NCBI GenBank assembly: GCA_958295645.1
Contig: OY282361.1
Coordinates: 1,640,501-1,704,500 of the forward strand
Direction of reading: 5' to 3'
Length of the DNA stretch: 64,000 nt
Source of the DNA: Longimicrobiales bacterium
GTDB taxonomy: Bacteria > Gemmatimonadota > Gemmatimonadetes > Longimicrobiales > Gaopeijiaceae
Every line of letters starts with the position of its first letter. The stretch's first letter is position 1. The notes under the pieces were generated by a model that was given only the letters and a program-made list of their open reading frames with translations, did no database searches and was not told the DNA's origin. The position numbers were made by a program, and so were the translations under genes. Of this stretch, positions 1 to 64,000 are shown piece after piece.

Positions 1-662
1 TCCTCGATCCTCGAAACATCCAAGACGACTTCTCGCACGGAGATCAAGTCGTCGCCCCTTCGGCCGGGCCGAGCGCTCCGTCCCACATGGGCGAGCATCG
101 CCATCCCGGCGGCGGCTTCGCCGTCCCCCATTTTCACTAGGCGCTCGAAAGTCCCGTCCCGGCCGAATATCTGGTAGGCGCCGTGGAAGACGTCGAACGC
201 GGCAACCCGGCCGCCAGAAATGGGCGCAACGTGACCAAGCCCCGTGAACTCTCCCGGCCCCTGCCCCGGGCGACCGATTTCGTGGACGGTTCCGTCCTCC
301 CACACGGCCAGGAGGCGGCTCGCCAAGTCCAGCCCTTGGTCGATCACGTACAGGGTTCCGTCGTCGCCGAAGTGGCCCGCAACAATGTCGGTGAAGAGCG
401 CGTCGGATCCGCCGATGCGCCGGACCTCCTCGAAGTCGAACGTCAGGGAGACGTCCTTCGCGGGCAGGTCCAGGGTGGATTGCGCCGGGAGCGGCGCAGC
501 GGCGCGAGGCATGGCGGCGAGAGCAGGCGACGGCGCGACGGACGGGGGCTCGGCAACCAGCGGCGCGGCGAGCAGGGCCAGAGCGGCTGCGATGCCGAGG
601 ACGGAGGCGGCCCGGATCACGCCGGGGCTGGAGGGGCGGGTCGATTGGTGGGGCATCGTCAT
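1..662 (-). CDS. secreted six-bladed beta-propeller protein, 3' end cut by window edge
   Basis: Read on the minus strand from ATG at 662, the frame stays open to base 1, so about 220 residues are visible. The N-terminus has a hydrophobic stretch (GIAAALALLAAPLVA) that looks like a signal peptide or anchor. Propeller-type strands follow, for example GHFGDDGTLYVIDQG and the GRPGQGPGEF motif that recurs in the NHL-like six-bladed propeller family common in Gemmatimonadota and Bacteroidota. The role is unknown; such proteins are exported and thought to bind ligands at the cell surface. No strong ribosome site precedes the ATG; a second ATG two codons in could equally be the start. The C-terminal blades lie outside the window. 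Confidence 0.72.
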   Translation of the reverse strand, partial: MTMPHQSTRPSSPGVIRAASVLGIAAALALLAAPLVAEPPSVAPSPALAAMPRAAAPLPAQSTLDLPAKDVSLTFDFEEVRRIGGSDALFTDIVAGHFGDDGTLYVIDQGLDLASRLLAVWEDGTVHEIGRPGQGPGEFTGLGHVAPISGGRVAAFDVFHGAYQIFGRDGTFERLVKMGDGEAAAGMAMLAHVGRSARPGRRGDDLISVREVVLDVSRIE

Positions 663-782
663 GTTATCGTGGGGCGGATGGATTGGATGGTCCTTCGGGA
701 GCGCCGGACGAAGGAAAGACAGGAGCGCCGAAGGATGGCAAAACATGGCGGAAGAGTCGCGCCCGGTCGTCATCAGGCGGTC

Positions 783-889
783 ATGACGGCCTCTCTCCAG
801 CGGGATCGACAGCGACGCGGCGACCCGCCGACATCGTCTACCAAGACGACCTCGTGGCCGCGTTTCGCGACATCCACCCGCAGGCGCCC
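783..889 (+). pseudogene. HIT-family gene remnant (5' third only)
   Basis: A 69-base in-frame block (821-889) encodes RPADIVYQDDLVAAFRDIHP followed by QAP. This is almost the same, in protein and in bases, as part of the intact HIT gene at 27426-27776 ([21 protein letters not shown]). Just upstream, 'ggcctctctcc' resembles the GLFSKI start of that gene but is out of frame. Downstream similarity stops and the catalytic HxHxH part is absent. I read it as a decayed, truncated copy or an old homologous insertion. The rest of the gene-free stretch 663-1002 holds nothing else I can recognise. Confidence 0.6.
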
Positions 890-1002
890 GCCCTCGCCGT
901 TCCGTCTGGTTTCGTCGGCCTCCGGGCCGCTTTGCGCGCGTCGTCCATTCCCTCTAGCCTAGTTTTCATCGGCCGACTTCGTTCCTCCAGCCCTGCCCGT
1001 CA

Positions 1003-2355
1003 ATGCGTCGTCCTCGCCCTCGGTTGCGTCCTCCCTCCGCCGGTTGCGCCACGCCCGCCGAAGCGTTCCTCGGCGTTCTGCCCTCGCGCCGCCGCCGGCA
1101 TCGCTGGCCCTCGCGCCGCCGCCGGCATCGCTGGCTGGGCTCCGCGGCTTTCGTCCTCTTCGCTTTGCCGGCCTGCGCGCCGCGCGACTCCGGTCCCGCC
1201 GACCTGTTGCTCACGGGCGGCTCGGTTCTGGACGGCTCGGGGGCCGAGCCGTTCGTGGCGGACGTTGCGGTGGCGGAGGGGCGCATCCAGTTCGTGGGGG
1301 ACGCGGCGGGCCAGGGAACAGCGGCCCGGGACACGGTGAGCGCGGAGGGCTTGGTCGTCGTGCCGGGCTTCATCGACATGCATTCGCACGCGGAGTTGGA
1401 GGCGGACCACGGCAGGGACGCGCGGGCGTTTCTGTTTCAGGGGATCACGACCGTGGCGCTGGGGATGGACGGCGGGGGCAGCGCCGACGCGAGGGACAGG
1501 TTCGCGGAGTGGACGGCGGCCGGGGTCGGGGTGAACGCATTCCATTTCGTGGGCCACAACTGGGTGCGCCGCCAAGTCATGGGAATGGCGGACCGGGCGC
1601 CCACGGAGAGCGAGATGGACGCCATGCGCGCTCTGGTCCGCCGGGGAATGGACGAGGGCGCCCACGGGCTCTCCAGCGGGCTGTTCTACTTGCCGGGCAA
1701 CTACGCCGAGACCGAAGAGGTCGTCGAGCTGAACCGGGTCGCCGCCGAGTACGAGGGCGCCATCTACGACACGCACGACCGCGACCTGGGCGCCGCGTAT
1801 CCGCCCTTCGGGTACCTGGAGTCCATCGCCGAGGCCATCCGCATCGGCGAGGAGGCGGGCACGAAGGTGATCTTCAGCCATTTCAACGCCCAGGGCGTCC
1901 ACAACTACGGGCGAGCCCCCGAAGGAGCGGCTCTGGTGGAGGCGGCCCGGAGGCGAGGGGTCGAAGTCGCGGGCGCGCACCACTCCTACACGGCGACCCA
2001 GTCGAACCTGCGCTCCTACACGATTCCGAGCTGGGCGGCGGCGGGCGGCGACTCGGCCATGGTGCGGCGATTCGATCATCCGGACACGGTCGCGATCATC
2101 GACGGGCAGACGCGGGAGATGCTGGCCATACGAGGCGGCGCCGAGCGGCTGCTCTTCGCGGATCCGCGCCCGGAGGACATGGCCACGTACCAGCGTCCTC
2201 ATCAATATTCCCGCGGCACCGTGCACGTGCTGGTCAACGGCGTGTTCGCAGTCCGCGACGGCGAAGCCACCCTGGCGCTGGCCGGTCGTGCGCTCGTCCG
2301 GGGCGGCCAAGCCTGGGAGAGCATGGCGCCGCCCGGCCCTGGAGAACGCAAATGA
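1003..2355 (+). CDS. N-acyl-D-amino-acid deacylase-like amidohydrolase with internal deletion
   Basis: The protein (450 aa) belongs to the D-aminoacylase branch of metal-dependent amidohydrolases, which release D-amino acids from N-acyl forms. It has the N-terminal LLLTGGSVLDGSG strand, the HxH metal motif (GFIDMHSHAE), a THD (YDTHDRD) and a later metal His (IFSHFN). A lipoprotein-type leader (FVLFALPAC) suggests export. Two things are odd. The cysteine normally in the GNCG-like loop is replaced (GITTVALGMDGGG). At about residue 391 (base 2176) the chain jumps from LLFADPRPE straight to MATYQRPHQYSRGTVHVLVNG. This skips the 110-150 residue segment that in the family carries the catalytic Asp and the HPRxxG region. 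It may be inactive. It is translationally coupled to the next gene (ATGA overlap). Confidence 0.82.
   Translation: MRRPRPRLRPPSAGCATPAEAFLGVLPSRRRRHRWPSRRRRHRWLGSAAFVLFALPACAPRDSGPADLLLTGGSVLDGSGAEPFVADVAVAEGRIQFVGDAAGQGTAARDTVSAEGLVVVPGFIDMHSHAELEADHGRDARAFLFQGITTVALGMDGGGSADARDRFAEWTAAGVGVNAFHFVGHNWVRRQVMGMADRAPTESEMDAMRALVRRGMDEGAHGLSSGLFYLPGNYAETEEVVELNRVAAEYEGAIYDTHDRDLGAAYPPFGYLESIAEAIRIGEEAGTKVIFSHFNAQGVHNYGRAPEGAALVEAARRRGVEVAGAHHSYTATQSNLRSYTIPSWAAAGGDSAMVRRFDHPDTVAIIDGQTREMLAIRGGAERLLFADPRPEDMATYQRPHQYSRGTVHVLVNGVFAVRDGEATLALAGRALVRGGQAWESMAPPGPGERK
1081..1134 (+). repeat. perfect 27-bp tandem duplication
   Basis: The 27-base unit starting ccctcgcgccgccgccggca occurs twice without mismatch (1081-1107 and 1108-1134), in frame. 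It encodes PSRRRRHRW twice in the arginine-rich leader of the amidohydrolase, just before its hydrophobic lipoprotein segment. It lengthens the positively charged n-region. Confidence 0.95.
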
Positions 2356-5114
2356 CCGTCGTCCGCTGGATCCCGCTCGCGACCGCCTGCGCTTGGTCGC
2401 TCGCCCTGCCCACCGCTGCCGCCGCCCAAGGGTCCCTGGCGGGCACCGTTCGCGCGGAGGGCACCGGCGAGCCCCTGGCCAACGTGCGCGTCGCGATTGC
2501 CGGGCTCGCCTTGGCCCAGGCCACCGACAGCGACGGCCGCTACGAGATCGCGGGCATTCCCGCCGGCGCCCAGACCATCCAGCTCGGCCTGATCGGCTTC
2601 CGCACGGAGAGCCGCGAAGTGGCCATCGTCTCCGGGGAAACCGTCCGGCTCGACGTGACTCTCGCGGAGGCCGCCATCGCGCTCGAAGGGTTCGTCGCCG
2701 TCGGCAGCCGCGCGAAGCCGCGAACCGTCACGGAATCGCCGGTGCCCGTGGACGCCATTCCGGCAGCCGAGATCGCCGCCCAGGGCGACACGGACTTGAG
2801 CAGTCTGCTGCGCAACGTGGCTCCCTCCTACAACGTCAACACGCAGCCCATCGCGGACGCGGCCACGATTTCTCGCCCCGCCAACCTGCGCAACTTGGCG
2901 CCCGACCACACGCTGGCGCTCGTCAACGGCAAGCGCCGGCACCGGGCCGCGGCCATCGCTTGGTTCGGCAACGGGGTCGCGGACGGCGCTCAGGGGCCCG
3001 ACATCGCCGTCGTTCCCGCGATCGCGTTGCGCCAGATCGAGATCCTGCGCGACGGGGCCTCGGCGCAGTACGGTTCGGACGCCATCGCCGGCGTGATGAA
3101 CTTCGAGCTCAAGAACAGCCGGTCGGGCGGCTCGGCGGAGTTTCGCACGGGCGCCCATCCGCTCGGCGGGGGCGACGGCGACGCGTACACGTTCGCGGCC
3201 AACGCCGGGCTGCCCTTGGGCGAACTGGGCTTCGCCAACTTCAGCGCGGAATACGGCGCCAGCAATCCCACCAGCCGCAGCGTGCAGCGCAGCGACGCGC
3301 TCCATCTCATATCGACGGGCAACTCGAACGTCGCGACCCCGGCGCAAGTCTGGGGATCTCCGAAAGTGGAAGACGACCTCAAGCTTTGGGCCAACTTCGG
3401 CGCGTTCCTGAACGACCGCGTGCAGTTCTACGGCCACGGCAACTTTGCGTCCAAGCGCGTGACCGGCGGCTTCTACTTCCGCAATCCGAATTCGCGCCAA
3501 GCCATCTTCAGCAACGACGAGGGCCGGACGCTTCTGATCGGCGACTTGCTGGACGCCCGAGACGGCCTCTTGGACGGGTCGGCGAACTGCCCGGTCGTGC
3601 GCATTGCCGGAGGCGTGCCGGATCCGGCGGCGCTTCAGCGGGTGAAGGACGATCCCAACTGCTTCTCCTTTCAGGAAATCTTTCCCGGAGGATACACGCC
3701 GCAATTCGGGGCCGACTATCTGGACGCGTCGGTCGTGGCCGGCCTCAAGGGCGAGACGGGCGGGCTTCGCTGGGACGCGAGCGCAAGCGTGGGAAGGAAC
3801 AAGCTGGACTTCTTCATTCACGAGACCACCAACGCGTCGCTGGGTCCGAACACGCCCACGAGCTTCGAACTGGGCGCCTACCAGCAACAGGAGCTGAACG
3901 TTCAGGCCGATCTCTCGTATGCGCTCAACGACATGGTCAACGTCGCGGGGGGCGGCGAATGGCGCAGCGAAGGATTCGAGATTGGGATGGGACAGCGAGA
4001 ATCGTGGGAAATCGGACCGCTTGCGGTTCAGGGATTCAGGGCGGCCTCCGACGGCTTTCCGGGATTCGGTCCGATCGCCGCCGGCAGCTGGGACCGGGGG
4101 AACTACGCCTTCTACGGCGACGTGGAGCTCCGCGACCCGAACGAAGGACGCTGGACGGTGGGCGGGGCCGTCCGCTTAGAAGAGTTCGACGGCTTCGGAA
4201 CCACTGTGAACGGCAAGCTCGCCGGACGCTACGGCCTCACGGACGCCTTCGCTCTGAGAGGCAGCGTCAGCACCGGCTTTCGCGCTCCCACGCCCGGCCA
4301 GCAGAACGCCTTCAACGTGACCACCGAGTTCGACCGCGAACTGAACGCCCCGGTCAACAAGGCCACGATCGCCTCCACTTCGGAAGTGGCCAAGCTGCGC
4401 GGCGGCAAGACGCTGGATCCGGAGACCTCGCTCAACGTGGCGCTGGGCGCCGTCGTGGGATGGGAGCAGGTCGCCTTCACGGTGGACTACTTTCGCATCG
4501 CGGTGGCCAGCCGCATCTCGCTGACGCAGGACTTCAGACTGACGCCCGCCGAGGTGCAACGGCTGCTGGCCGAGGGAATCAGCAGCGCAGGCGACGTGCG
4601 CGACTTCCGCTTCTTCACCAACGATTTCGACACGCGCACGCAGGGGATCGACGTGGTGGCCACCTACGAACCCGAAGCGCTGGAGGGCGCCACGACGTTC
4701 ACGTTCCTGTTCAACCACACCAACACGAAAGTGACCGCCTACAGTCCCAGCGTCCTGGACGACCGGCGCATCCTGGAGCTGCAACGAGCCCTGCCCCGGA
4801 GCCGCTGGAACCTGTCCGCCAGCCACGCAACCGCGCCATGGCGCTTCCTGGTGCGCCTCAACTACTTCGGCGGCTGGTACGACTCCGAGGACATCCGCTT
4901 CAACGACGGCGGCACGACGGTGGACATGGAGGCCTCCTACTCGCTTACCGAGGCCACCAGCTTCGCCTTCGGTGCCCAGAACGCGCTGAACAAGTTCCCA
5001 GGCCTGAACCCCAACGCCGCCCAGGTCGGCAATCCCTACAGCCAGTTCTCGCCCTACGGCTTCAACGGTGCCTTCGTCTACGCCCGCATCAACTATCGGT
5101 GGAGCTGGGATTAG
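2352..5114 (+). CDS. TonB-dependent outer-membrane receptor with carboxypeptidase-regulatory N-domain
   Basis: A 920-aa outer-membrane receptor that would import a ligand using TonB energy. In order: a signal peptide (ending PTAAAAQG); a CarboxypepD_reg-like beta-sandwich at about 22-100 (GTVRAEGTGEPLANVRVAIAG); a plug at about 120-240 (LVNGKRRHR, IEILRDGASAQYGSDAIAGV); and a long beta-barrel ending in an aromatic-rich strand (YARINYRWSWD). The barrel holds two cysteines in a loop-like region (NCPVV and PNCFSF). The ATG overlaps the stop of the upstream amidohydrolase (ATGA), so the two are probably co-expressed; a peptide or acyl-amino-acid ligand is inference. No SusD partner is adjacent. 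Confidence 0.93.
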   Translation: MTVVRWIPLATACAWSLALPTAAAAQGSLAGTVRAEGTGEPLANVRVAIAGLALAQATDSDGRYEIAGIPAGAQTIQLGLIGFRTESREVAIVSGETVRLDVTLAEAAIALEGFVAVGSRAKPRTVTESPVPVDAIPAAEIAAQGDTDLSSLLRNVAPSYNVNTQPIADAATISRPANLRNLAPDHTLALVNGKRRHRAAAIAWFGNGVADGAQGPDIAVVPAIALRQIEILRDGASAQYGSDAIAGVMNFELKNSRSGGSAEFRTGAHPLGGGDGDAYTFAANAGLPLGELGFANFSAEYGASNPTSRSVQRSDALHLISTGNSNVATPAQVWGSPKVEDDLKLWANFGAFLNDRVQFYGHGNFASKRVTGGFYFRNPNSRQAIFSNDEGRTLLIGDLLDARDGLLDGSANCPVVRIAGGVPDPAALQRVKDDPNCFSFQEIFPGGYTPQFGADYLDASVVAGLKGETGGLRWDASASVGRNKLDFFIHETTNASLGPNTPTSFELGAYQQQELNVQADLSYALNDMVNVAGGGEWRSEGFEIGMGQRESWEIGPLAVQGFRAASDGFPGFGPIAAGSWDRGNYAFYGDVELRDPNEGRWTVGGAVRLEEFDGFGTTVNGKLAGRYGLTDAFALRGSVSTGFRAPTPGQQNAFNVTTEFDRELNAPVNKATIASTSEVAKLRGGKTLDPETSLNVALGAVVGWEQVAFTVDYFRIAVASRISLTQDFRLTPAEVQRLLAEGISSAGDVRDFRFFTNDFDTRTQGIDVVATYEPEALEGATTFTFLFNHTNTKVTAYSPSVLDDRRILELQRALPRSRWNLSASHATAPWRFLVRLNYFGGWYDSEDIRFNDGGTTVDMEASYSLTEATSFAFGAQNALNKFPGLNPNAAQVGNPYSQFSPYGFNGAFVYARINYRWSWD

Positions 5115-7342
5115 CCTGCCGCACCGTCACGGCCTGTCGCACCGTCACGGCCCCCCTGCCCCTGCCCCGTCGCTCCAAGCTGCTCCAGCAAGAACGCCAG
5201 TTCCATGGCCGCATTGCGGACGTTGCGGCCGAAGGAGCGGCCTCCGGCGTGGCCGGCCCGAGGGTCGTAGTCCAGGATCACCGGCAACCCGGAGCTCGTG
5301 GCCGCCTGCAGGCGGGCCGTCATCTTCCGCGCCTGCAGGGGCGGCACGCGGGTGTCCAGGTCGCCCTGGGTCAGCATGACCGCCGGATAGTCCACACCGT
5401 CCCGGACGTTCTGGTACGGCGAGAACGCGCGCAGCACGTGGAACTCGTCCTCAACCGCGGCGTTCCCGTACTCGAGCAAGGCGGGCAGGTTGTTGGTCTC
5501 GGTGAACTGGTGGAAGCGCACCATGTCCAGGTCGGGGAAGCCGCAGAAGACGGCGCGGAACAGCTCCGGACGCTGTGTCAGGGCGCTGGCGACCAGCAGG
5601 CCGCCGTTGCTGACGCCCCGAATCGCCAGCCTGTCCGGGCTGGCGTAGCCGCCCTCCACGAGCCGCTCGGCCGCCGCGACGAAGTCGTCGAAAACGTTCT
5701 GCTTGTTCTCCAACATTCCGTCGCGGTGCCAGGTCTCGCCGAACTCGCCGCCGCCGCGCAGAGTGGCCATGGCGTAGAGGCCCCCCCGCTCCATCCAGAG
5801 GGCGGCGCGGGCGTCGAAGCGCGGCAGGAGGCTCACGTTGAAGCCGCCGTAGCCGGACAGGAGCGTGGGCGCCTCGCCGGCGGGGTCGAGTCCTCTCCGG
5901 CGAGCGACGTACATCGGCGCCTGCGTACCGTCCTTGGACGTGTACCACACCTGCTCGACTTCGTACTGCGCGCCGTCAAAGGGCGTCTGCGACGGAAGCC
6001 ACTCCTCGGTCTCGAGAGTCTCCAAGTCGATCTCGAGGATGCGGGGCGGCGCGTTCAGAGCCGCGAGGGTCAAGAGAGCAGAGCCGTCGCGCCAGTTTCG
6101 AAGGGTGGCCACGTGGTGGTCGGGCACGGGCAGTTCGCCGGTCCGGGCGCCGTCCATGTCGTAGCGGACGATCCGGCTGCTCGCGTTGTGCAGGTAGCTG
6201 GCGAAGATGCTCCCGTCGATGATCTGGTAGCCGACGAGCACGTCCTCGGCCTCGGCCAGCACCTCGCGCCAGTTGTCTTGGCCGGGGGTGCCGGGCTCCA
6301 CTGCGACGACTCGGTTGTTCGGCGCCTCCAAGTTGGTGAGCATGAAGATCTCGCCGTCCACCCAGCGGACTCTGAAGCGCGCGGGCTCGCCCGTCGCGAG
6401 CGGCGACGGGGGCCTGTCGGCGCCCAGGTCGTGCAGATAGACGTCGGTGCGCGCCCATCCGTGCTGAACCGTGTAGAGGAAGCGGCCGTCCCCTGCCCGG
6501 GTGAAGCCCAGGAAGCTGGTGGGGGAGAGTCCGGCCGACCCGGCGCTCGATACGCCTTCGACACTGGCGTCGCCGCCGCCGAATATCTCGGCGTCTTCCT
6601 CGATCGGCGTGCCGAGCACATGGTAGCGAAGGCGCGGGCCGGCTTGCCGCGACCTGTGCACGTAGTGGAAGCCGGCGCCGTCTTCGCTGAACGAGAGATT
6701 GCCGTAGAGGGCGTTGGGCAACTGGTCGGGCAGGTCTTCGCCCGCAGCCAAGTCGCGGACGCGGATGCTCACTTCGTCCTGTCCCCCGTCGCGAACGGCG
6801 TAGAGCATGAGCGATCCGTCCGGCGCAAAGTCCCGGACGGCGACGCTGGTCGTGCCGTCGGGGCGGATTTCCAGCGGGTCGATCACGACTTCGTAGTCGC
6901 CGCTCGCGTCCAGCGGCCCGTGCTCGGGCTCCTCGGGGACCGGACGGCGGTAGATGGCGGCGACCGGGCGCCCCGGCCCGCGCAACGAGAAGTACTCGTA
7001 GTCGCCGCTCCTGCGCGGGAACACGGCGCCGGGCACGCCCATCAGCTCCGCCAGCCGCTCTTCCAGCGAATCACGCAGGGGCGTGTCGCCGACGACCTGT
7101 TGCGCGTACTCGTTCTGAGCGGCAATCCAGGCGCGCGTCTCGGGGCTCGACTGGTCTTCCAGCCATCGGTAGTCGTCGGTGAACACGACGCCGTGGAGGG
7201 TGTCCACGACCGGCCGGCGAGCCGTGTCGGGAGGCGGCGGATAGGAAGACGTTTGGCAGGCAGCGGCCGCGGCGGCGAAGAGACCGGCGAGCGCCAAGCG
7301 GCGGAGGCCGAGCATGGGAGATGGAATGCGAATGGGCGACAT
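5111..7342 (-). CDS. prolyl oligopeptidase family (S9A) serine peptidase, lipoprotein
   Basis: A 743-aa prolyl oligopeptidase that cuts short proline-containing peptides. A lipobox-like leader (AGLFAAAAAAC) points to membrane anchoring. An N-terminal catalytic cap (YRWLEDQSSPETRAW) leads into a seven-bladed propeller, then the alpha/beta-hydrolase domain. The triad is visible: Ser in GVSNGG, Asp in QGDLDTRVP, His in RAGHAGGRS. Length fits S9A. The last 20 residues are a Gly/Arg/Gln tail made by a short DNA repeat. The gene converges on the TonB receptor with a 4-base overlap of stop regions. Paired with the S9 peptidase upstream, it suggests periplasmic peptide breakdown. ATG at 7342 is used; an internal Met (MLGLRRLALAG) is an alternative. 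Confidence 0.93.
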   Translation of the reverse strand: MSPIRIPSPMLGLRRLALAGLFAAAAAACQTSSYPPPPDTARRPVVDTLHGVVFTDDYRWLEDQSSPETRAWIAAQNEYAQQVVGDTPLRDSLEERLAELMGVPGAVFPRRSGDYEYFSLRGPGRPVAAIYRRPVPEEPEHGPLDASGDYEVVIDPLEIRPDGTTSVAVRDFAPDGSLMLYAVRDGGQDEVSIRVRDLAAGEDLPDQLPNALYGNLSFSEDGAGFHYVHRSRQAGPRLRYHVLGTPIEEDAEIFGGGDASVEGVSSAGSAGLSPTSFLGFTRAGDGRFLYTVQHGWARTDVYLHDLGADRPPSPLATGEPARFRVRWVDGEIFMLTNLEAPNNRVVAVEPGTPGQDNWREVLAEAEDVLVGYQIIDGSIFASYLHNASSRIVRYDMDGARTGELPVPDHHVATLRNWRDGSALLTLAALNAPPRILEIDLETLETEEWLPSQTPFDGAQYEVEQVWYTSKDGTQAPMYVARRRGLDPAGEAPTLLSGYGGFNVSLLPRFDARAALWMERGGLYAMATLRGGGEFGETWHRDGMLENKQNVFDDFVAAAERLVEGGYASPDRLAIRGVSNGGLLVASALTQRPELFRAVFCGFPDLDMVRFHQFTETNNLPALLEYGNAAVEDEFHVLRAFSPYQNVRDGVDYPAVMLTQGDLDTRVPPLQARKMTARLQAATSSGLPVILDYDPRAGHAGGRSFGRNVRNAAMELAFLLEQLGATGQGQGGRDGATGRDGAAG
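5114..5149 (+). repeat. 18-bp tandem repeat at convergent gene ends
   Basis: Two 18-base units (gcctgccgcaccgtcacg, then one with a single c-to-t change) lie directly after the TonB receptor stop. They are translated on the minus strand as the GRDGATGRDGAAG tail of the S9A peptidase. Replication slippage is the likely origin. Confidence 0.9.
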
Positions 7343-7387
7343 GGTACGGGCCTTCCCGCTCGAGTTGGAGGTGGGAGCGAACCGCCT

Positions 7388-9745
7388 CTAGTCGCTCACC
7401 GGCCGCCTAGGCGCGCCAATGGCGTATTCGGGCGGCTCGGCGCCCAGAAGGTGCCGCACGAAGTAGTCCCAGCGGCGACGCATCATGTACGGCTCGGCGC
7501 CGAAGCCGTGGCCCCGGTTGGGGAGCAGGATCAAGTCGAAGTCCTTGTTGGCGGCGACGAGCGCGTCTACGACCAGGAGCGTGTTGTAGTGGGGGACGTT
7601 CGTGTCCATGGTCCCGTGAGCCAGCAGAAGCTTGCCCTTCAGGTTCTCGGCGAGCAGTTGGTTGGCTTGGTTGTCGTAGTTGGTCGTGCCGTCGGGGTAG
7701 GTCTCCAGGAGCCCCTGCCACTTCTCGCCCCAGTCGTCTTCGTAGTTGCGGTTGTCGTGATTTCCGGCCTGCGAGACGGCGACCTTGTAGAAGTCCGGGT
7801 AGCGGAGGATGCCGGCGGCGCTGGCGAATCCCCCTCCGGAGTGTCCGTAGATGCCCACGTGGTCCAAGTCCATCCAGGCGTGCCGCGCCCCGAGCTGGCG
7901 AATCGCCTCCACTTGGTCCGGGAGACCGTTGTCGCCCATGTTGCCGTAGTAGGCGTCGTGGAACTCCTTGGACCGGCCCGGCGTCCCCATCGCGTCCACT
8001 TCCACCACGACGAAGCCGAGTTCGGCGATGGACTGCTTGTCCCCCCGCGAGGCGCGAAACGACCGGGAGCCGACGCTGCCCGACTGCGGTCCGGGATACA
8101 GATAGTTGACCACCGGATAGGAACGAGCCGAATCAAAGCCGGAGGGCTTGTACATGAGGCCGTGCAAGTCGGTCTCGCCGTCCCGAGCCTTGACGACGAA
8201 GGGCTCGGGGGGCCGCCATCCCGCGGCAACGAGCTGCGAGATGTCCGCCTGCTCGAGCTCCGCGACGACTTCGCCCCGGCCGTCGCGCAACACGGTTGCC
8301 GGGGGCGTCACCGGCGTGGAGTAGCTGTCCACGAAGTAGTCGCCCGAGGGGGACAGCGTCACCGTGTGGTCGGCGCTGTCGGGCGTGAGCAGTTCCAGAT
8401 CCGCGCCGTCCATCCCCACGCGGTACAGATAGCGAAAGTAGGGATCGCCCGGCTCGCGGCCCGATCCGGTGATGTACAAGGTTCGCTCCTCCTCGTCCAC
8501 GCGCAGGAGCTCCAACACGTTCCACTGGCCTTCGGTGATCCTGCCCAGCAGTTCGCCGCTGTCCAGGTCGTAGCGATGGAGATGCCCCCAGTTGTCCCGC
8601 TTGGAATACCAGAGGACCTCGCGCGAAGCGTGCAGCACGCGCCAGTTCGGCGAGCGCGACCCCGACTCGAAGAAGTTCTCTTCGGTCTCCGCGAGCACGT
8701 CGCGAACTTCGCCGCTCTCCGGATCGGCAATGCGCAACTGGGCGCGCTTGTGATCCCGCGAGCTCGAGACGAAGGCCAGCCGCGAGCCGTCCGGACTCCA
8801 TTCCGCATCCAGCAACACGCCGCCCGGTCCCGCCACGTGATCGGTGACGGTGGAGCGGTGCGGATCGGGAGGCATGTTCAGGCGCACGACCCGGGGGCCG
8901 TCGATGTGCACCACGACGCGGCTGATCCGGAAGATGAGACTGTCGCCCGGCAACGGGTACTTCCAGGCGGCCAGCTCCGGGCGCCCCACGGCCGTCTTGG
9001 CCATGTACATCTCGCCCACGCCCCGGCCGTCGTGCTGGAACGTGGCGATCATGTCGGAGGCTGGCGACCACAGCAGCACGGGCGAGGGGCGCCGGACCCA
9101 TCCAGCGTTGTTGGTGGCGTAGCCGTAGTCCTCGACGCCGTCGGACGTGAGCGCCGTCTCGGCGCCCGTCGCCAAGTCGCGCACCCACAAGTTGTGGTCC
9201 CGGATGAAGGCCGCCATCCGGCCGTCGGGCGACACGGAGGCGTCGCGAGCCCGCCGGCCGGCCCCGGAGGCGCTTTCGGTCGCGGAGCAGACGTAGTCGT
9301 CGCAACGAAGCGCGAGCCCGCCCGCGGCGCCTGTCACCGCGACTCGCCCCCCGGGCGCGGCAATGCTCTCCACCGGCAGGCCGAGGGGATCGAAGGTGGT
9401 GTCGGCGGCGGCCCCCATGGCGGCGGCCATGCGCGCGTGGTCGAATGCAGGCGACCGCGAGCCGGCGGCCGGATCCGCCAGCACGTACTCCGCCCCGCCG
9501 GGCACCGAGTTGCGGTACCAGAAGCGGTCGCCGGGCAACCAGTTGGGCCGCACGCTGGCGCGAAAGACGAGGCGGGCGGTCTCGCGGCCCAAGAGGGACT
9601 CGGCACGGGCGTAGTCCTCCGCCGTGACGGTGGGCGGAGCGGTCGTCGCGGCGAGCGAATCGTCCTGGGCGACGGCTACGGTGGGCGGCAACGTCGCCAA
9701 AGTGAGCGCAACGGAAATCGCAACGGGAATCGTCGTCAAGCGCAT
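7388..9745 (-). CDS. dipeptidyl-peptidase IV-like (S9B) serine peptidase
   Basis: A 785-aa exported peptidase of the DPP-IV type, removing dipeptides from peptide N-termini. A cleavable signal peptide (MRLTTIPVAIS... ending VAVAQD) fixes the start at ATG 9745; the frame stays open for 64 more codons upstream but without leader character. An eight-bladed propeller region contains WSPDGSRLAFVSSS-type blades. The C-terminal hydrolase domain has Ser in GIYGHSGGGF, Asp in HGTMDTNVPH and His in LPNRGHGFG. It lies 45 bases upstream of the S9A gene on the same strand and may be co-transcribed with it. Confidence 0.93.
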   Translation of the reverse strand: MRLTTIPVAISVALTLATLPPTVAVAQDDSLAATTAPPTVTAEDYARAESLLGRETARLVFRASVRPNWLPGDRFWYRNSVPGGAEYVLADPAAGSRSPAFDHARMAAAMGAAADTTFDPLGLPVESIAAPGGRVAVTGAAGGLALRCDDYVCSATESASGAGRRARDASVSPDGRMAAFIRDHNLWVRDLATGAETALTSDGVEDYGYATNNAGWVRRPSPVLLWSPASDMIATFQHDGRGVGEMYMAKTAVGRPELAAWKYPLPGDSLIFRISRVVVHIDGPRVVRLNMPPDPHRSTVTDHVAGPGGVLLDAEWSPDGSRLAFVSSSRDHKRAQLRIADPESGEVRDVLAETEENFFESGSRSPNWRVLHASREVLWYSKRDNWGHLHRYDLDSGELLGRITEGQWNVLELLRVDEEERTLYITGSGREPGDPYFRYLYRVGMDGADLELLTPDSADHTVTLSPSGDYFVDSYSTPVTPPATVLRDGRGEVVAELEQADISQLVAAGWRPPEPFVVKARDGETDLHGLMYKPSGFDSARSYPVVNYLYPGPQSGSVGSRSFRASRGDKQSIAELGFVVVEVDAMGTPGRSKEFHDAYYGNMGDNGLPDQVEAIRQLGARHAWMDLDHVGIYGHSGGGFASAAGILRYPDFYKVAVSQAGNHDNRNYEDDWGEKWQGLLETYPDGTTNYDNQANQLLAENLKGKLLLAHGTMDTNVPHYNTLLVVDALVAANKDFDLILLPNRGHGFGAEPYMMRRRWDYFVRHLLGAEPPEYAIGAPRRPVSD

Positions 9746-10071
9746 GGCGGAACAGGCTCGCGGGCTGTGAGAGGCGGAATCGCACGGGCCCGACGGACGA
9801 ACGGCCGCGAATGGCCCGAATCCTGCATAAACTACAGGCGTTCCATGGGACGCGGGAATGCCGTACCGGGACGAACTGCGGGCGGATCCGCGCAGCGGCC
9901 CGGCGTCTTGAGCGGGCTCGCGAGTCCGCGGAGCCAAACGGTCGGCACGCTTAAGCAGCTCGCCGGACCCAGCCAGCCGAACTGTCCGGCGCCGGGCGGC
10001 TCGGCTATCTTGTCCCCCGTGGCAGGCGCCACGAAGGAAAGTCGCCCACCATCGAAACAGGAACGCACGAG
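9746..10071. other. divergent intergenic region, no gene seen
   Basis: About 326 bases separate the minus-strand S9B peptidase from the plus-strand cyclophilin. It must hold both promoters, but I could not find a convincing -35/-10 pair. A modest ribosome site (aacaggaacgcacgag) precedes the cyclophilin ATG. The long open frames that cross here lack homology and look like GC-rich chance frames. Confidence 0.5.
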
Positions 10072-10743
10072 ATGAGACTTCGAAACCGGCTGGATCCGGC
10101 GTTTGCCGTCGTCCCGTTGTCCGCGCTGGCCCTCGCGGCCTGCGGAGAGGCCGAGAAGCAGGAAGCAGAGCCCGCCGAGCCCCCGCCGGAGATCTCCGGG
10201 CCCTCGCCGGAGACCTTCCAGGCGGAGTTCGAGACGAGCAAGGGAACGTTCGTCGTCGAGGTGACGCGGGCTTGGGCGCCGGTCGGAGCGGACCACTTCT
10301 ACGGACTTCTCCGGGACGGGTACTACGACGGCGTCCGCTTCTTTCGGGTGATCGACGGCTTCATGGCGCAGTTCGGGATGCACGGCGACCCCGCCGTCAA
10401 CGCGGAATGGGCCAATGCGCCGATCCAGGACGATCCGGTCGCCGAGTCGAACACTCGCGGCATGATGACGTTCGCCAAGAAGGGCACGGCGGACTCGCGG
10501 ACTGCGCAGGTCTTCGTCAACTACGTCGACAACACGCACTTGGACACGCTGGGATTTGCGCCGTTCGGGCGGGTCGTGTCGGGCATGGACGTGGTGGACC
10601 AGCTGTATGCCGGTTACGGGGACGCCCGCGACGGCGGGCCGCAGCAGTCGGAGATCGCGCGCCGGGGAAACGAGTACTTGGAAGAACGCTTCCCGGAACT
10701 GGACTACGTGATTACCGCGAAGGTGCGGGGAACGTCGAACTGA
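10072..10743 (+). CDS. cyclophilin-type peptidylprolyl isomerase, lipoprotein
   Basis: A 223-aa enzyme that speeds cis-trans isomerisation of Xaa-Pro bonds in exported proteins. A lipoprotein signal (SALALAACGE) anchors it, followed by a short Glu/Pro linker. The cyclophilin core begins at FETSKGTFVVEV and includes YYDGVRFFRVIDGFMAQFG, the MTFAKKGTADSRTAQVFVN stretch and FGRVVSGMDVVDQL. Catalytic Arg and Phe positions of the family are present in FFRVI and FMAQF. It is followed immediately by the thioesterase gene. Confidence 0.94.
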   Translation: MRLRNRLDPAFAVVPLSALALAACGEAEKQEAEPAEPPPEISGPSPETFQAEFETSKGTFVVEVTRAWAPVGADHFYGLLRDGYYDGVRFFRVIDGFMAQFGMHGDPAVNAEWANAPIQDDPVAESNTRGMMTFAKKGTADSRTAQVFVNYVDNTHLDTLGFAPFGRVVSGMDVVDQLYAGYGDARDGGPQQSEIARRGNEYLEERFPELDYVITAKVRGTSN

Positions 10744-10778
10744 CCGAGCGGCCGGCGCCGGACCGGGGGGCCGAGGGC

Positions 10779-11447
10779 ATGACCCCGAAGACCAGCTTGG
10801 CGGATCGCGAGACGGAAGCCGCGGCCGAGGGTGGCACCGGTCTCGAGCCGGCTCGCCGCTGCTTCGTTTGCGGTCCGGACAACCGAATCGGGCTCCATTT
10901 GAGCTTCCGCATTCGCGGCGAGACGTGCGTGTCCGAGTTCACGCCGGGTCCCGACCACGTGGGCTATCCGGGCGTCGTGCACGGCGGCATGATCTACAGC
11001 GCGTTGGACGACGTGATGGCCAACTGGCTCTATCTCCAGGGCGCCCGCGCCTACACGGCCCGCTGCGAGATCCGCTACCGCCGGCCCGCCGCCGTGGGAG
11101 AGACGCTGCGGCTGGTCGGGCGGCCGACCGGACGCAAGCGCAGGTTGGTGACGATGGAGGGCGCTGCGACATGCGCGTCGGACGGGCGAGTCGTGGCGAT
11201 GGCGACCGCCACCTTCGTGATCCTGAACGACGCCGAGTTTCCCGACACCTCGGCGACCGAGCCGGAACGGAACTCGGGCCGGAGCAGCGATCCCCTTCGC
11301 GCGACTCAGTCCTGCGCCACGTCCGCCGACCAAGTCACCTTCACCGCCCCCTTGAGACTGCGGGCGGTCGGACACTTGTCGGCATGGGTCGCCAACGCAC
11401 GGTCGATCTTCTCACGGGGCGCCCCCGCCGGGGGTCGAATCGCATAG
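10779..11447 (+). CDS. PaaI/hotdog-fold acyl-CoA thioesterase
   Basis: A 222-aa protein whose residues about 25-160 form a hotdog thioesterase of the PaaI/YigI type, hydrolysing acyl-CoA thioesters. An N-terminal RRCFVCGPDNRIGLHL motif is typical of the subgroup. HGGMIYSALDDVMANW contains the active-site helix, and RYRRPAAVGETLRLVG is the following strand. The start (ATG 10779) lies 36 bases after the cyclophilin stop. The last 60 or so residues have no recognisable fold and run 142 bases antisense to the 3' end of the OsmC gene, so the real stop may simply be late by chance. Confidence 0.85.
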   Translation: MTPKTSLADRETEAAAEGGTGLEPARRCFVCGPDNRIGLHLSFRIRGETCVSEFTPGPDHVGYPGVVHGGMIYSALDDVMANWLYLQGARAYTARCEIRYRRPAAVGETLRLVGRPTGRKRRLVTMEGAATCASDGRVVAMATATFVILNDAEFPDTSATEPERNSGRSSDPLRATQSCATSADQVTFTAPLRLRAVGHLSAWVANARSIFSRGAPAGGRIA

Positions 11448-11770
11448 TGAACGTGGATGCCGGTCAGCACGACGACCCGGTCCACCACCTCGTTGACGCC
11501 CTCGGCTCGCGCGCTCAGCGCCTCCGCGGCCATCGGAATCCCGCGCACCTCCAGTGCGCCGGCGAGCGTGCCGACGAGTCAGGTGGCCGCGGCAGCGACC
11601 AGATAGTCGACGGGCAGGGGTAGATCGGGCTCCGAATCAAGCCCGTAGTGCGCCTTGATCGGGCCGTGGACGCCGAAGTCGACCACGACGCCGTCGTGCA
11701 GCGTCGCGCGGCGACGCACGCCTTCGGCCCTGGCGATCTGCACGCGGGACGTGTAGAAGGGCTTCGTCAC
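11306..11770 (-). CDS. OsmC-family protein, candidate selenoprotein (in-frame TGA as Sec64)
   Basis: OsmC/Ohr-type proteins are thiol-dependent hydroperoxide reductases with two conserved cysteines. Here the frame runs from GTG 11770 to 11306 (154 codons) with one in-frame TGA at 11579-11581. The two halves share the same frame and both match the family: LPLPVDYLVAAAAT before the TGA, then LVGTLAGALEVRGIP and HYAIRPP. The TGA sits exactly where the first redox cysteine is expected (AAxxC), while the second remains (HADKCPTARSL, Cys133). A hairpin of bacterial SECIS type follows at the right distance. The start is firm: AAAGGAGG lies 7-8 bases upstream and the GTG overlaps the preceding stop (GTGA). 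OsmC-like selenoproteins are known from marine metagenomes. Alternative: a nonsense mutation or sequencing error from TGC. Sec machinery is not in this window. Confidence 0.75.
11540..11562 (-). promoter_or_regulatory. SECIS-like hairpin just downstream of the OsmC TGA
   Basis: On the coding strand, 16 bases after the TGA, the sequence CCGGCGCAC-UGGAG-GUGCGCGGG folds into a stem: six perfect pairs GCGCAC/GUGCGC, a G.G mismatch, then two more C-G pairs. The apical loop UGGAG starts 25 nt after the UGA and has G at its second and third positions. Bacterial SECIS elements bound by SelB usually have a loop 16-37 nt from the UGA with a G in the first two loop positions, so it fits. I folded it by hand only; in GC-rich DNA a chance hairpin is possible. 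Confidence 0.6.
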
Positions 11771-12117
11771 TCTGCTTCCTCCTTTGGGACGGGGAGATGG
11801 AACAGCTCGGGGTTCGCTCGCTCGATGAACACGTTCATGACGCCGCCGCACACCGCCGGGCTCCAAGAGGTGAAGTCGTCGGTCAGATCGACGTGGACGA
11901 TGGACGGAGGAGCGCCGTCGAACAGCTTGCGGGCCGCCAAGAGGACCTCGCCCTCGCCGCAACCGCCGCCGATGGTGCCGGCGATCACGCCGCTCCCGCC
12001 CACGAGCATGGCGGCCCCGGTCTTGCGAGGCGTGGAGCCCCGCGTCGAGACGACGGTCGCGAGCACGGCAGGCTCCGAGAGCGCGACCAGCCGCTTCAGG
12101 AGGTGGTCGTCGTTCAC
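11767..12117 (-). CDS. stand-alone XdhC/CoxI N-terminal domain protein
   Basis: A 116-aa protein matching only the N-terminal domain of XdhC/CoxI, chaperones that handle and insert molybdenum cofactor into xanthine or CO dehydrogenases. Motifs are LATVVSTRGSTPRKTGAAMLV, GTIGGGCGEGEVL and WSPAVCGGVMNVFIE. It starts at GTG 12117, 53 bases after the larger XdhC gene, and its stop overlaps the OsmC start. Splitting the XdhC N-domain from its Rossmann domain is seen in some molybdenum-hydroxylase clusters. No molybdoenzyme gene is in the window, so its client is unknown. Confidence 0.88.
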   Translation of the reverse strand: MNDDHLLKRLVALSEPAVLATVVSTRGSTPRKTGAAMLVGGSGVIAGTIGGGCGEGEVLLAARKLFDGAPPSIVHVDLTDDFTSWSPAVCGGVMNVFIERANPELFHLPVPKEEAE

Positions 12118-12169
12118 GAGGGAGCCCCGGACGGGCGCCCCGGCGACGGGCCGGCCGGATTCCTGACGC

Positions 12170-13195
12170 TCACGACGCGCCGGCCCCGCGGTCGTCCTCG
12201 GCGGCCGCCGTCGCAGGCGAACCGCCGACGGGTTCGGACGAGCCGAAGTACCGATCCACCACGCGCTCCTTGTCGGGCAGAGGCGTTCCCGTGCCTCCGT
12301 GGCGGCACATTACGATCTCGCCAGCCACCGAGATCGCGATCTCCTCGGGCGTCTGGCCGCCCAAGTCCAGCCCCACGGGGGCCCTCACGCGCCGCAGGTC
12401 GGCGGCCTCGAAGCCGTCGCGGACGAGCTGTTCGTGCGTGGCCCGGACGCGGCGGCGGCTCCCGATCATGCCGATGTAGGCCGGGGGCGACGGCATTCGC
12501 AGAAGACGGATCAGGCATTCGTAGTCGAAGCGGTGGCCCCGGGTCACAAGGACGACGTGGTCGGCGGGGGCCAGCGGCGTGTCGGCGAACGGGGCTCGGA
12601 AGTCGATGACGCGCACCGCCGACGCCTCCGGGAAGCGCTGCGGGGACGCGAACTCCGGCCGGTCGTCCAGCACTTCGACCTGCAGGCCCAGCATGGCGCC
12701 GCAGCGGCTCAACGGGACGGCGACGTGGCCCGCGCCCACGATCACCATGCGAGCGGAAGGGCCGTGCGCCTCCATGTACACGGTCGCGGTGGCCGTCGAG
12801 GGGCCGGCGGCGAACTGGACGGTCCGCGCGGCCGCCCCTGAAGCCACGCGGCTAGGAAAGACCTCCGGCAGGATTCGGCCCACGGCGTCGTCCAAGGCGG
12901 GATGGCCGAGGGTCCCGTGCGTTCGGCCTTCGCAACGCCAGAGGCGCAGGCCCACCAGCGACTCGTCGCCGCATTCGGCAACGACGGCGGTGCAGATGCG
13001 GCGTCCCCCGGCCACCGCCGCCAAGACGGCGGCCGCCATGTCGACCGCCGACGGGCGGTCGCGACCTGCGACGGAGGCGGACGGATCGTCTCTTGGCCCG
13101 CTCAAGGCGTCGGCGACCCGTTCGCGGGATCGCGCCTCCGCCCAACGGCAGGCGTCCGCTTGGTCGCGGGCGAGCCGTCGGCTACGTCGGCGCAT
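12170..13195 (-). CDS. XdhC/CoxF family protein (Rossmann C-domain with divergent N-domain)
   Basis: A 341-aa molybdenum-enzyme maturation factor. The C-terminal half is a clear XdhC Rossmann domain (MVIVGAGHVAVPLSRCGAML, VLDDRPEFA, HRFDYECLIRLL, YIGMIGSRRRV, LDLGGQTPEEIAISVAGEIV). The N-terminal 150 residues only faintly resemble the XdhC N-domain and lack its GSTPR motif. That domain is supplied by the small gene downstream. ATG 13195 overlaps the MocA gene by 94 bases; ATG 13039 is an alternative without overlap. It lies between mocA-like and coxI-like genes in one operon. Confidence 0.87.
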   Translation of the reverse strand: MRRRSRRLARDQADACRWAEARSRERVADALSGPRDDPSASVAGRDRPSAVDMAAAVLAAVAGGRRICTAVVAECGDESLVGLRLWRCEGRTHGTLGHPALDDAVGRILPEVFPSRVASGAAARTVQFAAGPSTATATVYMEAHGPSARMVIVGAGHVAVPLSRCGAMLGLQVEVLDDRPEFASPQRFPEASAVRVIDFRAPFADTPLAPADHVVLVTRGHRFDYECLIRLLRMPSPPAYIGMIGSRRRVRATHEQLVRDGFEAADLRRVRAPVGLDLGGQTPEEIAISVAGEIVMCRHGGTGTPLPDKERVVDRYFGSSEPVGGSPATAAAEDDRGAGAS

Positions 13196-13881
13196 GTCCT
13201 GGTTCCGCTCGGCGCCTGGCCGAAGCGACGCCGGTACCGGTTCGGCGTGTCCAGGTCGTCCAGGACGGAGGAGTCCGTCACATCCACTTCCAGCACGCGG
13301 CCCGGGTCCCTCCGCACCACCGTGCGCGCTCCTTCGGCCAGCCCGTCTTCGAAGAACTCGCCGACGACGCTCATGTCGGCCAGCACGGGATGGCCGCGCT
13401 GGTTCTCGAAGCGAGGCACGACGAGCAAGGCCCTGGTGCGCCGCCAGGCCTCGACGAGGGCCGCGACCGTGGCCGGGGCGATCATAGGGTTGTCCACCGG
13501 CGTGAACGCCACCGCACCCAGGTCCGGGAGCCTCCCCCGCAGATCGGCCAACCCGGCGCGGAGCGAACCGACTTGTCCCCCCGCCCCGCCTCGATTCACC
13601 ACGATCCGGCCCGAAGCCGCCTTCACCTGCCGCTCCAGCTCTCCCCCCGCCTCGCGCGCCACGACGGCGACCGGCGCGCAGCCGCCTTCGGCCAGCGCCC
13701 CCGCCAAGCGCGCCGCGAACGACTTGCCGCCGGCGTCGAGCATCGCCTTGGCGGCGCCCATCCGAGCCGACCCTCCCGCCGCCAGCACCAATCCGGCGAC
13801 TCGAGCCCGGAGCCCGGAGCCCGTCGAAACCGGCGGAGCGTCGCGCGACGGGCGCACACCGCCTCCCAGCGGACCCATCAT
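13102..13881 (-). CDS. MocA/MobA-like nucleotidyltransferase (molybdenum cofactor cytidylyltransferase type)
   Basis: A 259-aa NTP transferase of the MocA/MobA family, which attaches CMP or GMP to molybdopterin. The nucleotide-binding N-terminus reads VAGLVLAAGGSARMGAAKAML. The metal-binding region is FTPVDNPMIAPATV, and NQRGHPVLADMSVV is the substrate loop. Its start ATG overlaps the stop of the upstream FadJ-like gene (ATGA at 13878-13881). The linkage with two XdhC-type genes supports a role in molybdopterin-cytosine-dinucleotide enzymes. The last 35 residues look unconserved and overlap XdhC. Confidence 0.88.
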   Translation of the reverse strand: MMGPLGGGVRPSRDAPPVSTGSGLRARVAGLVLAAGGSARMGAAKAMLDAGGKSFAARLAGALAEGGCAPVAVVAREAGGELERQVKAASGRIVVNRGGAGGQVGSLRAGLADLRGRLPDLGAVAFTPVDNPMIAPATVAALVEAWRRTRALLVVPRFENQRGHPVLADMSVVGEFFEDGLAEGARTVVRRDPGRVLEVDVTDSSVLDDLDTPNRYRRRFGQAPSGTRTCADVADGSPATKRTPAVGRRRDPANGSPTP

Positions 13882-16052
13882 CGCCCCGCGAAGACGCCGT
13901 GAAACGTCTCGCCCGACTCGCCCAGCCGGCGCAACACCGGGCTCGGCGCGTAGCGGTCGCCCAGCCGCTCGTGGAGAGCCGCCGAAGCCGAGAGCACGGC
14001 GGCCAAGCCCCGGTCGTCCGCATACTTGAGCAAGCCCCCGCGAAACGGCGGGAAGCCCGTGCCCATCACCATGCCCAGGTCCACGTCCGCCGCCGAGGCC
14101 ACGATCTCCTCGTCCAGCACGCGCGCGGCCTCGTTGATCATCGCGAGGACGAGCCTGTCCTGCACCTGCTTCGGCTTCGGCGCGGCCCGGGACCTCCGCA
14201 GGCCCGCGTCCTCGTACACCGAGAGGTCGAACTTGCGCTGCTTTCCGTCCCGGTAGAGGTAGAAGCCGCGGCCGCCCTTTCGTCCGAGCCGGTTCGTCCG
14301 GCCCAACGCGACGAGAGCCGGGGCCGGCGCCATTCGGTCGCCCAGCGCGGTCGCCATCGCCTCGCCTGCGTGCCGCACGACGTCGATGCCCACCTCGTCG
14401 ATCAAGCGGAAGGGTCCCATGGGGGCGCCGAAGGCTCTCCAGGCGGCGTCCACCGCGCGGGCGTCCCATCCCTCGTCCAGTAGATGGCCTGCTTCGTTCA
14501 GGTAGGGGGCCAAGATGCGGTTCACGAGGAAGCCGGGCCCGTCCGCGGCAACGACGGGCGTCTTGCCCAGGCGAACGGCCAGCGCGGCGATGGTCTCCAA
14601 CGTGGCCTCGGAGGTCCGCGCGCCCCTGACGACCTCCACGAGGGGCATGCGGTGGACGGGGTTGAAGAAGTGCATTCCGGCGAATCGCTCCGGGTGATCC
14701 AGCGCCGCGGCCATCTCGTCCACCGAAAGGGACGACGTGTTGGTGGCGAGGACGGCCCGCGGACCCACGACCTCCTCCAGTTCGCCGAACACCGCCCGCT
14801 TCACGTCCATGCGCTCCACCACGGCCTCGATCACCACGTCGGCCCGCCCGACGCCCGCGTAGTCCAGGCCGCCGGACACGAGGCCCATCTTGCGCTCCGC
14901 CTCCCGGCGACGAAGGCGCCGCCGGCTCACCGCCTCGTTGAAGAGCGAGCGCGACGCCGCCAAGCCCGTCGCCACGGCTTCGTGGGCCACGTCCTTGAGG
15001 CGCACGGGAATGTCTCGGTACGCCAGCGACTGCGCGACGGCGCCCCCCATGACGCCCGCTCCGATCACGGCCGCCCGCTCGACCGGAGCCGCGACGCCGC
15101 CCTCGCTCCACGGCCCCTTGCGTGCCCGCTCCCGCATCCGGAACAGCAGAATCAGGTTCTTGCAGACCCGCGACGTGGCCAGCTCGCCGACCGCCCGCGC
15201 CTCCATCTCGAAGCGCTTCTGCATCGAGCGTCCCGCGCCCCGCCGCAAGACCTCGACGATCTTGAGCGGCGCGGGGTAGCGGCCGCCCGTGCGCCGGGCC
15301 ACCTGCCTTCGCGCCATGGCAAGGACGAGGGCGCGTCCCAACGGCGTCCCGTCCAGCAAGCGCGCGCCCAGTCCGCGGCGGCGGCGGGATCTGGCGCCCG
15401 CCGTGCGCGCTCCGCCGCCGCGCGAGTCCTCGCCTGCCATCAAGTCCCGCACGAAGGCGAGCGCCCTGTCCTCGAACTGCGCCGCCGGAAGCACGCGGTC
15501 CACCAAGCCGGTTCGCCCGGCCTTCGAGGCGCTCGCCGGCTTGCCGGACAGCATCAGCTCCAGCGCCGCCCGCAGGCCCACTAGGCCCGGCAGGCGGGTC
15601 GTGCCTCCCCAGCCCGGCAGGATGCCCAGCGACACTTCGGGGAAGCCGATGCGGGTGGCCTCGTCGTCCGAAGCGACCCGAAAGTCGCAGGCCAGCGCCA
15701 ACTCCGCGCCGCCCCCGAGGCAGAGGCCGCGAACCGCGGCCACGACGGGCACCGGCAGAGCCCCTAGGCGGGCAAACAGCGCTTGGCCCCGGCGGGAGGC
15801 CTGCTCGCCGGCCTGCGCATCGGCGATGGAGGCGATCGCGTCCACGTCGGCCCCCGCGATGAACGACCGGGGCTTCGCCGACAGAATCGCCAGAGCGCGC
15901 AAGCGGCCGCTGGCCGCCTCGGAGGCCGCCAAGCCGACCGCCTCGTCCAAGCCACGGAACGTGTCCGCGTCGAGGATGTTGTGCGCCCGGACGGGGTCGT
16001 CGAATACGAGCCGTCCCAGGCCGTCCGCGCCGACGCGCAACCGTGGGTTCAC
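13878..16052 (-). CDS. fadJ: fused enoyl-CoA hydratase / 3-hydroxyacyl-CoA dehydrogenase (FadB/FadJ type)
   Basis: A 724-aa bifunctional beta-oxidation enzyme. The N-terminal crotonase domain (1-190) has the oxyanion-hole segments FIAGADVDA and LCLGGGAELALACDFR and the catalytic Glu in GFPEVSLGILPGWGGT. A linker with KNLILLFRMRERARKG precedes the dehydrogenase domain (about 330-510): AAVIGAGVMGGAVAQSLAYR for NAD binding, LATNTSSLSVDE, and the catalytic His in MHFFNPVHRMPLVEVV. C-terminal dimer domains follow (GFLVNRILAPYLNEA). It starts at GTG 16052 and heads the operon with MocA/XdhC/OsmC. No thiolase neighbour is visible. The symbol denotes family only. Confidence 0.92.
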   Translation of the reverse strand: MNPRLRVGADGLGRLVFDDPVRAHNILDADTFRGLDEAVGLAASEAASGRLRALAILSAKPRSFIAGADVDAIASIADAQAGEQASRRGQALFARLGALPVPVVAAVRGLCLGGGAELALACDFRVASDDEATRIGFPEVSLGILPGWGGTTRLPGLVGLRAALELMLSGKPASASKAGRTGLVDRVLPAAQFEDRALAFVRDLMAGEDSRGGGARTAGARSRRRRGLGARLLDGTPLGRALVLAMARRQVARRTGGRYPAPLKIVEVLRRGAGRSMQKRFEMEARAVGELATSRVCKNLILLFRMRERARKGPWSEGGVAAPVERAAVIGAGVMGGAVAQSLAYRDIPVRLKDVAHEAVATGLAASRSLFNEAVSRRRLRRREAERKMGLVSGGLDYAGVGRADVVIEAVVERMDVKRAVFGELEEVVGPRAVLATNTSSLSVDEMAAALDHPERFAGMHFFNPVHRMPLVEVVRGARTSEATLETIAALAVRLGKTPVVAADGPGFLVNRILAPYLNEAGHLLDEGWDARAVDAAWRAFGAPMGPFRLIDEVGIDVVRHAGEAMATALGDRMAPAPALVALGRTNRLGRKGGRGFYLYRDGKQRKFDLSVYEDAGLRRSRAAPKPKQVQDRLVLAMINEAARVLDEEIVASAADVDLGMVMGTGFPPFRGGLLKYADDRGLAAVLSASAALHERLGDRYAPSPVLRRLGESGETFHGVFAGR

Positions 16053-16079
16053 GCGACGGCCCCCGGCGCAGGCGATCTC

Positions 16080-16853
16080 CTAGAAGATCGGCCTCACCTC
16101 GGCGTTCTCGCGCGAAAGCCGAAGCTCGACGGGATCTCCCCTGGCGATTTGCAACATCACGTTCCAGTACCATTCTTCGTTGGGCAGTTCGTGGCGTGCA
16201 TACACCCAGTACGCGCCGGGCGACGCCTCGAAGGCCGCCCAGCCCTCCGCCGCGGTCGTGTCGGCATGCACGTCGAGCCCCGACTCGGCGATCTTGGCCG
16301 CGATGACGAGATCGACGTCCTGGAAGGCTTCGTCGCTCCAGTTGCTCCGGGCCACGCTCATGCTGTCCAGCCGGTCCACGGCCGCCGCCTGAAGCGACTG
16401 GAACGTGTCGAAGAGCGACCCCACGCGCCTCTCGAGCTGCTCGTATTCTCCGTAGCGGCTCCGGTGCTCGGAGAAGAGCTGCCGGTACTCCCTCGTGGCC
16501 CGGTTCAGCCCCTCCATTCGGTCGTTCAGCCTCTGGAGTTCTTCGCGAAGCGTATTCCATCGCGTCTCCGCGTCGCGCCAAGTGCGCTGCGCCACGGCGA
16601 TCTCCTCTTGGACGGCCATGAGATCCGGCGGAACCTGCGGCTCGGGCGTCGGGGAGGCTTCCGCCAACGAGTCGAACACTTGGTCTCGGTCGTAGGGCAG
16701 CAACTGGACCTCCACGTCCGACACGCCAACGGACTCGCCGCCGTCTTGAGCCGGGACTTCGACCCGCACCACGGCTTCGCCGGGACCGCAGGCCGCAACC
16801 GTCATCGTCGCGAGAAACAGGCCCGCAACCGAGCCGACTGCTCTTCGCTTCAT
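16080..16853 (-). CDS. lipoprotein with central coiled coil, function unknown
   Basis: A 257-aa lipoprotein with a signal ending LFLATMTVAACGPG. The start is ATG 16851-16853, with a GGAG ribosome site 8 bases upstream. After a short beta-rich part (VRVEVPAQDGG...VSDVEVQLLPYDRD), residues about 80-165 are rich in Glu, Arg, Gln and Leu heptads (TRWNTLREELQRLNDRMEGL), predicting a coiled coil. The C-terminal part (AYWVYARHELPNEEWYWNV) looks like a compact beta domain. I do not recognise the family. It lies 27 bases upstream of the FadJ-like gene. Confidence 0.8.
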   Translation of the reverse strand: MKRRAVGSVAGLFLATMTVAACGPGEAVVRVEVPAQDGGESVGVSDVEVQLLPYDRDQVFDSLAEASPTPEPQVPPDLMAVQEEIAVAQRTWRDAETRWNTLREELQRLNDRMEGLNRATREYRQLFSEHRSRYGEYEQLERRVGSLFDTFQSLQAAAVDRLDSMSVARSNWSDEAFQDVDLVIAAKIAESGLDVHADTTAAEGWAAFEASPGAYWVYARHELPNEEWYWNVMLQIARGDPVELRLSRENAEVRPIF

Positions 16854-17064
16854 CGTCTTCTCCGTGGAAAAACTGGCCGTGCTACCGGGAACAAGCCCGC
16901 GGGACAGCCCCAACGATACGAACGACAGCCGCGCCGATCAAGGCCTGGCCAGCTCGGGCGAAGAGGCGCCGGAACTTGGCGAACCGGCGGCATGAAGAGG
17001 GCCGACGAGTTCTCATGCGACCGTCGCGCCACGCCCGAGAGAGGTCGCGTGGGACGTTGCGGCG

Positions 17065-18384
17065 TCAACGCGCGGCTGCACCGTACTCCACCCTCGCCTC
17101 CAAGCGGAGACCTCGGGCGGCGAGCGCAGCCTCTTCGACCCCGGGGGGATCCGCGTTGCGCGCCAGGGACAGCGCCTGTTGCCGGGTGGCGCCCCGGAGC
17201 AGGGCGTCGGCCGCCGTTCGGGCCGGGTGGGCCGGGTGCGACATCATGCGGCTGCGTGCGCCCCGAACCGCTCGAAGCAGGCCCGCCAGCTCTCTCTCGA
17301 GGCCTTCGGAGCCGCTGGGGCCTTCGGCGGCGATGGAGGCGAGGGCCTCGTCGATTCGGGACTCCCAGTCCCGGGCGGCTTCCGGCGCCGCGGAGAACTG
17401 AACAAGGAGGCGGCCGCCGGGACCGACCTCTGCGGAAAGGGCGTAGAGCGCGTCGTAGCGTTGCCGTTCGAGATGCGCGACCAGCAGGGCGCGGAGGAGC
17501 TCGGCCTGCGCCAGGGTGGCGCCCGGGGCAAGGCCGTAGGCGAGGCCGACCCATGTCGTGACCGCTTCGGCGGGCTCGCGAACGGTTGCGATTCGGGGGG
17601 GCGCGGAGGGATTCGAGAGCGAGGGCGCCTGGGCGGGGGACGACGGGCGGGAGGACGGCAGGACGAACGGTTGGGCGGGCTCCGCGGGGGACGGGAGGCG
17701 GTCCAGCAGCCGGGCGCGAGCGCTGTCGGCGACCACGACCCAGGCCGACGAGCCCCACGCGGTCTCGGGCGGGGCGGTAGCCTTGGCGGCGAGGGTCTCG
17801 GGAAGGCCGTTGCTGGGCTTGGGGAGGGCGGCGGCGGGAACGACAAGCGGAGCGGGCGCCGCGGGCGTTTCGGCGCCGTCATCCGCTTGGGCGTCGGCCA
17901 AGTGAGCGGAGAAGAGCTGCTCGAAGCGGTCTTGGGGAGAGCCCTGGCGGAACTCGCGCTCTCGGGCGAAACGCGCCAACGCGGCCTCGACGTGGCGGAG
18001 CGGAAGTGGGTGCGATGCGACCTGCCGCATGACGCGGAGGACCTCTGGCAGGTCTTCGGGCGCGGCCGTCGCGACGAAGTGGCGCCCGGTGCGCGTGTGC
18101 GTCAGGCCGACTCGGGCAGCCAAGCCGCCCGCCGCCTCTCGAAGCGTGGCGAGCAGGGCCAAGTCCGCAACCCGCGCGGCGGCTTCCTCTGCCGGTGCAC
18201 GGGGGGATGGTGTCGGCAGGGCAAGGGCGACCGCGCCCACCGGCAACCAGTCGCGCGCGACGACGGCCAAGGGGAGTTGGGCGGGCGGCACCTGGGCTAG
18301 AGCGGATGCCGTCTGGACGGGCGGCCAGGCCAGCAACAGCCATCCGGCTGCCGGGAGGCCGGGCCAAGTCAGCGCCGACGCCAT
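17065..18384 (-). CDS. M16-like (insulinase-superfamily) protein lacking the zinc motif
   Basis: The protein (439 aa from ATG 18384) resembles one half of an M16 peptidase. It has a leader (WLLLAWPPVQTASALAQ), two alpha/beta sandwich halves (RHFVATAAPEDLPEVLRVMRQ, and VGLAYGLAPGATLAQAELLRALLVAHLE with SAEVGPGGRLLVQFSAAPEA) and an Ala/Pro-rich centre. No HxxEH zinc site is present, so it is probably non-catalytic, like the partner subunit of paired M16 proteins. A TTG at 18477 gives a 31-residue longer form with a 4-base overlap to the upstream gene. ATG 18384 is preferred because GAGG precedes it and a signal peptide follows directly. Confidence 0.68.
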   Translation of the reverse strand: MASALTWPGLPAAGWLLLAWPPVQTASALAQVPPAQLPLAVVARDWLPVGAVALALPTPSPRAPAEEAAARVADLALLATLREAAGGLAARVGLTHTRTGRHFVATAAPEDLPEVLRVMRQVASHPLPLRHVEAALARFAREREFRQGSPQDRFEQLFSAHLADAQADDGAETPAAPAPLVVPAAALPKPSNGLPETLAAKATAPPETAWGSSAWVVVADSARARLLDRLPSPAEPAQPFVLPSSRPSSPAQAPSLSNPSAPPRIATVREPAEAVTTWVGLAYGLAPGATLAQAELLRALLVAHLERQRYDALYALSAEVGPGGRLLVQFSAAPEAARDWESRIDEALASIAAEGPSGSEGLERELAGLLRAVRGARSRMMSHPAHPARTAADALLRGATRQQALSLARNADPPGVEEAALAARGLRLEARVEYGAAAR

Positions 18385-18473
18385 GCGCGTCAACGCCCTC
18401 GGCCACGCAGGCCTGGATCGGCGGTCACGAGGCCGCGCGGCCCTGGATCGGCGCCGACCGGCCGCCAGGCCCT

Positions 18474-19766
18474 TCAACGGCCGCCGCCGAGGCGCACCAG
18501 CGAGGATTCGAAGGTCGCGGCGACCGCATCCAGCTCGGGCTTGCCGACGGTCTCCAGCGCAGTCGCGGCCCCACGGGCGAAGCCAGCGCGCCGGTAGTGG
18601 CGGTCGGCGAGCCGCAACCAGCCCGCCGCGGTCGAAGCCGCCGCCAGTAGGTCGCCCTGGGCCGCCTCGGCGGCCGCGGCCCAGCGAGCGCCGAGCGCAG
18701 CGGCGGACATTAGCGAGAGAACCTCCGCCAAGGCCGCGTCGGCCTCGCGCTGCGCCAAAGCGGTCGCCGTGACCGCGGTCCAGCGGGCGGACTCACCGAG
18801 ACCGTGTTGCACGCGCACGACCACGCCACGGGGGTTCAGGCCGCGGAGCCCGGCCGCGAGCGCCTGTTGCCCGACCAGCGCGGCGGGGTCGCCCGGATAT
18901 CCCAAGCTGAAGAACGCTCCTGCCCAGGCCGTGGTTGGAGGCGTGGGGGTCGGGGCCGGCCGCCTGCGAGCGCCCGCCTCCGTCGCAGGCGCGCCAGCCC
19001 CGGGAGACAAGACCGCGCCGGCGGAGTCCACGGCCGGAACCGCTCGCCCTCCCGCAGGCGCGCCGACGAACGAGAGTTCCGACAGCGCCACTGGGACGGG
19101 AACGTCTCCGAGCACGAAGACGCGCAGGCGGTCGCGGGCATGGCTTCGCTCCCAGAGATTCTCGATCTCGGCAAAGCCCCCGGCCTGCGCCGCCGCCGCC
19201 CCGGAGCCCTCCCCGCCATGGCCCCCCGAGAGGCCGTCGATCGCGGCCACCACACGCCCGTGAGGCGTCTCCGCCACGCGGTCGGCATGCGCACGCCGCC
19301 GGGTCGAGGCCGCCCGCAACCCTTCGCGCGACGGCCTGCTCGCAAGGAGGCGGGCGATCCACGCCAACTCGTCCACGTCTCCGAGATCGCCGATCACGTG
19401 ATACGCGATGCGGCCATGCTCGACGCCGCCCCACAGCGAGGCGCCCACCAAATCCGCAAGCGGCCGCGCCCGGTCCAAGGCCAGCGCCACGAGCGTCATG
19501 GCGGCGCCGGGGCGGTATGGATCGTGCGGCGCCGATATGCGAATCCCCGCCGCCGGCAATCCCTTGGCCGCTTCCAAGACCAGCGCCGGCCCGCCCGGGA
19601 CCTCCAGCGCCGTGTCCGGAACCAGCGGGTCGGCTGGGAGTCCAGGCGCCCGGCGCGTCTGCGGGCCAGCACCCAGCAACGTCGCGACGGCGGCGGCGAA
19701 TCCAACTGCCCCGGCGGCCCACCCGAAACGACCGCGGCGAATCTCGCTCATGCGGACGGCGCTCAT
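18474..19766 (-). CDS. membrane-anchored M16-like protein, degenerate
   Basis: A 430-aa protein with an N-terminal anchor (FGWAAGAVGFAAAVATLLG). The body resembles the M16 fold (LVLEAAKGLPAAGIRIS, RIAYHVIGDLGDVDELAWIARLLAS, RLRVFVLGDVPVPVAL, and a FFSLGYPGDPAALVGQQALAAGL strand-helix like the M16 second half). There is no HxxEH motif. It and the next gene look like the two halves of an ancestral M16 heterodimer, both without zinc ligands. The start is uncertain between ATG 19766, ATG 19751 and an upstream codon at 19847. Confidence 0.62.
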   Translation of the reverse strand: MSAVRMSEIRRGRFGWAAGAVGFAAAVATLLGAGPQTRRAPGLPADPLVPDTALEVPGGPALVLEAAKGLPAAGIRISAPHDPYRPGAAMTLVALALDRARPLADLVGASLWGGVEHGRIAYHVIGDLGDVDELAWIARLLASRPSREGLRAASTRRRAHADRVAETPHGRVVAAIDGLSGGHGGEGSGAAAAQAGGFAEIENLWERSHARDRLRVFVLGDVPVPVALSELSFVGAPAGGRAVPAVDSAGAVLSPGAGAPATEAGARRRPAPTPTPPTTAWAGAFFSLGYPGDPAALVGQQALAAGLRGLNPRGVVVRVQHGLGESARWTAVTATALAQREADAALAEVLSLMSAAALGARWAAAAEAAQGDLLAAASTAAGWLRLADRHYRRAGFARGAATALETVGKPELDAVAATFESSLVRLGGGR

Positions 19767-19856
19767 GGGCGCGTCGGCGCGGGGGCTGGCCGTGGGCCAA
19801 TCCCGCACACACGGACGGCACCCACCGGCGTCACCATGCCGGTGCACAGGCGAACG

Positions 19857-20792
19857 TTACGGAATGGCGTCCCCAAGGACGTAGTTCATCGGGTTGACGC
19901 GCGCTCCGTTCATGCGGACTTCGTAGTGCAGGTGGGGCGCCGTCGATATGCCCGTGCTTCCTACCTGAGCCACGACATCGCCTCTGCGAACCCTCGTTCC
20001 GGGTTTCACGAGCAGCTTGGAGGCGTGGGCGTACAGGGTCGAAAGGCCGAAGCCATGGTCGATCTCCACCGTGTAGCCGTAGCCCGTGCGCCAACTCGCG
20101 GAACGAACGACTCCGTTTCCGGCGGCGACGATGGGCGTGCCCTTGGGAGCATGGACGTCGATTCCATGATGGGGTTGCTCCCGGTCGTGGACGGGATGGC
20201 GCCGACTGCGGCTGAAACGGCTCGAGAGCAGGCCGCGCACCGGCAGGATGGAGGGCGTCGCCTCCATCCGGGCAGTTTGCGACTCGAAGCTCGCCGCGAC
20301 CTCGTCGAAGCTCGCCCCCAGCAAGCCGGCCCTGCGCTTGATCAGCTCCAAGTCGTAGTGGATCGCGTAGGCCGTCTCCGAAGCCTCCGGATCCAGCGGC
20401 CACAACTCGCCGTCTTCCGGCGACGCCAGCCCCGGACCGCCCACGCCCACGTCCAACACCTCCTGGTCGATTCCGGCGAGACCCGCCAGAACGCGCACGC
20501 GGCGGTTCTGCTCGACCAGGCCGGACACCTGCTCGCCCACGGCCGCCAAACGGCTCTGCGTGGCGGCGATCTCCGCCTCCAGCAACCGGTTCTCGCGGGC
20601 GAGCCGGATCGTGCGCATGGGGTTCTCGCCCCCAGCGGCCAGCAGGCCGCCGGCCACGCCGCCCGCCACGACCAGCAAGCAGAGGCACAGCGCCCAGGGG
20701 GCCGCGCGCAGAACGCTTGGTCGATGCGTCCACTGCACAACGCTCTCGGAACCGCCACGGAGCAGGACGATAGTCCATCGGTTGGTCTTCAT
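19857..20792 (-). CDS. M23 (LytM-type) peptidoglycan endopeptidase, membrane-anchored
   Basis: A 311-aa cell-wall metallopeptidase. One membrane segment (LCLCLLVVAGGVAGGLLAA), a coiled-coil stalk (LARENRLLEAEIAATQSRLAAVG) and a C-terminal M23 domain are visible. Zinc ligands are His/Asp in HHGIDVHAPKGTPIVAAGNG and His in APHLHYEVRMNG. The architecture matches MepM/EnvC-like proteins that cut crosslinks or activate amidases during growth and division. GAGG lies 8 bases before ATG 20792, preferred over GTG 20798. It lies between the M16-like pair and metG. Confidence 0.93.
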   Translation of the reverse strand: MKTNRWTIVLLRGGSESVVQWTHRPSVLRAAPWALCLCLLVVAGGVAGGLLAAGGENPMRTIRLARENRLLEAEIAATQSRLAAVGEQVSGLVEQNRRVRVLAGLAGIDQEVLDVGVGGPGLASPEDGELWPLDPEASETAYAIHYDLELIKRRAGLLGASFDEVAASFESQTARMEATPSILPVRGLLSSRFSRSRRHPVHDREQPHHGIDVHAPKGTPIVAAGNGVVRSASWRTGYGYTVEIDHGFGLSTLYAHASKLLVKPGTRVRRGDVVAQVGSTGISTAPHLHYEVRMNGARVNPMNYVLGDAIP

Positions 20793-20826
20793 GGGCACCT
20801 CAGAATAGGCGTTTTCGTCGTCTCGG

Positions 20827-22401
20827 TCAAGCTGCGATCTCTCCGTCCGTTCCCCCCGGCGGGCCTCCCGGGGAGCCTGCCCGCGGAAAGATCGGCGCGC
20901 CCTGCGAAACCGCCAACCCCGCCACGTTCATGCACACAGCTTCGTCGAGCAGGGGCACCCTCTCCATCCCCACGCGTCCGGCCAACTCGAGCGCCTTGCC
21001 GGGCGCGACGGGCTCGAACAGGCAGGCCAGCGTCACCAGCACGCGAACCAGCGAGGCCAGCGTCTCGTCCAACTCCGCCGCACGGCCGGGATCGCGGGCC
21101 AAGAGCCAAGGCTCGCGCTCCTCGACAAACCCGTTGGCCCTCCTCGCCAGCTCCATGGCCGCCGCCAAGCCTTCGTGCAACCGGTAGCGCTCGAAGCCTT
21201 CGCGGTAAGCGTCCACCGCTCGCTCCGTCTCGGCGCGCAGTCCGTCCGCCGGACCGCCGGGCGTCGTGCCGGCCCGGTACCGTCCGACCATGGACACGAC
21301 GCGGTGGGCCAAGTTCCCGAGGATGTTGGACAGCTCCTCGTACCGCACCAGGAACCGATCCGGCGTGTAGGAGGCGTCTTGGCCGGTCGGCATCTCGCGC
21401 ATCAGATACCACCGCAGCGCGTCCGTCCCGAACGAGCTCCGCAGCTCCAGCGGATCGACCACGTTGCCCAGCGACTTGGACATCTTCGTCTCCTCCACGA
21501 CCCACCAGCCGTGGGCCAGGATCTTGCGCGGCAGCGGCAACCCGGCGCCCATGAGGAGCGTCGGCCAGTAGACGGCGTGGTTGGTGAGGATGTCCTTGCC
21601 GATCAGATGCAGATCGGCGGGCCAGCGCGAGGCCAGGGGCGAATCGAAGCCCCGCTCGCCCGCGGGCGCCTCCGGACTCACGGCCCCCGACGCCGTGACG
21701 TAGTTGACGAGGGCGTCCACCCACACGTAGGTGACCTGGTCCGCGTCCCAGGGAAGCGGAATCCCCCAGTGGATGCGCGAGCGGGGGCGCGAAATGGACA
21801 GGTCCCCCAGCGGCCGCCTGAGGAAGCCCAGCACCTCGTTCTTGCGCGCCGCGGGCACGATCCAGTCCGGGTTCGCCTCGACGTGGCGCAGGAGCCGCTC
21901 CTGGAACTGGCTCATCCGAAAGAAGTAGTTCTTCTCGCGGATGCGCTCCACCGGCCCGCCCGCAACGGGGTCCACCCGCTCGGGCCCGATCTCCTTCTCC
22001 GTGAAGTAGCGCTCCTGGCCCACCGAGTACCAGCCCGCGTACTCGCCTTCGTAGACGAGCCCGTTGTCGCGAAGCCGCTCCAGCAGAGCGCTCACCACGG
22101 CCCGGTGCTCGTCTTCCGTGGTGCGGATGAAGCGATCGTGCGAGATGGCGAGGTTCCGCCAAGCCGCCTGGAACCGCCCGGCCATGAGGTCGCAGAGCGC
22201 CGTCGGGGTCATCCCCTGCTCCGCGGCCGCCTCCTGGATCTTCTGGCCGTGCTCGTCCGTCCCCGTCAGGAAGAGCACGTCTTCGCCGGCACGGCGGCGG
22301 TAGCGGGCCAGCACATCGCCGAGAATCGTCGTGTAGGCGTGGCCCAGGTGCGGCTCGCCCGACGCGTAGTAGATGGGCGTGGTGAGATAGAAAGACGGCA
22401 T
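20827..22401 (-). CDS. metG: methionyl-tRNA synthetase
   Basis: A 524-aa class I aminoacyl-tRNA synthetase that charges tRNA-Met. The HIGH-type motif is PHLGHAYTTILGDVLARY. Methionine-pocket residues sit in YYASGEPHLG and VTYVWVDALVNYVT, and the KMSKS loop in VEETKMSKSLGNVVDP. An alpha-helical anticodon domain follows from about residue 360 (YEELSNILGNLAHRVVSM). The CxxC zinc-knob cysteines are missing, so it is the short knob-less type without the C-terminal tRNA-binding domain. The start is ATG 22401 and the upstream FMN reductase stop lies 8 bases away. Confidence 0.96.
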   Translation of the reverse strand: MPSFYLTTPIYYASGEPHLGHAYTTILGDVLARYRRRAGEDVLFLTGTDEHGQKIQEAAAEQGMTPTALCDLMAGRFQAAWRNLAISHDRFIRTTEDEHRAVVSALLERLRDNGLVYEGEYAGWYSVGQERYFTEKEIGPERVDPVAGGPVERIREKNYFFRMSQFQERLLRHVEANPDWIVPAARKNEVLGFLRRPLGDLSISRPRSRIHWGIPLPWDADQVTYVWVDALVNYVTASGAVSPEAPAGERGFDSPLASRWPADLHLIGKDILTNHAVYWPTLLMGAGLPLPRKILAHGWWVVEETKMSKSLGNVVDPLELRSSFGTDALRWYLMREMPTGQDASYTPDRFLVRYEELSNILGNLAHRVVSMVGRYRAGTTPGGPADGLRAETERAVDAYREGFERYRLHEGLAAAMELARRANGFVEEREPWLLARDPGRAAELDETLASLVRVLVTLACLFEPVAPGKALELAGRVGMERVPLLDEAVCMNVAGLAVSQGAPIFPRAGSPGGPPGGTDGEIAA

Positions 22402-22409
22402 CGTCGGCC

Positions 22410-23009
22410 CTAGGCGGTGCCGGCCGGCCCGGCCGCTCCGGTCGCCTTCGCCGCGCCCGCCCTCTTCGCCGCGCCGACCGCCCCGGCGTACCACGACAGC
22501 GTCTCCACAACGCGGGCGAAGGACGCCTCGTAGTGATCCTCGCGGGGTTCGCCGTCCTCTCCGAAGGATCTGGAGACGTGGGAGACGGGCATGGCCGCCA
22601 CGGGCAACGCCTTGATCTTCAGGAAGAGCAGTTGCAGCTGGTTCTGCACGTTGACGCCGCCGAATCCGCCGGTCGACACCGTGAGGATCCCCACCGGCTT
22701 TCGGTCCCACTCCGCGTAGAGATAGTCGAGCGCGTTCTTGAGCGCGCCCGGAACGGAGCCGTTGTACTCGGGACTCACGACGACGACCGCGTCGGCCTCG
22801 GCCACGGCCCGCGCGAACTCGACCAGTCCCGGCGGCGGATCGTCCCGCTTGGACAGCCGCTCCTCCATGACGGGGAGCCCGATCTCGGCCAAGTCCAGGA
22901 GCGGGGCGGCGACGCCGGCCTTCTCGAGCCGATCGCTGGCGAAGCGGGCGACTTTGGCGGATTGGCGGCCGCGGCGCACGGATCCCACGATGACGGGTAT
23001 CTTCAGCAT
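22410..23009 (-). CDS. NADPH-dependent FMN reductase family flavoprotein
   Basis: A 199-aa flavodoxin-fold reductase that passes electrons from NAD(P)H to FMN or quinones. MLKIPVIVGSVRRGRQSAKV is the phosphate-binding loop, SPEYNGSVPGALKNALDYL the signature motif, and VSTGGFGGVNVQNQLQLL the second FMN loop. ATG 23009 was chosen because the fold starts there; the open frame upstream lacks homology. The C-terminus is Ala/Gly-rich. It is probably co-transcribed with metG. Confidence 0.92.
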   Translation of the reverse strand: MLKIPVIVGSVRRGRQSAKVARFASDRLEKAGVAAPLLDLAEIGLPVMEERLSKRDDPPPGLVEFARAVAEADAVVVVSPEYNGSVPGALKNALDYLYAEWDRKPVGILTVSTGGFGGVNVQNQLQLLFLKIKALPVAAMPVSHVSRSFGEDGEPREDHYEASFARVVETLSWYAGAVGAAKRAGAAKATGAAGPAGTA

Positions 23010-23205
23010 CGGAAAGCGGTGGAGGGAAGCGGCCTTGGGCCGGGGGAAGCGGCCTTCGCACGGGAGGCGGAGCTTCGGCGAACGACCCTGGCCGGAAGTG
23101 GTCCGGACCGGCGGCCCTTGAGCCTGCAAGAAAGTACACTAGCTTGGCCGGAATGGGGATAGCCCCAGCGCAAGGAGACGGACTCGTGAGGAAGGCAGGC
23201 GCACC

Positions 23206-23997
23206 ATGATGATGACGCCGTGGGTTCAGCGGCTGCTGATCGCCAACGTCGTGATCTACGCGTTTACGGCGAGCGGCGTGCCGCACATCCTCGAGTTCGG
23301 CGGCCTGGTGCCGGCGGCCCTCGGCCAGCGGCCGTGGACGATCGCCACCTACATGTTCCTTCACGGCAGCTTCCCGCACGTCCTCTTCAACATGCTGATG
23401 CTGTTCTTCTTCGGCCCCAGGCTAGAGGAGCGGCTCGGCAGCCGAACGTTCCTCTGGTTCTACCTCGCCAGCGGCGTCGGGGGCGCGCTGCTCTCGTTCG
23501 CGTTCACGCCGGGGGTCATGATCATCGGGGCCTCGGGGGCGGTCTACGGGGTCGTGGTGGGCTTCGCTCGCTACTGGCCGCGCGAGCCCATCCACATCTG
23601 GGGCATCCTGCCCGTCCAAGCCCGCTGGCTGGCGTTGTTCATGGTGGGATCGAGCCTGTTCTCGGGAATCACCGGGGCAAGGAGCGGGATCGCCCACTTT
23701 GCCCACCTCGGCGGGCTCGCCGCCGGCTGGGTCTTCCTCAAGCTTTGGGAACAGCAACGGGGCCAAACGGCCGCCGTCGCGAAGCGCCAGCCCCGGTACA
23801 AGGCGACCGGCGCTCAGGAAGCCGACGTTCTGGAGCGCTGGAACGCGATTCCGCGCGACCAGCTTCACGAGATCAACCGCGAGGAACTGGAGGCGCTGCT
23901 CGCAAAGGCGGATCAGGCCGGAATCAGGGCTCTTACCAACGAAGATCGCGCGTTCCTGGAACGGATGGCGAAGTCAGTGCAGGCGGAGCCGGCCTGA
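23206..23997 (+). CDS. rhomboid-family intramembrane serine protease
   Basis: A 263-aa membrane protease that cleaves transmembrane substrates. It has several hydrophobic segments, HGSFPHVLFNMLMLFFFGP, the catalytic Ser in IIGASGAVYGV and the catalytic His in AHFAHLGGLAAGWVF. A cytoplasmic tail of about 70 residues ends in helices (ELEALLAKADQAGIRALTNEDRAFLERM), as in many GlpG-like proteins with an added C-terminal domain. It starts at the first of three consecutive ATGs. Confidence 0.94.
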   Translation: MMMTPWVQRLLIANVVIYAFTASGVPHILEFGGLVPAALGQRPWTIATYMFLHGSFPHVLFNMLMLFFFGPRLEERLGSRTFLWFYLASGVGGALLSFAFTPGVMIIGASGAVYGVVVGFARYWPREPIHIWGILPVQARWLALFMVGSSLFSGITGARSGIAHFAHLGGLAAGWVFLKLWEQQRGQTAAVAKRQPRYKATGAQEADVLERWNAIPRDQLHEINREELEALLAKADQAGIRALTNEDRAFLERMAKSVQAEPA

Positions 23998-24098
23998 GGA
24001 GAAAATCGCGGGCCCAGTTGTGGTCCGTCGTCCGGCCTCTGCGGGCATCGGAGAGCGGCGGTCGGGCGACCCCTTGCCGCCCTCGCCGCCGGACGCGG

Positions 24099-24821
24099 TC
24101 AAGCCTTCGTCAGCAACGCCACCGCTTCCGCCATGCTGGAGACCCGTGCATCGGCTTCGGCGGCCGCCGGAGGCGCAGCTCCGCCGGCACGCGCCAAGCC
24201 CGGGCGGTCGACCCAGAGCGTGGCGTAGCCGAGCGACGAGGCGGGCGCGATGTCGTGGAAACGGCTCTGGGCCACGTGCAGGGTGCGCTCCTTGGGGATG
24301 CCGGAGCGGCGGGCCATCTCGTGGAAGTGGGCGGGGGCCGGCTTGTAGCTGCCGACCTGTTCGGCGGTGACCACCCAGTCGAAGGGGACCTCCAGTCGCT
24401 TGCCGGACTGGGCGAACAGGTCGTCGTCCACGTTGGAGACGATCCCAAGCTTGAATTTCCCGGCCAGCCGACGCAGCGCCTCCACGGTGTCGGGGAAGAC
24501 GGGCCAGTCGCCCACTGAAGCGCCGAAGGCCGCGCGCTGGCGGGCGGCCGGGCGAAACCCGAGGGCCGCCCCCATGCGATCCAGCGTGAGGGCAAGGACT
24601 TCCCGGTAGGGGCGGAAGCGCTCCGCCTGCACCACGTGTTCGTGCTCGCCGAAAGCGCCGACGAGCGCCGCGGCGTCGGGCGATGCGCCGTGGGCCGCGC
24701 AAATGGGCCGGGCGGCCTCGAGGATGCCCCGCTCCCAATCGACGAGCGTGCCGTAGCAGTCGAAGGTGAGAAGGTCGAACCGGCCCGGGTCCAGGCCTTC
24801 CGGCGAACGCAGGGGCGCCAC
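24099..24821 (-). CDS. HAD-superfamily hydrolase, haloacid dehalogenase type II-like
   Basis: A 240-aa HAD enzyme. Motif I has the nucleophile Asp in LTFDCYGTLVDWERG, motif II Ser in LGIVSNVDDDLF, and motif III Lys in VGSYKPAPAHFH. The acidic motif IV is weak around HVAQSRFHDI. The order and the CYGTLVDW form match type II 2-haloacid dehalogenases, but the true substrate may be another phosphate or haloacid. The start is GTG 24821, 7 bases after the DinB stop, so it is an operon partner. Confidence 0.88.
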   Translation of the reverse strand: MAPLRSPEGLDPGRFDLLTFDCYGTLVDWERGILEAARPICAAHGASPDAAALVGAFGEHEHVVQAERFRPYREVLALTLDRMGAALGFRPAARQRAAFGASVGDWPVFPDTVEALRRLAGKFKLGIVSNVDDDLFAQSGKRLEVPFDWVVTAEQVGSYKPAPAHFHEMARRSGIPKERTLHVAQSRFHDIAPASSLGYATLWVDRPGLARAGGAAPPAAAEADARVSSMAEAVALLTKA

Positions 24822-24828
24822 GAGCCCT

Positions 24829-25335
24829 CTACATCTCCGGGAAGTCGGCGGTCGGGCCGAACGTCTGCGGCACGGGGACTCCCGCCAAGCGCAGGTAGAC
24901 GCCGAGCTGCGCGCGATGGTGGATCATGTGATCCAGGATGAACGTGCGGAACACGACGCCCTTGGGCAGCGTGAAGCGCGGCTCGCCGCCGACCAGCATG
25001 GTCCAGGGACTTGCAAGGACTTCGTCGTTCGACTCCTCGATCAGGACGCGAGCCCGGGCCGCGTTCTCCTCCAGCGCCTTCACGATGTCCGCGGCGGTCT
25101 CGAAGGCGGGCTGGGGCGGCGGGGCGCCGTCCTTGGGCGAGATGTCGAACTCCGACATGGCGAGCGTGGGCATCGTCCAGCCGGGAATGTTGGCGAGGTG
25201 TCCGGCCAGCTCCTTCATGGTCCAGGACTTCTCGTGGGGACGCCAGTCCAGCCGGTCGTCGGGAACGGCCTCCAGAACCGTCTTGGCGCCGGCGACGACT
25301 TGGCCGAGGGCGGCCAGGGCCTGTTGCGTGGTCAT
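24829..25335 (-). CDS. DinB-family putative metal-dependent protein
   Basis: A 168-aa four-helix-bundle protein of the DinB/YfiT type. The metal-binding histidines are seen in MKELAGHLANIPGW and in LDHMIHHRAQLGVYLRLAG. Members act as thiol-dependent transferases or hydrolases, but most are uncharacterised. ATG 25335 has GGAG 11 bases upstream. It overlaps nothing and is directly followed by the HAD gene. Confidence 0.88.
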   Translation of the reverse strand: MTTQQALAALGQVVAGAKTVLEAVPDDRLDWRPHEKSWTMKELAGHLANIPGWTMPTLAMSEFDISPKDGAPPPQPAFETAADIVKALEENAARARVLIEESNDEVLASPWTMLVGGEPRFTLPKGVVFRTFILDHMIHHRAQLGVYLRLAGVPVPQTFGPTADFPEM

Positions 25336-25468
25336 GCTCTTGACTCTCCGTAGGCGATGGTCGGCGGGGGATCGAGATGCTCCGCCGCGCGTCGAAAAGT
25401 ACGCGCCTGCTTCGGGCGGCGGCCAGGAGCACGGGGGAAGGCGGGCGGCGACGGGGAACGGCGGCGAG

Positions 25469-27400
25469 TCAGCGGCGGGTTCGGCGGAACAGCCTGTCGG
25501 CCACCACGGCGGCCACCGGGGCGGCGAGCACGGCCAGAGCCAGTCCAGCGGCCTCCGATCCCGTGAAGCCGTCTTCCTCTTCGGCCACGGCGAGGACGAT
25601 CCCCGGCGCCGAGAAGACCGCCGCGGCGACGGCGTTCTTCCAGGCGCTCCCGCGCGAGGCGGCCGTGGCCCCGGACCATCGCACCGCGAAGCCGAGCCCG
25701 ATCTGGGGCGCGGCCATGAGCGCCAAGCGCGAGCTCGCATTGCCGAGAAAGCCGCACCTGGCGCCGTAGACGTGTGCCGAGAGCCCGTCGAACTCGAGAC
25801 AGGAGCGCGCGGCGGCGTATCCGGCGGCGAGACCGGCGGCGTTGGCCGCCACGGCAAGCGCGATGGTGCGACCCCAGGGATAGGCCTCGGTCTCGCCGGT
25901 CCAGCGGTAGAAGGTCCCAGACGCCGGTTCCGGGGCGGCCGGACCTCCCGAGCGAGTCTCGATCACGACGACGCCGTACCGGGCGGCCGAACCGAAGCGG
26001 GCGCCGGCTTCGCCCGGAGACAGGACCTCCACGCTCCGCACGTCGGAGACCGGCAGCGTGTTGAGGGTGAGGAGCGGATTGGCTTGCCGGACGTTGTCCA
26101 GGAACACGGACGGAGCCAGGCATCCGGGTTGGGACAGGGTGACGGCGTTGCGCAGCTCCAGGCAGAGGAGCTGGCCCGGCTGGCTACGTCCGCCCCGCAG
26201 TCTGGCGCCCGGAATCAGCCGCGCCAGCGCCCCGGGGAGATGGAGGCCCGTCCGGGCGGCCGGGGCCAAGTCCAGCGCGGTCACCATTCGCCGTGCAGAG
26301 CCCCGTTCTCGGCCGTCGCGGGCCCTCCGGCGCTCCGCACGCACGACCACGGAATCGAGGGCTACGGCGCCGTCCTCCCCCCCAGGCCATTCGATTCGCC
26401 ACACCCTGCCGTCGCCCCCCGCGGCCCAGCCCACCCGGCCGCCCGGAGCGAACTCGACCGCCCAGGCGCTCACCCCGTCCAGCACATGCCAACGCGCCCC
26501 CGCGTCCGTCGTGTACGCCGCCCCGGGCGGACCCACCGCCACGACCCTGTCTCCGGCGGCCGCACTTCCGTAGACCGCCCCCGGCACGGGCGCCGACACT
26601 GTCTTCCTCCACCTGCCGTCCGCCCCCTGGACCGCGGCGTTGGCGGTCACCGAGTCGCGCCTGTCGAGGTCGCCGCCCAAGGCCATCGCCAGGCGTCCGC
26701 CCGCGGCGGCCAGCGTGAACACCCCGGCGAGGGCCCCCTTGGCGAGAGGCGCCTCCATGGCCGTCCAGGTGCGCCCGTAGTCGCGGGTCTCGAGCACGCG
26801 GGACGATCCCCCCGCCCCCGTTCCGATCCAGCCCTGTCCGCCGTCGCCCGCCCGGGCGCACGTCCCGCTGGCCGCGAATCCCCCCTCTCCCTCCCCGGCA
26901 TCCGGCAGTCCCTCCGGCGATGCGCGAACCCAGGTCGCCCCTCCGTCCTCCGTCAGAAGGACGTACGGCTTCCCGTCGAAGGAATCCCCGTAGGCGAAGC
27001 CCCGCGACGCGTCCCAGAAGTCCAGGCAGTCCAGAAAGCCGTCGGGGTGGTCCATCAAGAAGCCGAGCGTCCAGGACCCTCCGCCGTCGTCCGTCCGGTA
27101 GATGCGCGAGGCCGGCCCCGTTCCCGCGCTCAGCACCACCGCCGAGCGCCAGGAGAAGGCGTGGACGTCGCGGTACTGGAGCGAGTCGCCCGCGGGGGCC
27201 GCGAGGCGCTCCCATAGTTCGCCGCCGTCCTCCGTTCGAAGCACGACGCCGCCGTGGCCGCTGATCCAGGCGAGCGTCTCCGACACCGGGCTGACCGCCT
27301 GCAGCACCACGGCCACGCCCGACGCCTGCTCGGTCGCGACCGGCGGGTCTTGCGCAGGCGGTGCCGCTATTCCAACCAGCGCCAAGGCGACAGCCGACAT
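25469..27400 (-). CDS. YCF48/BNR-type beta-propeller fused to a TonB-plug-like domain and membrane segments
   Basis: A 643-aa exported protein with an unusual order of parts. Residues 1-20 are a leader. Residues about 25-380 form BNR/YCF48-like blades (GVVLRTEDGGELWERL, RIYRTDDGGGSWTLG, YVLLTEDGGATWVRA, RVLETRDYGRTWTAME). Next comes a segment like a TonB-receptor plug (LELRNAVTLSQPGCLAPSVF, then SVEVLSPGEAGARFG and YGVVVIETRSGG). Last are hydrophobic helices (IALAVAANAAGLAAGYAAA; LALAVLAAPVAAVVADRLF). No beta-barrel is present. ATG 27400 has AGGA at good spacing. It follows the HIT gene. Confidence 0.78.
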   Translation of the reverse strand: MSAVALALVGIAAPPAQDPPVATEQASGVAVVLQAVSPVSETLAWISGHGGVVLRTEDGGELWERLAAPAGDSLQYRDVHAFSWRSAVVLSAGTGPASRIYRTDDGGGSWTLGFLMDHPDGFLDCLDFWDASRGFAYGDSFDGKPYVLLTEDGGATWVRASPEGLPDAGEGEGGFAASGTCARAGDGGQGWIGTGAGGSSRVLETRDYGRTWTAMEAPLAKGALAGVFTLAAAGGRLAMALGGDLDRRDSVTANAAVQGADGRWRKTVSAPVPGAVYGSAAAGDRVVAVGPPGAAYTTDAGARWHVLDGVSAWAVEFAPGGRVGWAAGGDGRVWRIEWPGGEDGAVALDSVVVRAERRRARDGRERGSARRMVTALDLAPAARTGLHLPGALARLIPGARLRGGRSQPGQLLCLELRNAVTLSQPGCLAPSVFLDNVRQANPLLTLNTLPVSDVRSVEVLSPGEAGARFGSAARYGVVVIETRSGGPAAPEPASGTFYRWTGETEAYPWGRTIALAVAANAAGLAAGYAAARSCLEFDGLSAHVYGARCGFLGNASSRLALMAAPQIGLGFAVRWSGATAASRGSAWKNAVAAAVFSAPGIVLAVAEEEDGFTGSEAAGLALAVLAAPVAAVVADRLFRRTRR

Positions 27401-27425
27401 GCGTCGTCCTTCTGGGTCCATGGGT

Positions 27426-27776
27426 CTACTTGCGCGCCAGCATCGGCCCCAGCGGGCGGCCTCCCAGCAAGTGCAGGTGGACATGCGGCACCTCTTGTCC
27501 GCCGTCTTCGCGGCAATTGACGATGAGCCGGTAGCCGCGGGCAGCCACACCCTCGTCGGCGGCAATGCGGGAAGCCACGAGCAGCAGGCGTCCCAACACG
27601 GCCTCGTCCTCCGCCGCCACGTCCGCCATCGTGGGAATCTCCCTGTTGGGCACAACCAGCACGTGGACCGGCGCCTGCGGATGGACGTCGCGAAACGCGG
27701 TCACGAGGTCGTCTTGGTAGAGGATGTCGGCGGGAATCTCGCCCCGGACGATCTTGGAGAAGAGGCCGCCGCTCAC
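27426..27776 (-). CDS. HIT-family nucleotide-binding hydrolase (HinT-like)
   Basis: A 116-aa histidine-triad protein that hydrolyses AMP-lysine or related phosphoramidates. The core is [19 protein letters not shown], and the catalytic triad [18 protein letters not shown] gives HxHxHxx. GTG 27776 overlaps the stop of the large M14 gene (GTGA), so translation is coupled. A decayed copy of its 5' part lies near base 821. Full length for the family. Confidence 0.95.
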
Positions 27777-30700
27777 GGTCTGCGGGACGGTCTGCGAGTG
27801 CGGGCGGAGCCCGAATCGCCATCGTCGCCCTCTTCGGCGGCCTTGGGCGGCCGGGGGCGCGTCATCTTGAGCGTCGTCCCGCCGAAGAACTCGGAGCCGC
27901 TCCGCTCCACGTGGTGATCGCCGTCGTGGAGATAGTCCAGCACGGCTTGGTCCCAGGACAGCCCCGCCTTCGCCACCAGCTCCAGCCAGTCCCCGTAGGC
28001 CGTCTCGTCCGGCGCCTCGGTGGTGCCGCTCCATATGGTGACCTTGGGGTTGAATCCCCGGCCCCCGCCTCCGCCGGCCCGCGAGCCCTTCAGCGGCATC
28101 TCGATGAGCACGCTGTCCGTCATCGGCAAGCGGAAGACTTCGGGGTCGAAGGCGGCGCCGTAGCGGCGGTAGCGGGCGTAGCTACGCTGGTTCATCTCGA
28201 AGACGTCGCGGTTCGCGTTGACGGCCGCCGTAATGTAGTCCCGCAGCTTGAAGGCGGCGTCCTTGTGGCGAGGCAGCGCGGGATCGTCCACGTAGCCGAA
28301 GCCGGGCATGAACCATCCCTTGTTGAGCCCCCAGTTGCGTTCGGTCACGCGGCCCCGGCGCACCAGGCCGCTGTACTCCGAGAACAGTTGCACGACCTGG
28401 TGGCTGGGATACCCATGCGGGTTGAGGAAGACGTCGGGCAGCCAACTCCGCCACAGCTTGCCCCGCACGCGCGCCTCGGGGTAGACGGGGAAGTCTTCGT
28501 CCGCCCCGGAAGTCGCGTCCATGCCGAGCGAGGCCAAGTAGCCCGCATGAAGGAGATAGTCGGGGGTGACGCGGTAGAGGTCGTAGGCGAGCTGGGCGCC
28601 GTCCGGGTTGGTGAACGGGTGCACCACGACGTTGACCTTGTCGAGCTTGCGGCGCTGGGCCGGGTCGGTCAGGAGGATCTCGGCGTGGCGGAGCACGTGG
28701 CTGGTCGACGAGACTTCGTTGGCGTGCTGGCGGGCCGAGTAGAGGACGGTGGGCTTGAACATGGTCGCCTTGGTGCGCGACCAGTGGCTGGCGGCGACGG
28801 GCGCGGTCAGGTCCATGGCCCAGATGGTGCGGCCCAGGTAGCTCCGGCCGACGCGGTACATGGAGGCGTGATCGAAGGCGCGGGCCATCTTCGCCATCAT
28901 TCGGTTGCCCTCGTCCGGGGGGATGGGCGTGTCCCACTGGACGATGCGGCTGCCGTCGTAGGTCCAATCGTCCGGCGCCAAGGTGGTCCAGGAGGGCGGC
29001 GCGGCGGGAAGGCCGTTGGCCGGGAGCGAGGCGGTCGTGCGAGAGGCTGGATCCTGCTCGTGAGCCCATTCGGCCCAGACGGCGACGTCGCCCACCTCGT
29101 CGTAGGCCAGCGCGCCGGCGTACAGTCCCCTTGCGCGGAGATCGGCCAAGTTGGCGAGGACCGCGGCCACCTGCTCGGCGGAGATCATGCGTTCGTCCAC
29201 CTGCTCGGGCGGCGCCAGAGCCAGAAGGGCCTCGCGCTCGTCGAGTTCGCTGTCCACGCGCAGCCGGAAGGCCAGCGCCTGCAGGGCGGGCGACTCCGGC
29301 GCGATCACGGCCCGGCGCAGGCTGGGGCGCTCCATGGCGATCTTGGGGATGTCGAGCCGCCGCTCCCCGACGGCGCCCTCTCGCGTGCGGTAGCGAACCA
29401 CGACGGCCGGGCGGCTCGTGGCGAAGCCGGTGAACGCGATGCGCCCCCGGCCGGGGCCTCCGTCGCCGCGGGGCCGCATGCGGGGGACGATCCGGCCGGG
29501 ATAGGTCAGGTCGCGGCCGCGCGCGTTGCGGCCGATCAGGTGGAAGAACTCGATGGCGCCGAAGTATATCTCCTCGTGGAGCGCGTCCATGGGAGAGATG
29601 ATTTCGTTCTCGATGCCCAGGCGGTAGTCGGGCTCGCTCAGCTCCAGCTCGACTTCGAGGGCGCCGAAGAGGGGCGCGTCCAGTCCGTCGCCGCGCGGCT
29701 TCCCGTCGTGGCGGTCCATGACGTAGTCGTAGACGGCGGGTAGCGTGCGAGCCTGGAAGCGGTCCCAGAACCACTCGGGGTCGGTGACGATGCGCTCGTC
29801 GGCCAAGGTGTCCGCGCCCGAGACGGCCCGCATCCAGCCGGTGGCGACGCGGACTTGTTCGTAGTCGCGGAAGCGGTCGAAGTAGGGACGGAGGACCCAG
29901 GCCGGATCGAAGGTCTCTTCGAGGAGAAGCTCTCCGGCGGGGCCGAAGGCGCGAACCCGGTAGACGGGACTGCGGTGCGCGGCGTGCGCGGGCGGACGAA
30001 CGACGTGGCGGCCGCTCGAATCGGCCAGCCGCTGGGCGGCCTCCGTAGCGCGGGCGGGTGGACGGACGGGTGCGGCGGGTTCCGCCGGCGTCGTCATCTC
30101 GAAGCGCACCTGTTCGGGGCGGATGCCCAGATCGGCGGCGAGCGCCTCGTCCGCCGGGAAGATCTCGTGGAGCCAGCGGACGGGCGTGTGAATAGCCTGC
30201 TGGGGCCATTCGGGCGGCGGGTCGTTGCGAAGGAACTCAACGACGATCTCGCCGACCGCGCGGCCCTGGAGCCGTGGGGCGACGGACTCGCGCAACCACG
30301 AGAAGCCCTGCTTGAAGGCGGAAAGGACGACGACGCGCGATTCCGGAGAGGCGCCCGCGGCCCGCAGACGGCGTTCGGCCTCGGCGGCGACATTGCGGCG
30401 GACGGCGGGGGGCTCCGAGAGCCGTACCTCCACGTCCACTCGCGCGCCTGGTTCAACCCGGGCGAGCACCCGCGCTTCGAACGCCGACCAGAGGCGGTCC
30501 ACCTCGGACGGTATCTCGAACTCGTCTTCGAAGATCAGGGCGGCGCGCTCCACGTCCCGGTCGTCGATCTCGACGATCGTCTCCTCCGCGCCCAGTGCGA
30601 CGGCGCGAGCAGCCACGATCTCCGCGAAGCCGGGCGCAGGCCTCTCCAGCGAGACCAGCACTTCCGCCTGCGCCACGTCCTGGTCCGCCAACTCGGCGAC

Positions 30701-32290
30701 GATCCGGTCCAGCTTGTAGAGCGAGGCGGCGGCCTGGCCGGCGGGCGAGCGACCCGAGAGGAACCCCCACAGCTCGCGTTCCAGGTCGTCGAAGACCGGC
30801 ATTCCGTCGCCGCGGGCCGCGACGTGCGGGAAGACTTCCGCCACCCGGCGGGCCGCCAGGGCCGCGCCCGCGTCGTCCGGCCCCGTGACCACCAAGCTGG
30901 GCTTCGCGCCGAATGCCTTGGGCACGACCTCGACCAGGCCATGTCCGGGCGGCAAGCCGGAGGGCGCCACCTTGCCGCTGTCGGCCAGCTCCGCGATCAA
31001 GGGGTGCGTCTGTGCTGTGCCGATCAAGACGGTCGTGGGCCGCCGGGACGGGGGCGGGAGCTCCGAGGGCCGCATGACGAACGGAACCACGAGCCCGGTG
31101 GACTCCAGTCCGACGCGGGCCGCCAAGCCGAGGAAGCGCGCGTCGCCCGAAGGCGCCAGCACGGCGTCGGTGCGGTCCGGGATTTCGTCGCCGTCCGAGT
31201 CCGCGAGAAGGCCGTCGGCGCTGTAGAGATTGGAGAGGTCCATCGACTTCTTGGCCGACGTGCCGGGGCGGCCCGGGACTGGGCCGGGAGGCGTGTCCGC
31301 AAGGGTCGGCAACGCCACTTGGGCGTCTTCGTAGACCAGGGTCACCGAGGCGAGGCGCCGGAATCGAAGGTCTGCCGAATCGGGCTCGGCGCCGGGAGCG
31401 ACGCGACGCCTCTCCGCCAACTCCTGCAACCCTGCGAACCACGCCCGCACGGCCTCCGGATCCGCCTCGCCGGGGTGGACGCGGCCGCCGAGCCGAACGG
31501 CGCCGCCGACCTCGGCCACCGCCCGCGTAAAGACGACCGCCGGGGGCGCAGGCGAGGCGCTGGAGGCCGTCCCGCCTGGGGCGGGCGCCGCGTCGGAGGC
31601 CGTCTCGCGTGGGGCAGGCGACGTGTCGGAGGCCGATCCCGCCCCTTCCAGCGAGTCGGGGCCGATTCCGGCCGTCAGCTCTTCGCTCACTTCGGCGAGC
31701 GACGGACCGGAGAGGCTGCCGATGCGAGGCATCGCACCCGCCAAGAGGCGCGCCGCGCGCAGAAGTCCCTCGTCGTCCGCGCCCAAGACGGCCAACCAGC
31801 GCTGGGGCGGCGCCCCCGTCTCCGCGACGGCCACCGCCCCCTCCCCCTCCTTCAACTCCCCCACTTCGAAGTCCGCCGCGGCCAGCCCAGCCTCGGCCAA
31901 GGCCCGTCTCCCGATCAAGACGGCCACCCGCCCCGGAGTCGCCCCAAGCACCAGCGGCAAGTCCAAGGCCATCGTCTCGAATCCCAAGCGCGCCGCCACT
32001 TCCGCCGCCGCCACGCGCTCGGCCAAAGTCGGGTTCGGCGGCAAGACGAACGTCGCCCCCAGCCGGTCCGGCACGCCGTCCGCGTTCTCGTCGCGCAGCA
32101 GGCCCGGCCCTTCCCTTCCCTCGAGCCCCGCAACGAACAAGTCCGCCAAGCCGAACTGCGGAGGCGCCTGGGCCCGCGCGGCCTGCCCGGCCCAGCCGAA
32201 GACAGCCCCAGCGAGCACGAACCGCGCGATTCCCCGCGCAACTCGCTTCGCGGAAACGGAGCCCTGCACGGCCTCCCGGGCTGTCCTCAC
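27773..32290 (-). CDS. very large secreted M14 zinc carboxypeptidase with duplicated N-terminal domains
   Basis: A 1505-aa exported protein. After a signal peptide ([19 protein letters not shown]) come two copies of a roughly 150-residue module, each opening with a calcium-loop-like motif ([10 protein letters not shown] near 68, [10 protein letters not shown] in the second) and each containing a VLIG strand and a GADDEG or GPDDAG turn. A Pro/Ala/Ser-rich linker separates them. A long middle region of unknown fold leads to the C-terminal M14 peptidase: the zinc HxxE is in [14 protein letters not shown] (about residue 1185) and the next His in [14 protein letters not shown] (about 1222). Usual M14 enzymes are far shorter. 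GTG 32290 overlaps the upstream stop (GTGA). Confidence 0.88.
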
Positions 32291-34476
32291 CGCCGCTCTA
32301 CGGTCGCCTCGACGATCACCGCGCCCTCTTGGACGCGATCCACCACGTCCATCCCCTCCACGACTTCGCCGAAGATCGTGTAGTTGAAGTCGAGCCGCAG
32401 GTTGTCGACGAGGTTGACGAAGATCTGCGCGTCGCCGGTGTCGCGGCCTCGCGTGGACAGGCCCACGGCACCGCGCCAGTGCCCATGCTCGCTGATCTCG
32501 TCGCGCGTGTAGGGGCCGTCGCCCGTATACTCGTTCGCGTGGGGGCTGCCGCCCTGGATCACGAAGTTGGGCACGACCCGGTGGAAGGTCAGGCCGTCGA
32601 AGTAGCCGGCGGCGGCGAGGCGCGCGAAGCGATCTGCGTTGGTCGCGGCCAGATCGGGGCGCAGGGCGATCACGACGTCGCCGAGCCCTTCCATGCGGAG
32701 CCGGACGGACGACCGCGACAGGTCCCGCAACCGGGCGGCGTCGGGAGGCTCGGCCAGCGGGAGCGGCCGGGGGGACGGGGACGGACGGGCGCCGGTCGCC
32801 GTCGCGATCAACTCCGCCGCGCGGTTCGCGACGACCGCGTCGAAGTCGGTCAGGTACGGCTCCAGGTCGGAGGCCGCGTAGCCTCCCGCGCGTTCGATGC
32901 CGCCCAGGAGCGCGACCCGCACGTCACGCAGCGTCTCGCGCTCGGGAGCCGTGAACCGGGCCAGCGCCTCCAGCAGCTCGGACAGAAGCGAGTCGGCGGC
33001 AGGAGGAGGGGCGCCGAATTCGGCCAGAAGTTCGACGGCCGTCATGACCAGCTGCGCATCGTCGGCCCGGAGTTGGCGCACGTAGTCGGCCAGGGCGGTT
33101 TCGCTCCGGGCCAAGCCGAGGCCGCGGACGGCCGCCTCGCGCACGTTCGGGTCGGAGTCGGCGCTCAGGAGCGCCAGCGTTTCCGCGTCTCCCGCGCGAG
33201 CCGCGGCCCGCGCCACCCAGGCCCGGGCGAACGGCGACTCGTGCTCGCGGTGGGCGACGATCGCGCTCGCGGCCGCCTCCGGAGCGACCGCCGCCAGAGA
33301 GGCGAGCGCGCGCGCCGGAACCTGCCAGCCCGAGGCCCGTCCGGAGGCCTCCAGCCCCGCTGCCAGGGCCGCCAACACGTCCTCTTGGGCTTCCAGGCCG
33401 GGACACGGTGCCGCGGCCAGATCGACAGCGGTGGCGGCTACGCGCGGGTCGCCGCTGGATGCGCGTTCGAGGATCGGAGCGCATCCTTCCGCCGGACGCA
33501 GCCAGCGGTCGTAGGCCTTGAGCGCCTCCACTTGGACCCTCGGGTCGGCATCGTCCAGCATCCGGAGAATGACCTCCTTGCCAGCCAGCCCCCACGTGTC
33601 GCCCACGGCGGCCAGCGCGACGGCCCGCCGGACGCCCCAGTCGGCATCTCCGAGCGCCCGCATCGCGGCAGCGGGATCGAGGGCCCCCGTCCGGGCCAGC
33701 GCCGTCGTGGCCGACCGCCTGATCCTCGCGGCCGCCTGCGAGTTGGTCGGCGCCTCCAGCACGCCGAGCGCCGCCACCACGTCCATCACCGGCCCGTCCG
33801 GCATCCACCCCGGAGCAGTTCTCGTCCGCGCCTCGACTCCGCGCGCAAACCCCGTCCGCGCCGCCAAGCCGACGTCCTCCTCCACCGCAGGCAAGCGAGC
33901 CGCGATCCGGGCCAGCGCTTGGTCCACGAGGACGGCCTGTCCTCCGCTGGGCGCATGAAGCCTTCCCAAGCTGGCGGCGAGGCTGCCCAATGCGTGCGGG
34001 TCGTCCTCGGACTCCGCTCGTTGCGCCAGCGCAGTCGCCGCGGTCCCCGGTTCGGTCCCGAATACCGCCTGCGCCGCTGCCATGGCGGCCGCCGCCCGCA
34101 CCGTGCCGTCGGCGTCTTCCAGCAACGGAGCGATCTGCTCAAGCCGCTCCGGGTCTTCCAGCCTGCCGAGCGCCCGCACCGCCCAGCGGCGCACTTCCGG
34201 TTCGCTGCTCTCCAAGGACGACAGCGTCCGGTCGAGGCCCCTGGCGCCGCGCGCGTCTTCTTCGGCCACGATGTCGGCGTACGAACGCAACAGGCCGGGC
34301 GGCGACGAGCAAGCCCAGGCGACGACCGCCAGCAACGCGACGCAGAAGCCCGTCCGCCGGCTGATGGCGCCCAGTCCCGCCCGCTGGCTCGCGCGGCACC
34401 GTCCTTCCGGTTCGCCGCGGGTCCAACCCACACCCTCTATGCCTACCCCGTGGCTGGCCAAGCGCCGACTACCCAC
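32287..34476 (-). CDS. HEAT-repeat cyclophilin (peptidylprolyl isomerase), lipoprotein
   Basis: A 729-aa protein. A lipoprotein-type leader (FCVALLAVVAWACSS) is followed by about 500 residues of HEAT/PBS-lyase-like helical repeats (SEPEVRRWAVRALGRLEDPE, DADWGVRRAVALAAVGD, SDPNVREAAVRGLGLA). The C-terminal cyclophilin domain shows GYFDGLTFHRVVPNFVIQGG, GAVGLSTRGRDTGDAQIFVN and TIFGEVVEGMDVVDRV. It would fold or scaffold envelope proteins. The start is uncertain: GTG 34476 overlaps the next gene by 8 bases; GTG 34431 gives a shorter leader. Its stop overlaps the M14 start. Confidence 0.88.
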   Translation of the reverse strand: MGSRRLASHGVGIEGVGWTRGEPEGRCRASQRAGLGAISRRTGFCVALLAVVAWACSSPPGLLRSYADIVAEEDARGARGLDRTLSSLESSEPEVRRWAVRALGRLEDPERLEQIAPLLEDADGTVRAAAAMAAAQAVFGTEPGTAATALAQRAESEDDPHALGSLAASLGRLHAPSGGQAVLVDQALARIAARLPAVEEDVGLAARTGFARGVEARTRTAPGWMPDGPVMDVVAALGVLEAPTNSQAAARIRRSATTALARTGALDPAAAMRALGDADWGVRRAVALAAVGDTWGLAGKEVILRMLDDADPRVQVEALKAYDRWLRPAEGCAPILERASSGDPRVAATAVDLAAAPCPGLEAQEDVLAALAAGLEASGRASGWQVPARALASLAAVAPEAAASAIVAHREHESPFARAWVARAAARAGDAETLALLSADSDPNVREAAVRGLGLARSETALADYVRQLRADDAQLVMTAVELLAEFGAPPPAADSLLSELLEALARFTAPERETLRDVRVALLGGIERAGGYAASDLEPYLTDFDAVVANRAAELIATATGARPSPSPRPLPLAEPPDAARLRDLSRSSVRLRMEGLGDVVIALRPDLAATNADRFARLAAAGYFDGLTFHRVVPNFVIQGGSPHANEYTGDGPYTRDEISEHGHWRGAVGLSTRGRDTGDAQIFVNLVDNLRLDFNYTIFGEVVEGMDVVDRVQEGAVIVEATVERR

Positions 34477-34792
34477 GCGGCAACGCCTCGTCGGACGCCC
34501 ACTCGAATCGCTCCCACGACGCCTCTCCCCGCTCGTCGAACTCCACGCCCTCGCCCTTCAGCAAGGCGCGTTGCTTCCGCCCTTTGCGCCCCGGAATGGA
34601 TATGCCGCCCCGATAATTCACGACACGCCACCAAGGCACGTCCGTACCCTCCGGCAAGTGGCTGAGCGCGTACCCCACTCCTTGGGCCGCCCGGGGCTTG
34701 CCGAGCATGGCCGCGCATCTGCCGTAGCTGGTAATGCTACCCTCTGGAATACGTCTAACGAGTTTGTACACTTTGGCGGAGAACTTGGTCAT
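34469..34792 (-). CDS. alkyltransferase-like protein (ATL, MGMT DNA-binding domain family)
   Basis: A 107-aa protein with the helix-turn-helix fold of O6-alkylguanine DNA methyltransferases (VYKLVRRIPEGSITSYGRCA, AAQGVGYALSH). The methyl-acceptor PCHR motif is replaced by PWWRVVNYRGGIS, the mark of ATL proteins. These bind alkylated guanines without repairing them and hand them to nucleotide excision repair. It overlaps the HEAT-cyclophilin start by 8 bases and probably heads this operon. Confidence 0.9.
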   Translation of the reverse strand: MTKFSAKVYKLVRRIPEGSITSYGRCAAMLGKPRAAQGVGYALSHLPEGTDVPWWRVVNYRGGISIPGRKGRKQRALLKGEGVEFDERGEASWERFEWASDEALPRG

Positions 34793-34833
34793 TTCGGCGT
34801 TGGGGAACAGGGGGAACGGAGGCGGGTACGTAT

Positions 34834-34862
34834 TTGGCTGGCGGGAGGCCCCGCCCTAGACT
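34834..34862 (+). promoter_or_regulatory. predicted sigma70-type promoter with inverted repeat in spacer
   Basis: TTGGCT (34834-34839) and TAGACT (34857-34862) are 17 bases apart, about 40 bases before the ATG of the LVIVD protein. The spacer contains a perfect inverted repeat, ggcggg/cccgcc, with a 4-base loop, which could be an operator. Both boxes match 4 of 6 consensus bases. Consensus use in this phylum is assumed. Confidence 0.45.
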
Positions 34863-34902
34863 TGTGCCCACGGCATCGTAAGCAAAACCCGGGAGGGAAT
34901 CC

Positions 34903-37122
34903 ATGACGAAGGCCATCGCAGGCGCGTTCGCCGCCTGCATTCTCGCGACAGGTTGCGGGGCGGGCAAGATGGATCGCACGGAGGTCACGGGACCCGCTCC
35001 CCCGCCGGAGCCCGAGCGCCAGGAAGCGCCGGCGCCGTCCGTGGAGCCCCCCGAAGGCGCGGCGGCCGCAGGCGAGCAGCCTCTCGAAGGCGAAGCGGCG
35101 ACGGGCGAGCAGGCCGCTCCCAGCGTGGAGCCCGCCTTGCCGCAACCGGCCGCACGCGAGTATCCGGCGGCGATCCGCATCGGCGCGAGGGTGGCGGTGG
35201 TGCGCACGGAGCCCGAGGTCGTGCGCGTGCTGGTGGGCGACTCGCTGGCGATGGGAGACAGCGTCAAGATGGTTGCCTTCGACGAGGGGGGCGACCGCGT
35301 GGCCGGCCTGCGCATCCTGCCCAGGATGGACTCGCGCTACGCCGCCATCGAGGAGGGATACCTCAAGGGCGTGGCCGAGGGCGTGGCCGAGCTGAGCATG
35401 GCGATTCGGGTCCCCCCGCCCAGCGGAACGGGTCCGCCGGAGATCAGGACTTTCTCGGCCTCCGTCGAAGTGGTCGGCCTGCCCGCCGAGTCCATCGATA
35501 TCTCGGCGCCTCCGGAACGCCTCTTCACCGGCTCGGTGATCCGCCTGGAGAGGATCGTGCGCACCGCCGACGGAACCGTTCGCAGGCGCGTGGACGTCGA
35601 GTGGACAAGCAACCGCCGGCGCTTGGCGACCGTCGACCAACGCGGCTTCGTGACCGCCCTTCGCCCCGGCGAAGTCTTGATCACCGCTCGTGCGGAGGGC
35701 GTCGAGCAGACCCTGAACCTGACCGTCGAGGAAAACCCCGCGGCGTCGGTCGAGCTGGCGGGACCGTCGAGAGCCCGAACCGGCGACGTGATCCGCCTCT
35801 CGGCCACGGCTCTGGACGCGGACGGGCAGGAAGTGGAGGGCGCGCCGGTCGCCTTTTCCGTCGCGGCGGCGGATCCTCGCGGCGGGGCCGCGGCAACCGT
35901 CTACGCCGACGGGGCCTTTGTGGCCGAGCGTCCAGGCCTCTACCGAATCGCCGGGGCCACGGGCGCCGCCGCCGGCCAGCACTTGGTGGAAGTGACGGAG
36001 CGCGGCGGCAAGCACGAGGCGACGGTGATCGGCCGCGGCTCGGTCGCGGACCGGCCCACCTCCGACTTGTGGGCGTTCACCGGCATCGACGGCCGCGACT
36101 ACGTGTACACCGGCACCCATTCCGGGGGCCAGAGAATGCTCGCCTGGGACGTCACCAACCCCGCCAATCCCGTCCTGACCGACTTCGTGGAGGTGGACGC
36201 GCGCGTGGTGAACGACGTGAAGGTGAACGAGTCCGCCACGGTGGCGGTCATCACCCGCGAGGGCGCATCGGACCGAAAGAACGGCATCGTCCTGCTGGAC
36301 TTGACCGACCCGGCGCACCCCGTGATCGCCAGCCGCTACACGAAGGACCTGACAGGCGGCGTGCACAACGTGTTCTTCAACGGCGACGTGCTCTACGCAG
36401 TGCACAACGGCACGCTGGACGTGCATGTGCTCGACGTGTCGGACCCCACGGACGTGGAGGAGATCGGCCGCTGGGGGATCGACGTATCCGGCAAGTACCT
36501 GCACGACGTCTGGGTCGCGGACGGCCTGGCCTACGTGTCGTATTGGGACGACGGAGTCTACGTCCTGGACGTGGGGGACGGACGCTGGGGCGGCGCTCCG
36601 GCGGCGCCGGTCGAAGTGAGCAGCTTCGCGTACGGAGAGGGCAACACGCATGTGGCGTTCCCCTACACGAACGCCGACGGACACCGCTATCTCTTCGTGG
36701 GCGATGAAATATTCGGATGCGACGAATGCGTCTCGCGCAACGGCCACCCCGGCGACGGCTCGCGCGGCTTCGTCCACGTCCTAGACATGGAGGACCCCGA
36801 GAATCCCCGCGAAGTCGCACGCTACGAAGTGCCCGAGGCCGGGGCGCACAACCTGTGGGTGGAAGACGACAAGATGTACGTCGCCTACTACCAAGGCGGG
36901 CTTCGGGTGGTGGACGTGTCGGGCGAACTCCGGGGCGACCTCTACCGCCAGGGCCGCGAAATCGCCTGGCTCCCGACCGGATCGCCGGACGGCTTCGTGC
37001 CGAACTCGCCAATGGCCTGGGGACCCCAGCCGTTCAAGGGCCACGTCTTCGTGTCCGACCTGAACTCGGGCCTGTGGGTGGTGCGCGTGGCGCCCAAGGA
37101 CGGGGAAGCGAAGGTCTCGTGA
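34903..37122 (+). CDS. LVIVD-repeat surface lipoprotein with Ig-like domains
   Basis: A 739-aa lipoprotein (CILATGC). A Pro/Glu linker is followed by two or three BIG2/Ig-like domains (about 85-370; VEWTSNRRRLATVDQRGFVT and SRARTGDVIRLSATALD). A C-terminal propeller of LVIVD-type blades then runs from about 385 (MLAWDVTNPANPV, IVLLDLTDPAHPV, VHVLDVSDPTDV, VHVLDMEDPENPREV, GLRVVDVSGELRG). Such proteins sit on the outer surface; the ligand is unknown. A gggaggg ribosome site lies 6 bases before ATG. Its stop overlaps the GTG of the next propeller gene. Confidence 0.88.
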   Translation: MTKAIAGAFAACILATGCGAGKMDRTEVTGPAPPPEPERQEAPAPSVEPPEGAAAAGEQPLEGEAATGEQAAPSVEPALPQPAAREYPAAIRIGARVAVVRTEPEVVRVLVGDSLAMGDSVKMVAFDEGGDRVAGLRILPRMDSRYAAIEEGYLKGVAEGVAELSMAIRVPPPSGTGPPEIRTFSASVEVVGLPAESIDISAPPERLFTGSVIRLERIVRTADGTVRRRVDVEWTSNRRRLATVDQRGFVTALRPGEVLITARAEGVEQTLNLTVEENPAASVELAGPSRARTGDVIRLSATALDADGQEVEGAPVAFSVAAADPRGGAAATVYADGAFVAERPGLYRIAGATGAAAGQHLVEVTERGGKHEATVIGRGSVADRPTSDLWAFTGIDGRDYVYTGTHSGGQRMLAWDVTNPANPVLTDFVEVDARVVNDVKVNESATVAVITREGASDRKNGIVLLDLTDPAHPVIASRYTKDLTGGVHNVFFNGDVLYAVHNGTLDVHVLDVSDPTDVEEIGRWGIDVSGKYLHDVWVADGLAYVSYWDDGVYVLDVGDGRWGGAPAAPVEVSSFAYGEGNTHVAFPYTNADGHRYLFVGDEIFGCDECVSRNGHPGDGSRGFVHVLDMEDPENPREVARYEVPEAGAHNLWVEDDKMYVAYYQGGLRVVDVSGELRGDLYRQGREIAWLPTGSPDGFVPNSPMAWGPQPFKGHVFVSDLNSGLWVVRVAPKDGEAKVS

Positions 37123-38630
37123 GGGGCGCGTGCCGGGGGACGGACGGCGGCGAGGCTGCGCGAGTCGACCGAGGCCGCGTCGGACGCGCTCGCGGGAGGT
37201 TGCGGGAGGTTGCAACGGGTGCTTGCGTGGCCTTCGTGCTGGCGCCCGCCCTGCCCGGGCTGGCGGACGGAGGCGAATCCGGCCCAACCGCCGTCTTTGC
37301 TCATATGACGGCGGCGGCCCAAAGCGCACCGGCCGGGCCGTCCACCTACCGCGTCTACGTGGCGAACGAGTCGTCCGATCTGGTCAGCCGCGTGGCTTTC
37401 ACTCCCGGCGAGGGCGCCGTCGTCGAGAAGGAGATTCCCGTCGGCGTCATGCCCGGCGACAACGACGGAGCGCACGGCCTCAGCGTCTCCCCCGACGGAC
37501 GGTTCTGGTACGTCACCATCGCCCACGGAACGCCCTTCGGCTACGCCTGGAAGTTCGCGGCCGGACCCGACACGCTCGTGGCCCGCACCGAACTCGGGCT
37601 CTTTCCGGCGACGATGGGCCTCACCCCCGACGGCCAATTCCTCTTCGCGGCCAACTTCAACCTCCACGGCGACATGGTTCCGTCGGACGTCTCGGTGGTG
37701 TACACGCCCGACATGCTGGAGATCCTGCGCATCCGAACTTGTCTGATGCCCCACGGCAGCCGCCTCTCCGCCGACGGCGGCAAGCAGTACTCGGTGTGCA
37801 TGCATTCCGACCAGCTCGTCGAGATAGACGTCGAGACGCTGGAGGTGAGCGCCCGCTTCCATCTCGCGCCGGGCCGCGAGCGGCGCATCGGCGACGAAGC
37901 GGAACGGGCCGACCACGCGGCCAACCCCGGCGAAGGAGCCCATGGCCGCGCCCCGATGCCCGCCCACGATCCGGAGGGCCTGCACGCCGACGCCCTCGGC
38001 GCCCCTGCTGCGCCGGTCTGCAGCCCCACCTGGGCCGAGCCGGGAGCGGGGCCGACGGCCGACCGCGTGGTCTACGTGGCCTGCAACAAGAATCAGGAAG
38101 TCCTCGAAGTGGACACCGAGCGCTGGATCGTCTCGCGGCGCTTGCCGACCGGCAAGGCCCCCTACAACCTGGAGGCGGTGGCGGGCGGCTCCCTTCTCCT
38201 CGCGACCCTGAAGGGCGAACAAGGCGTCGCCGTCTTCGACCTGGAGGCCGGGGAGGAGGTCGCCCGGCTCGCGGCGTCGCGCCCCATAACCCACGGCGTC
38301 GTCGCAACGCCCGACGGCCGCTACGCCTTCGTCTCCAACGAGTCCGCCGGATCGGTTCGGGGCACCGTGGACGTGATCGACTTGGAGTCGCTCTCGGTGG
38401 TGGCCAGCGTCGAACTCCAGCACCAGCCCGGGGGAATCGACTACTGGCCAGGCGCGGGAAGAACCGGCGACTCTTCGCAGCCCGCCCAAGTATCGTCGCG
38501 GCCGGTTCGAGCGACATCGCAGCCGGTCCGAGCGACGTCGCAACCGCCCGGAGCGTCGCGGCAACCCGCCCAAGCATCGTCGCAACCCCCCGCCGGAGCG
38601 TCGCCGCAGCCCCCCAAAGAGCGTCCTTGA
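37119..38630 (+). CDS. YVTN-type beta-propeller secreted protein
   Basis: A 503-aa protein. From GTG 37119 (overlapping the preceding TGA) there is an Arg-rich n-region and a hydrophobic leader (VAFVLAPALPGLADGG). The mature part is a seven-blade YVTN/lactonase-like propeller (YRVYVANESSDLVSRVAF, HGLSVSPDGRFWYVTIAHG, GLTPDGQFLFAANFN, GVVATPDGRYAFVSNESAG). A His-rich insert (about 260-300) interrupts one blade. The C-terminal 50 residues are Ser/Gln/Pro repeats of unstructured type. It is probably expressed with the LVIVD protein; function unknown. Confidence 0.82.
   Translation: MRGACRGTDGGEAARVDRGRVGRARGRLREVATGACVAFVLAPALPGLADGGESGPTAVFAHMTAAAQSAPAGPSTYRVYVANESSDLVSRVAFTPGEGAVVEKEIPVGVMPGDNDGAHGLSVSPDGRFWYVTIAHGTPFGYAWKFAAGPDTLVARTELGLFPATMGLTPDGQFLFAANFNLHGDMVPSDVSVVYTPDMLEILRIRTCLMPHGSRLSADGGKQYSVCMHSDQLVEIDVETLEVSARFHLAPGRERRIGDEAERADHAANPGEGAHGRAPMPAHDPEGLHADALGAPAAPVCSPTWAEPGAGPTADRVVYVACNKNQEVLEVDTERWIVSRRLPTGKAPYNLEAVAGGSLLLATLKGEQGVAVFDLEAGEEVARLAASRPITHGVVATPDGRYAFVSNESAGSVRGTVDVIDLESLSVVASVELQHQPGGIDYWPGAGRTGDSSQPAQVSSRPVRATSQPVRATSQPPGASRQPAQASSQPPAGASPQPPKERP
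38475..38620 (+). repeat. degenerate roughly 21-bp tandem repeats coding a Ser/Gln/Pro tail
   Basis: Several imperfect copies of a unit like cgagcgacatcgcagccggt lie in series and encode (S/T)Q(P)-rich repeats such as RATSQPVRATSQP at the end of the YVTN propeller protein. It looks like slippage-driven growth of a low-complexity tail. Confidence 0.75.
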
Positions 38631-39283
38631 AGGCCGGCGCCACCGCCTTCTCGCGGGCGCGACGCCGGATGGTTCGCCAGCAGATTGCGCGCCGCGGCGT
38701 CGCCGACCCCAGAGTGCTGGACGCGATGTCCTCCGTGCCGCGAGAGCGTTTCGTGCCGCGCCGGATGTCCAACCGCGCGTATGCCGACCATCCCCTGCCA
38801 ATCGGCGAAGGCCAAACCATCACGCAACCGTACGTCGTGGCCCTCATGGCCGAGGCGATGGAACTCGCGCCCACCGACCGCGTTCTCGAGATCGGAACGG
38901 GCTCGGGCTACGCCGCCGCCGTGCTGGGCCGGATCGCCGCCGCCGTCTACACCGTCGAACGCCACGCGTCCCTTGCGCAGGAAGCCCAGAGCCGCCTCTC
39001 GGGGCTGGCCTACGAGAACGTCCGCGTGCGCCACGGCGACGGGACCCAGGGCTGGGACGAGCACGCTCCGTACGACGCGATTTCCGTCGCCGCCGCCGGC
39101 CTCGATGTGCCTCAAGCGCTACGCGAGCAGCTCGGTCCAAGAGGCCGCCTGGTCATCCCCGTCGGTCCCCGGAACGGGACCCAGCGCCTGATCCGGGAAC
39201 GGCGCGGCGACGAGCGAGACTTTCGCCGCGAGAACCTCGGGGCGGTCAGATTCGTGCCGCTGGTGGGGGAAGGCCCGGCTTGA
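38627..39283 (+). CDS. pcm: protein-L-isoaspartate O-methyltransferase
   Basis: A 218-aa SAM-dependent methyltransferase that starts repair of isoaspartyl residues in aged proteins. MVRQQIARRGVADPRVLDAM is the family N-terminus, and PIGEGQTITQPYVVALMAE the substrate motif. VLEIGTGSGYAAAVLGRI binds SAM, and VRHGDGTQGWDEHAPYDAI and LVIPVG close the fold. TTG 38627 overlaps the upstream stop (TTGA) with AAAGAG before it; ATG 38669 is an alternative that keeps the whole domain. Confidence 0.93.
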   Translation: MKAGATAFSRARRRMVRQQIARRGVADPRVLDAMSSVPRERFVPRRMSNRAYADHPLPIGEGQTITQPYVVALMAEAMELAPTDRVLEIGTGSGYAAAVLGRIAAAVYTVERHASLAQEAQSRLSGLAYENVRVRHGDGTQGWDEHAPYDAISVAAAGLDVPQALREQLGPRGRLVIPVGPRNGTQRLIRERRGDERDFRRENLGAVRFVPLVGEGPA

Positions 39284-39457
39284 CCGGCGCGGATTGCCGG
39301 ACGCCGGTTGACCAGAGGCAGGTTGATCGAATCCCGCGCACGGTAGCATGATGCCCGTGGGCGGCAGCATTTGCCAGCGCAGGGCGACTGGCGGCATTTT
39401 GCCCGTGGACGGCCGCACGACGGCAGTCCGGAAAAACTCCAGCAAGCCGAGGCCGAC

Positions 39458-40921
39458 GTGAGCCAAGCCGTAGCCGAAAAACACCCGCGCGGGCTGTACA
39501 CCCTCTTCTTCACGGAGATGTGGGAGCGCTTCTCCTACTACGGGATGAGGGCGCTCCTGATCCTGTACATGACGGCGGCCACGACCGGGGCCAACCCGGG
39601 ACTGGAACTCGACGTAGCGACCGCCGGCGCCATCTACGGGCTCTACACCGGCATGGTCTATCTGCTGGGTCTGCCCGGCGGCTGGGTCGCCGACCGTCTC
39701 TGGGGCCAACGAAAGGCCGTCTTCGTGGGCGGATGCGTGATCGCCGCGGGGCACTTCAGCATGGCGACGCCCTCGACGACGATGTTCTTCGTCGGGTTGG
39801 CGCTCATCGCGCTGGGTACCGGACTCCTCAAGCCCAACGTCAGTTCGATGGTCGCCGACTTGTATCCGAAGAAGGATGCCCGGCGCGACGCGGGTTTCTC
39901 GATCTTCTACATGGGCATCAACCTGGGAGGCCTCCTGGGGCCGCTGGCGTGCAACTGGCTGGGCGAAAACTATGACTGGCATCTCGCCTTCTCGCTCGCG
40001 GGCTTCGGCATGATCCTCGGCCTCGTCCAGTTCAGGCTGTCGTACGGAAAGCTCGGCGACGCCGGCGTGCTTCGCAACGAGTTGTCGGAGGACGCGCGAC
40101 GGCGCTTGGCCAAACGATTCTTCGGCGGTTGCGCCGTAGTGGCGGCGGCGCTGGCGGTCGGCGGCGTCTTGGCCGCCGGCGCGATCACGCTCCCTCAAGT
40201 AGCGGAGAACGTGACTGTGGCCATTCTCGTTATCGCGTTGCTCTACTTCCTCAACGTCATCTTCTTCGGAGGACACAGCAAGCAGGAAGTGAAGCAAGTC
40301 GTGGTAATCTTCTGGCTGTTCCTCCTCGCCACGGTCTTCTGGTCCGGCTTCGAGCAGGCCGGGTCGTCGCTCAACCTCTTCGCTCGCGACTACACCGACC
40401 GAACCATCGGTTCGTGGACCTATCCCGCAGGCTGGCTTCAGTCGGTCAACTCGCTGTTCATCATCATCTTCGCCCCCGTCTTCGGCTCGCTCTGGGTCTG
40501 GCTGGCCAACCGCAAAGCCAATCCTTCGACTCCGCTCAAGTTCGCGCTCGGGCTCCTGCTCCTGGCCGCAGGCTACTTGGTCGTCTCCTGGGGAGCGGCC
40601 AACGCCACGCCCGACGCCCCCGCATCGGCTTCGTGGCTGGTCGTCATGTACTTCCTGTTCACCGTCGGCGAACTCGTGCTTTCGCCGGTCGGCCTCTCGG
40701 CCGTTACGAAGCTGGCTCCTGCCAACCGCCTCAGCCAAATGATGGGCGTCTGGTTCGTGGCGACAGCGCTGGGCAACCTGATCGCCGGCCAAGTCGCCGG
40801 CCGGTTGGAGGGCCTGGAGCCGTCGCCCCTGTTCGGGAGCGTGGCCCTGATCATCGGCGCAACCGGATTGGTCGCGTTGCTGGCGAGCCCGTTCGTGAAG
40901 CGATGGGGTGGCGCGAGCTAG
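39458..40921 (+). CDS. POT-family proton-coupled oligopeptide transporter
   Basis: A 487-aa inner-membrane transporter with about 14 hydrophobic segments. The signature ExxERFxYY is present (LFFTEMWERFSYYGMRALL), as is the second family signature around FSIFYMGINLGGLLGP. A late segment reads GFEQAGSSLNLFARDYTDR. It imports di- and tripeptides with protons, which fits the S9 peptidases elsewhere in the window. GTG 39458 is used because the conserved N-terminus follows it; no strong ribosome site is seen. The 170 bases upstream hold no gene. Confidence 0.93.
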   Translation: MSQAVAEKHPRGLYTLFFTEMWERFSYYGMRALLILYMTAATTGANPGLELDVATAGAIYGLYTGMVYLLGLPGGWVADRLWGQRKAVFVGGCVIAAGHFSMATPSTTMFFVGLALIALGTGLLKPNVSSMVADLYPKKDARRDAGFSIFYMGINLGGLLGPLACNWLGENYDWHLAFSLAGFGMILGLVQFRLSYGKLGDAGVLRNELSEDARRRLAKRFFGGCAVVAAALAVGGVLAAGAITLPQVAENVTVAILVIALLYFLNVIFFGGHSKQEVKQVVVIFWLFLLATVFWSGFEQAGSSLNLFARDYTDRTIGSWTYPAGWLQSVNSLFIIIFAPVFGSLWVWLANRKANPSTPLKFALGLLLLAAGYLVVSWGAANATPDAPASASWLVVMYFLFTVGELVLSPVGLSAVTKLAPANRLSQMMGVWFVATALGNLIAGQVAGRLEGLEPSPLFGSVALIIGATGLVALLASPFVKRWGGAS

Positions 40922-41058
40922 ACTGGGTCGGGCTGCGGGAGGCTGTCTTGGATAGAAACGTCACCGCAAACTAGCAAGCTCGCCAAGGCGAATCAGATCG
41001 TCTGGGCCGCACGGCAAGCGTCGATGCCCGCTCGGCGTTCTTGCTCGTCGTCTGGCGG

Positions 41059-41403
41059 TCAGTCCTGGGCCACCTCCGCGATCAGCTCGTCACGCGTCTC
41101 GCACTCGATCAGCGACCGCCCGATCCGCAACACGCGTTCCTCGTCGTCGATGTCCCCCAACAACTCGGCCAACCGAGCCGCTGTCGCCTCGCCGAACTTC
41201 CATCGCGCCACCTCGACCTGAGCCTCCGCGAGACCTTGCTTGCGACCCCGCTCCATCCCTTGTTTGCGACCCCGCTCCGCCTCGTCCAGCAGACAATAGC
41301 GCTAGCCGGTCGCGTACTCCGACAATCCTTCGGGCACTGCCTTACGGACGAGAGACCATGGTCTCCTGAGGCGACTCTCCGCCGACGCGCCTTTGGCGTC
41401 CAT
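41059..41403 (-). pseudogene. broken gene with in-frame TAG at the island edge, family uncertain
   Basis: Reading minus from ATG 41403 gives MDAKGASAESRLRRPWSLV and then VRKAVPEGLSEYATG, a TAG stop (41302-41304), and then in the same frame RYCLLDEAERGRKQG. It continues with a second ERGRKQG and ARWKFGEATAARLAELLGD up to 41059. The repeated RGRKQG and helical C-terminus resemble the tail of Rpn/transposase-31-like or DUF4351-type hypothetical proteins; I am not sure which. No usual catalytic PD-(D/E)XK part is visible. Nothing else was found in 40922-41520. It lies just past the helicase gene that ends the defence island. Confidence 0.5.
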
Positions 41404-41520
41404 GACCCTTTCGAAGTGAAGTCTTGGTTGCCCTTGGTAGGAGGCGCGCAAACGGCACGCTCACCGATGGGGATCATCATATACCTATCCACCCACCACA
41501 TCGAGATAGATCCAGCGTGC

Positions 41521-43140
41521 CTAATTCGCCCGAAACAGTTCAGAATACTGACGGAGCCTCGACACTACTTCGTCAAAAAGTCCTTCCTTGCCTGCCAGCA
41601 TCTCCGCCAACCGATCCTCAACCGTGTTGGTCGCTTCTAAAACATATACCGTGACCGCCCTACGTTGTCCAATGCGATGGACGCGATCTATCGCCTGCTT
41701 GTTAGCCGACGGATTCCACCACCGATTGATCAGAAGTACATGATTAGCATCTACCAGTGACAACCCTTCGCCGGCCGCACGCATCGACGCCAATAAGACA
41801 CCACGTTTGACTGAATAGAAGTCATCAAGCAACGTCTGTCGTTGTTTCGCATTCAAGCTACCTTCATATATTCCACAGACAGGTACGTCTACATCCGCTA
41901 AACGCAGTCCAAGTAACCTGAGCGGTTCCAATAAATACGAAAACACTACTGCTTTACAGTTCGGACGGCTACAAACATCTTCAATAATCTCTACCGCACG
42001 ATCTATTTTGGCACTGTCTCTTGTTATGCGATCGTAATCGCAAATTTCACGAAGACGGCTAAAGACCGAAAGCGTGTTGTTCGTCGTTCCCATCTCCGCC
42101 GCAGTTCGTGCATAAGCGGCACGTTGCCGCGGCAATAACTCAACTCGCTCCATCCTGTATTCGATCGGCGGCAAGTCAGATAACACATCACCTTTTTCTC
42201 GCCGCAGGACGTAGGGTCGTATCTTGGCACGCAACATCCACGGTGCGAGATCGCGGTCACGCGAACTAAACACTGATGGCATCAATAAACTCATCAACCC
42301 GATGACATCCAACTCATCCTTCTCAAGCGGTGTTCCTGTCAGTGCCCATACCCAATCTGCTTCAATTCGTCCGACGCCAGCCGCCACCTGCGATTGCCAG
42401 TTCTTCACTCTATGAGCTTCATCCAGAATTAACAATTCAGGAGGCTTCTGCACGATCGCATCAAACGGTTTACGATTCTGTTCATAGTTAGTGATCATCA
42501 CGTGGGCTTTCCCCCAAAGGCTTTCGAAAGCATCGCGAGCCGACGACGCTCCGGCTATTCGAACACACACTTCCGGCGCCCACCGCCCGAACTCAATCGC
42601 CCAGTTTCGCAAGAGAGAGGTTGGAGCCATAACCAAAAGCCGTCGAATCCTTCCTTGCTCAAGCAGTCGCTTTGCAGCAACTATCACTTGGATGGTCTTC
42701 CCCAACCCCATGTCGTCAGCGAGGAGCAATCTCTGTGCCTTCAATAATCTACGAACACCTGCTTTCTGATACACGTACAACGGCAAGCGTCTTCGTTCCG
42801 CCGTCAAAAGCGGCATGAGCATCCTACCCAATGCTGGTACGCGCTCCTGACTCGACCACGCGTTGGGTATGGGCGGCAGTGACATCGTTACCTGCCGGCC
42901 CTGGCTCAAACGGTCGCCAATCCATCCATCAGCCATGGCACTCCACTCAATTGCCTTGGCCAGCCTCCTCGCAACGAAATCCCGATGCGGTTCCGACGCC
43001 GACGCCACGGCTGTTAAACGTGCGGCATTATCCAACCGTGCGCAATCAACCCAATACCGGCCAGACCTCGACATTCCGCAATTGTCGACTTCTACAACGC
43101 GCCGTGCGTGAAAGTAAACGCGAGATGTCAGAGCTTCCAC
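41521..43140 (-). CDS. SNF2-family DNA helicase/translocase of the defence island
   Basis: A 539-aa superfamily 2 ATPase. Walker A is in LLLADDMGLGKTIQVIVAAK, motif II LLILDEAHRVKNW, motif III ALTGTPLEK and motif VI RWWNPSANKQAIDRVHRIGQ. It would move along or remodel DNA using ATP. The first 100 residues hold no nuclease I recognise. It is the last gene of the island and markedly AT-rich (line 42001-42060 is 42% G+C). A GTG start at 43140 follows a GGAAGGGAAAGAA stretch; an 84-base gap separates it from the DGQHR gene. Confidence 0.9.
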   Translation of the reverse strand: MEALTSRVYFHARRVVEVDNCGMSRSGRYWVDCARLDNAARLTAVASASEPHRDFVARRLAKAIEWSAMADGWIGDRLSQGRQVTMSLPPIPNAWSSQERVPALGRMLMPLLTAERRRLPLYVYQKAGVRRLLKAQRLLLADDMGLGKTIQVIVAAKRLLEQGRIRRLLVMAPTSLLRNWAIEFGRWAPEVCVRIAGASSARDAFESLWGKAHVMITNYEQNRKPFDAIVQKPPELLILDEAHRVKNWQSQVAAGVGRIEADWVWALTGTPLEKDELDVIGLMSLLMPSVFSSRDRDLAPWMLRAKIRPYVLRREKGDVLSDLPPIEYRMERVELLPRQRAAYARTAAEMGTTNNTLSVFSRLREICDYDRITRDSAKIDRAVEIIEDVCSRPNCKAVVFSYLLEPLRLLGLRLADVDVPVCGIYEGSLNAKQRQTLLDDFYSVKRGVLLASMRAAGEGLSLVDANHVLLINRWWNPSANKQAIDRVHRIGQRRAVTVYVLEATNTVEDRLAEMLAGKEGLFDEVVSRLRQYSELFRAN

Positions 43141-43224
43141 TTCTTTCCCTTCCGAAATCCCATGCCAATGGATTGGCCGCCAACCGCAGATCGCATTTAT
43201 GCCAGCTTAACGGATAGAAATGGA

Positions 43225-44607
43225 CTACCCTAAGGACCGGCTAGATTCAATATCAGTCCACATTCCATTTTTTTTATCATCCGACACATTGTGTAACAAA
43301 TAGAATTCCCATTCCTCTCGAAGAGTCTTTATGTCATCATTGTCTAGAGATACTATGCCAAGTTGCCACATCAAGATTCGCTCCACAACAACCACAGCTT
43401 TCGGCCGTTCCTCGTTTCTCATCTTCCAAGAGTCACTTCCGTCCGGAATCAACAACAGGTTCCGCCACGGTGGGCGACGCAATGACCAGTCAATACCCGC
43501 CAATGGCTTCAAGTCGTGCTCAGATACCGAAGTGCTGTCGCCAAGTAGTTGCCGGGCTAGTTTCGCGACCAGCTCTTGCGTAACGGGCCAAAAGAGGGCC
43601 GAATCGTCACATTTATCGCCCTGCGTCCTATGGGGACAACCTTTTTCGCTTTCGCGAGAGTGGCATCGCATACTCGCCGGATTGTTGCGCAACGCAGGTA
43701 GGACAAGGATTAGATTATTCCAAATGTTACTCAATTCTTCAAAAAGTTGATCTAGCTCGTCATCATCTAACCGAAAAGCCGTAAACGTCTTGTCCTTCCA
43801 ACCTGCATTTAGTCGTTTCGCCGAGTTCAGAAGATGTTTATTCATGGCATACAACGTCTCCAGGCTCGTGAAGACACTGCTTTGCTTGGTGACGTTCTTG
43901 CCCTTTCTCATTTTGATTCTGGGCGATTGTCTATAAGGTGCCTCTTTGGCCATGAAGAATTCATGTTCGGTGATCAGGCGTCGTGTGAGGATTGCGAAGG
44001 TGTCGTCTTCGTCCATCACGATGTTTGTGAAATGAGAAGTGGGTTTAGCGTATCGATTGAGATTGCCAAATAGACGGCGGTACCGCTTGAAGAAATCACT
44101 TGGATGATCCGCCTCCGTAGGCATCACAACAATGACAGAAATCTCTTCGTTAGCAAATCCGGCCGGGGTATTGCGCCATTCATCGCCGGCTTTGGGATCG
44201 AGAAGTGTCCTGATCGCCGAAAGACGGTGTTGGCCATCCAGTGCATAATATTTTTGCGTTCCGTCAAATTTGAGTACGCCAAAGGCAGAAGCGAGACGAG
44301 GGTCATCTCTGAAAATTTCGAATTTGGGATCATCTGCTATGGAAATGGGATACCAAACGGGGTTTCCTTCAAGCGCAGCGACAACGAGTGAAGAAAAGAA
44401 GCGATCTTGTTGTCTTTGCAGATATGCGACGATTTCCTGCTTTACTCGCGATTCATTGATGATCCGCTGGATGGCGTCATCCAAAGTGTGATCCTGGTGG
44501 ATGTCATGAGCGAACTTGACCTGCTCTTGAACCTCTCTCATTGTGAGCTTGACTATGAAGTAGGTCCACCGGCCCATCGTGGCCCGAATTGCGGGGTAAA
44601 GATTCAT
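43225..44607 (-). CDS. dndB: DGQHR-domain (DndB-like) protein
   Basis: A 460-aa protein with the signature YALDGQHRLSAIRTLL at residues 121-136. The DGQHR domain is shared by DndB, the regulator of DNA phosphorothioation, and by the DpdB component of 7-deazaguanine systems. The N-terminus (TYFIVKLTMREVQEQVKFAHD) and FGNLNRYAKPTSHFTNIVMDEDD are also DndB-like. It is longer than typical DndB (about 360-380 aa) and carries an extra Cys/His stretch (RCHSRESEKGCPH...KCDD) that might bind metal. ATG 44607 overlaps the GIY-YIG stop (ATGA). Very AT-rich (line 43321-43380 is 38% G+C). The symbol marks the family, not proven function. Confidence 0.82.
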   Translation of the reverse strand: MNLYPAIRATMGRWTYFIVKLTMREVQEQVKFAHDIHQDHTLDDAIQRIINESRVKQEIVAYLQRQQDRFFSSLVVAALEGNPVWYPISIADDPKFEIFRDDPRLASAFGVLKFDGTQKYYALDGQHRLSAIRTLLDPKAGDEWRNTPAGFANEEISVIVVMPTEADHPSDFFKRYRRLFGNLNRYAKPTSHFTNIVMDEDDTFAILTRRLITEHEFFMAKEAPYRQSPRIKMRKGKNVTKQSSVFTSLETLYAMNKHLLNSAKRLNAGWKDKTFTAFRLDDDELDQLFEELSNIWNNLILVLPALRNNPASMRCHSRESEKGCPHRTQGDKCDDSALFWPVTQELVAKLARQLLGDSTSVSEHDLKPLAGIDWSLRRPPWRNLLLIPDGSDSWKMRNEERPKAVVVVERILMWQLGIVSLDNDDIKTLREEWEFYLLHNVSDDKKNGMWTDIESSRSLG

Positions 44608-45107
44608 GTCGTGTCTTTCTCCTGGGGGATGACGTCTTCGGTTAACGCGACGCCTTCTTGAATAATGGCTGCTATCTGGTAACCCGCGGTCACACCGAGC
44701 GCTAGCCTGTCGCTTGCGACGGGACCGAAGGCATCTTGCAACTTCTGTTCCACCACTCGCCGCTTCAGGGTGTCGTCTGGCATAATGAAGAAATGGAACT
44801 TGAGATTCTTGAAAAACCGAATACGGCGCACGTTCGTAGTATTGCCAAGATGATCGCCGAAGCGCGCGCGCAGGTTCTGTGTCTGGCCAACATAAAGCGG
44901 ACACCATGACGACGAGAACTTGCCTTGGATCGGAGGCGAGCCGCTGATCACGTACACGCCAGGTGTCTCCGGTGGCTGTTGTCGCCACTGTTCGAGAAAT
45001 GGTACAGTTTGCCAGGGTGCGACATCGAGTACGCTGACAGCAAGGACTTCCCAATGCTCGACATCTAAGCTCCAGCCGCGCGGCAAGGATTTCCCTAGAG
45101 ATGGCAT
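44604..45107 (-). CDS. GIY-YIG nuclease-domain protein
   Basis: A 167-aa protein with a single GIY-YIG endonuclease domain. Visible are PGVYVISGSPP and LYVGQTQNLRARFGDH (the two Tyr strands and the Arg helix) and the catalytic Glu in RRVVEQKLQDAF. It has an N-terminal extension of about 50 residues (VEHWEVLAVSVLDVAPW). Its ATG overlaps the end of the PAPS-reductase-like gene by 13 bases and its stop overlaps the DGQHR start, so it is embedded in the operon. It is the only obvious nuclease in the island and so the best candidate for DNA cutting. The AT-rich composition begins here (line 44761-44820 is 43% G+C). Confidence 0.87.
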   Translation of the reverse strand: MPSLGKSLPRGWSLDVEHWEVLAVSVLDVAPWQTVPFLEQWRQQPPETPGVYVISGSPPIQGKFSSSWCPLYVGQTQNLRARFGDHLGNTTNVRRIRFFKNLKFHFFIMPDDTLKRRVVEQKLQDAFGPVASDRLALGVTAGYQIAAIIQEGVALTEDVIPQEKDTT

Positions 45108-45895
45108 ATCGCGCAACCCTCCGCAAGCTCCGGCGCGGGGATGGCTTCTCGCCGAGGCTGGGCCGCGATCTCTTCCAAGGTGCGACCGTCCACCCACGTG
45201 AAGCCGGTCGTCTCGTACTGCTTGGCACGTTCGAACCATTCGGGGTGCCGCTCTTTGAGGCCCTGCCACTCGCCGATCTGCTGATAGAAGCAGAAGTAGC
45301 AGCCCGAGCGGGAACGCCACTCGTAGTAGCTCGGCAGGCCGAGGCCGGACTCCTCGAGGATCATCCGGATGTCGTGGAGTCCCAAGGAATGGTCCTTGAA
45401 CGGGTAGACGGGAACGATGTTGGGTTGCTCGGAGATCACAGGAGGCTTCTGGGACTGGTAGCCTTCTCTGGTCTCGTCGCCTCGGATGCCGATGTAGCTG
45501 AAGGCTTGGTCGTCGCCGACGTGGCGCTCGAAGGGCTTGATCTTGAGGACGCGCGTGCACCAGCGGGCGCGGGGGCTCGGGAGGAAGCCGCCGTAGACTT
45601 CGTTGAGCCAGATGTCGAACGGGTTTCGGCCCGGCTTCTTGGCGACGCCGATGAGGTCGAGGGCGTTCAGGTGGACGATGTCCTGCCCCAGGACGGCTTC
45701 GAGACGGGCTAGGTACTGGTACGTCTCGGGGAGCTCGCAACCGGTGTCGCAGAAGACGTATTCGACCTCCAGATCCGGGTACTGGTCCTGCAGGTAGAGG
45801 GCGAGGGCCGCCGAGTCCTTGCCGCCAGAGACGTTCACGATGTGCCTGTGCCCGTTCCCATTGCCGATCGCGACTGCCTCGGCGACGGTCGTCAC
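45095..45895 (-). CDS. sspD: PAPS-reductase-like ATP pyrophosphatase (SspD/DndC-like)
   Basis: A 266-aa adenine-nucleotide alpha-hydrolase that in phosphorothioation systems activates the DNA backbone or carries sulfur. The PP-loop is VNVSGGKDSAALALYLQ (residues 20-36), followed by YVFCDTGCELPETYQYL. Further cysteines at ARWCTRVLKIKP, SGCYFCFYQQ and the terminal GCAICHL could hold an Fe-S cluster as in DndC. It is shorter than classic DndC, which suits the Ssp type. GTG 45895 overlaps the ATPase stop (GTGA). The symbol is by inference from the neighbours: cysteine desulfurase, DUF4007 and P-loop ATPase. Confidence 0.83.
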   Translation of the reverse strand: MTTVAEAVAIGNGNGHRHIVNVSGGKDSAALALYLQDQYPDLEVEYVFCDTGCELPETYQYLARLEAVLGQDIVHLNALDLIGVAKKPGRNPFDIWLNEVYGGFLPSPRARWCTRVLKIKPFERHVGDDQAFSYIGIRGDETREGYQSQKPPVISEQPNIVPVYPFKDHSLGLHDIRMILEESGLGLPSYYEWRSRSGCYFCFYQQIGEWQGLKERHPEWFERAKQYETTGFTWVDGRTLEEIAAQPRREAIPAPELAEGCAICHL

Positions 45896-48800
45896 TGCAT
45901 TGTCTCGGCGACGGTCGGCGGCCGCTCCCGCAGAACCGCCGCCAATGCTTCCAAACGACGAGCCGCTTCGTCGCTGCCTAGCACCTCCGCCAATTGTTCG
46001 GCCGCCTGCCGCGTCCGGGCATTGGCCAAGCCGGCGAGGCCGCTTCTGATCGCCGGATCGAGGCCGGATTCCTGGACCAAGGCGACTGCCGTGGCTTCGA
46101 TGACCTCGAAGGCGTTTCGCAGCTGGCGGCGGAAGGTCGAGACCATGGTGTCGTCCCATTGCTGGACAGGGAGGCCAACGAGCAATGTGGAGAGGGCGTT
46201 CACCAACGCGTCATCGTCCTTGTAGCGAGACGCCAAGCGGCTCAGCACGCCTTTTGTGACTTGGTCCGGCAGGCGACGAACGAAGGGCTTGGAAAAAAAC
46301 GAGGCCCATGCGACAGCTTGGCCCCGCACGCCATCGACCGCGCCGTTGGCAAGCGCGCTCCCACCGCCGTCCGCCGTCCGGTCGTCGCCGGTGTCGCTCG
46401 ACAATACTCCATTGCCGCTCGCCACCCCGTTGGTCCCCAGAGCATCTCCGTTCCCGGCGACGCCCCTGCCGACCCCGTTGGCCATGCCCCGCGCCGCCAG
46501 GGCGTCGCTCAAGGCTTGGACTGCCTCCTGCCGGAAGATGTTCCCGACCCCCTCCAACTCCGCCTTGAGATTCGCGACCCGACCCAACAATTGCCGAGGC
46601 TTGGCCACGGTTGCCCCCACCCATCGAGGCAATCGATCCAGGAACAGCCCAACGGGATCCGGCGAGTCCATCTCCATCACGAACGAACGAGCCTCCCGTG
46701 ACACGTACCGCGAGTTGACAACGCCTGCAGGCAACGTCTGCCGCCAAGCCAGGACAGCTCCCATGCAGGCTCGGAGGAGGTCCTTCTCGGTCGCAATCGC
46801 GTCGTCGCTTCCCCCAAACAGATCGCGAATCCCCTCCAAGTACGTCCTCTCCTGGGCGCTGACGCCCACTACGTCCAAGAGATACCGGTCGGGGTACTTC
46901 GCCATGTCCTCGACGACGGAGGGCAAAAGGTCGTCCACGAACCGGTCCCGGCAACGAACCGTCGCGGCGGTCGGGAATGCTCGGAAGCCCGCAGCCAGCA
47001 ACAAGGGCAAGAGTCCCTCGCGTACCCCGAAGGGTGGCTCCGTCAGTTCGTCAAGCAAAGATTGAAAGCTCTTGGCCTTGCCGGGTTCCACGAAGAAGTG
47101 GCGGATGCGGGCCCAGACGGCTTTGAGGCCCGGGCGGTCCAGGTCCTCGGGAGACGCCAGAACCCAAGTCCTGCCATTTTGGCAGGTCTTGTCGTCTTCA
47201 GAGATCGAAATACTGCCATTTTGGCAGTACAGTCCCGTCCGCAGGAAGACGCACCTGAAGATCGCCTTGTCTGCGAAGTTGCCCTCGATGCCGAGGTCTT
47301 CCTGGCCGTAGCGTTCCAACAGACCGAGTTCGACCTTCTTGCGGGCGTTCACGATCACGGGAGACGGCGACCGCCGAACCACCATTTCCGAGTCGATCTC
47401 GGGCGCGCACGGGAACACTTCTCCCATGGCGCGCGAGAGCACGCGGCGAAGCTCCGGAACATCGGTCGCCTCGACCGGACGGCTCTTGTAGAACCAGCGG
47501 CTTCCGTTGGGCTGAGGACGCAACACGCGGTCCACGAGAGGCTGGAGCCCAGTACGAGCGTCGTCGGTCAGGTGAGCCAGTTCGGCCCCGACCATGGGAT
47601 CGCTGCCGATCATGTCCTGATCGGCGTGCATCCGCAACAGACACCACAGATCGACGGCGGCCTCGCGGAGCGCTGCCGTCTCGCGGGCAACTGCGACAAA
47701 CAGTCGAGGGTCGTCGATGCTGGCCGCCAAGCCCTCCGCCTGGCCAAGCTCTTCTGCGTCCCGGGGCAACACGTGAAGCACACGACCATCCGTGCCGGGC
47801 TTCCAACCCTCCAGCCGCATCCGGTCCCGGAACGCCTCCAATCCGGCGACCGTCGCATACTCGGCTTCCAAGTAACGCCTGATCCCGCACCGGGCGTTGT
47901 ACTCCACGGGCCGCCAAACCGGTGGAGGGAGCTCGCACGTCAGAAACGAGGCCAGATCGAAGTCGCCGGCGTGGCGCATCTTCTCGTCTTCCAGGCGCCC
48001 GCGCAGGTCCACGTCCGTGCCGTGCCAGACCACCACTTGGTCCGAGTGACGGCGGTGCACGAGAAGGCGCCGTTTCACGAGCCCGCTGATCGCACGGCCA
48101 ACCCGAGCCTTCCGGTCTTCGCCGACGACCCCCAACGCGAAAGCGAGCTGCTTGCGGGTCGCATGGCTGCGCTCGCCGCTCAGGCCCAAGCCCAGGAGGA
48201 ACGCGCTCTTGAGAGACTCCGCCTCAAGCGATCCATCCGGCACCTTGCCCAACGCGCTCTCGGTCTCCAGCCAAGGGCGCTGGGTCCCGCCGGCGCCTCC
48301 GTCCGTGCGAAAGTCGCCTCGGAAGTAGTCGTACAAGGCGCCCGGCGAGACCGGCGCGTCCAATGGCGTCCATTGCAGGAACGAGAACAGCGTTCGCTCG
48401 TTCTGGGCGACCCGGGCGGCCACGCGAGGCAACAAGTAGACGGTGGCCGGAGCAAGGGGATGGGCCGCCGCCAGAATGCCGGGCAAGCGGTCTTCCGCGA
48501 TGTCCGGGAACATTCCAACGTCCCTCGCCTTGGTCGCCAAGCCGACAAAGTCCGCTTCGGGCGCTTCGACGGCGCGGCTCTCGGCAACGAGGGAGCCCAC
48601 CAGTTCGTACAACTCGGTGGAGTCGTCCAAGTATTGGAGGGTCTCGAACCGGCCTTCGATCTTGGCCCACTCCCGTCGCAACCCCGGCGGCAAACCGGCG
48701 GCATACCCTAGAAGGGATCGGTGAAGAAGCAACACGAGCGACACGGGAACGATCGAACTGCGGCTGGCCACTTCGGCCAGGACCTGCAAGACGTCCAGTT

Positions 48801-49380
48801 CCTCCGGCCTGCCCTCCGAGACCAACCCTTGGAGGTGGCGTCCAAATTCGTCCCACACGATCACCAAGCGGTCGCGTCCGCTCTGCTTCAGCTTGTCGAG
48901 GCAGGCATCCACAAGCGCGGGGATGTCGTCCGCCCGCGCGGCGCCCAACCCGGCGACGGTTCGCGCCTCCCTGCCCAGCGCCGCTCGGCGCATTGCGTCC
49001 AGCAGACCCTGCTTCAGCGCGGCCGGGCCGGAACCCACATGCCCGTAGAGCGGCACGAACAGTCCCTGTCTTCGCGCCGTCCGCCTCCGCATCGCCCGTC
49101 TTTGCAGGCCCGCGCCGATTCCCGCCAAGCGGCCCTCGACAAGGCGCAACATCTCCGCGGCCTCCGGGTGATTATCTACCAAGTGACCCAGATACCCCGC
49201 CGTGATGGACTTGCCGGAGCCATACGGCGCAACGACGAAGACCGCGTTTCCGTTCTTGCCCTGAAGCAACGACGAGACCAGTCGAACGGATTTCGAGGTC
49301 GGTCGAAAGTGCTCGAACCGCTCCGGATGCTCCGCGTCGAGCTGGATGTTGATGGAGCGGAGGAAGGCGCTCTGGACCAT
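45892..49380 (-). CDS. sspC: large P-loop ATPase of the phosphorothioation operon (SspC-like)
   Basis: An 1162-aa protein. Walker A is AVFVVAPYGSGKSITAGYLG (about 45-65) and Walker B LVIVWDEFGRHLQGL (about 170), an AAA/ORC-like arrangement. The middle has winged-helix-like segments (LAFALGVVGEDRKARVGRAI). A low-complexity Gly/Asn/Val insert (GMANGVGRGVAGNGDALGTN and on, near 1000) splits the C-terminal part. SspC in SspABCD is an ATPase; position and partners suggest this is its counterpart, but sequence homology could not be tested. ATG 49380 begins 2 bases after the DUF4007 stop. GC-rich, unlike the distal genes. Confidence 0.75.
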   Translation of the reverse strand: MVQSAFLRSINIQLDAEHPERFEHFRPTSKSVRLVSSLLQGKNGNAVFVVAPYGSGKSITAGYLGHLVDNHPEAAEMLRLVEGRLAGIGAGLQRRAMRRRTARRQGLFVPLYGHVGSGPAALKQGLLDAMRRAALGREARTVAGLGAARADDIPALVDACLDKLKQSGRDRLVIVWDEFGRHLQGLVSEGRPEELDVLQVLAEVASRSSIVPVSLVLLLHRSLLGYAAGLPPGLRREWAKIEGRFETLQYLDDSTELYELVGSLVAESRAVEAPEADFVGLATKARDVGMFPDIAEDRLPGILAAAHPLAPATVYLLPRVAARVAQNERTLFSFLQWTPLDAPVSPGALYDYFRGDFRTDGGAGGTQRPWLETESALGKVPDGSLEAESLKSAFLLGLGLSGERSHATRKQLAFALGVVGEDRKARVGRAISGLVKRRLLVHRRHSDQVVVWHGTDVDLRGRLEDEKMRHAGDFDLASFLTCELPPPVWRPVEYNARCGIRRYLEAEYATVAGLEAFRDRMRLEGWKPGTDGRVLHVLPRDAEELGQAEGLAASIDDPRLFVAVARETAALREAAVDLWCLLRMHADQDMIGSDPMVGAELAHLTDDARTGLQPLVDRVLRPQPNGSRWFYKSRPVEATDVPELRRVLSRAMGEVFPCAPEIDSEMVVRRSPSPVIVNARKKVELGLLERYGQEDLGIEGNFADKAIFRCVFLRTGLYCQNGSISISEDDKTCQNGRTWVLASPEDLDRPGLKAVWARIRHFFVEPGKAKSFQSLLDELTEPPFGVREGLLPLLLAAGFRAFPTAATVRCRDRFVDDLLPSVVEDMAKYPDRYLLDVVGVSAQERTYLEGIRDLFGGSDDAIATEKDLLRACMGAVLAWRQTLPAGVVNSRYVSREARSFVMEMDSPDPVGLFLDRLPRWVGATVAKPRQLLGRVANLKAELEGVGNIFRQEAVQALSDALAARGMANGVGRGVAGNGDALGTNGVASGNGVLSSDTGDDRTADGGGSALANGAVDGVRGQAVAWASFFSKPFVRRLPDQVTKGVLSRLASRYKDDDALVNALSTLLVGLPVQQWDDTMVSTFRRQLRNAFEVIEATAVALVQESGLDPAIRSGLAGLANARTRQAAEQLAEVLGSDEAARRLEALAAVLRERPPTVAETMQ
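47170..47229 (-). repeat. two close perfect hairpins inside the ATPase gene
   Basis: cctgccattttggcagg (47170-47186; 7-bp stem, TTT loop) and tactgccattttggcagta (47211-47229; 8-bp stem, TTT loop) share the core tgccattttggca. They lie 24 bases apart within the ATPase coding region, where both encode a CQNG motif. In such GC-rich surroundings the AT-centred palindromes stand out. Confidence 0.85.
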
Positions 49381-49382
49381 GG

Positions 49383-50351
49383 CTAGGCGGCCTCTTCCCC
49401 AGCTTGGTCCGTCGAGTCGTAATAGCGCTTGATCCACTCGGGCGCAGGCACGCTCTTGCGGATGCGGACGATCCTCTCTCCGGCTTGGCCGTCCAGTCTG
49501 ACGAGTCCGCCGGCCTCGTAGCTCGCCACCAGCTCGTAGAGCGCCTCGGCGGTCAATGCGAAGACCCGGCCGGGGGCGCCGATTTCATGAGCAAGCTCGG
49601 TGAGGGATCTGTCGCGGGCCGCCGACGGCCGATCAGTCCGCCGCCCGCCGACCCGTCGTCCGCCGGCTTGGCGGCCACTAGCTTCCCGGCCCAGGAAGCG
49701 TTTCCGGGCAACAGCGAGGGCATATCCGAAGAGTTCGAACGGAATGGGCTTAAGGCCCCGATCGACGTGGTAGAAGCCCGTCTGGCGGGAATGGAGCAAG
49801 ATACCGAGTTCGCTCAACGGACATTCCATCACGTCTTCCGGATCCCCCTCCGGGCGCGGCACGCTGACCGAATAGGAACGGAGGAGGCAAGCCACATCTC
49901 GATCGAGGGTCCGAGGACTCGGCGTCCTGCCGCCCGCGGAAGCCAAGTGACGGCGCAAGGCCTCGACGCAAACCGGACGCTCGAACCGGGCCGAGCTGAA
50001 TACGTTGAAGAACCAGTTCCATGTGAACGCGAACGCAGGCCGGTTGACCAACTGAACGTGAACGGCCCACCACGTGCCCGGAAGCAGGAAGTAGCGGTCG
50101 CGCTCCCAGACCATCTTCCCGAAGTCCGTCGGGCGAAGCGCCTTGGTGCGGCGGCCGCCGCTCAGCTCTTTCTCGGCCAACCCGGTGGCCAAGAGCCAAT
50201 GATGGATCGACTTGGCCATGTTCCGTCCCACGCCTAGCCAGTCCGCCACGTCCGGAGCGTCCATGCGTTGCGGGTCTTCCACGACGAGACGAAGCCCCTT
50301 GTAGAGCCATCCGCCGCGGATCGCGAAAGTCTGGTGTCCCCCGAAGCGCAC
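49383..50351 (-). CDS. sspB: DUF4007 family protein (SspB-like)
   Basis: A 322-aa protein beginning MRFGGHQTFAIRGGWLYKGL, a DUF4007 hallmark, with winged-helix-like parts (WLGVGRNMAKSIHHWLLATGL) and a C-terminal LVRLDGQAGERIVRIRK. From memory, DUF4007 proteins sit beside PAPS-reductase-like genes and include the SspB nickase of single-strand phosphorothioation; I could not verify this. An Arg/Gly-rich linker (about 215-245) looks lineage-specific. GTG 50351 has an ideal AAGGAGG site 6 bases upstream, overlapping the desulfurase stop region, which implies strong coupled translation. Confidence 0.8.
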   Translation of the reverse strand: MRFGGHQTFAIRGGWLYKGLRLVVEDPQRMDAPDVADWLGVGRNMAKSIHHWLLATGLAEKELSGGRRTKALRPTDFGKMVWERDRYFLLPGTWWAVHVQLVNRPAFAFTWNWFFNVFSSARFERPVCVEALRRHLASAGGRTPSPRTLDRDVACLLRSYSVSVPRPEGDPEDVMECPLSELGILLHSRQTGFYHVDRGLKPIPFELFGYALAVARKRFLGREASGRQAGGRRVGGRRTDRPSAARDRSLTELAHEIGAPGRVFALTAEALYELVASYEAGGLVRLDGQAGERIVRIRKSVPAPEWIKRYYDSTDQAGEEAA

Positions 50352-50360
50352 GAGTCCTCC

Positions 50361-51515
50361 TTAGGCGACGGCGAAGCGAAGCAGGTTCGCATGCACGGCG
50401 GAAACGGCTTCGACGGCGCCGGCCACGTCGGCCACGCTGTTGAGTTCGGAGAACGCAAACCGCACGCTGGCGTACGCTTCGTGCTCGGAGAGGCCCATTG
50501 CCCGAAGGACGTAGGAGGGCTCGGGCCGCTGGTTGGTGCAGGCGGAACTTTGGGAGCACCGGACGCCCGTTTGGTCCAGGCGGACGACGAGCGCCTCGCC
50601 GTCGAGGTCCAAGAAGCGGACGTTGGACGTGTTGGGCAGGCGGTCGGCACCCGATCCGTTCACCGCTCTCGCAAGCCCTCGCCTCGCAAGGCCCGCCTCG
50701 AAGGCGTCCCGCATCTCGCGGGTGGCCCCCGCGACGGTCTCGAAACGGTTCTCTCTGAGCGCCAACGCAACGCCGAGACCGACGATCGCCGGGACATTCT
50801 CGGTGCCAGGGCGCAGCGCCGTCTCTTGCTCTCCCCCGAACATCAACGGCCGAAGCAGGCTTCGGTCCCGCGCCACCAGGGCCCCCGCGCCGAGAGGGCC
50901 GTGCAACTTGTGGCCGGACAACGACAGGAAGTCGACGGGCGAGGCGTCCAAGTCCACCGGAATCTTGCCGACCGCTTGGACCGCGTCCGTGTGGAAAAGG
51001 CCCCCGAGACTTCGGACTCGCCCGGCCAACCCGAAAATGGGCTGGACGACTCCCGTCTCGTTGTTCGCCCACTGGACGGAGACCAGCGTCCGGCCCGGCG
51101 CGACCGCTTCGGCCACTTCCTCTTCCCGGACGAGCCCGTTCGAGTCCACGGGCAGGACCACCACCTCGCGACCCAGTCGTTCGAGTTCTTCGGCAGCGGC
51201 AAGAACCGACGAATGCTCCACGGCAGTCGTGACGAGCCGGTAACCGTTCATCGGCCCGCCGAGGAGGCTCTGCAACACCAAGTTGTTGGCCTCGGTGGCG
51301 CCTCCAGTGAAGACCACGGCGGCAGGATCAGTCGACAGGAGGGCCGCCACCTGCTCCCTGGCCCGCCACAACTGTTCCCTGGCCCGCGCGCCCGCCGCAT
51401 GAACGCTCGACGGGTTGCCGCAACCGTCGTGCATGGCCCCGGCGACGGCTTCCGCAACCTCCGGCAGAACGCGAGTGGTGGCGTTGTTGTCCAGGTAGAT
51501 CTCCGGGCGGCTCAC
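50361..51515 (-). CDS. sspA: cysteine desulfurase (SspA/DndA-like)
   Basis: A 384-aa PLP enzyme that takes sulfur from cysteine. The N-terminus is EIYLDNNATTRVLPEV. A PLP-contact His lies in TAVEHSSVLAA, the PLP Lys in LSLSGHKLHGPLG, and the sulfur-accepting Cys in VRCSQSSACTNQRPEPSYVL. Here it feeds sulfur to the modification genes rather than to Fe-S assembly, judged from the operon. GTG 51515 overlaps the HTH gene stop (GTGA). It is a full-length NifS/IscS-type protein. Confidence 0.92.
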   Translation of the reverse strand: MSRPEIYLDNNATTRVLPEVAEAVAGAMHDGCGNPSSVHAAGARAREQLWRAREQVAALLSTDPAAVVFTGGATEANNLVLQSLLGGPMNGYRLVTTAVEHSSVLAAAEELERLGREVVVLPVDSNGLVREEEVAEAVAPGRTLVSVQWANNETGVVQPIFGLAGRVRSLGGLFHTDAVQAVGKIPVDLDASPVDFLSLSGHKLHGPLGAGALVARDRSLLRPLMFGGEQETALRPGTENVPAIVGLGVALALRENRFETVAGATREMRDAFEAGLARRGLARAVNGSGADRLPNTSNVRFLDLDGEALVVRLDQTGVRCSQSSACTNQRPEPSYVLRAMGLSEHEAYASVRFAFSELNSVADVAGAVEAVSAVHANLLRFAVA

Positions 51516-51775
51516 GGCGAACCATCCCCGTTCTTCCGGAGAGGAAGGGCGATTTGGGCGGGGTCGGTCTCTGGCAGGCTGGGATCGATCCGGTTCGCAT
51601 GGGCCAGAATCGCCGCGTAGTCCGACTCGGTGAAGAGCAACAATCTGCCCCGAAGGCGGTGCCCTTGAGGGACGCGTCCCTCCTTCCGCCACCGATAGAG
51701 AGTCTGCCGAGCGATTCCGGTCGCCTTCAGCACCTCCGAGGCGGTGTGGTAGTTGACGCCGTCGATGCGTCTCAT
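51512..51775 (-). CDS. small helix-turn-helix regulator (excisionase/MerR-type HTH)
   Basis: An 87-aa protein with a DNA-binding helix-turn-helix (YHTASEVLKATGIARQTLYR, WRKEGRVPQGHRL) followed by LLLFTESDYAAILAH, the usual HTH_17 pattern. It is the first gene of the phosphorothioation operon and overlaps the desulfurase start, so it probably autoregulates the operon. The tail (about 60-87) is Pro-rich. A canonical promoter lies 44-72 bases upstream. Confidence 0.85.
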   Translation of the reverse strand: MRRIDGVNYHTASEVLKATGIARQTLYRWRKEGRVPQGHRLRGRLLLFTESDYAAILAHANRIDPSLPETDPAQIALPLRKNGDGSP

Positions 51776-51818
51776 CGCGTCCCATTACGTCGCAGTGTGA
51801 CTCGTTACGCAACATCTT

Positions 51819-51847
51819 ATCTTGAGCGTCCGCAAGGGGCATGTCAA
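51819..51847 (-). promoter_or_regulatory. predicted promoter of the phosphorothioation operon
   Basis: On the minus strand a perfect TTGACA (51842-51847) stands 17 bases before CAAGAT (51819-51824). The HTH start codon follows 43 bases downstream. Between them gttgcgtaac (51803-51812) is an imperfect palindrome that could bind the HTH protein. The -35 box is a full match; the -10 box matches 3 of 6, including the key A and T. Confidence 0.55.
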
Positions 51848-52202
51848 GCGAACCCAGCAAGCTGTCCGGTGAACTCGCCATAAATCCTTGGCAGATTTCG
51901 ACTTGTGAGACTGGCGGATTGCGACGGTGGCGCCGCCGTGCATCGTTCCATGCCGCCGCGCGACCGAGGACCACGGGAGAATAATGGGCTGCCCGCTAGG
52001 CCGCGAACATGGTTCGATGGGACCAGTCTTGCGGACGGATCCTGCGGAATTCGTCCCAGTCCCATCCTCCCCAAAGAAAACGGGCGGGACGCACCCAAAC
52101 CGCCCCCACGGATGCGCCCCGCCCTCCCCTCACCAACCTCTCCCACCCGGCCCCGCCGCGCCCCACCGCGCGGCCAAAGACCGTCCTTCCCCTGCTTCCC
52201 CC
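51848..52202. other. intergenic region upstream of the island, no gene seen
   Basis: This 355-base stretch separates the island promoter from the stop of the three-repeat envelope protein. The open frames here lack homology and have skewed Arg/Pro-rich composition. I see no tRNA end, direct-repeat attachment site or insertion-sequence end. It marks the upstream boundary of the defence island. Confidence 0.5.
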
Positions 52203-53468
52203 CTACACCTCCAACCGCAGCTCCACGAAGTCGTTCCACGGCACCACGACCTCGCCGGCCTCCGTGCCGACCACGATGCCCCGGTTGCCCCGATCCACGT
52301 CGTTGGAGCCCGTCAGGTCGAACGAGCGGCCGTCGCGGAGCACCACGGTGGCGCCGTCCGCGTTCTTGGCGATGGAGGCGATCTTGGAGAACTCGATTTG
52401 GAACTCCACGCCGCCGATCTCGCCGTTGAGCAGCTCCCAGGTCTCGCTTTCGTCCGCGTCCCACCGGATGCGGCCAACCAGCTCCTCGCCCGAAGCCGTG
52501 AGGACGGCGCCGGTCACGGGCGTGCCTCCGTCGAAGCCGTGCACGGACTGCTCGGACGCGGGCTCGTGGAAGCGGAGCCGGGCGAACTGGTCCCACTGCA
52601 CCTTGACGACGCCCAGGGCCGGATCGGACACGGTGATGCCGTCGTTGCGCCTGTCCACGTCGTTGGTGCCGGACATCAGGAGGCGCTCGCCGGAGTGGAG
52701 CGTCACGCGGGCCGACTTGCGGTTCTCGCGGCGGATGGACGCGACCGCGCCGAACGGGACCTCGCGGCGCTTGCCCTGCACGTCGCCGTCGAGCATGTCG
52801 CTCGTGAGGATTTCGTCCATGTCCCAGGCGACGAAGCCGGTGAACTCCATGCCCGAGGCCGTCGTGAGCGTGCCGTGCAGAAGGCCTTCGGAGGGCGTCG
52901 CGCCAGCGGGAGCGGGCTCGAACGAGACGTCCGCGATGTCGCTCCAATCGAGCGTGGCCCGGTTTGCGCCGTCCACGCCTGTGACGACCAGCTTGCGGAG
53001 GCTGGGGCCCAGGTCGGTGGCGCGGCCCTCCAAGCGGATGCTCCGGCCGGAGCGCAACGTCACCAGCGCGCCGTCGCCCAGGGGCTCGATGCGGCTGACG
53101 TGGCCGAAACGGACACCCGACGTCGAGGCGCCGCGGCCCGTCTTGGCGGCGTCCAGGAGGTCCGCCCAGCTGCCTTCGTTTCGGTCCCAGCGGAGGAATC
53201 CGGAATGGAGGGCGTCGGCGCCGCGGCCGTCGGCCAGGCGCACGGTGCCGAACAGCCGGTTCGCGGCGGACTTGTGCTCGACCATCGCGTAGGGGCGGGC
53301 GGCGAGCGTCGTGCTGAAGCGGACGACCACCCGGCCCGGCTCGGCGGCGGGCGCGGCCGAGGGGCTTCCGCCGCCCAGGAGCACCGCCGTCGCGAGAACG
53401 CCGACGAGGGCCGAACCTCCGATGAGGCCGGCGTTCTTCGCATCTTCAGTGGGTGTGGGGCCTCTCAT
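52203..53468 (-). CDS. membrane-anchored protein with three related beta-domains, unknown
   Basis: A 421-aa protein with one N-terminal hydrophobic segment (AGLIGGSALVGVLATAVLLGG). The rest repeats a module of about 110-130 residues: a G(F/R)I/V-x-WD-x-D(E) strand (GFVAWDMDEILTSD, GRIRWDADESETWE), a basic or apolar strand (VASIRRENRKSARVTLHSGE) and an NDVDR turn (GTNDVDRRNDGI, GSNDVDRGNRGI), ending in a W-D/N-x-F/I motif (VQWDQFARLRFH, VPWNDFVELRLE). I do not recognise the family; extracytoplasmic location is inferred. ATG 53468 has a GAGGAG site. Confidence 0.78.
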   Translation of the reverse strand: MRGPTPTEDAKNAGLIGGSALVGVLATAVLLGGGSPSAAPAAEPGRVVVRFSTTLAARPYAMVEHKSAANRLFGTVRLADGRGADALHSGFLRWDRNEGSWADLLDAAKTGRGASTSGVRFGHVSRIEPLGDGALVTLRSGRSIRLEGRATDLGPSLRKLVVTGVDGANRATLDWSDIADVSFEPAPAGATPSEGLLHGTLTTASGMEFTGFVAWDMDEILTSDMLDGDVQGKRREVPFGAVASIRRENRKSARVTLHSGERLLMSGTNDVDRRNDGITVSDPALGVVKVQWDQFARLRFHEPASEQSVHGFDGGTPVTGAVLTASGEELVGRIRWDADESETWELLNGEIGGVEFQIEFSKIASIAKNADGATVVLRDGRSFDLTGSNDVDRGNRGIVVGTEAGEVVVPWNDFVELRLEV

Positions 53469-53703
53469 GTTGGTCTCCTCGTCCAGTGGGCCGCGTCTTG
53501 CGCGGCGGGCGGCGTCCCGCGCTTGCATGATACTGACGAGATTCGCGCCCGTATGGTTGCACTCGTGCGTCAAACCGGTACTTTTCGACGTAGGCGCCGG
53601 AGACGGTCGCGCGCCCAAGGCCCCGAACATCGAGACCGAGCCCGCCAGGGGGCCTCCGGCAACGAGGCGGCGGGGCGGGAACTCGCAAACGGCATCGTCA
53701 TTC

Positions 53704-54162
53704 ATGTCCTTCTTCAGCAAGATTCTCGGCGGCTCCGACAAGGCCGAGCGCGTCGACTACTACGAAGAAGGCGTGGCGCTGGCGGGCGAAGGGAAGTTCG
53801 ACGAGGCGCTCACGTCGTTTCGGCTGGCGCTCAAGGAGTCCCCGGGCGATCCCATCGTGCTGCAGCAGATCGCCATCGCCTACACGCGGACGGGCCGGGA
53901 GCAGGAGGCCGTCAAGACCTACCGCCACGTCCTCGCGCGGAACCCGAATTCGCCGGGCGCCCACTACGGGCTGGCCTTCCTGCTGCTGCGGGGCGGCGAG
54001 CAAGCCGAAGCCGTGGAGCACTTGAAGGCGTTCCTGGAGCAAAGTCCGCCGGGTCCGGAAGCCCGCGACCACATCGGGCACGCGCGCGCCACGTTGCGCG
54101 AAATCCAGGAACGGCGCGAGCAGGGCGCCGGGCAAGCCCAGGAGGCGGCGCCGCAAGCATGA
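53704..54162 (+). CDS. tetratricopeptide-repeat protein
   Basis: A 152-aa protein made of about three TPR units (YYEEGVALAGEGKFDEALTS, IAYTRTGREQEAVKTYRHVL, HYGLAFLLLRGGEQAEAVEH), which form a helical protein-binding surface. No signal peptide is seen. Its stop overlaps the ATG of the next gene (ATGA), opening an operon that runs through OsmC, acyl-CoA ligase, CutA and TerB-like genes. The 235 bases before it hold no other gene. Confidence 0.88.
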   Translation: MSFFSKILGGSDKAERVDYYEEGVALAGEGKFDEALTSFRLALKESPGDPIVLQQIAIAYTRTGREQEAVKTYRHVLARNPNSPGAHYGLAFLLLRGGEQAEAVEHLKAFLEQSPPGPEARDHIGHARATLREIQERREQGAGQAQEAAPQA

Positions 54163-54578
54163 AGGCCGACAAGGAGGTTGGGCTCCGCTGGACCGGCGGG
54201 CTGGCTTTCGAGGGCGGGCCGGTGGACGGGCCGCGGATCGCGGTGGACGGCGATTCGCGGACGGGGCCTTCGCCGATGGACTTGGTGCTCGTGGCCGTGG
54301 CCGCCTGCATGGCCATCGACGTGAAGCTGATTCTGGAGAAGATGCGCGTGCCGCCGGAGACGCTGGACGTGACGGCCCAGGGCGAGCGCGTGGACGACCA
54401 GCCGCGGCGCTATTCGGGCGTGCGAATGGTCTTTCGGGTCGGGGGACTGGCGGCGACGGACCGGGGCAAGGCCGAGAAGGCCATCGCGCTGTCCAAGGAG
54501 AAGTACTGCTCGGTGCTGTTCTCGCTGAGGCCCGACTTGCGCCTGGAGACGGCGCTGGAGATCGACTCCGGTGTCTGA
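54159..54578 (+). CDS. OsmC-family protein with normal cysteines
   Basis: A 139-aa OsmC/Ohr-like peroxidase-type protein. The first redox Cys is in VLVAVAACMAIDVKLIL and the second in SKEKYCSVLFSLRP. It is encoded with ordinary TGC codons, unlike the relative at 11306-11770, and belongs to a different OsmC branch (YhfA-like). GGAGG lies upstream in the TPR gene. Role: likely detoxification of organic hydroperoxides; the substrate is unknown. Confidence 0.9.
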   Translation: MKADKEVGLRWTGGLAFEGGPVDGPRIAVDGDSRTGPSPMDLVLVAVAACMAIDVKLILEKMRVPPETLDVTAQGERVDDQPRRYSGVRMVFRVGGLAATDRGKAEKAIALSKEKYCSVLFSLRPDLRLETALEIDSGV

Positions 54579-56385
54579 GCGGACGACCTTCTTCGCCAAC
54601 CCCGCCGACATCCCGCCGGGAACGTTGACCGAGTTGTTCCTCGGCGCGGTGGACGAATTCGGCGACAAGCGCGCCTACGCGGAGACGACCTACGCGCAGG
54701 TGGAGGAGGCCGTGCGGAAGGGAGCGGCGGCGCTGTCCAAGAGGGGCGTCGAGCGAGGGGGACGGGCGGCGATCCTGTCCGAGAACCGCCTGGAGTGGGC
54801 GCTCGCCGACTGGGCCTGCCTCTGCGCGGGCGTGGTTTCGGTGCCGGTCTACAGCACGTTGCCGGCCGCCCAGGTGGCGTACATCCTCGAGGATTCGGGC
54901 TCCGAGGTGGTGTTCGCCTCCGGCGCCGAGCAGGCCGCGAAGGTTCGCGAGGCGGCGGCGGATCTGGATCGCGACGTCGAGATCGTGGTGTTCGACGCGG
55001 AGGGTGCGGAGGGCGAGGGCGAGGCAATGGTGGCCTGGGACGACTTCCTGGCGCTCGGCGGCGGCGCTTCGCCGGAGGGATTTCGCGCGGAGGCTCTGCG
55101 GGCTCGCCCCGAAGACGTGGCCACCATGATCTACACCTCGGGCACGACGGGCACGCCCAAGGGAGTCATGCTCACCCACAACAACCTGTCCTCGAACGTG
55201 TGGGCCTGCCAGCGGACGCTCGACGTGCGCAGCGACGACAGCACCATCTCGTTCCTGCCGCTGTCGCATGTGCTGCAGCGCATGGTGGACTACTTGTTCT
55301 TCGTCACCGGCTGTCTCGTCTCCCACGGCGCCATCGAGACCGTGGCGGAGGACATCAAGCGCCTGCGGCCCACGCTGCTGGCCTCCGTGCCCAGGCTGTA
55401 CGAGAAGGTCTACCAGAAGGTGCTGGGCGCGACCGGGCTGAAGGGCAAGCTGGTGGGGTGGGCGGCGCGCACGGGACGCGCGGGGGCGTTGCTGAAGGAG
55501 GCGGGACGCTCGCCGGGGATGGGGTTGCGCTGGCGGCTGGCGGTCGCGGACAAGCTGGTCTTCGCCAAGTTGCGCGCGGGCCTGGGCGGACGGTTGCGGT
55601 TCTTCGTGAGCGGCGGGGCGGCCCTCGCGCCGGAGATCAACCGATTCTTCCTGGGCGCGGGCATTCGCATCCTGGAAGGCTACGGGCTCAGCGAGACCTC
55701 GCCGGTCACCAACGTCAACACGTTCGAGCGCTTCAGGATCGGCACCGTGGGACGGCCCGTCCCCGGCACCGAGATCCGCATCGCCGAAGACGGCGAAATC
55801 CTCGTCCGGGGGCCCCAGGTCATGAAGGGATACCACGGCATGGAGGTGAAGACGCGCGAAGTCGTCTCCGAGGACGGCTGGTTCAGCACCGGCGACATCG
55901 GCGAGCTCAGCGAGGACGGCTACCTGACCATCACCGACCGCAAGAAGGACCTCATCAAGACGTCGGGCGGCAAGTACGTGGCCCCGCAGGCCATCGAGAA
56001 CCTGCTCAAGCAGAATCCGTTCTTCGAGCAGGCCGTCGTGGTGGGCGAGGGCCGCAACTTCTGCTCGGTGCTGGTCGCGCCCGCGTTCGACTACTTGGCG
56101 CAGTGGGCGGCAGGGGCTGGAATCGCGGGCGGCGGCGAGGCGCTGCTGAAGAACCCCGCCTGCCAGGAGCACCTGAAGGAGCAGGTCTTCGGCGCCCTGC
56201 ACGACTTGGCGCGCTTCGAGACGCCCAAGAAGATCGGACTGATCAGCGAGCCGCTGACCATCGAAAACGGGATGCTGACCCCGACGCAGAAGGTCAAGCG
56301 GCGGGTCGTGGCGGAACGGTACGCCGGCATGATCGACGACTTCTACGACGATCGCTTCGCCGAGCGGACGGTCTTCGGCGGGTGA
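54571..56385 (+). CDS. long-chain acyl-CoA synthetase (AMP-forming ligase)
   Basis: A 604-aa adenylate-forming enzyme activating fatty acids to acyl-CoA. The P-loop-like motif is MIYTSGTTGTPKGVMLTHNN; A5 is EGYGLSETSPV, A7 WFSTGDIGELSEDGYLTITD, A8 RKKDLIKTSGGKYVAPQ and A10 TPTQKVKRR with the catalytic Lys. It starts at GTG 54571, inside the OsmC 3' end, so translation is coupled. With the FadJ-like enzyme elsewhere it provides fatty-acid activation. Confidence 0.95.
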   Translation: MSERTTFFANPADIPPGTLTELFLGAVDEFGDKRAYAETTYAQVEEAVRKGAAALSKRGVERGGRAAILSENRLEWALADWACLCAGVVSVPVYSTLPAAQVAYILEDSGSEVVFASGAEQAAKVREAAADLDRDVEIVVFDAEGAEGEGEAMVAWDDFLALGGGASPEGFRAEALRARPEDVATMIYTSGTTGTPKGVMLTHNNLSSNVWACQRTLDVRSDDSTISFLPLSHVLQRMVDYLFFVTGCLVSHGAIETVAEDIKRLRPTLLASVPRLYEKVYQKVLGATGLKGKLVGWAARTGRAGALLKEAGRSPGMGLRWRLAVADKLVFAKLRAGLGGRLRFFVSGGAALAPEINRFFLGAGIRILEGYGLSETSPVTNVNTFERFRIGTVGRPVPGTEIRIAEDGEILVRGPQVMKGYHGMEVKTREVVSEDGWFSTGDIGELSEDGYLTITDRKKDLIKTSGGKYVAPQAIENLLKQNPFFEQAVVVGEGRNFCSVLVAPAFDYLAQWAAGAGIAGGGEALLKNPACQEHLKEQVFGALHDLARFETPKKIGLISEPLTIENGMLTPTQKVKRRVVAERYAGMIDDFYDDRFAERTVFGG

Positions 56386-56744
56386 CGGACAGCGGCGTCG
56401 CCACGGTTCTCATGACCGCGCCGGCCGACGCAGCGGAGGCGATCGTGAGCGGCTTGGTGAACGAACGGCTGGCCGCCTGCGGCAACGTGTTGCCGGGGGC
56501 GGTGAGCATCTACCGGTGGGAGGGACGGATTCACCGGGACGAGGAGGCCGTGGTGGTGCTGAAGACGCTGCGGCGCCTGGTGCCGCGGGTCTTGGAGCGG
56601 GCGGCGCAGCTCCATCCCTACGAGGTGCCGGAACTGCTGGTGCACGACGTGGCGGACGGCGGGGCCGCGTACCTCGATTGGGTTCGGCGCGAGTGCGGCG
56701 GGCCGGAGGAGCGCCGCGGCCCGGAGCCCGGCGGCGACCCTTGA
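56382..56744 (+). CDS. cutA: CutA1-type divalent-ion tolerance protein
   Basis: A 120-aa trimeric CutA1 protein (VLMTAPADAAEAIVSGLVNE, RLAACGNVLPGAVSIYRWEG, HPYEVPELLVHDVADG). The family was linked to copper tolerance, but its real role is unsettled. GTG 56382 overlaps the ligase stop (GTGA). It is slightly extended at the C-terminus by a Gly/Pro/Glu tail that overlaps the next start. Confidence 0.94.
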   Translation: MTDSGVATVLMTAPADAAEAIVSGLVNERLAACGNVLPGAVSIYRWEGRIHRDEEAVVVLKTLRRLVPRVLERAAQLHPYEVPELLVHDVADGGAAYLDWVRRECGGPEERRGPEPGGDP

Positions 56745-57319
56745 TCGGCAAGCTCCGGCGCCTCTTTCAGCAGGAGGCCCCGCCGGCCGAGACGCCTAAG
56801 GAGCCGTCCGCCGAGGACCTGCGCATCGCCGCCTGCGCCTTGCTGCTCGAGGTGGCCTACGCCGACGACGACTTCGTCGCCAACGAGCGGCATCATCTCC
56901 GCGACGTCGTGCGGCGCCATTTCCGGCTCCGCGAGGAGGACGCCGACGAGCTGATCTCGGCCGCCGAAGACGAACGCCGCGCCGCCGTCGATCTCTGGGC
57001 CTTCACGACCTTGGTCCGCGAACACTACTCGGTGGGACAGAAGATGGTGCTGGCGGAGGCCATGTGGGGCTTGGTGCTCGCAGACGGGCGCATGGAGAGC
57101 CGCGAAGACTACGTGATGCGCAAGATATCCGGCCTGCTGGGGCTCCGGGCGGGCTACCTCTCCGAGGCGCGCCGCCGCCAGGAAGTCCGCAACGAACGCG
57201 GCCGGGGAGCTGGCGCGGCCCCAGGCCCGGACGCCGAAGACCTATCGGGCCGTGACGCGCGGATCAGCCCGCGCCCGGGGGACGAGCCCGCCGAGCCGGG
57301 GGACCGAGGCTCGCGATGA
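56741..57319 (+). CDS. TerB/DjlA-N-like protein
   Basis: A 192-aa protein whose residues 25-140 match the TerB-like helical fold. It has the repeated acidic pattern LEVAYADDDFVANERHHLRD and LVLADGRMESREDYVMRKIS, thought to bind metal ions. The tail is charged and disordered. TTG 56741 overlaps the CutA stop (TTGA). The family occurs in tellurite-resistance and stress-related operons; the substrate here is unknown. Confidence 0.86.
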   Translation: MIGKLRRLFQQEAPPAETPKEPSAEDLRIAACALLLEVAYADDDFVANERHHLRDVVRRHFRLREEDADELISAAEDERRAAVDLWAFTTLVREHYSVGQKMVLAEAMWGLVLADGRMESREDYVMRKISGLLGLRAGYLSEARRRQEVRNERGRGAGAAPGPDAEDLSGRDARISPRPGDEPAEPGDRGSR

Positions 57320-57741
57320 GCGTGCTGTTCTGGATCGTCGCGGGACTCGCTGCGCTGGGGATGGGGATATACCTGGGACTGCCGAGGGTCGAAGGCGGGC
57401 CGGCGTGGAGGCGCGGGACCCAAGCCCTGCGCACGGCGCCGAAGAGGCCGTTCTCCTTGCGCGACCTGCAGGCGTCGGCGGGCCGGCGCAAGCCGGACGA
57501 ACCGGAGGCCTCGGACGAGGCACGCGAGCAGACGGCCGCCCGCAAGACCTTCCTGCGGCGACGCGTCAATCCCCTGGACCTGCTCCGTCTCGACGAGCGC
57601 GGATCCGCCAGGCGCCGGTCGCGGCGGCCGTTCCGCATGTCCGCCTCCTCGTCCGAGGCGCCCGAGGAGTCCGCCGGCCGCGCCCAGCCCCCGGAGGTCA
57701 GCCGATCAGATAGTTCACCGCCACCAGCGCCAGACCGATGA
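57316..57741 (+). CDS. small single-pass membrane protein, unknown
   Basis: A 141-aa protein starting MSVLFWIVAGLAALGMGIYL, a clear membrane helix, then a basic, low-complexity cytoplasmic part (RKTFLRRRVNPLDLLRLDE). Its ATG overlaps the TerB-like stop, supporting a real gene as the last member of the operon. The 3' end runs 44 bases antisense into the DUF445 gene. No family is recognised. Confidence 0.6.
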   Translation: MSVLFWIVAGLAALGMGIYLGLPRVEGGPAWRRGTQALRTAPKRPFSLRDLQASAGRRKPDEPEASDEAREQTAARKTFLRRRVNPLDLLRLDERGSARRRSRRPFRMSASSSEAPEESAGRAQPPEVSRSDSSPPPAPDR

Positions 57742-59266
57742 ACGCGCCCAGCGCGTAGCCCAGGCGGACGATCGTCTTGAGTTCCCGGTGGGTGACGCGC
57801 CGGACCAGCTCCTCCATGCGGTCCACGGGGTAGTCCATCACCTTCTGCTCCACCCGGTGCGCCACGTCGAGCCTGCGCACCAGCGGCGGAACCTGCCCCT
57901 GCAGCCATGTCCACAGCGGGTCGCCGAGCGCCCGGGGGATGTCCTGGCTGGCGCCGGGCGGCAACAGGCGGGCCGGACGCCCGATGGGTCGCTCAGCCGC
58001 GGCCTTGGCCAGCCGCACCGCGCCGTCGCGGCAGATGTCCGCGGCAACCTCGCTTCGCGCCGCGCTCACCAGCCAGCCCGCCAGGCGTTCGGGCGGGACT
58101 CCGCCCAGCAGTTCGCCCCACGTGCGCTCGGAGGCGCGCGCGACGCCCGCCTCGAGCTTCTCCAGGACGAACGCACGCGTCGTCGCGTCGCCCGCCAGTC
58201 CGATCACCCACTCCACGACCGCGGCCTGGGCGTCCGTGGCGGCGACGCCGTCGGGATCGCCGAAGACCTGCGCGACGGGGCGGTCCATCAGGTCGGCGAT
58301 GGCGTCGCCGATGCCCTTGGCCATGGCGTCTTGGACCGGCGGGTCCCGAAGCATCTCGGCGATCCGGTCGGCCCCCTCCACTTGGATCGCGTCCACTGCG
58401 CGATTGACCGTGTCCTCGTTCATCACGAGCCGCGCCACGACCCGCTGGTGGAACTTCAGGTCCTGGAGGAACCGGCGCAGCACCTCGTTCACGGCCTTCT
58501 CGAAGCGGCGCTTCGCCTCGGCGTCCTCCAGCATCGAGCCCAGTCGCCGGATCGCCAGGGGCAGGAATCCCGCCACCGCCCGTTCCAGCGGCCCCGCCGC
58601 GCCCGCGGGCAACACGTCGCGGATCGCCAACCGCGGGTCCAGCAGGCGATCCGCGGCGCGGCGCACGTATCCCTCCACCGTCCGCCGAAAGCCTCGCCCG
58701 GCGACGGCGGCGTCGATCCACTCCCGGACGGTCTCGACGGCCTTGGCCTCCCTGTCCGGCGTGAGCAGGCCGGCGACGCGCTGCTCGGCGGCGAATGCGG
58801 CCAGGTCCTGGGCCCAGCCCGCCGCGTCCTCCGTGAAGCGCTCCGACTGCACGTAGTCCTGGAGGCGAGCCAGCAGGTGCTCCAGCGCCTCGCGCGCGAC
58901 GGGGGCGATCTCGGCGATGGCCTCGGCTCCGAACACGTCCTGCAGCGACCCGCGCTCTTCCTCCAGGACGTCGTGCCAGAACTTGGCCAGGCGGGCGTCG
59001 AAGGCCTCGCGGAATTCGGGCAGCGCGACGACGGCGGCCAAGTCTTCCTCGGTGAGCAGGCGCGTGCCCACGGTGCGTCCTATGGCCGCCGCCAAGCGGG
59101 GCTGGTTCTTGGGGATGGCGCCCTGCAGGAAGCGCAGGCGGCGGCCTCCCAGGGACGGGGGAGCGTAAGGGTGAAACAGCATCCAGATGGCGAGCGTGTT
59201 GGTCAGCCCGCCCGCCACGGCCCCCGTCGCCACCGTCAGCAGCGCACGAAGAAGAGCCTCGTTCAC
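57698..59266 (-). CDS. DUF445-family membrane protein
   Basis: A 522-aa protein. Membrane segments lie at both ends (LLTVATGAVAGGLTNTLAIWMLF and LGYALGAFIGLALVAVNYLIG) with a long helical middle. The N-terminal GGLTNTLAIWMLFHPY and GAIPKNQPRLAAAIG are DUF445 marks. The function of the family is unknown; it may shape or tether the envelope. GTG 59266 has GAGG 10 bases upstream. Confidence 0.88.
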   Translation of the reverse strand: MNEALLRALLTVATGAVAGGLTNTLAIWMLFHPYAPPSLGGRRLRFLQGAIPKNQPRLAAAIGRTVGTRLLTEEDLAAVVALPEFREAFDARLAKFWHDVLEEERGSLQDVFGAEAIAEIAPVAREALEHLLARLQDYVQSERFTEDAAGWAQDLAAFAAEQRVAGLLTPDREAKAVETVREWIDAAVAGRGFRRTVEGYVRRAADRLLDPRLAIRDVLPAGAAGPLERAVAGFLPLAIRRLGSMLEDAEAKRRFEKAVNEVLRRFLQDLKFHQRVVARLVMNEDTVNRAVDAIQVEGADRIAEMLRDPPVQDAMAKGIGDAIADLMDRPVAQVFGDPDGVAATDAQAAVVEWVIGLAGDATTRAFVLEKLEAGVARASERTWGELLGGVPPERLAGWLVSAARSEVAADICRDGAVRLAKAAAERPIGRPARLLPPGASQDIPRALGDPLWTWLQGQVPPLVRRLDVAHRVEQKVMDYPVDRMEELVRRVTHRELKTIVRLGYALGAFIGLALVAVNYLIG

Positions 59267-59375
59267 CTGCCGCGTCCTCGCGCCGCCCTTGCTACGGACT
59301 CGCCCGTTGCCGCTGCCCACTCGCCCGCCCTCGCTGCAGGTCGCCCGCCCCTCGCCGCTGCCGCGCCGCCGTTCG

Positions 59376-60347
59376 TCATCGTTGCGCGTGGCGCAGGAAG
59401 CCGGCGACGGAGATGCGCTCGCCGCCAACGAACACCTCGCCCGCGACTTCGTAGACCGCGAGCACTGGACGGACCGCGCCACCGCCGTCGAGCGCCTGCA
59501 CGTGCGAACTCACGGACTCGAACTCCCCCGCGAGCTCGCCGCCGGGAGAGTCGAAGCGCCACAGGACGGGGACGTCGCGGTACGCGCGCTCGAAGCTCCG
59601 CGTCTCCTCCCATTCGAGCTGCACGTCCGGCCAGGAGGCGTCCTCGCCGCCGTGGCGTCCCCAGCTCCTGTAGCGTCCCCGGCCGCCCTCGCCGGCCAGG
59701 AGAAGCGCGAACCCGCTCGGCCCCGTCAGCAGAGCCCACTCGCCCTCCAGTCCGTCCTCGGCCTCTCCCGCGGCCAAGACGTCGATCGCCAGACCGTCCG
59801 TCTCCCGGCCGGCCAGCAACGCCGAAGCCTGCAACAGACGGTAGGAGCCGCCCTCGGGCCGGCTCCACTCGCTCACAACCCCGCCGAGCCGCACCGAGAG
59901 GCCGCGCGCGCCCTCTTCGTAGTACAGTTCCCGGATCGCGTCCTCCTCGCCCACCACCAGCCGCACCGGCCCACGCGGCACGATGCGCCAGGGAGCGCGG
60001 CTGGCGCCCGCCGACCAACGCTCCTCGGCGAACTGCGCCCAGTCGCCTTCGCGCCCGAGCCAGCCCCGCACCTCCCGGTGCACGCTGTCGGGCGCCGTGC
60101 GGCTCTCGAAGTCCCATGCCGCGTACAGGGCGGCATCGGAGGCCCCCGCCAAGAACACGATCGTGCGCTGGTACGCGACGCCCGGCCGCGCAACGACCGC
60201 CCCGGGCGCCTCGCCGGCCTCTCCTGGACTCGCCCCCGGGACCGAATCGCCGCTCGGCGAACCACCGGAGCACCCGGCCAAGGCCAGCGCCGCCGCCGAA
60301 GCCGCGACGGCGGTTCGGAGCCCGGCCCAGCGCAACAACCGCTCCAC
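59376..60347 (-). CDS. lipoprotein, unknown function
   Basis: A 323-aa lipoprotein (AAALALAGCSGG) with a Gly/Pro/Ala linker and a beta-rich body (RGPVRLVVGEEDAIRELYYE, FERAYRDVPVLWRFDSPGG, VLAVYEVAGEVFVGGERI). No family or catalytic motif is recognised. It lies 109 bases before the DUF445 gene on the same strand. The start is GTG 60347 with no clear ribosome site. Confidence 0.75.
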   Translation of the reverse strand: MERLLRWAGLRTAVAASAAALALAGCSGGSPSGDSVPGASPGEAGEAPGAVVARPGVAYQRTIVFLAGASDAALYAAWDFESRTAPDSVHREVRGWLGREGDWAQFAEERWSAGASRAPWRIVPRGPVRLVVGEEDAIRELYYEEGARGLSVRLGGVVSEWSRPEGGSYRLLQASALLAGRETDGLAIDVLAAGEAEDGLEGEWALLTGPSGFALLLAGEGGRGRYRSWGRHGGEDASWPDVQLEWEETRSFERAYRDVPVLWRFDSPGGELAGEFESVSSHVQALDGGGAVRPVLAVYEVAGEVFVGGERISVAGFLRHAQR

Positions 60348-60487
60348 GGTCAGGAAGAGTTCCGCCTTTCTCGGCCACGCGCCGCGGCTCGATAATGGTT
60401 AGGTTCGGCGCAACGGCCGAACCACCGAGAATAACCTGTCAACCCGCGCCGCACGGGGCCAACGTCCGCCATGCCGCGAGCCGAGAC

Positions 60488-61507
60488 GTGAAAGCGGTCG
60501 TGCCCATCGCCGGAAAGGGCACGCGCCTCCGTCCCCATACGCACGGCGTCCCCAAGCCGCTCCTGAAGGTCGCCGGCAAGCCGGTGCTCGACTACGTGCT
60601 CGACGACCTGATCGCGGCGGGACTCGACGAGGCCGTCTTCGTCGTGGGGCACCTGCAGGAGGCGGTGCGCGCTCACGTGGCGGAGGGCTATCCCGGCCTC
60701 CGGGCCCGCTACGTCGTGCAGGAGGTGCAGGACGGCACGGCCGGCGCCGTCGCCCTGGCGGAGCCCTGGATCGACGAAGAGCTGTTCATCGTCTTCGCGG
60801 ACGCGATCTACGAGGCCGACTTCGGCTGGCCCGCGGAGCGCGAGCCGGACGCCGGGGCCGTGATCTGGGCCAAGGAAGTGGAGGACTACCAGCGCTACGG
60901 CGTGATCGTCACGGACGGCGACGGCGCCATGAGGCGCATCGTGGAGAAGCCGAGCGAGCCCGTCTCCAAGCTGGCCAACATCGGGCTGTACTACATGCGC
61001 GACCACGAGCTGCTCTTCGAGGGCATCAGGCGGACCCTGGCGTCGCCCCCCGGACCGACCGGCGAGTACTACCTCACCGACGCCTTCCAGTACATGGTGG
61101 ACGCCGGGGCGCGAATCGCGATCGCCCCCGTGGCCGGCTGGCACGACGCCGGCAAGGTGGAGACGCTGCTGGCCGCCAACCGGCACCTGCTTGCGAACGG
61201 CCGGGGCGGCGTGGCCGAGGGCGCGCGCGTCGAGGACTCGCAGGTTGCAAAGACGGCTCGCATCGAGGCGGGGGCGGTGGTCGTGGGATCGCGGATCGGC
61301 GGGAACGTGACGGTGGAGGCGGGCGCGCGCGTCGAGAACTCCGACCTGGAGGACACGATTGCCGGAGCGGAGGCGGCGGTCGAAGCAAGCCGCCTGCGCC
61401 GGTCGATCGTCGGCGAAAGAGCCGTGGTGCGGGGCTTTGCGGGCTCGTTGCTCGCGGCGGACGACTCGCAGGCGCTTTGCGAAGGGACGGGCCAGGGGCC
61501 ACGTTGA
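60488..61507 (+). CDS. sugar-phosphate nucleotidyltransferase with left-handed beta-helix tail
   Basis: A 339-aa enzyme of the glucose-1-phosphate thymidylyl/uridylyltransferase type. The nucleotide motif is VPIAGKGTRLRPHTHGVPKP, the metal Asp is in LFIVFADAIYEAD, and EKPSEPVSKLANIGLYYM and GEYYLTDAFQYMVDAG bind sugar phosphate. The C-terminal 90 residues carry hexapeptide repeats (VEDSQVAKTARIEAGAVVVG), as in GlmU-like bifunctional or RmlA-long proteins. GTG 60488 is the start. It probably supplies nucleotide sugars for envelope polysaccharide. Confidence 0.9.
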   Translation: MKAVVPIAGKGTRLRPHTHGVPKPLLKVAGKPVLDYVLDDLIAAGLDEAVFVVGHLQEAVRAHVAEGYPGLRARYVVQEVQDGTAGAVALAEPWIDEELFIVFADAIYEADFGWPAEREPDAGAVIWAKEVEDYQRYGVIVTDGDGAMRRIVEKPSEPVSKLANIGLYYMRDHELLFEGIRRTLASPPGPTGEYYLTDAFQYMVDAGARIAIAPVAGWHDAGKVETLLAANRHLLANGRGGVAEGARVEDSQVAKTARIEAGAVVVGSRIGGNVTVEAGARVENSDLEDTIAGAEAAVEASRLRRSIVGERAVVRGFAGSLLAADDSQALCEGTGQGPR

Positions 61508-61571
61508 GGGACGGGCCAGGGGCCGCCTTGGCCGAGACGCGGTTTCGGCAGTGCACGGGACTGGAGCGCCC

Positions 61572-62819
61572 ATGGACCTCGGACGACTGATCCACGACTG
61601 GAACGTGGAGGGGCTCGAGCAGCTCGGCTGGAACCGCCCGGTGGAGCTGGACGACGAGACGCTGCGCGACGGGCTGCAGTCGCCGTCGGTCGTGGATCCC
61701 CCGGTGGGCGCCAAGATCGAACTCCTGCACATGATGGACGAGCTGGGCATCCACACGGCCGACATCGGTCTTCCGGGAGCCGGGCCGCGCGCCGTGGCCG
61801 ACATCACCCGTCTGTGCTGCGAAATCCGCGACGCCGGCCTGTCGATCCGCGCCAACTGCGCCGCGCGCACGGTGCTGGCCGACGTGGAGCCCGCCGCCCG
61901 AATCGTCCAGGAGACGGGGGTCCCGCTCGAGGTCTGCACGTTCATCGGCAGCTCGCCGATCCGCGTGTTCGCGGAGGGATGGACGACGGAGCGCATGTTG
62001 CAGCACGCCGAGGAGGCCGTGTGCTTCTGCGTGCGCGAGGGCCTGGAGGTGATGTTCGTCACGGAGGACACCACGCGAGCCGACAAGGCAATGCTCCGAA
62101 CCTTGTATGGCCACGCCATCGGCTGGGGCGCGCGGCGGATCTGCCTGTCGGACACGGTGGGCCACGCGACGCCGCACGGCGTGAGGGCGCTGGTCGAGTT
62201 CGTGCGACGCGAGATCGTCGGCCCCTCCGGCGAGGAGGTCAAGATCGACTGGCACGGCCATCGCGACCGGGGGCTGGGCATGGCCAACGCCTTGGCCGCC
62301 ATCGGGGCCGGGGCCGATCGCATCCACGCCACGGCGCTGGGCATCGGAGAGCGCGTCGGCAACGTGGAGATGGACCTGCTGCTGGTGAACCTGAGCTTGG
62401 CGGGGGCGCACAAGGCCGACCTCACGCGCTTGGCCGAGTACTGCGAGCTGGTGTCGAGGGAGTGCCGCGTGCCCATCCCGTCCAACTATCCGGCGCTGGG
62501 CGCGGACGCCTTCCGCACCGCGACGGGCGTGCACGCCGCCGCCATCGTGAAGGCGGAGGCGAAGGGGGCCCACTGGCTGGCCGACCGCGTCTATTCGGCG
62601 GTTCCGGCGTCGGTGGTCGGCCGGCGCCAGGAGATCGAGATCGGCCCGATGTCGGGGATTTCCAACGTGAGGCACTGGCTGGCGCGCCGCGGCCACGACG
62701 CGGACGACGAGGCGCTTTGCCAGCTCGTCTTCGACCGGGCGAAGGCGGTGGACCACACGCTGACGGAGGACGAGGTGCTCGCCGTCGTGGCGGAAGCGGA
62801 GCGCAGGCGGGCGGGGTGA
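61572..62819 (+). CDS. 2-isopropylmalate/homocitrate synthase family (HMGL-like) enzyme
   Basis: A 415-aa aldol-type acyltransferase that condenses an acetyl-CoA with a 2-oxo acid. The DRE-TIM barrel motif is DETLRDGLQ. Later motifs are FIGSSPIRVFAEGW, the metal-binding DWHGHRDRGLGMANA, and TALGIGERVGNVEMDLLLV. It lacks the LeuA allosteric regulatory domain, so it is nearer homocitrate/citramalate or short LeuA-like synthases; the substrate is not settled. The start is ATG 61572. Its stop overlaps the GTG of the response regulator. Confidence 0.88.
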   Translation: MDLGRLIHDWNVEGLEQLGWNRPVELDDETLRDGLQSPSVVDPPVGAKIELLHMMDELGIHTADIGLPGAGPRAVADITRLCCEIRDAGLSIRANCAARTVLADVEPAARIVQETGVPLEVCTFIGSSPIRVFAEGWTTERMLQHAEEAVCFCVREGLEVMFVTEDTTRADKAMLRTLYGHAIGWGARRICLSDTVGHATPHGVRALVEFVRREIVGPSGEEVKIDWHGHRDRGLGMANALAAIGAGADRIHATALGIGERVGNVEMDLLLVNLSLAGAHKADLTRLAEYCELVSRECRVPIPSNYPALGADAFRTATGVHAAAIVKAEAKGAHWLADRVYSAVPASVVGRRQEIEIGPMSGISNVRHWLARRGHDADDEALCQLVFDRAKAVDHTLTEDEVLAVVAEAERRRAG

Positions 62820-63625
62820 CGGACGGGCAGGCGGGCGGAGCGGGCGACGAAATGGAGGAACGGGCCGCAGCAGGGACACAGGGACGGCGAACGGCCGGCC
62901 GCGGCGAGGGCGCTCGCGGGAGGCCTCGCGTGCTCGTCGTGGAGGACGACAGCGACATCGCCGCCCTGATCGTGTACCACATGGTGAAGGCCGGGTACCG
63001 GGTGGAGACGGCGGCGAACGGCGCGGACGGGCTGGACTGCCTGAACCGCGAGTTGCCGGACTTGGTGGTGCTGGATCGCATGCTGCCCGGACTGCCGGGC
63101 GACGACGTCCTTCGGTCCATGCGCTCCAATCCGTCCACGCGGCCGGTTCCGGTGCTCGTGCTGACGGCGCGAAGCGACTCGGCCGATCGGATCGAAGGAT
63201 TGGAGATGGGCGCCGACGACTACCTCACGAAGCCCTTCGATCCGCGCGAGCTGCTCCTGCGCGCGGCGGCCATCCTTCGGCGGGCGCGCGACGGCGAGAC
63301 GGCCGACGAAGCCGAGCGCGTGCTGGCGGCAGGCGCCTTGCGCGTCCGCTTGGACGCCAGACGAGTCACGCTGGACGGCCGGGAACTCTCGCTCACCCCC
63401 ACTGAATTTCGGTTGCTCGCGAGCCTGCTTGAACGCCGCGGGCGGACCCAGAGCCGGCGCCGCCTCCTGGAGGACGCCTGGCCCGGCGACGCGAACGGCA
63501 TGCACCGGCCCGGGACCCGGACGGTGGACATGCACATCCGCCGCCTGCGCTCCAAGATGGGGCCGGCGGGAGAGTGGATCGAGACCGTTCGGGGGTTCGG
63601 CTATCGGTTCCGCAGGTCCGCGTGA
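62816..63625 (+). CDS. OmpR/PhoB-type response regulator
   Basis: A 269-aa two-component regulator. The receiver has the acidic pair (VVEDDSDIAAL), the phosphoacceptor Asp in PDLVVLDRMLPGLPGDD, Thr in VLVLTARSD and Lys in DDYLTKPFDP. The C-terminal winged helix is typical (LSLTPTEFRLLASLLERRGR, RTVDMHIRRLRSKMGP, ETVRGFGYRFR). It has an unusual Gly/Glu-rich 35-residue N-extension from GTG 62816; ATG 62852 would shorten it. It is followed by its likely kinase. Confidence 0.94.
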   Translation: MTDGQAGGAGDEMEERAAAGTQGRRTAGRGEGARGRPRVLVVEDDSDIAALIVYHMVKAGYRVETAANGADGLDCLNRELPDLVVLDRMLPGLPGDDVLRSMRSNPSTRPVPVLVLTARSDSADRIEGLEMGADDYLTKPFDPRELLLRAAAILRRARDGETADEAERVLAAGALRVRLDARRVTLDGRELSLTPTEFRLLASLLERRGRTQSRRRLLEDAWPGDANGMHRPGTRTVDMHIRRLRSKMGPAGEWIETVRGFGYRFRRSA

Positions 63626-63665
63626 CGGAGCGGAGACGGGCAGCGGCGAAGAGGCCCGCGCGTTC

Positions 63666-64000
63666 GTGAGGCTGTCCTTGCGCTCCGTCTCGGCGGCCTG
63701 GGCCGCGGGGGCGGTCTCCACGACCACGCTGGCGGCTTGGTTCGCGGCCCATGCGGCCTTTGCGAGCGCCTTCGAGGCCGACGCCGAGCGACACGTGGCG
63801 AGGGCGGCCCGGCTCGGCGCGGAACTCCTGCAGGAGTCGCAACACCTGCCGGCCGACAGCGTGGCGGGCGCCTTGGCCCTTGCGACGGAGCATCGCGTCA
63901 GCGTCTTCGACGCCGCCTTGGCGCTGATCGCGGACTCGGACGTCCCGCCCGGCCCGGCGGACACGCTCGGCGACCGCAGCAGCCGCACGGAGGTGGAAGG
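63666..64000 (+). CDS. sensor histidine kinase, N-terminal part (cut by window end)
   Basis: From GTG 63666 the frame stays open to the window end (111 residues). A first membrane helix (AAGAVSTTTLAAWFAAHAAF) is followed by a periplasmic or PAS-like stretch (AERHVARAARLGAELLQESQ). Position right after an OmpR-type regulator suggests the partner kinase (PhoR-like). No HisKA or ATPase motif is inside the window, so the call rests on context. Confidence 0.65.
   Translation, partial: MRLSLRSVSAAWAAGAVSTTTLAAWFAAHAAFASAFEADAERHVARAARLGAELLQESQHLPADSVAGALALATEHRVSVFDAALALIADSDVPPGPADTLGDRSSRTEVE

What the first reader, a model, noticed from the sequence alone, without database searches (positions are those of the whole stretch)
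11306..11770. OsmC-family gene with TGA at the redox cysteine: candidate selenoprotein
Seen: both halves share one frame; only one stop (TGA, 11579-11581) interrupts; it falls at the position of the first conserved OsmC cysteine, the second cysteine is kept, the start has an excellent AAAGGAGG site and the gene is embedded in an operon by a 4-base overlap. A hairpin with loop 25 nt after the UGA and G at loop position 2 fits bacterial SECIS rules. Known: OsmC-like selenoproteins have been described from marine metagenomes. Inference: Sec is inserted here. The organism also encodes a cysteine-type OsmC (54159-54578).
Basis: partly seen in the sequence, partly recalled or inferred. Interest (0 to 1): 0.86.

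Follow-up and report, generated by a model that had tools for sequence, protein, structure and literature searches.

The report
OsmC-family selenoprotein of soil bacteria
All genomic evidence says this gene reads an internal stop codon as the rare amino acid selenocysteine, giving a probable OsmC-type peroxide-detoxifying enzyme, and the same selenium-dependent gene recurs in three bacterial phyla without any sulfur (cysteine) version turning up.

Summary
The finding holds. At 11306-11770 (-) one OsmC-family gene is interrupted only by TGA at 11579-11581, in the column of the first (peroxidatic) OsmC cysteine; the second cysteine is kept. The genome (2.9 Mb, one contig, Gemmatimonadota by its relatives) carries tRNA-Sec, SelB, SelA, SelD and a second OsmC-UGA paralogue. 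All 44 relatives fetched, and every match covering that codon at E<1e-9 in 792 genomes of three phyla (134 carry one), have TGA there. In Gemmatimonadota 88 of 90 such genomes have SelB. The hairpin fits the bacterial SECIS model: loop 25 nt after UGA, invariant U-G-G, compensatory stem changes, all six pairs intact in 68 of 74 distinct sequences against 6% expected from synonymous codon choice. OsmC-like selenoproteins are already published, so the kind is known. This group scores far below NCBI's model for them (27.9 against a cut-off of 95 bits), has motif UxxGT rather than the published UxxT, and shows no Cys counterpart in the genomes searched. The operon link to xdhC is local to this genome. 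Sec insertion and peroxidase function are inferred, not measured.

The parts
11306..11770 (-). OsmC-family selenoprotein gene, 154 aa with TGA read as Sec; GTG start, TGA stop at 11306-11308
   Evidence: Pfam PF02566 E 7e-14; 44 relatives; AlphaFold model pLDDT 94 and Foldseek hits to OsmC/Ohr
11579..11581 (-). in-frame TGA (Sec64) in the column of the peroxidatic Cys
   Evidence: TGA in 45 of 45 sequences; aligned to Cys of 1ukk and of the window's Cys-type OsmC
11543..11559 (-). bacterial SECIS hairpin: 5' arm 11559-11554 GCGCAC, loop 11553-11549 UGGAG, 3' arm 11548-11543 GUGCGC
   Evidence: fits the model quoted from PMC13188914
11372..11374 (-). codon of Cys133, the second (resolving) cysteine
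   Evidence: invariant in A1 and A2
11778..11785 (-). Shine-Dalgarno sequence AAAGGAGG, 7 nt before the GTG
   Evidence: sequence
11767..12117 (-). XdhC/CoxI N-terminal-domain ORF, overlaps the OsmC start by 4 bases (GTGA)
   Evidence: not a conserved neighbour
12170..13099 (-). XdhC Rossmann-domain ORF (start codon not settled)
13102..13899 (-). MobA-like nucleotidyltransferase ORF (start codon not settled)
54159..54578 (+). Cys-type OsmC/YhfA-like protein of the same genome, distant relative (26% identical)

Best explanation
The gene encodes an OsmC-fold selenoprotein. SelB with Sec-tRNA(Sec) binds the hairpin 25 nt after the UGA and inserts selenocysteine at residue 64. Sec64 then acts as the peroxidatic residue of an organic-hydroperoxide reductase: it attacks the peroxide, becomes a selenenic acid, and is resolved by Cys133 as a selenenyl-sulfide that a cellular dithiol reduces. 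Shown here: gene structure, conservation of the UGA and of the hairpin, the complete Sec machinery, the OsmC fold (predicted) and both active-site columns. Inferred: actual Sec insertion (about 0.97 likely), peroxidase activity (about 0.7) and the reductant. The confidence given is for the selenoprotein claim together with an OsmC-type thiol/selenol redox role.
For: tRNA-Sec 79.5 bits with anticodon TCA; SelB wing domain in a long ORF; SelA E 5e-118; SelD E 7e-111 with its own in-frame TGA in GAGUACKLGQ. TGA in 45/45 close sequences, and in every match covering the codon at E<1e-9 in 792 genomes of three phyla. SelB in 88 of 90 Gemmatimonadota genomes with the gene against 130 of 208 without it, odds ratio 26. 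Codon entropy in the hairpin about 0.1 bit on average against 1.23 bits at 35 other conserved positions; GCA used at Ala+8 in 44/45 but in only 65 of 741 Ala codons elsewhere in the genes. 68 of 74 distinct sequences keep all six pairs, synonymous null 6% (maximum 13.5%); double changes A-U to G-C and C-G to U-A. OsmC fold.
Against: No expression or Se-labelling data. Two genomes with the gene lack a SelB match (G159, G283); G283 has tRNA-Sec, while G159 and the genome of L053 have no tRNA-Sec above the cut-off; these are draft genomes. A few group-2 relatives (L110, L111, L113, L118) have a disrupted stem. Peroxidase activity and reductant rest on homology to OsmC/Ohr.
Confidence: 0.85

Rival explanations
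1. Sec is inserted, but the protein is not a general peroxidase: it has another Se-thiol redox role, for example a stand-alone reductase or a factor serving the xdhC/mobA molybdenum-enzyme operon beside it.
For: In this window the gene overlaps an xdhC-type ORF by 4 bases and lies next to a mobA-like ORF; the genome has two molybdenum hydroxylases elsewhere.
Against: None of 44 relatives has xdhC, mobA or fadJ within the flanks held (self-control positive); in the relatives whose neighbours were listed the neighbours differ between lineages.
Confidence: 0.2
2. Pseudogene or sequencing error: TGA is a real stop or a miscalled TGC/TGT.
For: A lone in-frame stop is what a decayed gene or an error would show.
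Against: The same codon is TGA in well over a hundred genomes with an otherwise open frame; protein identity of 54-77% in the Gemmatimonadota relatives continues past the TGA.
Confidence: 0.01
3. TGA is reassigned genome-wide, or read by plain readthrough as Trp or another residue, without Sec.
For: Readthrough needs no SECIS.
Against: TGA ends this gene and the upstream ORF; the full Sec machinery is present; the hairpin is conserved beyond protein constraint and covaries; the column is Cys in homologues.
Confidence: 0.02

Closest known systems
OsmC-like selenoprotein (Sargasso Sea / GOS; PF02566, motif UxxT; NCBIfam NF041052 OsmC_like_Se)
   Same: OsmC domain, Sec as predicted redox residue, bacterial SECIS downstream of the UGA (PMC1088965, PMC2398784, PMC13188914).
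   Different: Scores 27.9 bits against the NF041052 cut-off of 95; best E among 30 relatives 7e-10, among 25 group-2 relatives 1.5e-6. Motif U-x-x-G-T, T at +4, not the published UxxT. No Cys homologue of this subgroup found in 792 genomes, whereas the GOS table lists 161 for the published family. The sequences behind the published family could not be read here, so overlap is not excluded.
OsmC / Ohr peroxiredoxins (1ukk, 1nye, 6ebg)
   Same: Fold (Foldseek probability 1.00, TM-score about 0.7-0.8) and both cysteine columns.
   Different: First Cys replaced by Sec; only about 10-22% identity.
YhfA-type Cys OsmC at 54159-54578 in the same genome
   Same: Same fold family, Cys in both columns.
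   Different: 26% identical, Cys form; too distant to be a Cys counterpart.
Second OsmC-UGA paralogue of this genome (G000:C1:2756180-2756623, L090)
   Same: TGA in the same column, SECIS of the same geometry (GCGUGC UGGAG GCACGC), second Cys kept.
   Different: About 40% identical; belongs to a separate branch.

Membership tests
OsmC family (PF02566) | Pfam gathering score of 27.5 bits reached | tested here: met
   52.4 bits, E 7e-14
OsmC family (PF02566) | OsmC/Ohr alpha/beta fold | tested here: met
   predicted model pLDDT 94.4; Foldseek to 6mjn, 2onf, 1nye, 1ukk, E about 1e-8
OsmC family (PF02566) | two conserved redox residues in the OsmC cysteine columns | tested here: met
   Sec64 and Cys133 align with both Cys of 1ukk
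OsmC family (PF02566) | hydroperoxide reductase activity | not testable with these tools
   needs purified protein
Bacterial selenoproteins | in-frame UGA at a Cys column, conserved in relatives | tested here: met
Bacterial selenoproteins | bSECIS: loop of 3-9 nt, stem of 4-16 bp, G in the first two loop positions, 16-37 nt from UGA | tested here: met
   6-bp stem, 5-nt loop UGGAG, G at position 2, 25 nt (model from PMC13188914); covariation
Bacterial selenoproteins | tRNA-Sec, SelA, SelB, SelD in the genome | tested here: met
Bacterial selenoproteins | Sec found in the protein | not testable with these tools
   needs mass spectrometry or 75Se
NCBIfam NF041052 OsmC_like_Se | score at or above the curated cut-off of 95 bits | tested here: not met
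   27.9 bits; best E-values of the other members of A1 and A4 (7e-10, 1.5e-6) are far from it too
Published OsmC-like selenoprotein (UxxT) | redox motif UxxT | tested here: not met
   U-x-x-G-T in 94 of 94 genes, T at +4; the published alignment could not be read, so the motif may have been written loosely

The most novel reading that the evidence does not exclude
An ancient OsmC subfamily, spread over at least three phyla (Gemmatimonadota, Acidobacteriota, and the phylum of a bin labelled Deltaproteobacteria/Myxococcota), in which Sec at the peroxidatic position is obligatory: no Cys form of the subfamily survives even where Cys-type OsmC proteins occur in the same genome. That would make it a natural case of chemistry that sulfur cannot replace.
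Probability: 0.4. Interest if true: 0.65.

Novelty: new member of a known kind. Interest (0 to 1): 0.45.

Why it matters
Standard ORF calling cuts this gene in two at the TGA (as the ORF list does), so the active site would be lost from annotation in many Gemmatimonadota, Acidobacteriota and other genomes. A small soluble selenoenzyme with an apparently Sec-only history and well-studied Cys cousins (OsmC, Ohr) is a clean model for asking why some enzymes keep selenium.

Tried and rejected
Chance or pseudogene: rejected by conservation. Operon-based function with xdhC/mobA: neighbours absent in all 44 relatives (the empty result was checked with an OsmC self-control). Rfam scan of the window found nothing at gathering threshold, so no listed RNA family covers the hairpin. 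Plasmids: no match. Other TGA-interrupted frames in the window: a composition scan gave only weak candidates besides this gene, one of them the gene's own end; none was pursued. The first translation was done on the wrong strand. A first SelD check failed for the same reason, corrected. Literature on Gemmatimonadota plus selenoproteins gave nothing relevant; the deep-Sep paper does not mention OsmC; the Haft and Tolstoy 2025 paper is not held.

Full report
What is there. On the minus strand, a GTG start at 11770 follows AAAGGAGG by 7 nt and overlaps the upstream stop by four bases. The frame runs to TGA 11308-11306 and is interrupted once, by TGA at 11581-11579. Standard ORF calling splits it into two unrelated-looking pieces. 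The read-through protein is an OsmC-domain protein (PF02566, 52.4 bits).

The residue. Profile comparison to solved structures aligns U64 and C133 with both cysteines of Thermus thermophilus OsmC, 1ukk; the window's own Cys-type OsmC at 54159-54578 has Cys in both columns too. An AlphaFold model from 38 related sequences is confident (pLDDT 94.4), and its best Foldseek matches are OsmC and Ohr proteins.

The machinery. The window lies in a single-contig genome of 2.89 Mb (G000). Its closest OsmC relatives are nearly all labelled Gemmatimonadota. The genome has tRNA-Sec (79.5 bits; anticodon TCA), a SelB, SelA and SelD. SelD has an in-frame TGA of its own, in GAGUACKLGQ, where Sec is well known in SelD proteins (general knowledge).

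Relatives. All 44 relatives returned from genome contigs (44-76% identical) carry TGA at exactly this codon; the only other stop read is one gene end in L029. With profile A1, 298 Gemmatimonadota genomes, 247 of the phylum of an Acidobacteria genome and 247 of the phylum of a bin labelled Deltaproteobacteria/Myxococcota were searched. I count 90, 22 and 22 genomes with a strong match, and every match covering the codon at E<1e-9 has exactly one TGA and no other stop. Stop-free matches are contig-edge or partial pieces, or distant OsmC proteins at E about 1e-4 to 1e-9. The profile was built with C in that column, so it does not penalise a Cys form. SelB occurs in 88 of the 90 Gemmatimonadota genomes with the gene and 130 of 208 without; of the two exceptions G283 has tRNA-Sec and G159 none above the cut-off.

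The hairpin. From the T of UGA, positions 23-28 (GCGCAC) pair with 34-39 (GUGCGC) around UGGAG; the loop starts 25 nt after the UGA. U29 and G33 can form the N1-N2 pair of the consensus quoted in PMC13188914. In 45 close sequences the six codons of the hairpin have entropies of 0-0.36 bit against a mean of 1.23 bits at 35 comparably conserved positions. In a wider set of 94 genes, 74 distinct at this stretch, the spacing is the same throughout, U29-G30-G31 are invariant, and 68 keep all six pairs; drawing synonymous codons from the same genes gives 6% on average and 13.5% at most. The pair 27-35 alternates between A-U and G-C and the pair 26-36 between C-G and U-A, at the cost of Val/Ala changes in the protein. 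Related sequences are not independent events, but at least three stem haplotypes are fully compensated.

Two groups. The genome has a second OsmC gene with TGA in the same column, at G000:C1:2756180-2756623. The tree puts it in a separate branch from the window's group. Members from the Acidobacteria-phylum search occur in both parts of the tree; transfer and old duplication cannot be told apart here.

Context. The neighbours here are XdhC N-terminal, XdhC Rossmann and MobA-like ORFs. None lies near the gene in the 44 relatives. The operon is therefore local, and function should not be read from it.

Function. Inferred from OsmC/Ohr chemistry (general knowledge): the first Cys attacks an organic hydroperoxide, the second resolves it, and a lipoyl-type dithiol reduces the disulfide. 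Sec64/Cys133 would do the same through a selenenyl-sulfide. Not tested.

Known or new. OsmC-like selenoproteins were described in 2005 and 2008 (PMC1088965, PMC2398784) and are listed in the 2026 review with motif UxxT (PMC13188914). NCBI has a model, NF041052, with a cut-off of 95 bits; this protein scores 27.9 and no relative tested comes near. All 94 genes read U-x-x-G-T. So the kind is known; the subgroup and its apparent Sec-only state seem undescribed in the papers I could search, with the caveat that the published sequences themselves were not readable here.

Noticed in passing
L090:6160-6624 (-), G000:C1:2756180-2756623: Second OsmC-family gene with in-frame TGA and its own covarying SECIS in the same genome.
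   Followed up: yes
L087 (G000:C1:2528068-2528988, -): SelD of this genome contains an in-frame TGA in GAGUACKLGQ, i.e. it is itself a predicted selenoprotein.
   Followed up: partly
11767-12117 and 12170-13099 (-): XdhC is encoded as two separate ORFs, N-terminal XdhC_CoxI domain and Rossmann domain, instead of one; the two molybdenum hydroxylases of the genome lie elsewhere.
   Followed up: partly
10779-11447 (+): A thioesterase-like (4HBT) ORF on the opposite strand stays open to 11447 and overlaps the 3' part of the OsmC gene antisense; its domain ends before the overlap.
   Followed up: no
L021 and L022: A bin labelled Deltaproteobacteria holds two equal copies of the gene, nearly identical to a Gemmatimonadota one; probably a redundant or chimeric bin.
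   Followed up: no
L110, L111, L113, L118: A few group-2 OsmC-UGA genes have lost pairs in the SECIS stem while keeping the U-G-G loop; they may use a shifted hairpin.
   Followed up: no

What the first reader, a model, noticed from the sequence alone, without database searches (positions are those of the whole stretch)
41521..51775. Ssp-type DNA phosphorothioation operon joined to a GIY-YIG / DGQHR / SNF2 module
Seen: eight minus-strand genes, mostly with overlaps, in order HTH, cysteine desulfurase, DUF4007, large ATPase, PAPS-reductase-like, GIY-YIG nuclease, DGQHR, SNF2 helicase. Known: desulfurase plus PAPS-reductase-like plus ATPase genes form Ssp/Dnd systems; DGQHR is the DndB domain. 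The usual SspE or DndFGH effectors are absent in the window. Inference: a phosphorothioation system with a different, perhaps undescribed, restriction partner.
Basis: partly seen in the sequence, partly recalled or inferred. Interest (0 to 1): 0.85.

Follow-up and report, generated by a model that had tools for sequence, protein, structure and literature searches.

The report
DNA-sulfur defence with swapped nuclease
This is a bacterial antiviral locus that puts sulfur marks on its own DNA (SspABCD) but, instead of the known SspE or SspFGH cutting parts, carries an unusual three-gene set (a small GIY-YIG nuclease, a DGQHR switch protein and a SNF2 motor) that recurs beside DNA-sulfur genes in many phyla and may be a third kind of cutting arm for these systems.

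Summary
Confirmed: window 41521-51775 (minus strand) encodes an HTH protein, a complete SspABCD phosphorothioate (PT) writer, then GIY-YIG nuclease, DGQHR protein and SNF2 ATPase. The locus is an 11.3-kb island; relatives have the empty site. No SspE or DndG was found in this single-contig genome (95.7% complete).

The last three genes are a real cassette. A scan of ~85,000 species genomes with the DGQHR protein gave 80 loci: 71 carry a PT writer (61 Ssp, 10 Dnd), 59 have the GIY gene directly upstream, and SNF2 occurs only in one supported clade. GIY catalytic residues are invariant, except an Asn replaced by Ser in the window copy. Where GIY is missing, its slot holds SspE (2 loci) or another HNH nuclease (4). 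The DGQHR model has the ParB/sulfiredoxin NTPase fold also seen in SspE.

Best explanation: a PT-dependent restriction module, nuclease plus ParB-fold switch plus translocase, replacing SspE. Restriction, PT sensing and NTPase activity are inferred; no experiment exists. No such Ssp cassette turned up in the open-access literature searched; GIY/URI nucleases near Dnd genes are known only as standalone. New variant of a known kind.

The parts
51512..51775 (-). small HTH_17/MerR-like protein (87 aa), probable operon regulator
   Evidence: Pfam HTH_17 2.5e-6; homologue in the same place before sspA in L043 and L072
50361..51515 (-). SspA, cysteine desulfurase (sulfur donor)
   Evidence: PADLOC SspA 1.3e-118; catalytic-Cys region CSQSSACT and PLP-Lys region SGHK present in the sequence
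49383..50351 (-). SspB, DUF4007
   Evidence: PADLOC SspB 2.2e-98; Pfam DUF4007 1.7e-54
45892..49380 (-). SspC, large ATPase with Walker A APYGSGKS
   Evidence: PADLOC SspC 7.1e-134; sequence
45095..45895 (-). SspD, PAPS-reductase-like PP-loop sulfurtransferase (SGGKDS)
   Evidence: PADLOC SspD 1.6e-90; 83.6% identical to L043 SspD
44604..45107 (-). GIY-YIG nuclease (167 aa), proposed cutting subunit
   Evidence: GxY, YxG, R82, E120 invariant in 53-56 family members; AlphaFold model matches UvrC GIY-YIG Z 9.9, R.Eco29kI Z 7.6. Conserved Asn of PPxN is Ser132 here
43225..44607 (-). DGQHR-family protein (460 aa), ParB/Srx-fold NTPase-like, proposed switch or PT sensor
   Evidence: TIGR03187 3.6e-31; Pfam DndB 9e-34; model pLDDT 91 matches ParB-CDP Z 7.7, sulfiredoxin-ADP Z 6.0, SspE 6jiv Z 5.1 over residues 8-189; Q47-R48 and DGQHR124-128 invariant in 61 members
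41521..43140 (-). SNF2-family ATPase (539 aa), intact helicase motifs, proposed translocase
   Evidence: Pfam SNF2-rel_dom 1.1e-39 and Helicase_C 5.6e-14; homologues directly downstream of DGQHR in clade I
40922..52202 (.). genomic island (approximate limits) between a POT transporter and a bPH_6 protein
   Evidence: the two flanking genes are 11,288 bp apart here but 26, 48 and 126 bp apart in relatives G058, G160, G059; GC 0.48-0.69 inside, about 0.70 outside

Best explanation
The island is a phosphorothioate-based defence system. SspABCD marks host DNA with sulfur (homology, near certain). The distal genes form its restriction module in place of SspE. The DGQHR protein is a ParB/sulfiredoxin-fold NTPase that reads or responds to the PT mark or DNA state and gates a GIY-YIG nickase/endonuclease. 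The SNF2 ATPase moves along or remodels DNA to deliver it to the nuclease. In effect this is an SspE whose ParB-fold switch and nuclease are separate proteins, with GIY-YIG instead of HNH chemistry and an added motor. Shown: gene content, family membership, operon structure, active-site conservation, recurrent linkage to PT writers, co-divergence within the cassette, replacement of GIY by SspE/HNH in the same slot. Inferred: that it cuts DNA, that PT gates it, that DGQHR hydrolyses NTP, and that it stops phages.
For: (1) Linkage: 71 of 80 DGQHR loci carry Ssp (61) or Dnd (10) writer genes; eight of the nine others are on contigs or pieces of 13.3 kb or less. In 395 genomes of the phylum, all 5 with this DGQHR are among the 14 with SspD and at the same locus (chance about 7e-7 leaving out the window genome, ignoring kinship). 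In Cyanobacteria, 5 of 7 adjoin SspD and 1 adjoins DndC. (2) GIY directly upstream in 59 of 80, often with a 4-bp overlap. (3) GIY catalytic residues GxY/YxG/R/E invariant. (4) Slot swap: with GIY absent, the gene before DGQHR is full-length SspE (L046, L051; 6e-255 and 6e-259), DUF262-HNH (L053, L078) or HNH (L090, L118). (5) DGQHR fold resembles SspE's N-terminal domain; SspE and DndI use this domain with a DGQQR motif as a PT-stimulated NTPase gating a nickase (PMC9646914, PMC11662687). (6) DGQHR-GIY distances r 0.85, DGQHR-SNF2 0.72, against 0.55 for SspD-GIY. (7) No SspE or DndG match in the genome.
Against: DGQHR persists in two Poribacteria loci that have SspE, which has its own sensor domain, so DGQHR may do something other than gate the nuclease. 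Some loci hold DGQHR without any recognised nuclease next to it (L044, L045, L083, six Calothrix/Dulcicalothrix loci). The window GIY has Ser at the usually conserved Asn. The fold match to SspE is modest (Z 5.1, 127 residues). No PT data, phage data or expression data exist. SNF2 is absent from clade II, so it cannot be essential to the core mechanism.
Confidence: 0.6

Rival explanations
1. DGQHR is a DndB-like limiter or repressor of the PT writer, and GIY-YIG is a backup suicide nuclease fired when the main system is blocked; SNF2 is accessory. The true restriction enzyme is elsewhere or missing.
For: DndB is a known ATP-dependent negative regulator in the same superfamily, and Rakesh et al. 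proposed standalone URI (GIY-YIG) nucleases at the borders of Dnd loci as backup effectors (PMC10853773). DGQHR remains when SspE is present (L046, L051).
Against: True DndB coexists with this DGQHR in Dnd loci L091, L106, L110, L112 and L025. GIY and DGQHR are translationally coupled and co-diverge rather than lying at the border. GIY is exchanged for SspE/HNH in one slot. No other Ssp effector was found in the genome.
Confidence: 0.2
2. The cassette assists writing or maintenance: GIY nicks and SNF2 opens DNA so that the Ssp machinery can insert or tolerate single-strand PT, or it removes PT or repairs damage at it (UvrC-like nuclease).
For: The GIY fold is closest to the UvrC incision domain; all genes are in one operon with the writer.
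Against: Most Ssp loci lack the cassette (9 of 14 genomes in the phylum, 34 of 39 in Cyanobacteria), as do the characterised SspABCD writers. It also attaches to Dnd writers with different chemistry, and SspE can take its place.
Confidence: 0.1
3. Three independent defence genes that merely sit in the same defence island.
For: Defence genes cluster; other PT effectors (DndFGH-like, PLD/GHKL/helicase) also occur in these loci; the distal genes have lower GC3 (0.53-0.62) than sspABCD (0.78-0.87).
Against: Same order and coupling in dozens of loci across many phyla, linked to PT writers specifically, correlated divergence, SNF2 confined to one DGQHR clade.
Confidence: 0.06

Closest known systems
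SspABCD-SspE (Vibrio cyclitrophicus FF75, E. coli 3234/A, Streptomyces)
   Same: Complete SspABCD writer; effector with a ParB/DUF262-like fold carrying a DGQ(Q/H)R motif, plus a nuclease; SspE occupies the GIY slot in L046 and L051
   Different: Here the nuclease is GIY-YIG, not HNH, the ParB-fold protein is a separate gene, and a SNF2 ATPase is added; no SspE found in the genome
SspABCD-SspFGH (Vibrio anguillarum FF-93) and DndFGH
   Same: PT writer paired with a multi-gene restriction module including an ATPase motor
   Different: No FtsK/HerA-type translocase in the locus and no DndG-like match in the genome; a different set of families
IscS-DndBCDE-DndI
   Same: ParB-fold NTPase gating a nickase in a PT system; the GIY-DGQHR pair also occurs beside Dnd writers
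   Different: DndI is one DUF262-HNH protein; here two proteins with GIY-YIG
DndB (PF14072/TIGR03233)
   Same: Superfamily and DGQHR motif
   Different: 59 bits against a 328-bit cut-off; a canonical DndB occurs together with this protein's relatives in several Dnd loci
URI/GIY-YIG nucleases near Dnd loci (Rakesh, Aravind & Krishnan 2024)
   Same: GIY-YIG superfamily nuclease near PT genes
   Different: Described there as standalone and at the borders of Dnd loci; not as a DGQHR-coupled pair, not in Ssp loci, not with SNF2 (text read; their supplement was not read)
Dpd (7-deazaguanine) systems
   Same: A ParB-like DpdB and an SNF2-like DpdE
   Different: No DpdA or DpdC match in the locus; the modification is on the backbone

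Membership tests
Ssp DNA phosphorothioation system (writer SspABCD) | SspA cysteine desulfurase | tested here: met
   PADLOC SspA 1.3e-118; the desulfurase is generic, DndA scores 8e-117, so its place beside sspB decides
Ssp DNA phosphorothioation system (writer SspABCD) | SspB DUF4007 | tested here: met
   PADLOC SspB 2.2e-98, Pfam 1.7e-54
Ssp DNA phosphorothioation system (writer SspABCD) | SspC ATPase with Walker A | tested here: met
   PADLOC SspC 7.1e-134; APYGSGKS
Ssp DNA phosphorothioation system (writer SspABCD) | SspD PAPS-reductase-like | tested here: met
   PADLOC SspD 1.6e-90
Ssp DNA phosphorothioation system (writer SspABCD) | PT actually present in DNA (5'-CpsCA-3' or other) | not testable with these tools
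   needs LC-MS/MS of the strain's DNA
SspABCD-SspE | SspE (DUF262-HNH) effector present | tested here: not met
   best match in the whole genome 15 bits; DUF262 proteins at 1462066 and 1507498 are other families; genome 95.7% complete
SspABCD-SspFGH / DndFGH | FGH restriction genes | tested here: inconclusive
   none in the locus; one DndG-like query found nothing in the genome; the FF-93 SspFGH sequences themselves were not available
Dnd system | DndC, DndD, DndE | tested here: not met
   P0005 is SspD (1.6e-90), DndC only 2e-4; the ATPase matches SspC, not DndD
GIY-YIG nuclease superfamily | GIY...YIG motifs, catalytic Arg and Glu | tested here: met
   G50 Y52 Y72 G74 R82 E120, fold Z 9.9 to UvrC
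GIY-YIG nuclease superfamily | conserved C-terminal Asn (PPxN) | tested here: not met
   Ser132 in the window protein; Asn in at least 90% of relatives. Not counted as excluding membership, since fold and the other catalytic residues are met
DndB equivalog | score above TIGR03233 cut-off (328 bits) | tested here: not met
   59 bits
ParB/sulfiredoxin NTPase fold | fold with a nucleotide pocket and DGQ(Q/H)R motif | tested here: met
   ParB-CDP Z 7.7, Srx-ADP Z 6.0; motif invariant; NTP hydrolysis itself not tested
Dpd 7-deazaguanine system | DpdA and DpdC | tested here: not met
   no PADLOC match to DpdA, DpdB or DpdC in the eight proteins; DpdE matches are to the SNF2 core only

The most novel reading that the evidence does not exclude
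DGQHR proteins of this family are a general adaptor of phosphorothioate defence: a ParB-fold switch working with both single-strand (Ssp) and double-strand (Dnd) writers, next to which interchangeable nucleases (GIY-YIG, HNH, SspE-like) are placed, with a SNF2 translocase added in one clade. This would be a further class of PT restriction, common and so far unnamed.
Probability: 0.4. Interest if true: 0.85.

Novelty: new variant of a known kind. Interest (0 to 1): 0.7.

Why it matters
Most Ssp writers have no known cutting partner. In a published survey of 2,678 sspBCD modules, 196 had sspFGH, 199 had sspE and 36 had both (PMC8092258), and in Acinetobacter baumannii sspE was missing beside 5,518 of 5,530 Ssp sets (PMC12421847). 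A recurrent nuclease-DGQHR cassette that sits next to SspABCD and Dnd writers, and whose nuclease slot can hold SspE itself, is a concrete candidate to fill part of that gap. It separates the putative switch from the nuclease, so the logic of PT-gated restriction could be dissected with simple mutants.

Tried and rejected
Plasmid search for SspD gave the closest full-length relatives paired with DndFGH-type genes, not this cassette; only a Roseobacter plasmid had SspABCD-GIY-DGQHR. PDB sequence search with the DGQHR profile found nothing, and Foldseek alone gave only weak pNOB8 ParB hits; the second-look aligner was needed. DndI (9JFL) did not appear among the rows, which does not exclude it. 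A viral-contig scan gave three clade-II-like GIY-DGQHR loci with no adjacent confirmed writer. No Rfam hit, no convincing promoter, terminator or repeat signal in the island. Dpd, DISARM and Zorya were considered because of the SNF2 hits and rejected: only the generic helicase core matches. The idea that the 600-aa ORFs in L062, L069 and L071 are SspE was tested and rejected (no PADLOC match; DndB/DGQHR-like). Literature: no paper in the open library was found that joins DGQHR with GIY-YIG in Ssp loci; subscription papers, bioRxiv and supplements were not searchable.
Full report
WHAT IS THERE. The first five are an HTH protein and a complete SspABCD writer: PADLOC SspA 1.3e-118, SspB 2.2e-98, SspC 7.1e-134, SspD 1.6e-90, with DUF4007 as SspB. 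SspD is not DndC (2e-4). The last three are a GIY-YIG protein of 167 aa, a DGQHR protein of 460 aa and a SNF2 ATPase of 539 aa. Reading frames overlap at four junctions, including SspD/GIY (13 bp) and GIY/DGQHR (4 bp), so the cassette is coupled to the writer.

AN ISLAND WITH A KNOWN EMPTY SITE. The genome is one 2.89-Mb contig, 95.7% complete. The genes flanking the locus, a POT transporter and a bPH_6 protein, are convergent and 11,288 bp apart here, but 26, 48 and 126 bp apart in relatives G058, G160 and G059. The locus is therefore an insertion of about 11.3 kb. Inside it, sspABCD have GC3 0.78-0.87 and the three distal genes 0.53-0.62. The nearest relative, L043 (Gemmatimonadota), has the same eight genes in the same order; its SspD is 84% identical, but GIY, DGQHR and SNF2 only 36, 52 and 47%. 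The distal genes thus diverge faster or were exchanged.

NO KNOWN Ssp EFFECTOR WAS FOUND IN THE GENOME. A full-length SspE query reaches only 15 bits, a DndG-like query finds nothing, and the two DUF262 proteins present belong to other families.

THE CASSETTE IS REAL AND PT-LINKED. A scan of genome contigs (one genome for each of 84,980 species) with a DGQHR alignment, by sequence alone, kept the 80 best loci. Of these, 71 carry PT-writer genes: 61 Ssp (one with SspD only) and 10 Dnd. Of the nine without, eight are on pieces of 3.4-13.3 kb and only L118 has full flanks. The GIY gene is directly upstream of DGQHR in 59 of 80, most often overlapping by 4 bp. The phyla include Gemmatimonadota, Poribacteria, Acidobacteriota, Actinomycetota, Chloroflexota, Pseudomonadota, Planctomycetota, Verrucomicrobiota, Cyanobacteriota and Nitrososphaerota. 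An independent whole-genome test agrees. Among 395 genomes of the phylum, DGQHR occurs in 5 and SspD in 14; all five lie within the fourteen and at the same locus. Leaving out the window genome, the hypergeometric chance is about 7e-7, ignoring kinship. In 242 cyanobacterial genomes, 5 of 7 DGQHR genes adjoin SspD, one adjoins DndC and one is a truncated orphan.

TWO CLADES. A maximum-likelihood tree of 77 DGQHR proteins has a 100/100 clade of 36 that holds the window protein and every SNF2-linked member (20 downstream, 2 on the opposite strand). The other 41 have no SNF2. SNF2 looks early in clade I and lost in Poribacteria. Within clade I, distances correlate DGQHR-GIY 0.85 and DGQHR-SNF2 0.72, and less with SspD (0.55-0.69).

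THE NUCLEASE SLOT. When GIY is missing, what precedes DGQHR is telling. In L046 and L051 it is full-length SspE (6e-255 and 6e-259); in L053 and L078 a DUF262-HNH protein; in L090 and L118 an HNH nuclease. L047 has both DUF262-HNH and GIY. So the slot is occupied by different nucleases, among them the known Ssp effector. This is the strongest evidence that GIY-YIG does the cutting job. Not all loci fit: L044, L045, L083 and the Calothrix group show no recognised nuclease there.

STRUCTURE. The GIY model (pLDDT 81, core over 90) matches the UvrC GIY-YIG domain (Z 9.9), T4 EndoII (9.1), R.Eco29kI (7.6) and the anti-phage nuclease PD-T4-3 (6.8). GxY, YxG, Arg82 and Glu120 are invariant in all members; Asn132 is conserved in at least 90% but is Ser in the window copy. 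The DGQHR model (pLDDT 91) matches ParB with CDP (Z 7.7), sulfiredoxin with ADP (6.0), SspE (5.1) and BrxU (5.0), over residues 8-189. Its invariant Q47-R48 and D124-GQHR-128 recall the Q31-R32 PT-sensing patch and D96GQQR100 pocket of SspE (PMC9646914). That residue equivalence is my reading of motif order, not a computed superposition.

MECHANISM. In SspE and DndI a ParB-like domain with DGQQR hydrolyses NTP when it meets PT-DNA and thereby controls an HNH nickase (PMC9646914, PMC11662687). The simplest reading here is the same logic with separate proteins: DGQHR as switch, GIY-YIG as nuclease, SNF2 as motor. Whether PT licenses cutting (SspE-like) or prevents it (DndI/SspFGH-like) cannot be told from sequence. 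The persistence of DGQHR beside SspE means DGQHR may have a wider role, for example limiting PT writing; that rival is kept at 0.2. Against it, a true DndB is already present in Dnd loci that carry this pair (L025, L091, L106, L110, L112).

COMPARISON WITH THE KNOWN. PADLOC has no model that matches the GIY protein. Rakesh et al. 2024 mention URI/GIY-YIG nucleases at the borders of Dnd loci as possible suicide backups, without DGQHR, SNF2 or Ssp. No paper found in the open library describes the combination. I call it a new variant of a known kind: an Ssp PT defence system with a different, previously unnamed effector cassette.

Noticed in passing
L023:10226-14650, L027:10998-15414, L031:3917-8344, L037:4965-9442, L039:2923-8671, L045:11328-15774: A second recurrent module beside SspABCD: DEAD/ResIII helicase, GHKL (HATPase_c_3) ATPase and PLD nuclease, in several phyla; PADLOC only matches the helicase weakly to PbeA and the GHKL protein to MzaB. 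Possibly another Ssp effector set.
   Followed up: partly
L062:7307-9955, L068:7463-9996, L069:5461-9922, L071:7691-9520, L072:7643-9457, L084:4019-7007: A larger DGQHR-like protein (about 600 aa or more), in some loci preceded by a second, very divergent GIY-like ORF, next to the cassette; not SspE by PADLOC where tested.
   Followed up: partly
L096, L097, L099, L101, L102, L104: Calothrix/Dulcicalothrix loci have the DGQHR gene beside DndCDE with no GIY partner and with a separate long DndB-like protein.
   Followed up: no
L024:8480-18720: Ti-type plasmid of Rhizobium sp. K1/93 carries GIY-DGQHR directly followed by DndFGH-type genes with no PT writer among the annotated genes within the 18.7-kb stretch.
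   Followed up: no
window 41059-41289: A 76-aa GC-rich tail ORF just inside the island's edge, with a near-perfect 21-nt tandem repeat at 41234/41258; looks like the end of a broken gene (no Pfam match), perhaps a remnant of a mobile element.
   Followed up: partly
G000:C1:1507498 (L040:3927-6716): A 929-aa DUF262 protein with a C-terminal Schlafen/AlbA_2 domain elsewhere in the same genome; another DUF262 protein (PDC-M55C) lies at 1462066.
   Followed up: partly
L018, L019, L020, L021, L022: Alphaproteobacterial plasmids carry SspABCD with the same long-tailed SspD as the window, followed by DndFGH-like genes; three of the five also have a 'phosphorothioation-associated putative methyltransferase'.
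   Followed up: no
L123:7438-9119, L124:7372-9119: Viral contigs (IMG/VR) encode the GIY-DGQHR pair, so it also occurs on sequences classed as viral.
   Followed up: no

Follow-up and report, generated by a model that had tools for sequence, protein, structure and literature searches.

Known phosphorothioate-based restriction systems

Restriction based on DNA phosphorothioate (PT) modification is already known. In SspABCD-SspFGH (PMC8092258), the sspABCD platform is accompanied by a three-gene distal module that encodes SspF (ATP-binding), SspG (of unknown function), and SspH (FtsK-like). In SspE (PMC9646914) and in the DndI of DndBCDE-DndI (PMC11662687), a ParB/sulfiredoxin-type (Srx-type) fold senses PT and switches a fused HNH (DUF1524) nickase through NTP hydrolysis. 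Wang et al. (2021; PMC8092258) reported 2,678 sspBCD loci, of which 196 have sspFGH, 199 have sspE, and 36 have both, so most PT-marking systems are without a named restriction partner.

GIY-YIG (URI) nuclease genes near PT modification genes are also known: Krishnan et al. 2024 (PMC10853773) listed them around DndDE and took them for standalone nucleases that probably serve as backups, and the text that we consulted describes no pairing with a DGQHR protein, linkage to Ssp, or co-inheritance. DGQHR proteins (TIGR03187/TIGR04172; PMC3226654) are statistically tied to genomes with dnd genes, but no nuclease partner was described for them. Finally, CMoRE/PD-T4-3 (PMC12923530) uses a GIY-YIG nuclease in modification-dependent restriction, but it is a single protein with its own 5hmC-sensing domain, and it involves no PT, DGQHR protein, or helicase.

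The locus that we describe here shares with SspABCD-SspFGH the sspABCD platform, a three-gene distal module, and the position of that module, which SspFGH occupies in the closest sspABCD relatives; however, SspF, SspG, and SspH have no counterpart in its cassette. It resembles SspE and DndI in its link to PT modification genes, in a putative sensor with a predicted ParB/Srx (NTPase-type) fold that goes with a nuclease, and in the QR and DGQ-R motifs. Unlike those proteins, it has a separate GIY-YIG protein instead of a fused HNH nickase, a putative sensor from the DndB family with Ile in place of Tyr, and an SNF2 protein. We found no published description of the pair or the trio as a unit in a search of mainly open-access journal papers.

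An ssp operon that continues into a GIY-YIG/DGQHR/SNF2 trio

We analyzed a window of 64,000 nucleotides (69% G+C) from the 2.9-Mb single-contig genome of a Longimicrobiales bacterium. Along its minus strand, the genes are ordered sspA, sspB, sspC, sspD, GIY-YIG, DGQHR, SNF2. sspA (50361..51515) encodes a cysteine desulfurase (PADLOC SspA, 4e-118; Pfam Aminotran_5, 2.3e-67), and its GTG start at 51515 is our proposal from an alignment. sspB (49383..50351) encodes a DUF4007 protein (PADLOC SspB, 4e-99; Pfam DUF4007, 1.7e-54). sspC (45892..49380) encodes a large ATPase (PADLOC SspC, 7.7e-134); we use the ATG at 49380 as its start, with the GTG at 49437 open as an alternative. sspD (45095..45895) encodes an ATP pyrophosphatase that resembles PAPS reductase (PADLOC SspD, 1.5e-90). 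PADLOC thus finds the SspABCD gene set of ssDNA phosphorothioation, all on one strand and overlapping or nearly abutting, which agrees with the claim of the first-pass annotation that the trio is tied to phosphorothioation. Judging from operon membership, SspABCD probably marks the host DNA with PT.

The trio consists of a 167-amino-acid GIY-YIG protein (44604..45107), a 460-amino-acid DGQHR/DndB-like protein (43225..44607), and a 539-amino-acid SNF2-family helicase or translocase (41521..43140), all on the minus strand. Just as sspD overlaps sspC by 4 nt, the GIY-YIG gene overlaps sspD by 13 nt (the stop codon of sspD is at 45097-45095) and overlaps the DGQHR gene by 4 nt (ATGA, with the DGQHR start codon at 44607), so it is locked between its neighbors, as had been noticed from the sequence. 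The SNF2 gene starts 84 nt past the DGQHR gene and is preceded by a GGAAGG-like site. Our scan of the locus for promoters and terminators gave nothing above chance.

This genome has a single copy of SspD, and the DGQHR protein is its sole member of the DndB family. Its two DUF262 proteins are encoded over 130 kb away, and by best match neither is SspE. The genes on either side of the locus are not related to defense: there is a POT-family transporter on one side and matches to OsmC and CutA1 on the other.

The G+C content of the trio is 0.48-0.55, compared to 0.64-0.68 for sspA-D. This might point to recent acquisition, but DGQHR genes are richer in A+T than their neighbors elsewhere as well (in L018 and L022), so low G+C is weak support for acquisition.

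Predicted folds and conserved residues

The GIY-YIG protein's match to Pfam is borderline (21.4 and 22.9 bits, versus a curated cut-off of 22.6), so the homology is settled by a family profile and a structural model instead. When compared to PDB, a profile of 45 family members matched UvrC (1.7e-6) and R.Eco29kI (0.003), as well as T4 endonuclease II. A single-chain AlphaFold2 model (pLDDT 82) is similar to UvrC (Z = 9.8), T4 endonuclease II (8.9), Eco29kI (7.4), and CMoRE (9u75; 6.7). The two tyrosines, the arginine, and the glutamate that had been reported as intact are indeed present (Tyr52, Tyr72, Arg82, and Glu120), and in an alignment of 75 homologues they are nearly invariant (Tyr52 in 69 of 70; the other three in 74 of 75 each). 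Given the fold and these four residues, the protein belongs to the GIY-YIG nuclease superfamily. A fifth conserved residue, a C-terminal asparagine (column 132), is present in 63 of the 75 homologues and is Ser132 in the window. As this asparagine is not universal in the subfamily, membership in the superfamily stands, but it is less certain that the window's copy would be active.

The DGQHR protein matches Pfam's DndB family (E = 9.2e-34) and the DGQHR domain TIGR03187 (3.6e-31; 108.9 bits, cut-off 58.85). It scores far below the cut-offs of TIGR03233, the equivalog for the DndB regulator (59.1 versus 328 bits), and TIGR04172 (14.6 versus 450 bits). A single-chain AlphaFold2 model (pLDDT 90) has an N-terminal ParB/Srx domain and a helical C-terminal remainder; the fold matches have modest Z scores (ParB, 7.5; sulfiredoxin, 6.2; SspE, 5.0; BrxU, 5.0; DndI, 4.0), and Foldseek by itself found nothing significant for this model. 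For these two proteins, modeled as single chains, the structure prediction that had been suggested as a check gives the GIY-YIG and ParB/Srx folds.

The sensor motif of SspE is Y30-Q31-R32, and Y30 and Q31 are needed for PT sensing (PMC9646914). Under the "QR pair" homology (PMC4619093), the Gln-Arg of SspE is equated with Q47-R48 of the DGQHR protein, which is invariant among 47 DGQHR sequences; the position of the sensing tyrosine is isoleucine (I46) in the window. The similarity between profiles is weak, as HHalign aligned just the DGQ-R motif with SspE-type profiles, with a probability of 3.9%. The architecture of SspE and DndI (DUF262 and DUF1524 HNH in one protein) is absent: with Pfam, GmrSD_N scored 15.7 bits (cut-off 33.2) and GmrSD_C gave no match.

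The SNF2 protein matches Pfam's SNF2-rel_dom (1.1e-39) and Helicase_C (5.6e-14), and its motifs (DMGLGKT, DEAH, and QAIDRVHRIGQ) are intact. We found no nuclease domain in it. PADLOC's models for DpdE, ZorD, and DrmD match it about equally, and the comparison with Dpd systems made in the first-pass annotation is not needed.

The GIY-YIG/DGQHR pair is linked to phosphorothioation genes

Across 395 genomes from the window's phylum, all six matches to the GIY-YIG protein lie immediately 5' of a DGQHR gene, so the linkage between the two is beyond chance. These six loci are near ssp or dnd genes wherever we examined longer stretches. A tblastn search of plasmids with the GIY-YIG protein gave no match, because this protein is too divergent for a search with a single sequence; the DGQHR protein worked as a query.

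To survey the pair more broadly, we picked loci by similarity to the DGQHR protein alone and kept the best 80 of 466, which is a similarity-ranked and non-random sample. The hosts belong to well over ten phyla and include one archaeon. A GIY-YIG gene lies immediately 5' of the DGQHR gene, on the same strand, in 64 of these 80 loci, mostly with gaps of -4 to +40 nt; we noticed no natural fusion of the two among the loci. As annotated with profiles that were built from the same loci, 52 of the 64 pairs are near at least two of SspB, SspC, and SspD, four are near DndC and DndE, and one is near SspD only (57 pairs with PT genes). The other seven are in short or edge-cut stretches (3.4 to 13.3 kb), and all pairs with long flanks are near PT genes. 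The neighbors of the homologues are therefore PT genes and not unrelated, non-defense genes, which supports the original association of the nuclease with PT.

We also sampled 45 SspD loci irrespective of their neighbors. The pair was near SspD in 5 of 15 loci from the window's phylum (including the window), 0 of 10 from Pseudomonadota, 2 of 15 from cyanobacteria, and 2 of 5 from the phylum of Streptomyces. If we exclude the window, the pair is at 8 of 44 SspD loci, and SspFGH is at 5.

The distal module was exchanged

A genome may contribute two stretches under two locus identifiers, so we left the known duplicates (L020, L037, and L091) out of the tree and the distance tests. Across 50 loci, the distances for the GIY-YIG and DGQHR proteins are correlated (r = 0.58; matched in 0 of 999 permutations), as are the distances among SspB, SspC, and SspD (r = 0.53-0.75), but between these proteins and the pair, r is -0.05 to 0.12. 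With correlation within each unit and about none between them, the pair and SspBCD are two units that were repeatedly re-paired. The SNF2 gene is contiguous with the pair only in a subset of 17 loci. In these contiguous trios, r is 0.91 for GIY-YIG and DGQHR, 0.78 for SNF2 and DGQHR, 0.97 for SspC and SspD, and 0.36-0.55 between units; here SNF2 belongs to the cassette and has a weaker link to ssp.

A tree of SspBCD places the window, together with L014, L048, and L049, inside a clade that also holds four SspFGH systems (support 1.0), and trios are found at other places in the tree as well. The window's SspA-D are nearer to the proteins of SspFGH operons (L190, L215, and L216), with identities of 61-65% for SspD and 31-36% for SspC, than to those of other operons with the trio. 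Compared to the latter (such as L018 and L019), SspD and SspC are just 45-52% and 23-26% identical, but DGQHR is 43-51% identical. The closest relative, L014, matches the window on the ssp and cassette sides alike. In the plasmid sspABCD operons with the closest SspD that we examined (from Azospirillum, Microvirga, Sphingomonas, and Falsirhodobacter), an SspFGH module that includes FtsK is in the trio's slot. (We labeled a locus as SspFGH if it encoded a protein of roughly 1,750 amino acids that resembles FtsK and had two co-occurring genes in the gene order of Wang et al.)

Taken together, the nesting in the tree, the contrast in identities, and the SspFGH modules in the same slot imply that the distal module was swapped, and it is well supported that the trio is an exchangeable cassette. 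The first-pass annotation had suggested as much for the three genes; exchange holds up, but the unit that is found with both ssp and dnd genes is the GIY-YIG/DGQHR pair, which SNF2 joins contiguously in the 17 loci.

We also considered whether the trio might be SspFGH itself, and rejected this: SspF, SspG, and SspH are ATP-binding, unknown, and FtsK-like, and their profiles have no match in the region of the window's operon.

Proposed function of the pair

We think it reasonably probable that the window encodes a full Ssp PT operon in which the exchangeable GIY-YIG/DGQHR/SNF2 cassette takes up the restriction slot; this cassette would replace SspE or SspFGH and read the PT state of DNA. This proposal builds on the gene content, linkage, co-inheritance, module exchange, predicted folds, and conserved active sites described above. 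An effector role is supported by the conserved catalytic residues, the linkage to PT, the SspFGH slot, and operons with SspBCD-GIY-DGQHR and no other recognized effector, two of which (L066 and L203) have SspA right after the pair. CMoRE/PD-T4-3 is a precedent for a GIY-YIG enzyme in modification-dependent restriction, and the invariant Q47-R48 of the DGQHR protein would fit a sensor like that of SspE. We infer complex formation, PT sensing, cleavage, its polarity (whether marked or unmarked DNA is cut), and the role of the helicase. Once SspABCD has marked the host DNA, the DGQHR protein, whose predicted ParB/Srx fold is the one with which SspE and DndI sense PT, would be the sensor and probably a nucleotide-dependent switch. 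It would bind the GIY-YIG protein and license it to nick or cleave DNA that does not carry the PT pattern of the host. For the subtype found in the window, SNF2 might spend ATP on driving the complex along DNA or on remodeling it. By analogy, the simplest reading is that the pair splits the logic of SspE over two proteins, with another nuclease. Several observations speak against this proposal: the pair can accompany other effectors, the sensing Tyr of SspE is Ile here, the DGQHR and SspE profiles align at one motif only, the fold matches have modest Z scores, and the window's GIY-YIG protein has Ser in place of the usual Asn.

The pair could also be a backup suicide effector that does not read PT. 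In this scenario, the pair would cut DNA generally and kill the cell when the main PT restriction fails, and DGQHR would restrain the nuclease until it is triggered. Nucleases of the URI/GIY-YIG type were seen at the margins of Dnd neighborhoods, sometimes on the opposite strand, by Krishnan et al. 2024 (PMC10853773), who interpreted these standalone enzymes as failure-triggered effectors, in contrast to bona fide restriction enzymes. Pairs next to dnd genes are indeed often on the opposite strand. Furthermore, the pair is no strict alternative to the known effectors, because it is found beside SspFGH (in L064, L072, and L080), SspE (the pair's second variant, in L028), or a DUF262 protein (in L221); it can be an addition to other effectors and may have an accessory or backup role. 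However, in the window and in many relatives, the pair is inside the ssp operon, either directly after sspD or between sspD and sspA; it fills the SspFGH slot; and some operons have no other recognized effector. We consider the backup role unlikely.

An accessory role in modification seems about equally improbable. Here, DGQHR would be a DndB-like regulator that controls the density of PT, GIY-YIG would be a nickase or editor that helps to install, limit, or remove PT, and the helicase would open the DNA. Two papers (PMC10853773 and PMC4507180) present DndB as regulating PT modification. The pair's co-occurrence with complete effectors would fit, as would the gene order in L066 and L203, where SspA directly follows the pair (SspD/pair/SspA). 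On the other hand, the pair is dispensable for modification, as 36 of the 45 sampled SspD loci are without it, and the pair and the modification genes do not co-diverge. Also, dnd loci with the pair usually keep a separate dndB (L012, L068, L083, L087, L089, and L221). A role on the modification side is therefore less likely than that of a restriction effector: the pair is missing from most Ssp loci, and a separate dndB is retained at most of the dnd loci that have the pair.

It is very improbable that the pair acts independently, as a type IV-like enzyme against modified DNA of foreign origin, and merely shares defense islands with PT genes: ParB-fold/nuclease pairs of the GmrSD class act in this way, and the DGQHR fold matches BrxU too, but the linkage is operonic and specific to PT, while a general passenger of islands would have mixed neighbors.

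Tentatively, GIY-YIG and DGQHR might form a third general class of effector for PT-based restriction, a counterpart of SspE made of two proteins and using an unrelated nuclease. This class would move freely between Ssp and Dnd modules, have hosts in one archaeon and in well over ten phyla, and explain some of the large majority of sspBCD loci without sspE or sspFGH. The pair is a compact candidate for part of these missing restriction partners, and it offers a test of whether proteins from the DndB family read PT and do not just regulate it.

Other modules at ssp and dnd loci

A second variant of the pair has a GIY-YIG protein of about 220 amino acids and a mostly longer DGQHR protein, and in some loci it lies beside the first variant (L028:11702-14547, L043:7078-8474, L061:4019-7007, L198:5977-9002, L203:10680-13641; also L194). 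In four loci, a second and longer DGQHR gene lies beside GIY-YIG/DGQHR/SNF2 (L039:8129-11365, L045:8068-11392, L048:7691-11389, and L049:7643-11422). In Salmonella enterica Infantis SARB27 (L221:9312-13011), genes for GIY-YIG, DGQHR, and DUF262-type proteins are in a row and convergent to dndEDCB, within an integrative conjugative element. We found no near copy of this version in E. coli genomes.

Near SspD, the commonest module combines an SNF2 protein, a GHKL (HSP90-like) ATPase, and a PLD-like nuclease. It is found in about a third of the 45 SspD loci, which is more than for SspFGH. Examples next to SspBCD include L120:11998-16414, L126:3923-9671, L185:10316-14668, L189:10175-14623, L195:5270-9250, and L209:3462-7812, among others. 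Its proteins have just weak matches in PADLOC (PbeA, MzaB, and ZacB/DrmC). Another module next to SspD encodes a protein similar to sigma-70 region 4 or the RNA polymerase alpha-CTD, an SNF2 helicase, and a DndD-like ABC ATPase (L119:2832-9107, L121:10719-17778, L122:10296-17292, and L124:2594-9439); in L017, this module is followed by the GIY-YIG/DGQHR pair.

In our cyanobacterial search, two small genomes (G862 and G804; 1.8-2.3 Mb) had up to seven SspD-like genes each, and two stretches from them (L212 and L213) have an SspD-like gene with no SspB or SspC nearby. Finally, a stretch of a Thermomicrobium roseum plasmid (L217:4672-18666) resembles a cross between Ssp and BREX type 4: a single SspD is surrounded by a pair of DUF4007 genes and a pair of SspC/BrxC-like ATPases, and PglZ and BrxL come next.
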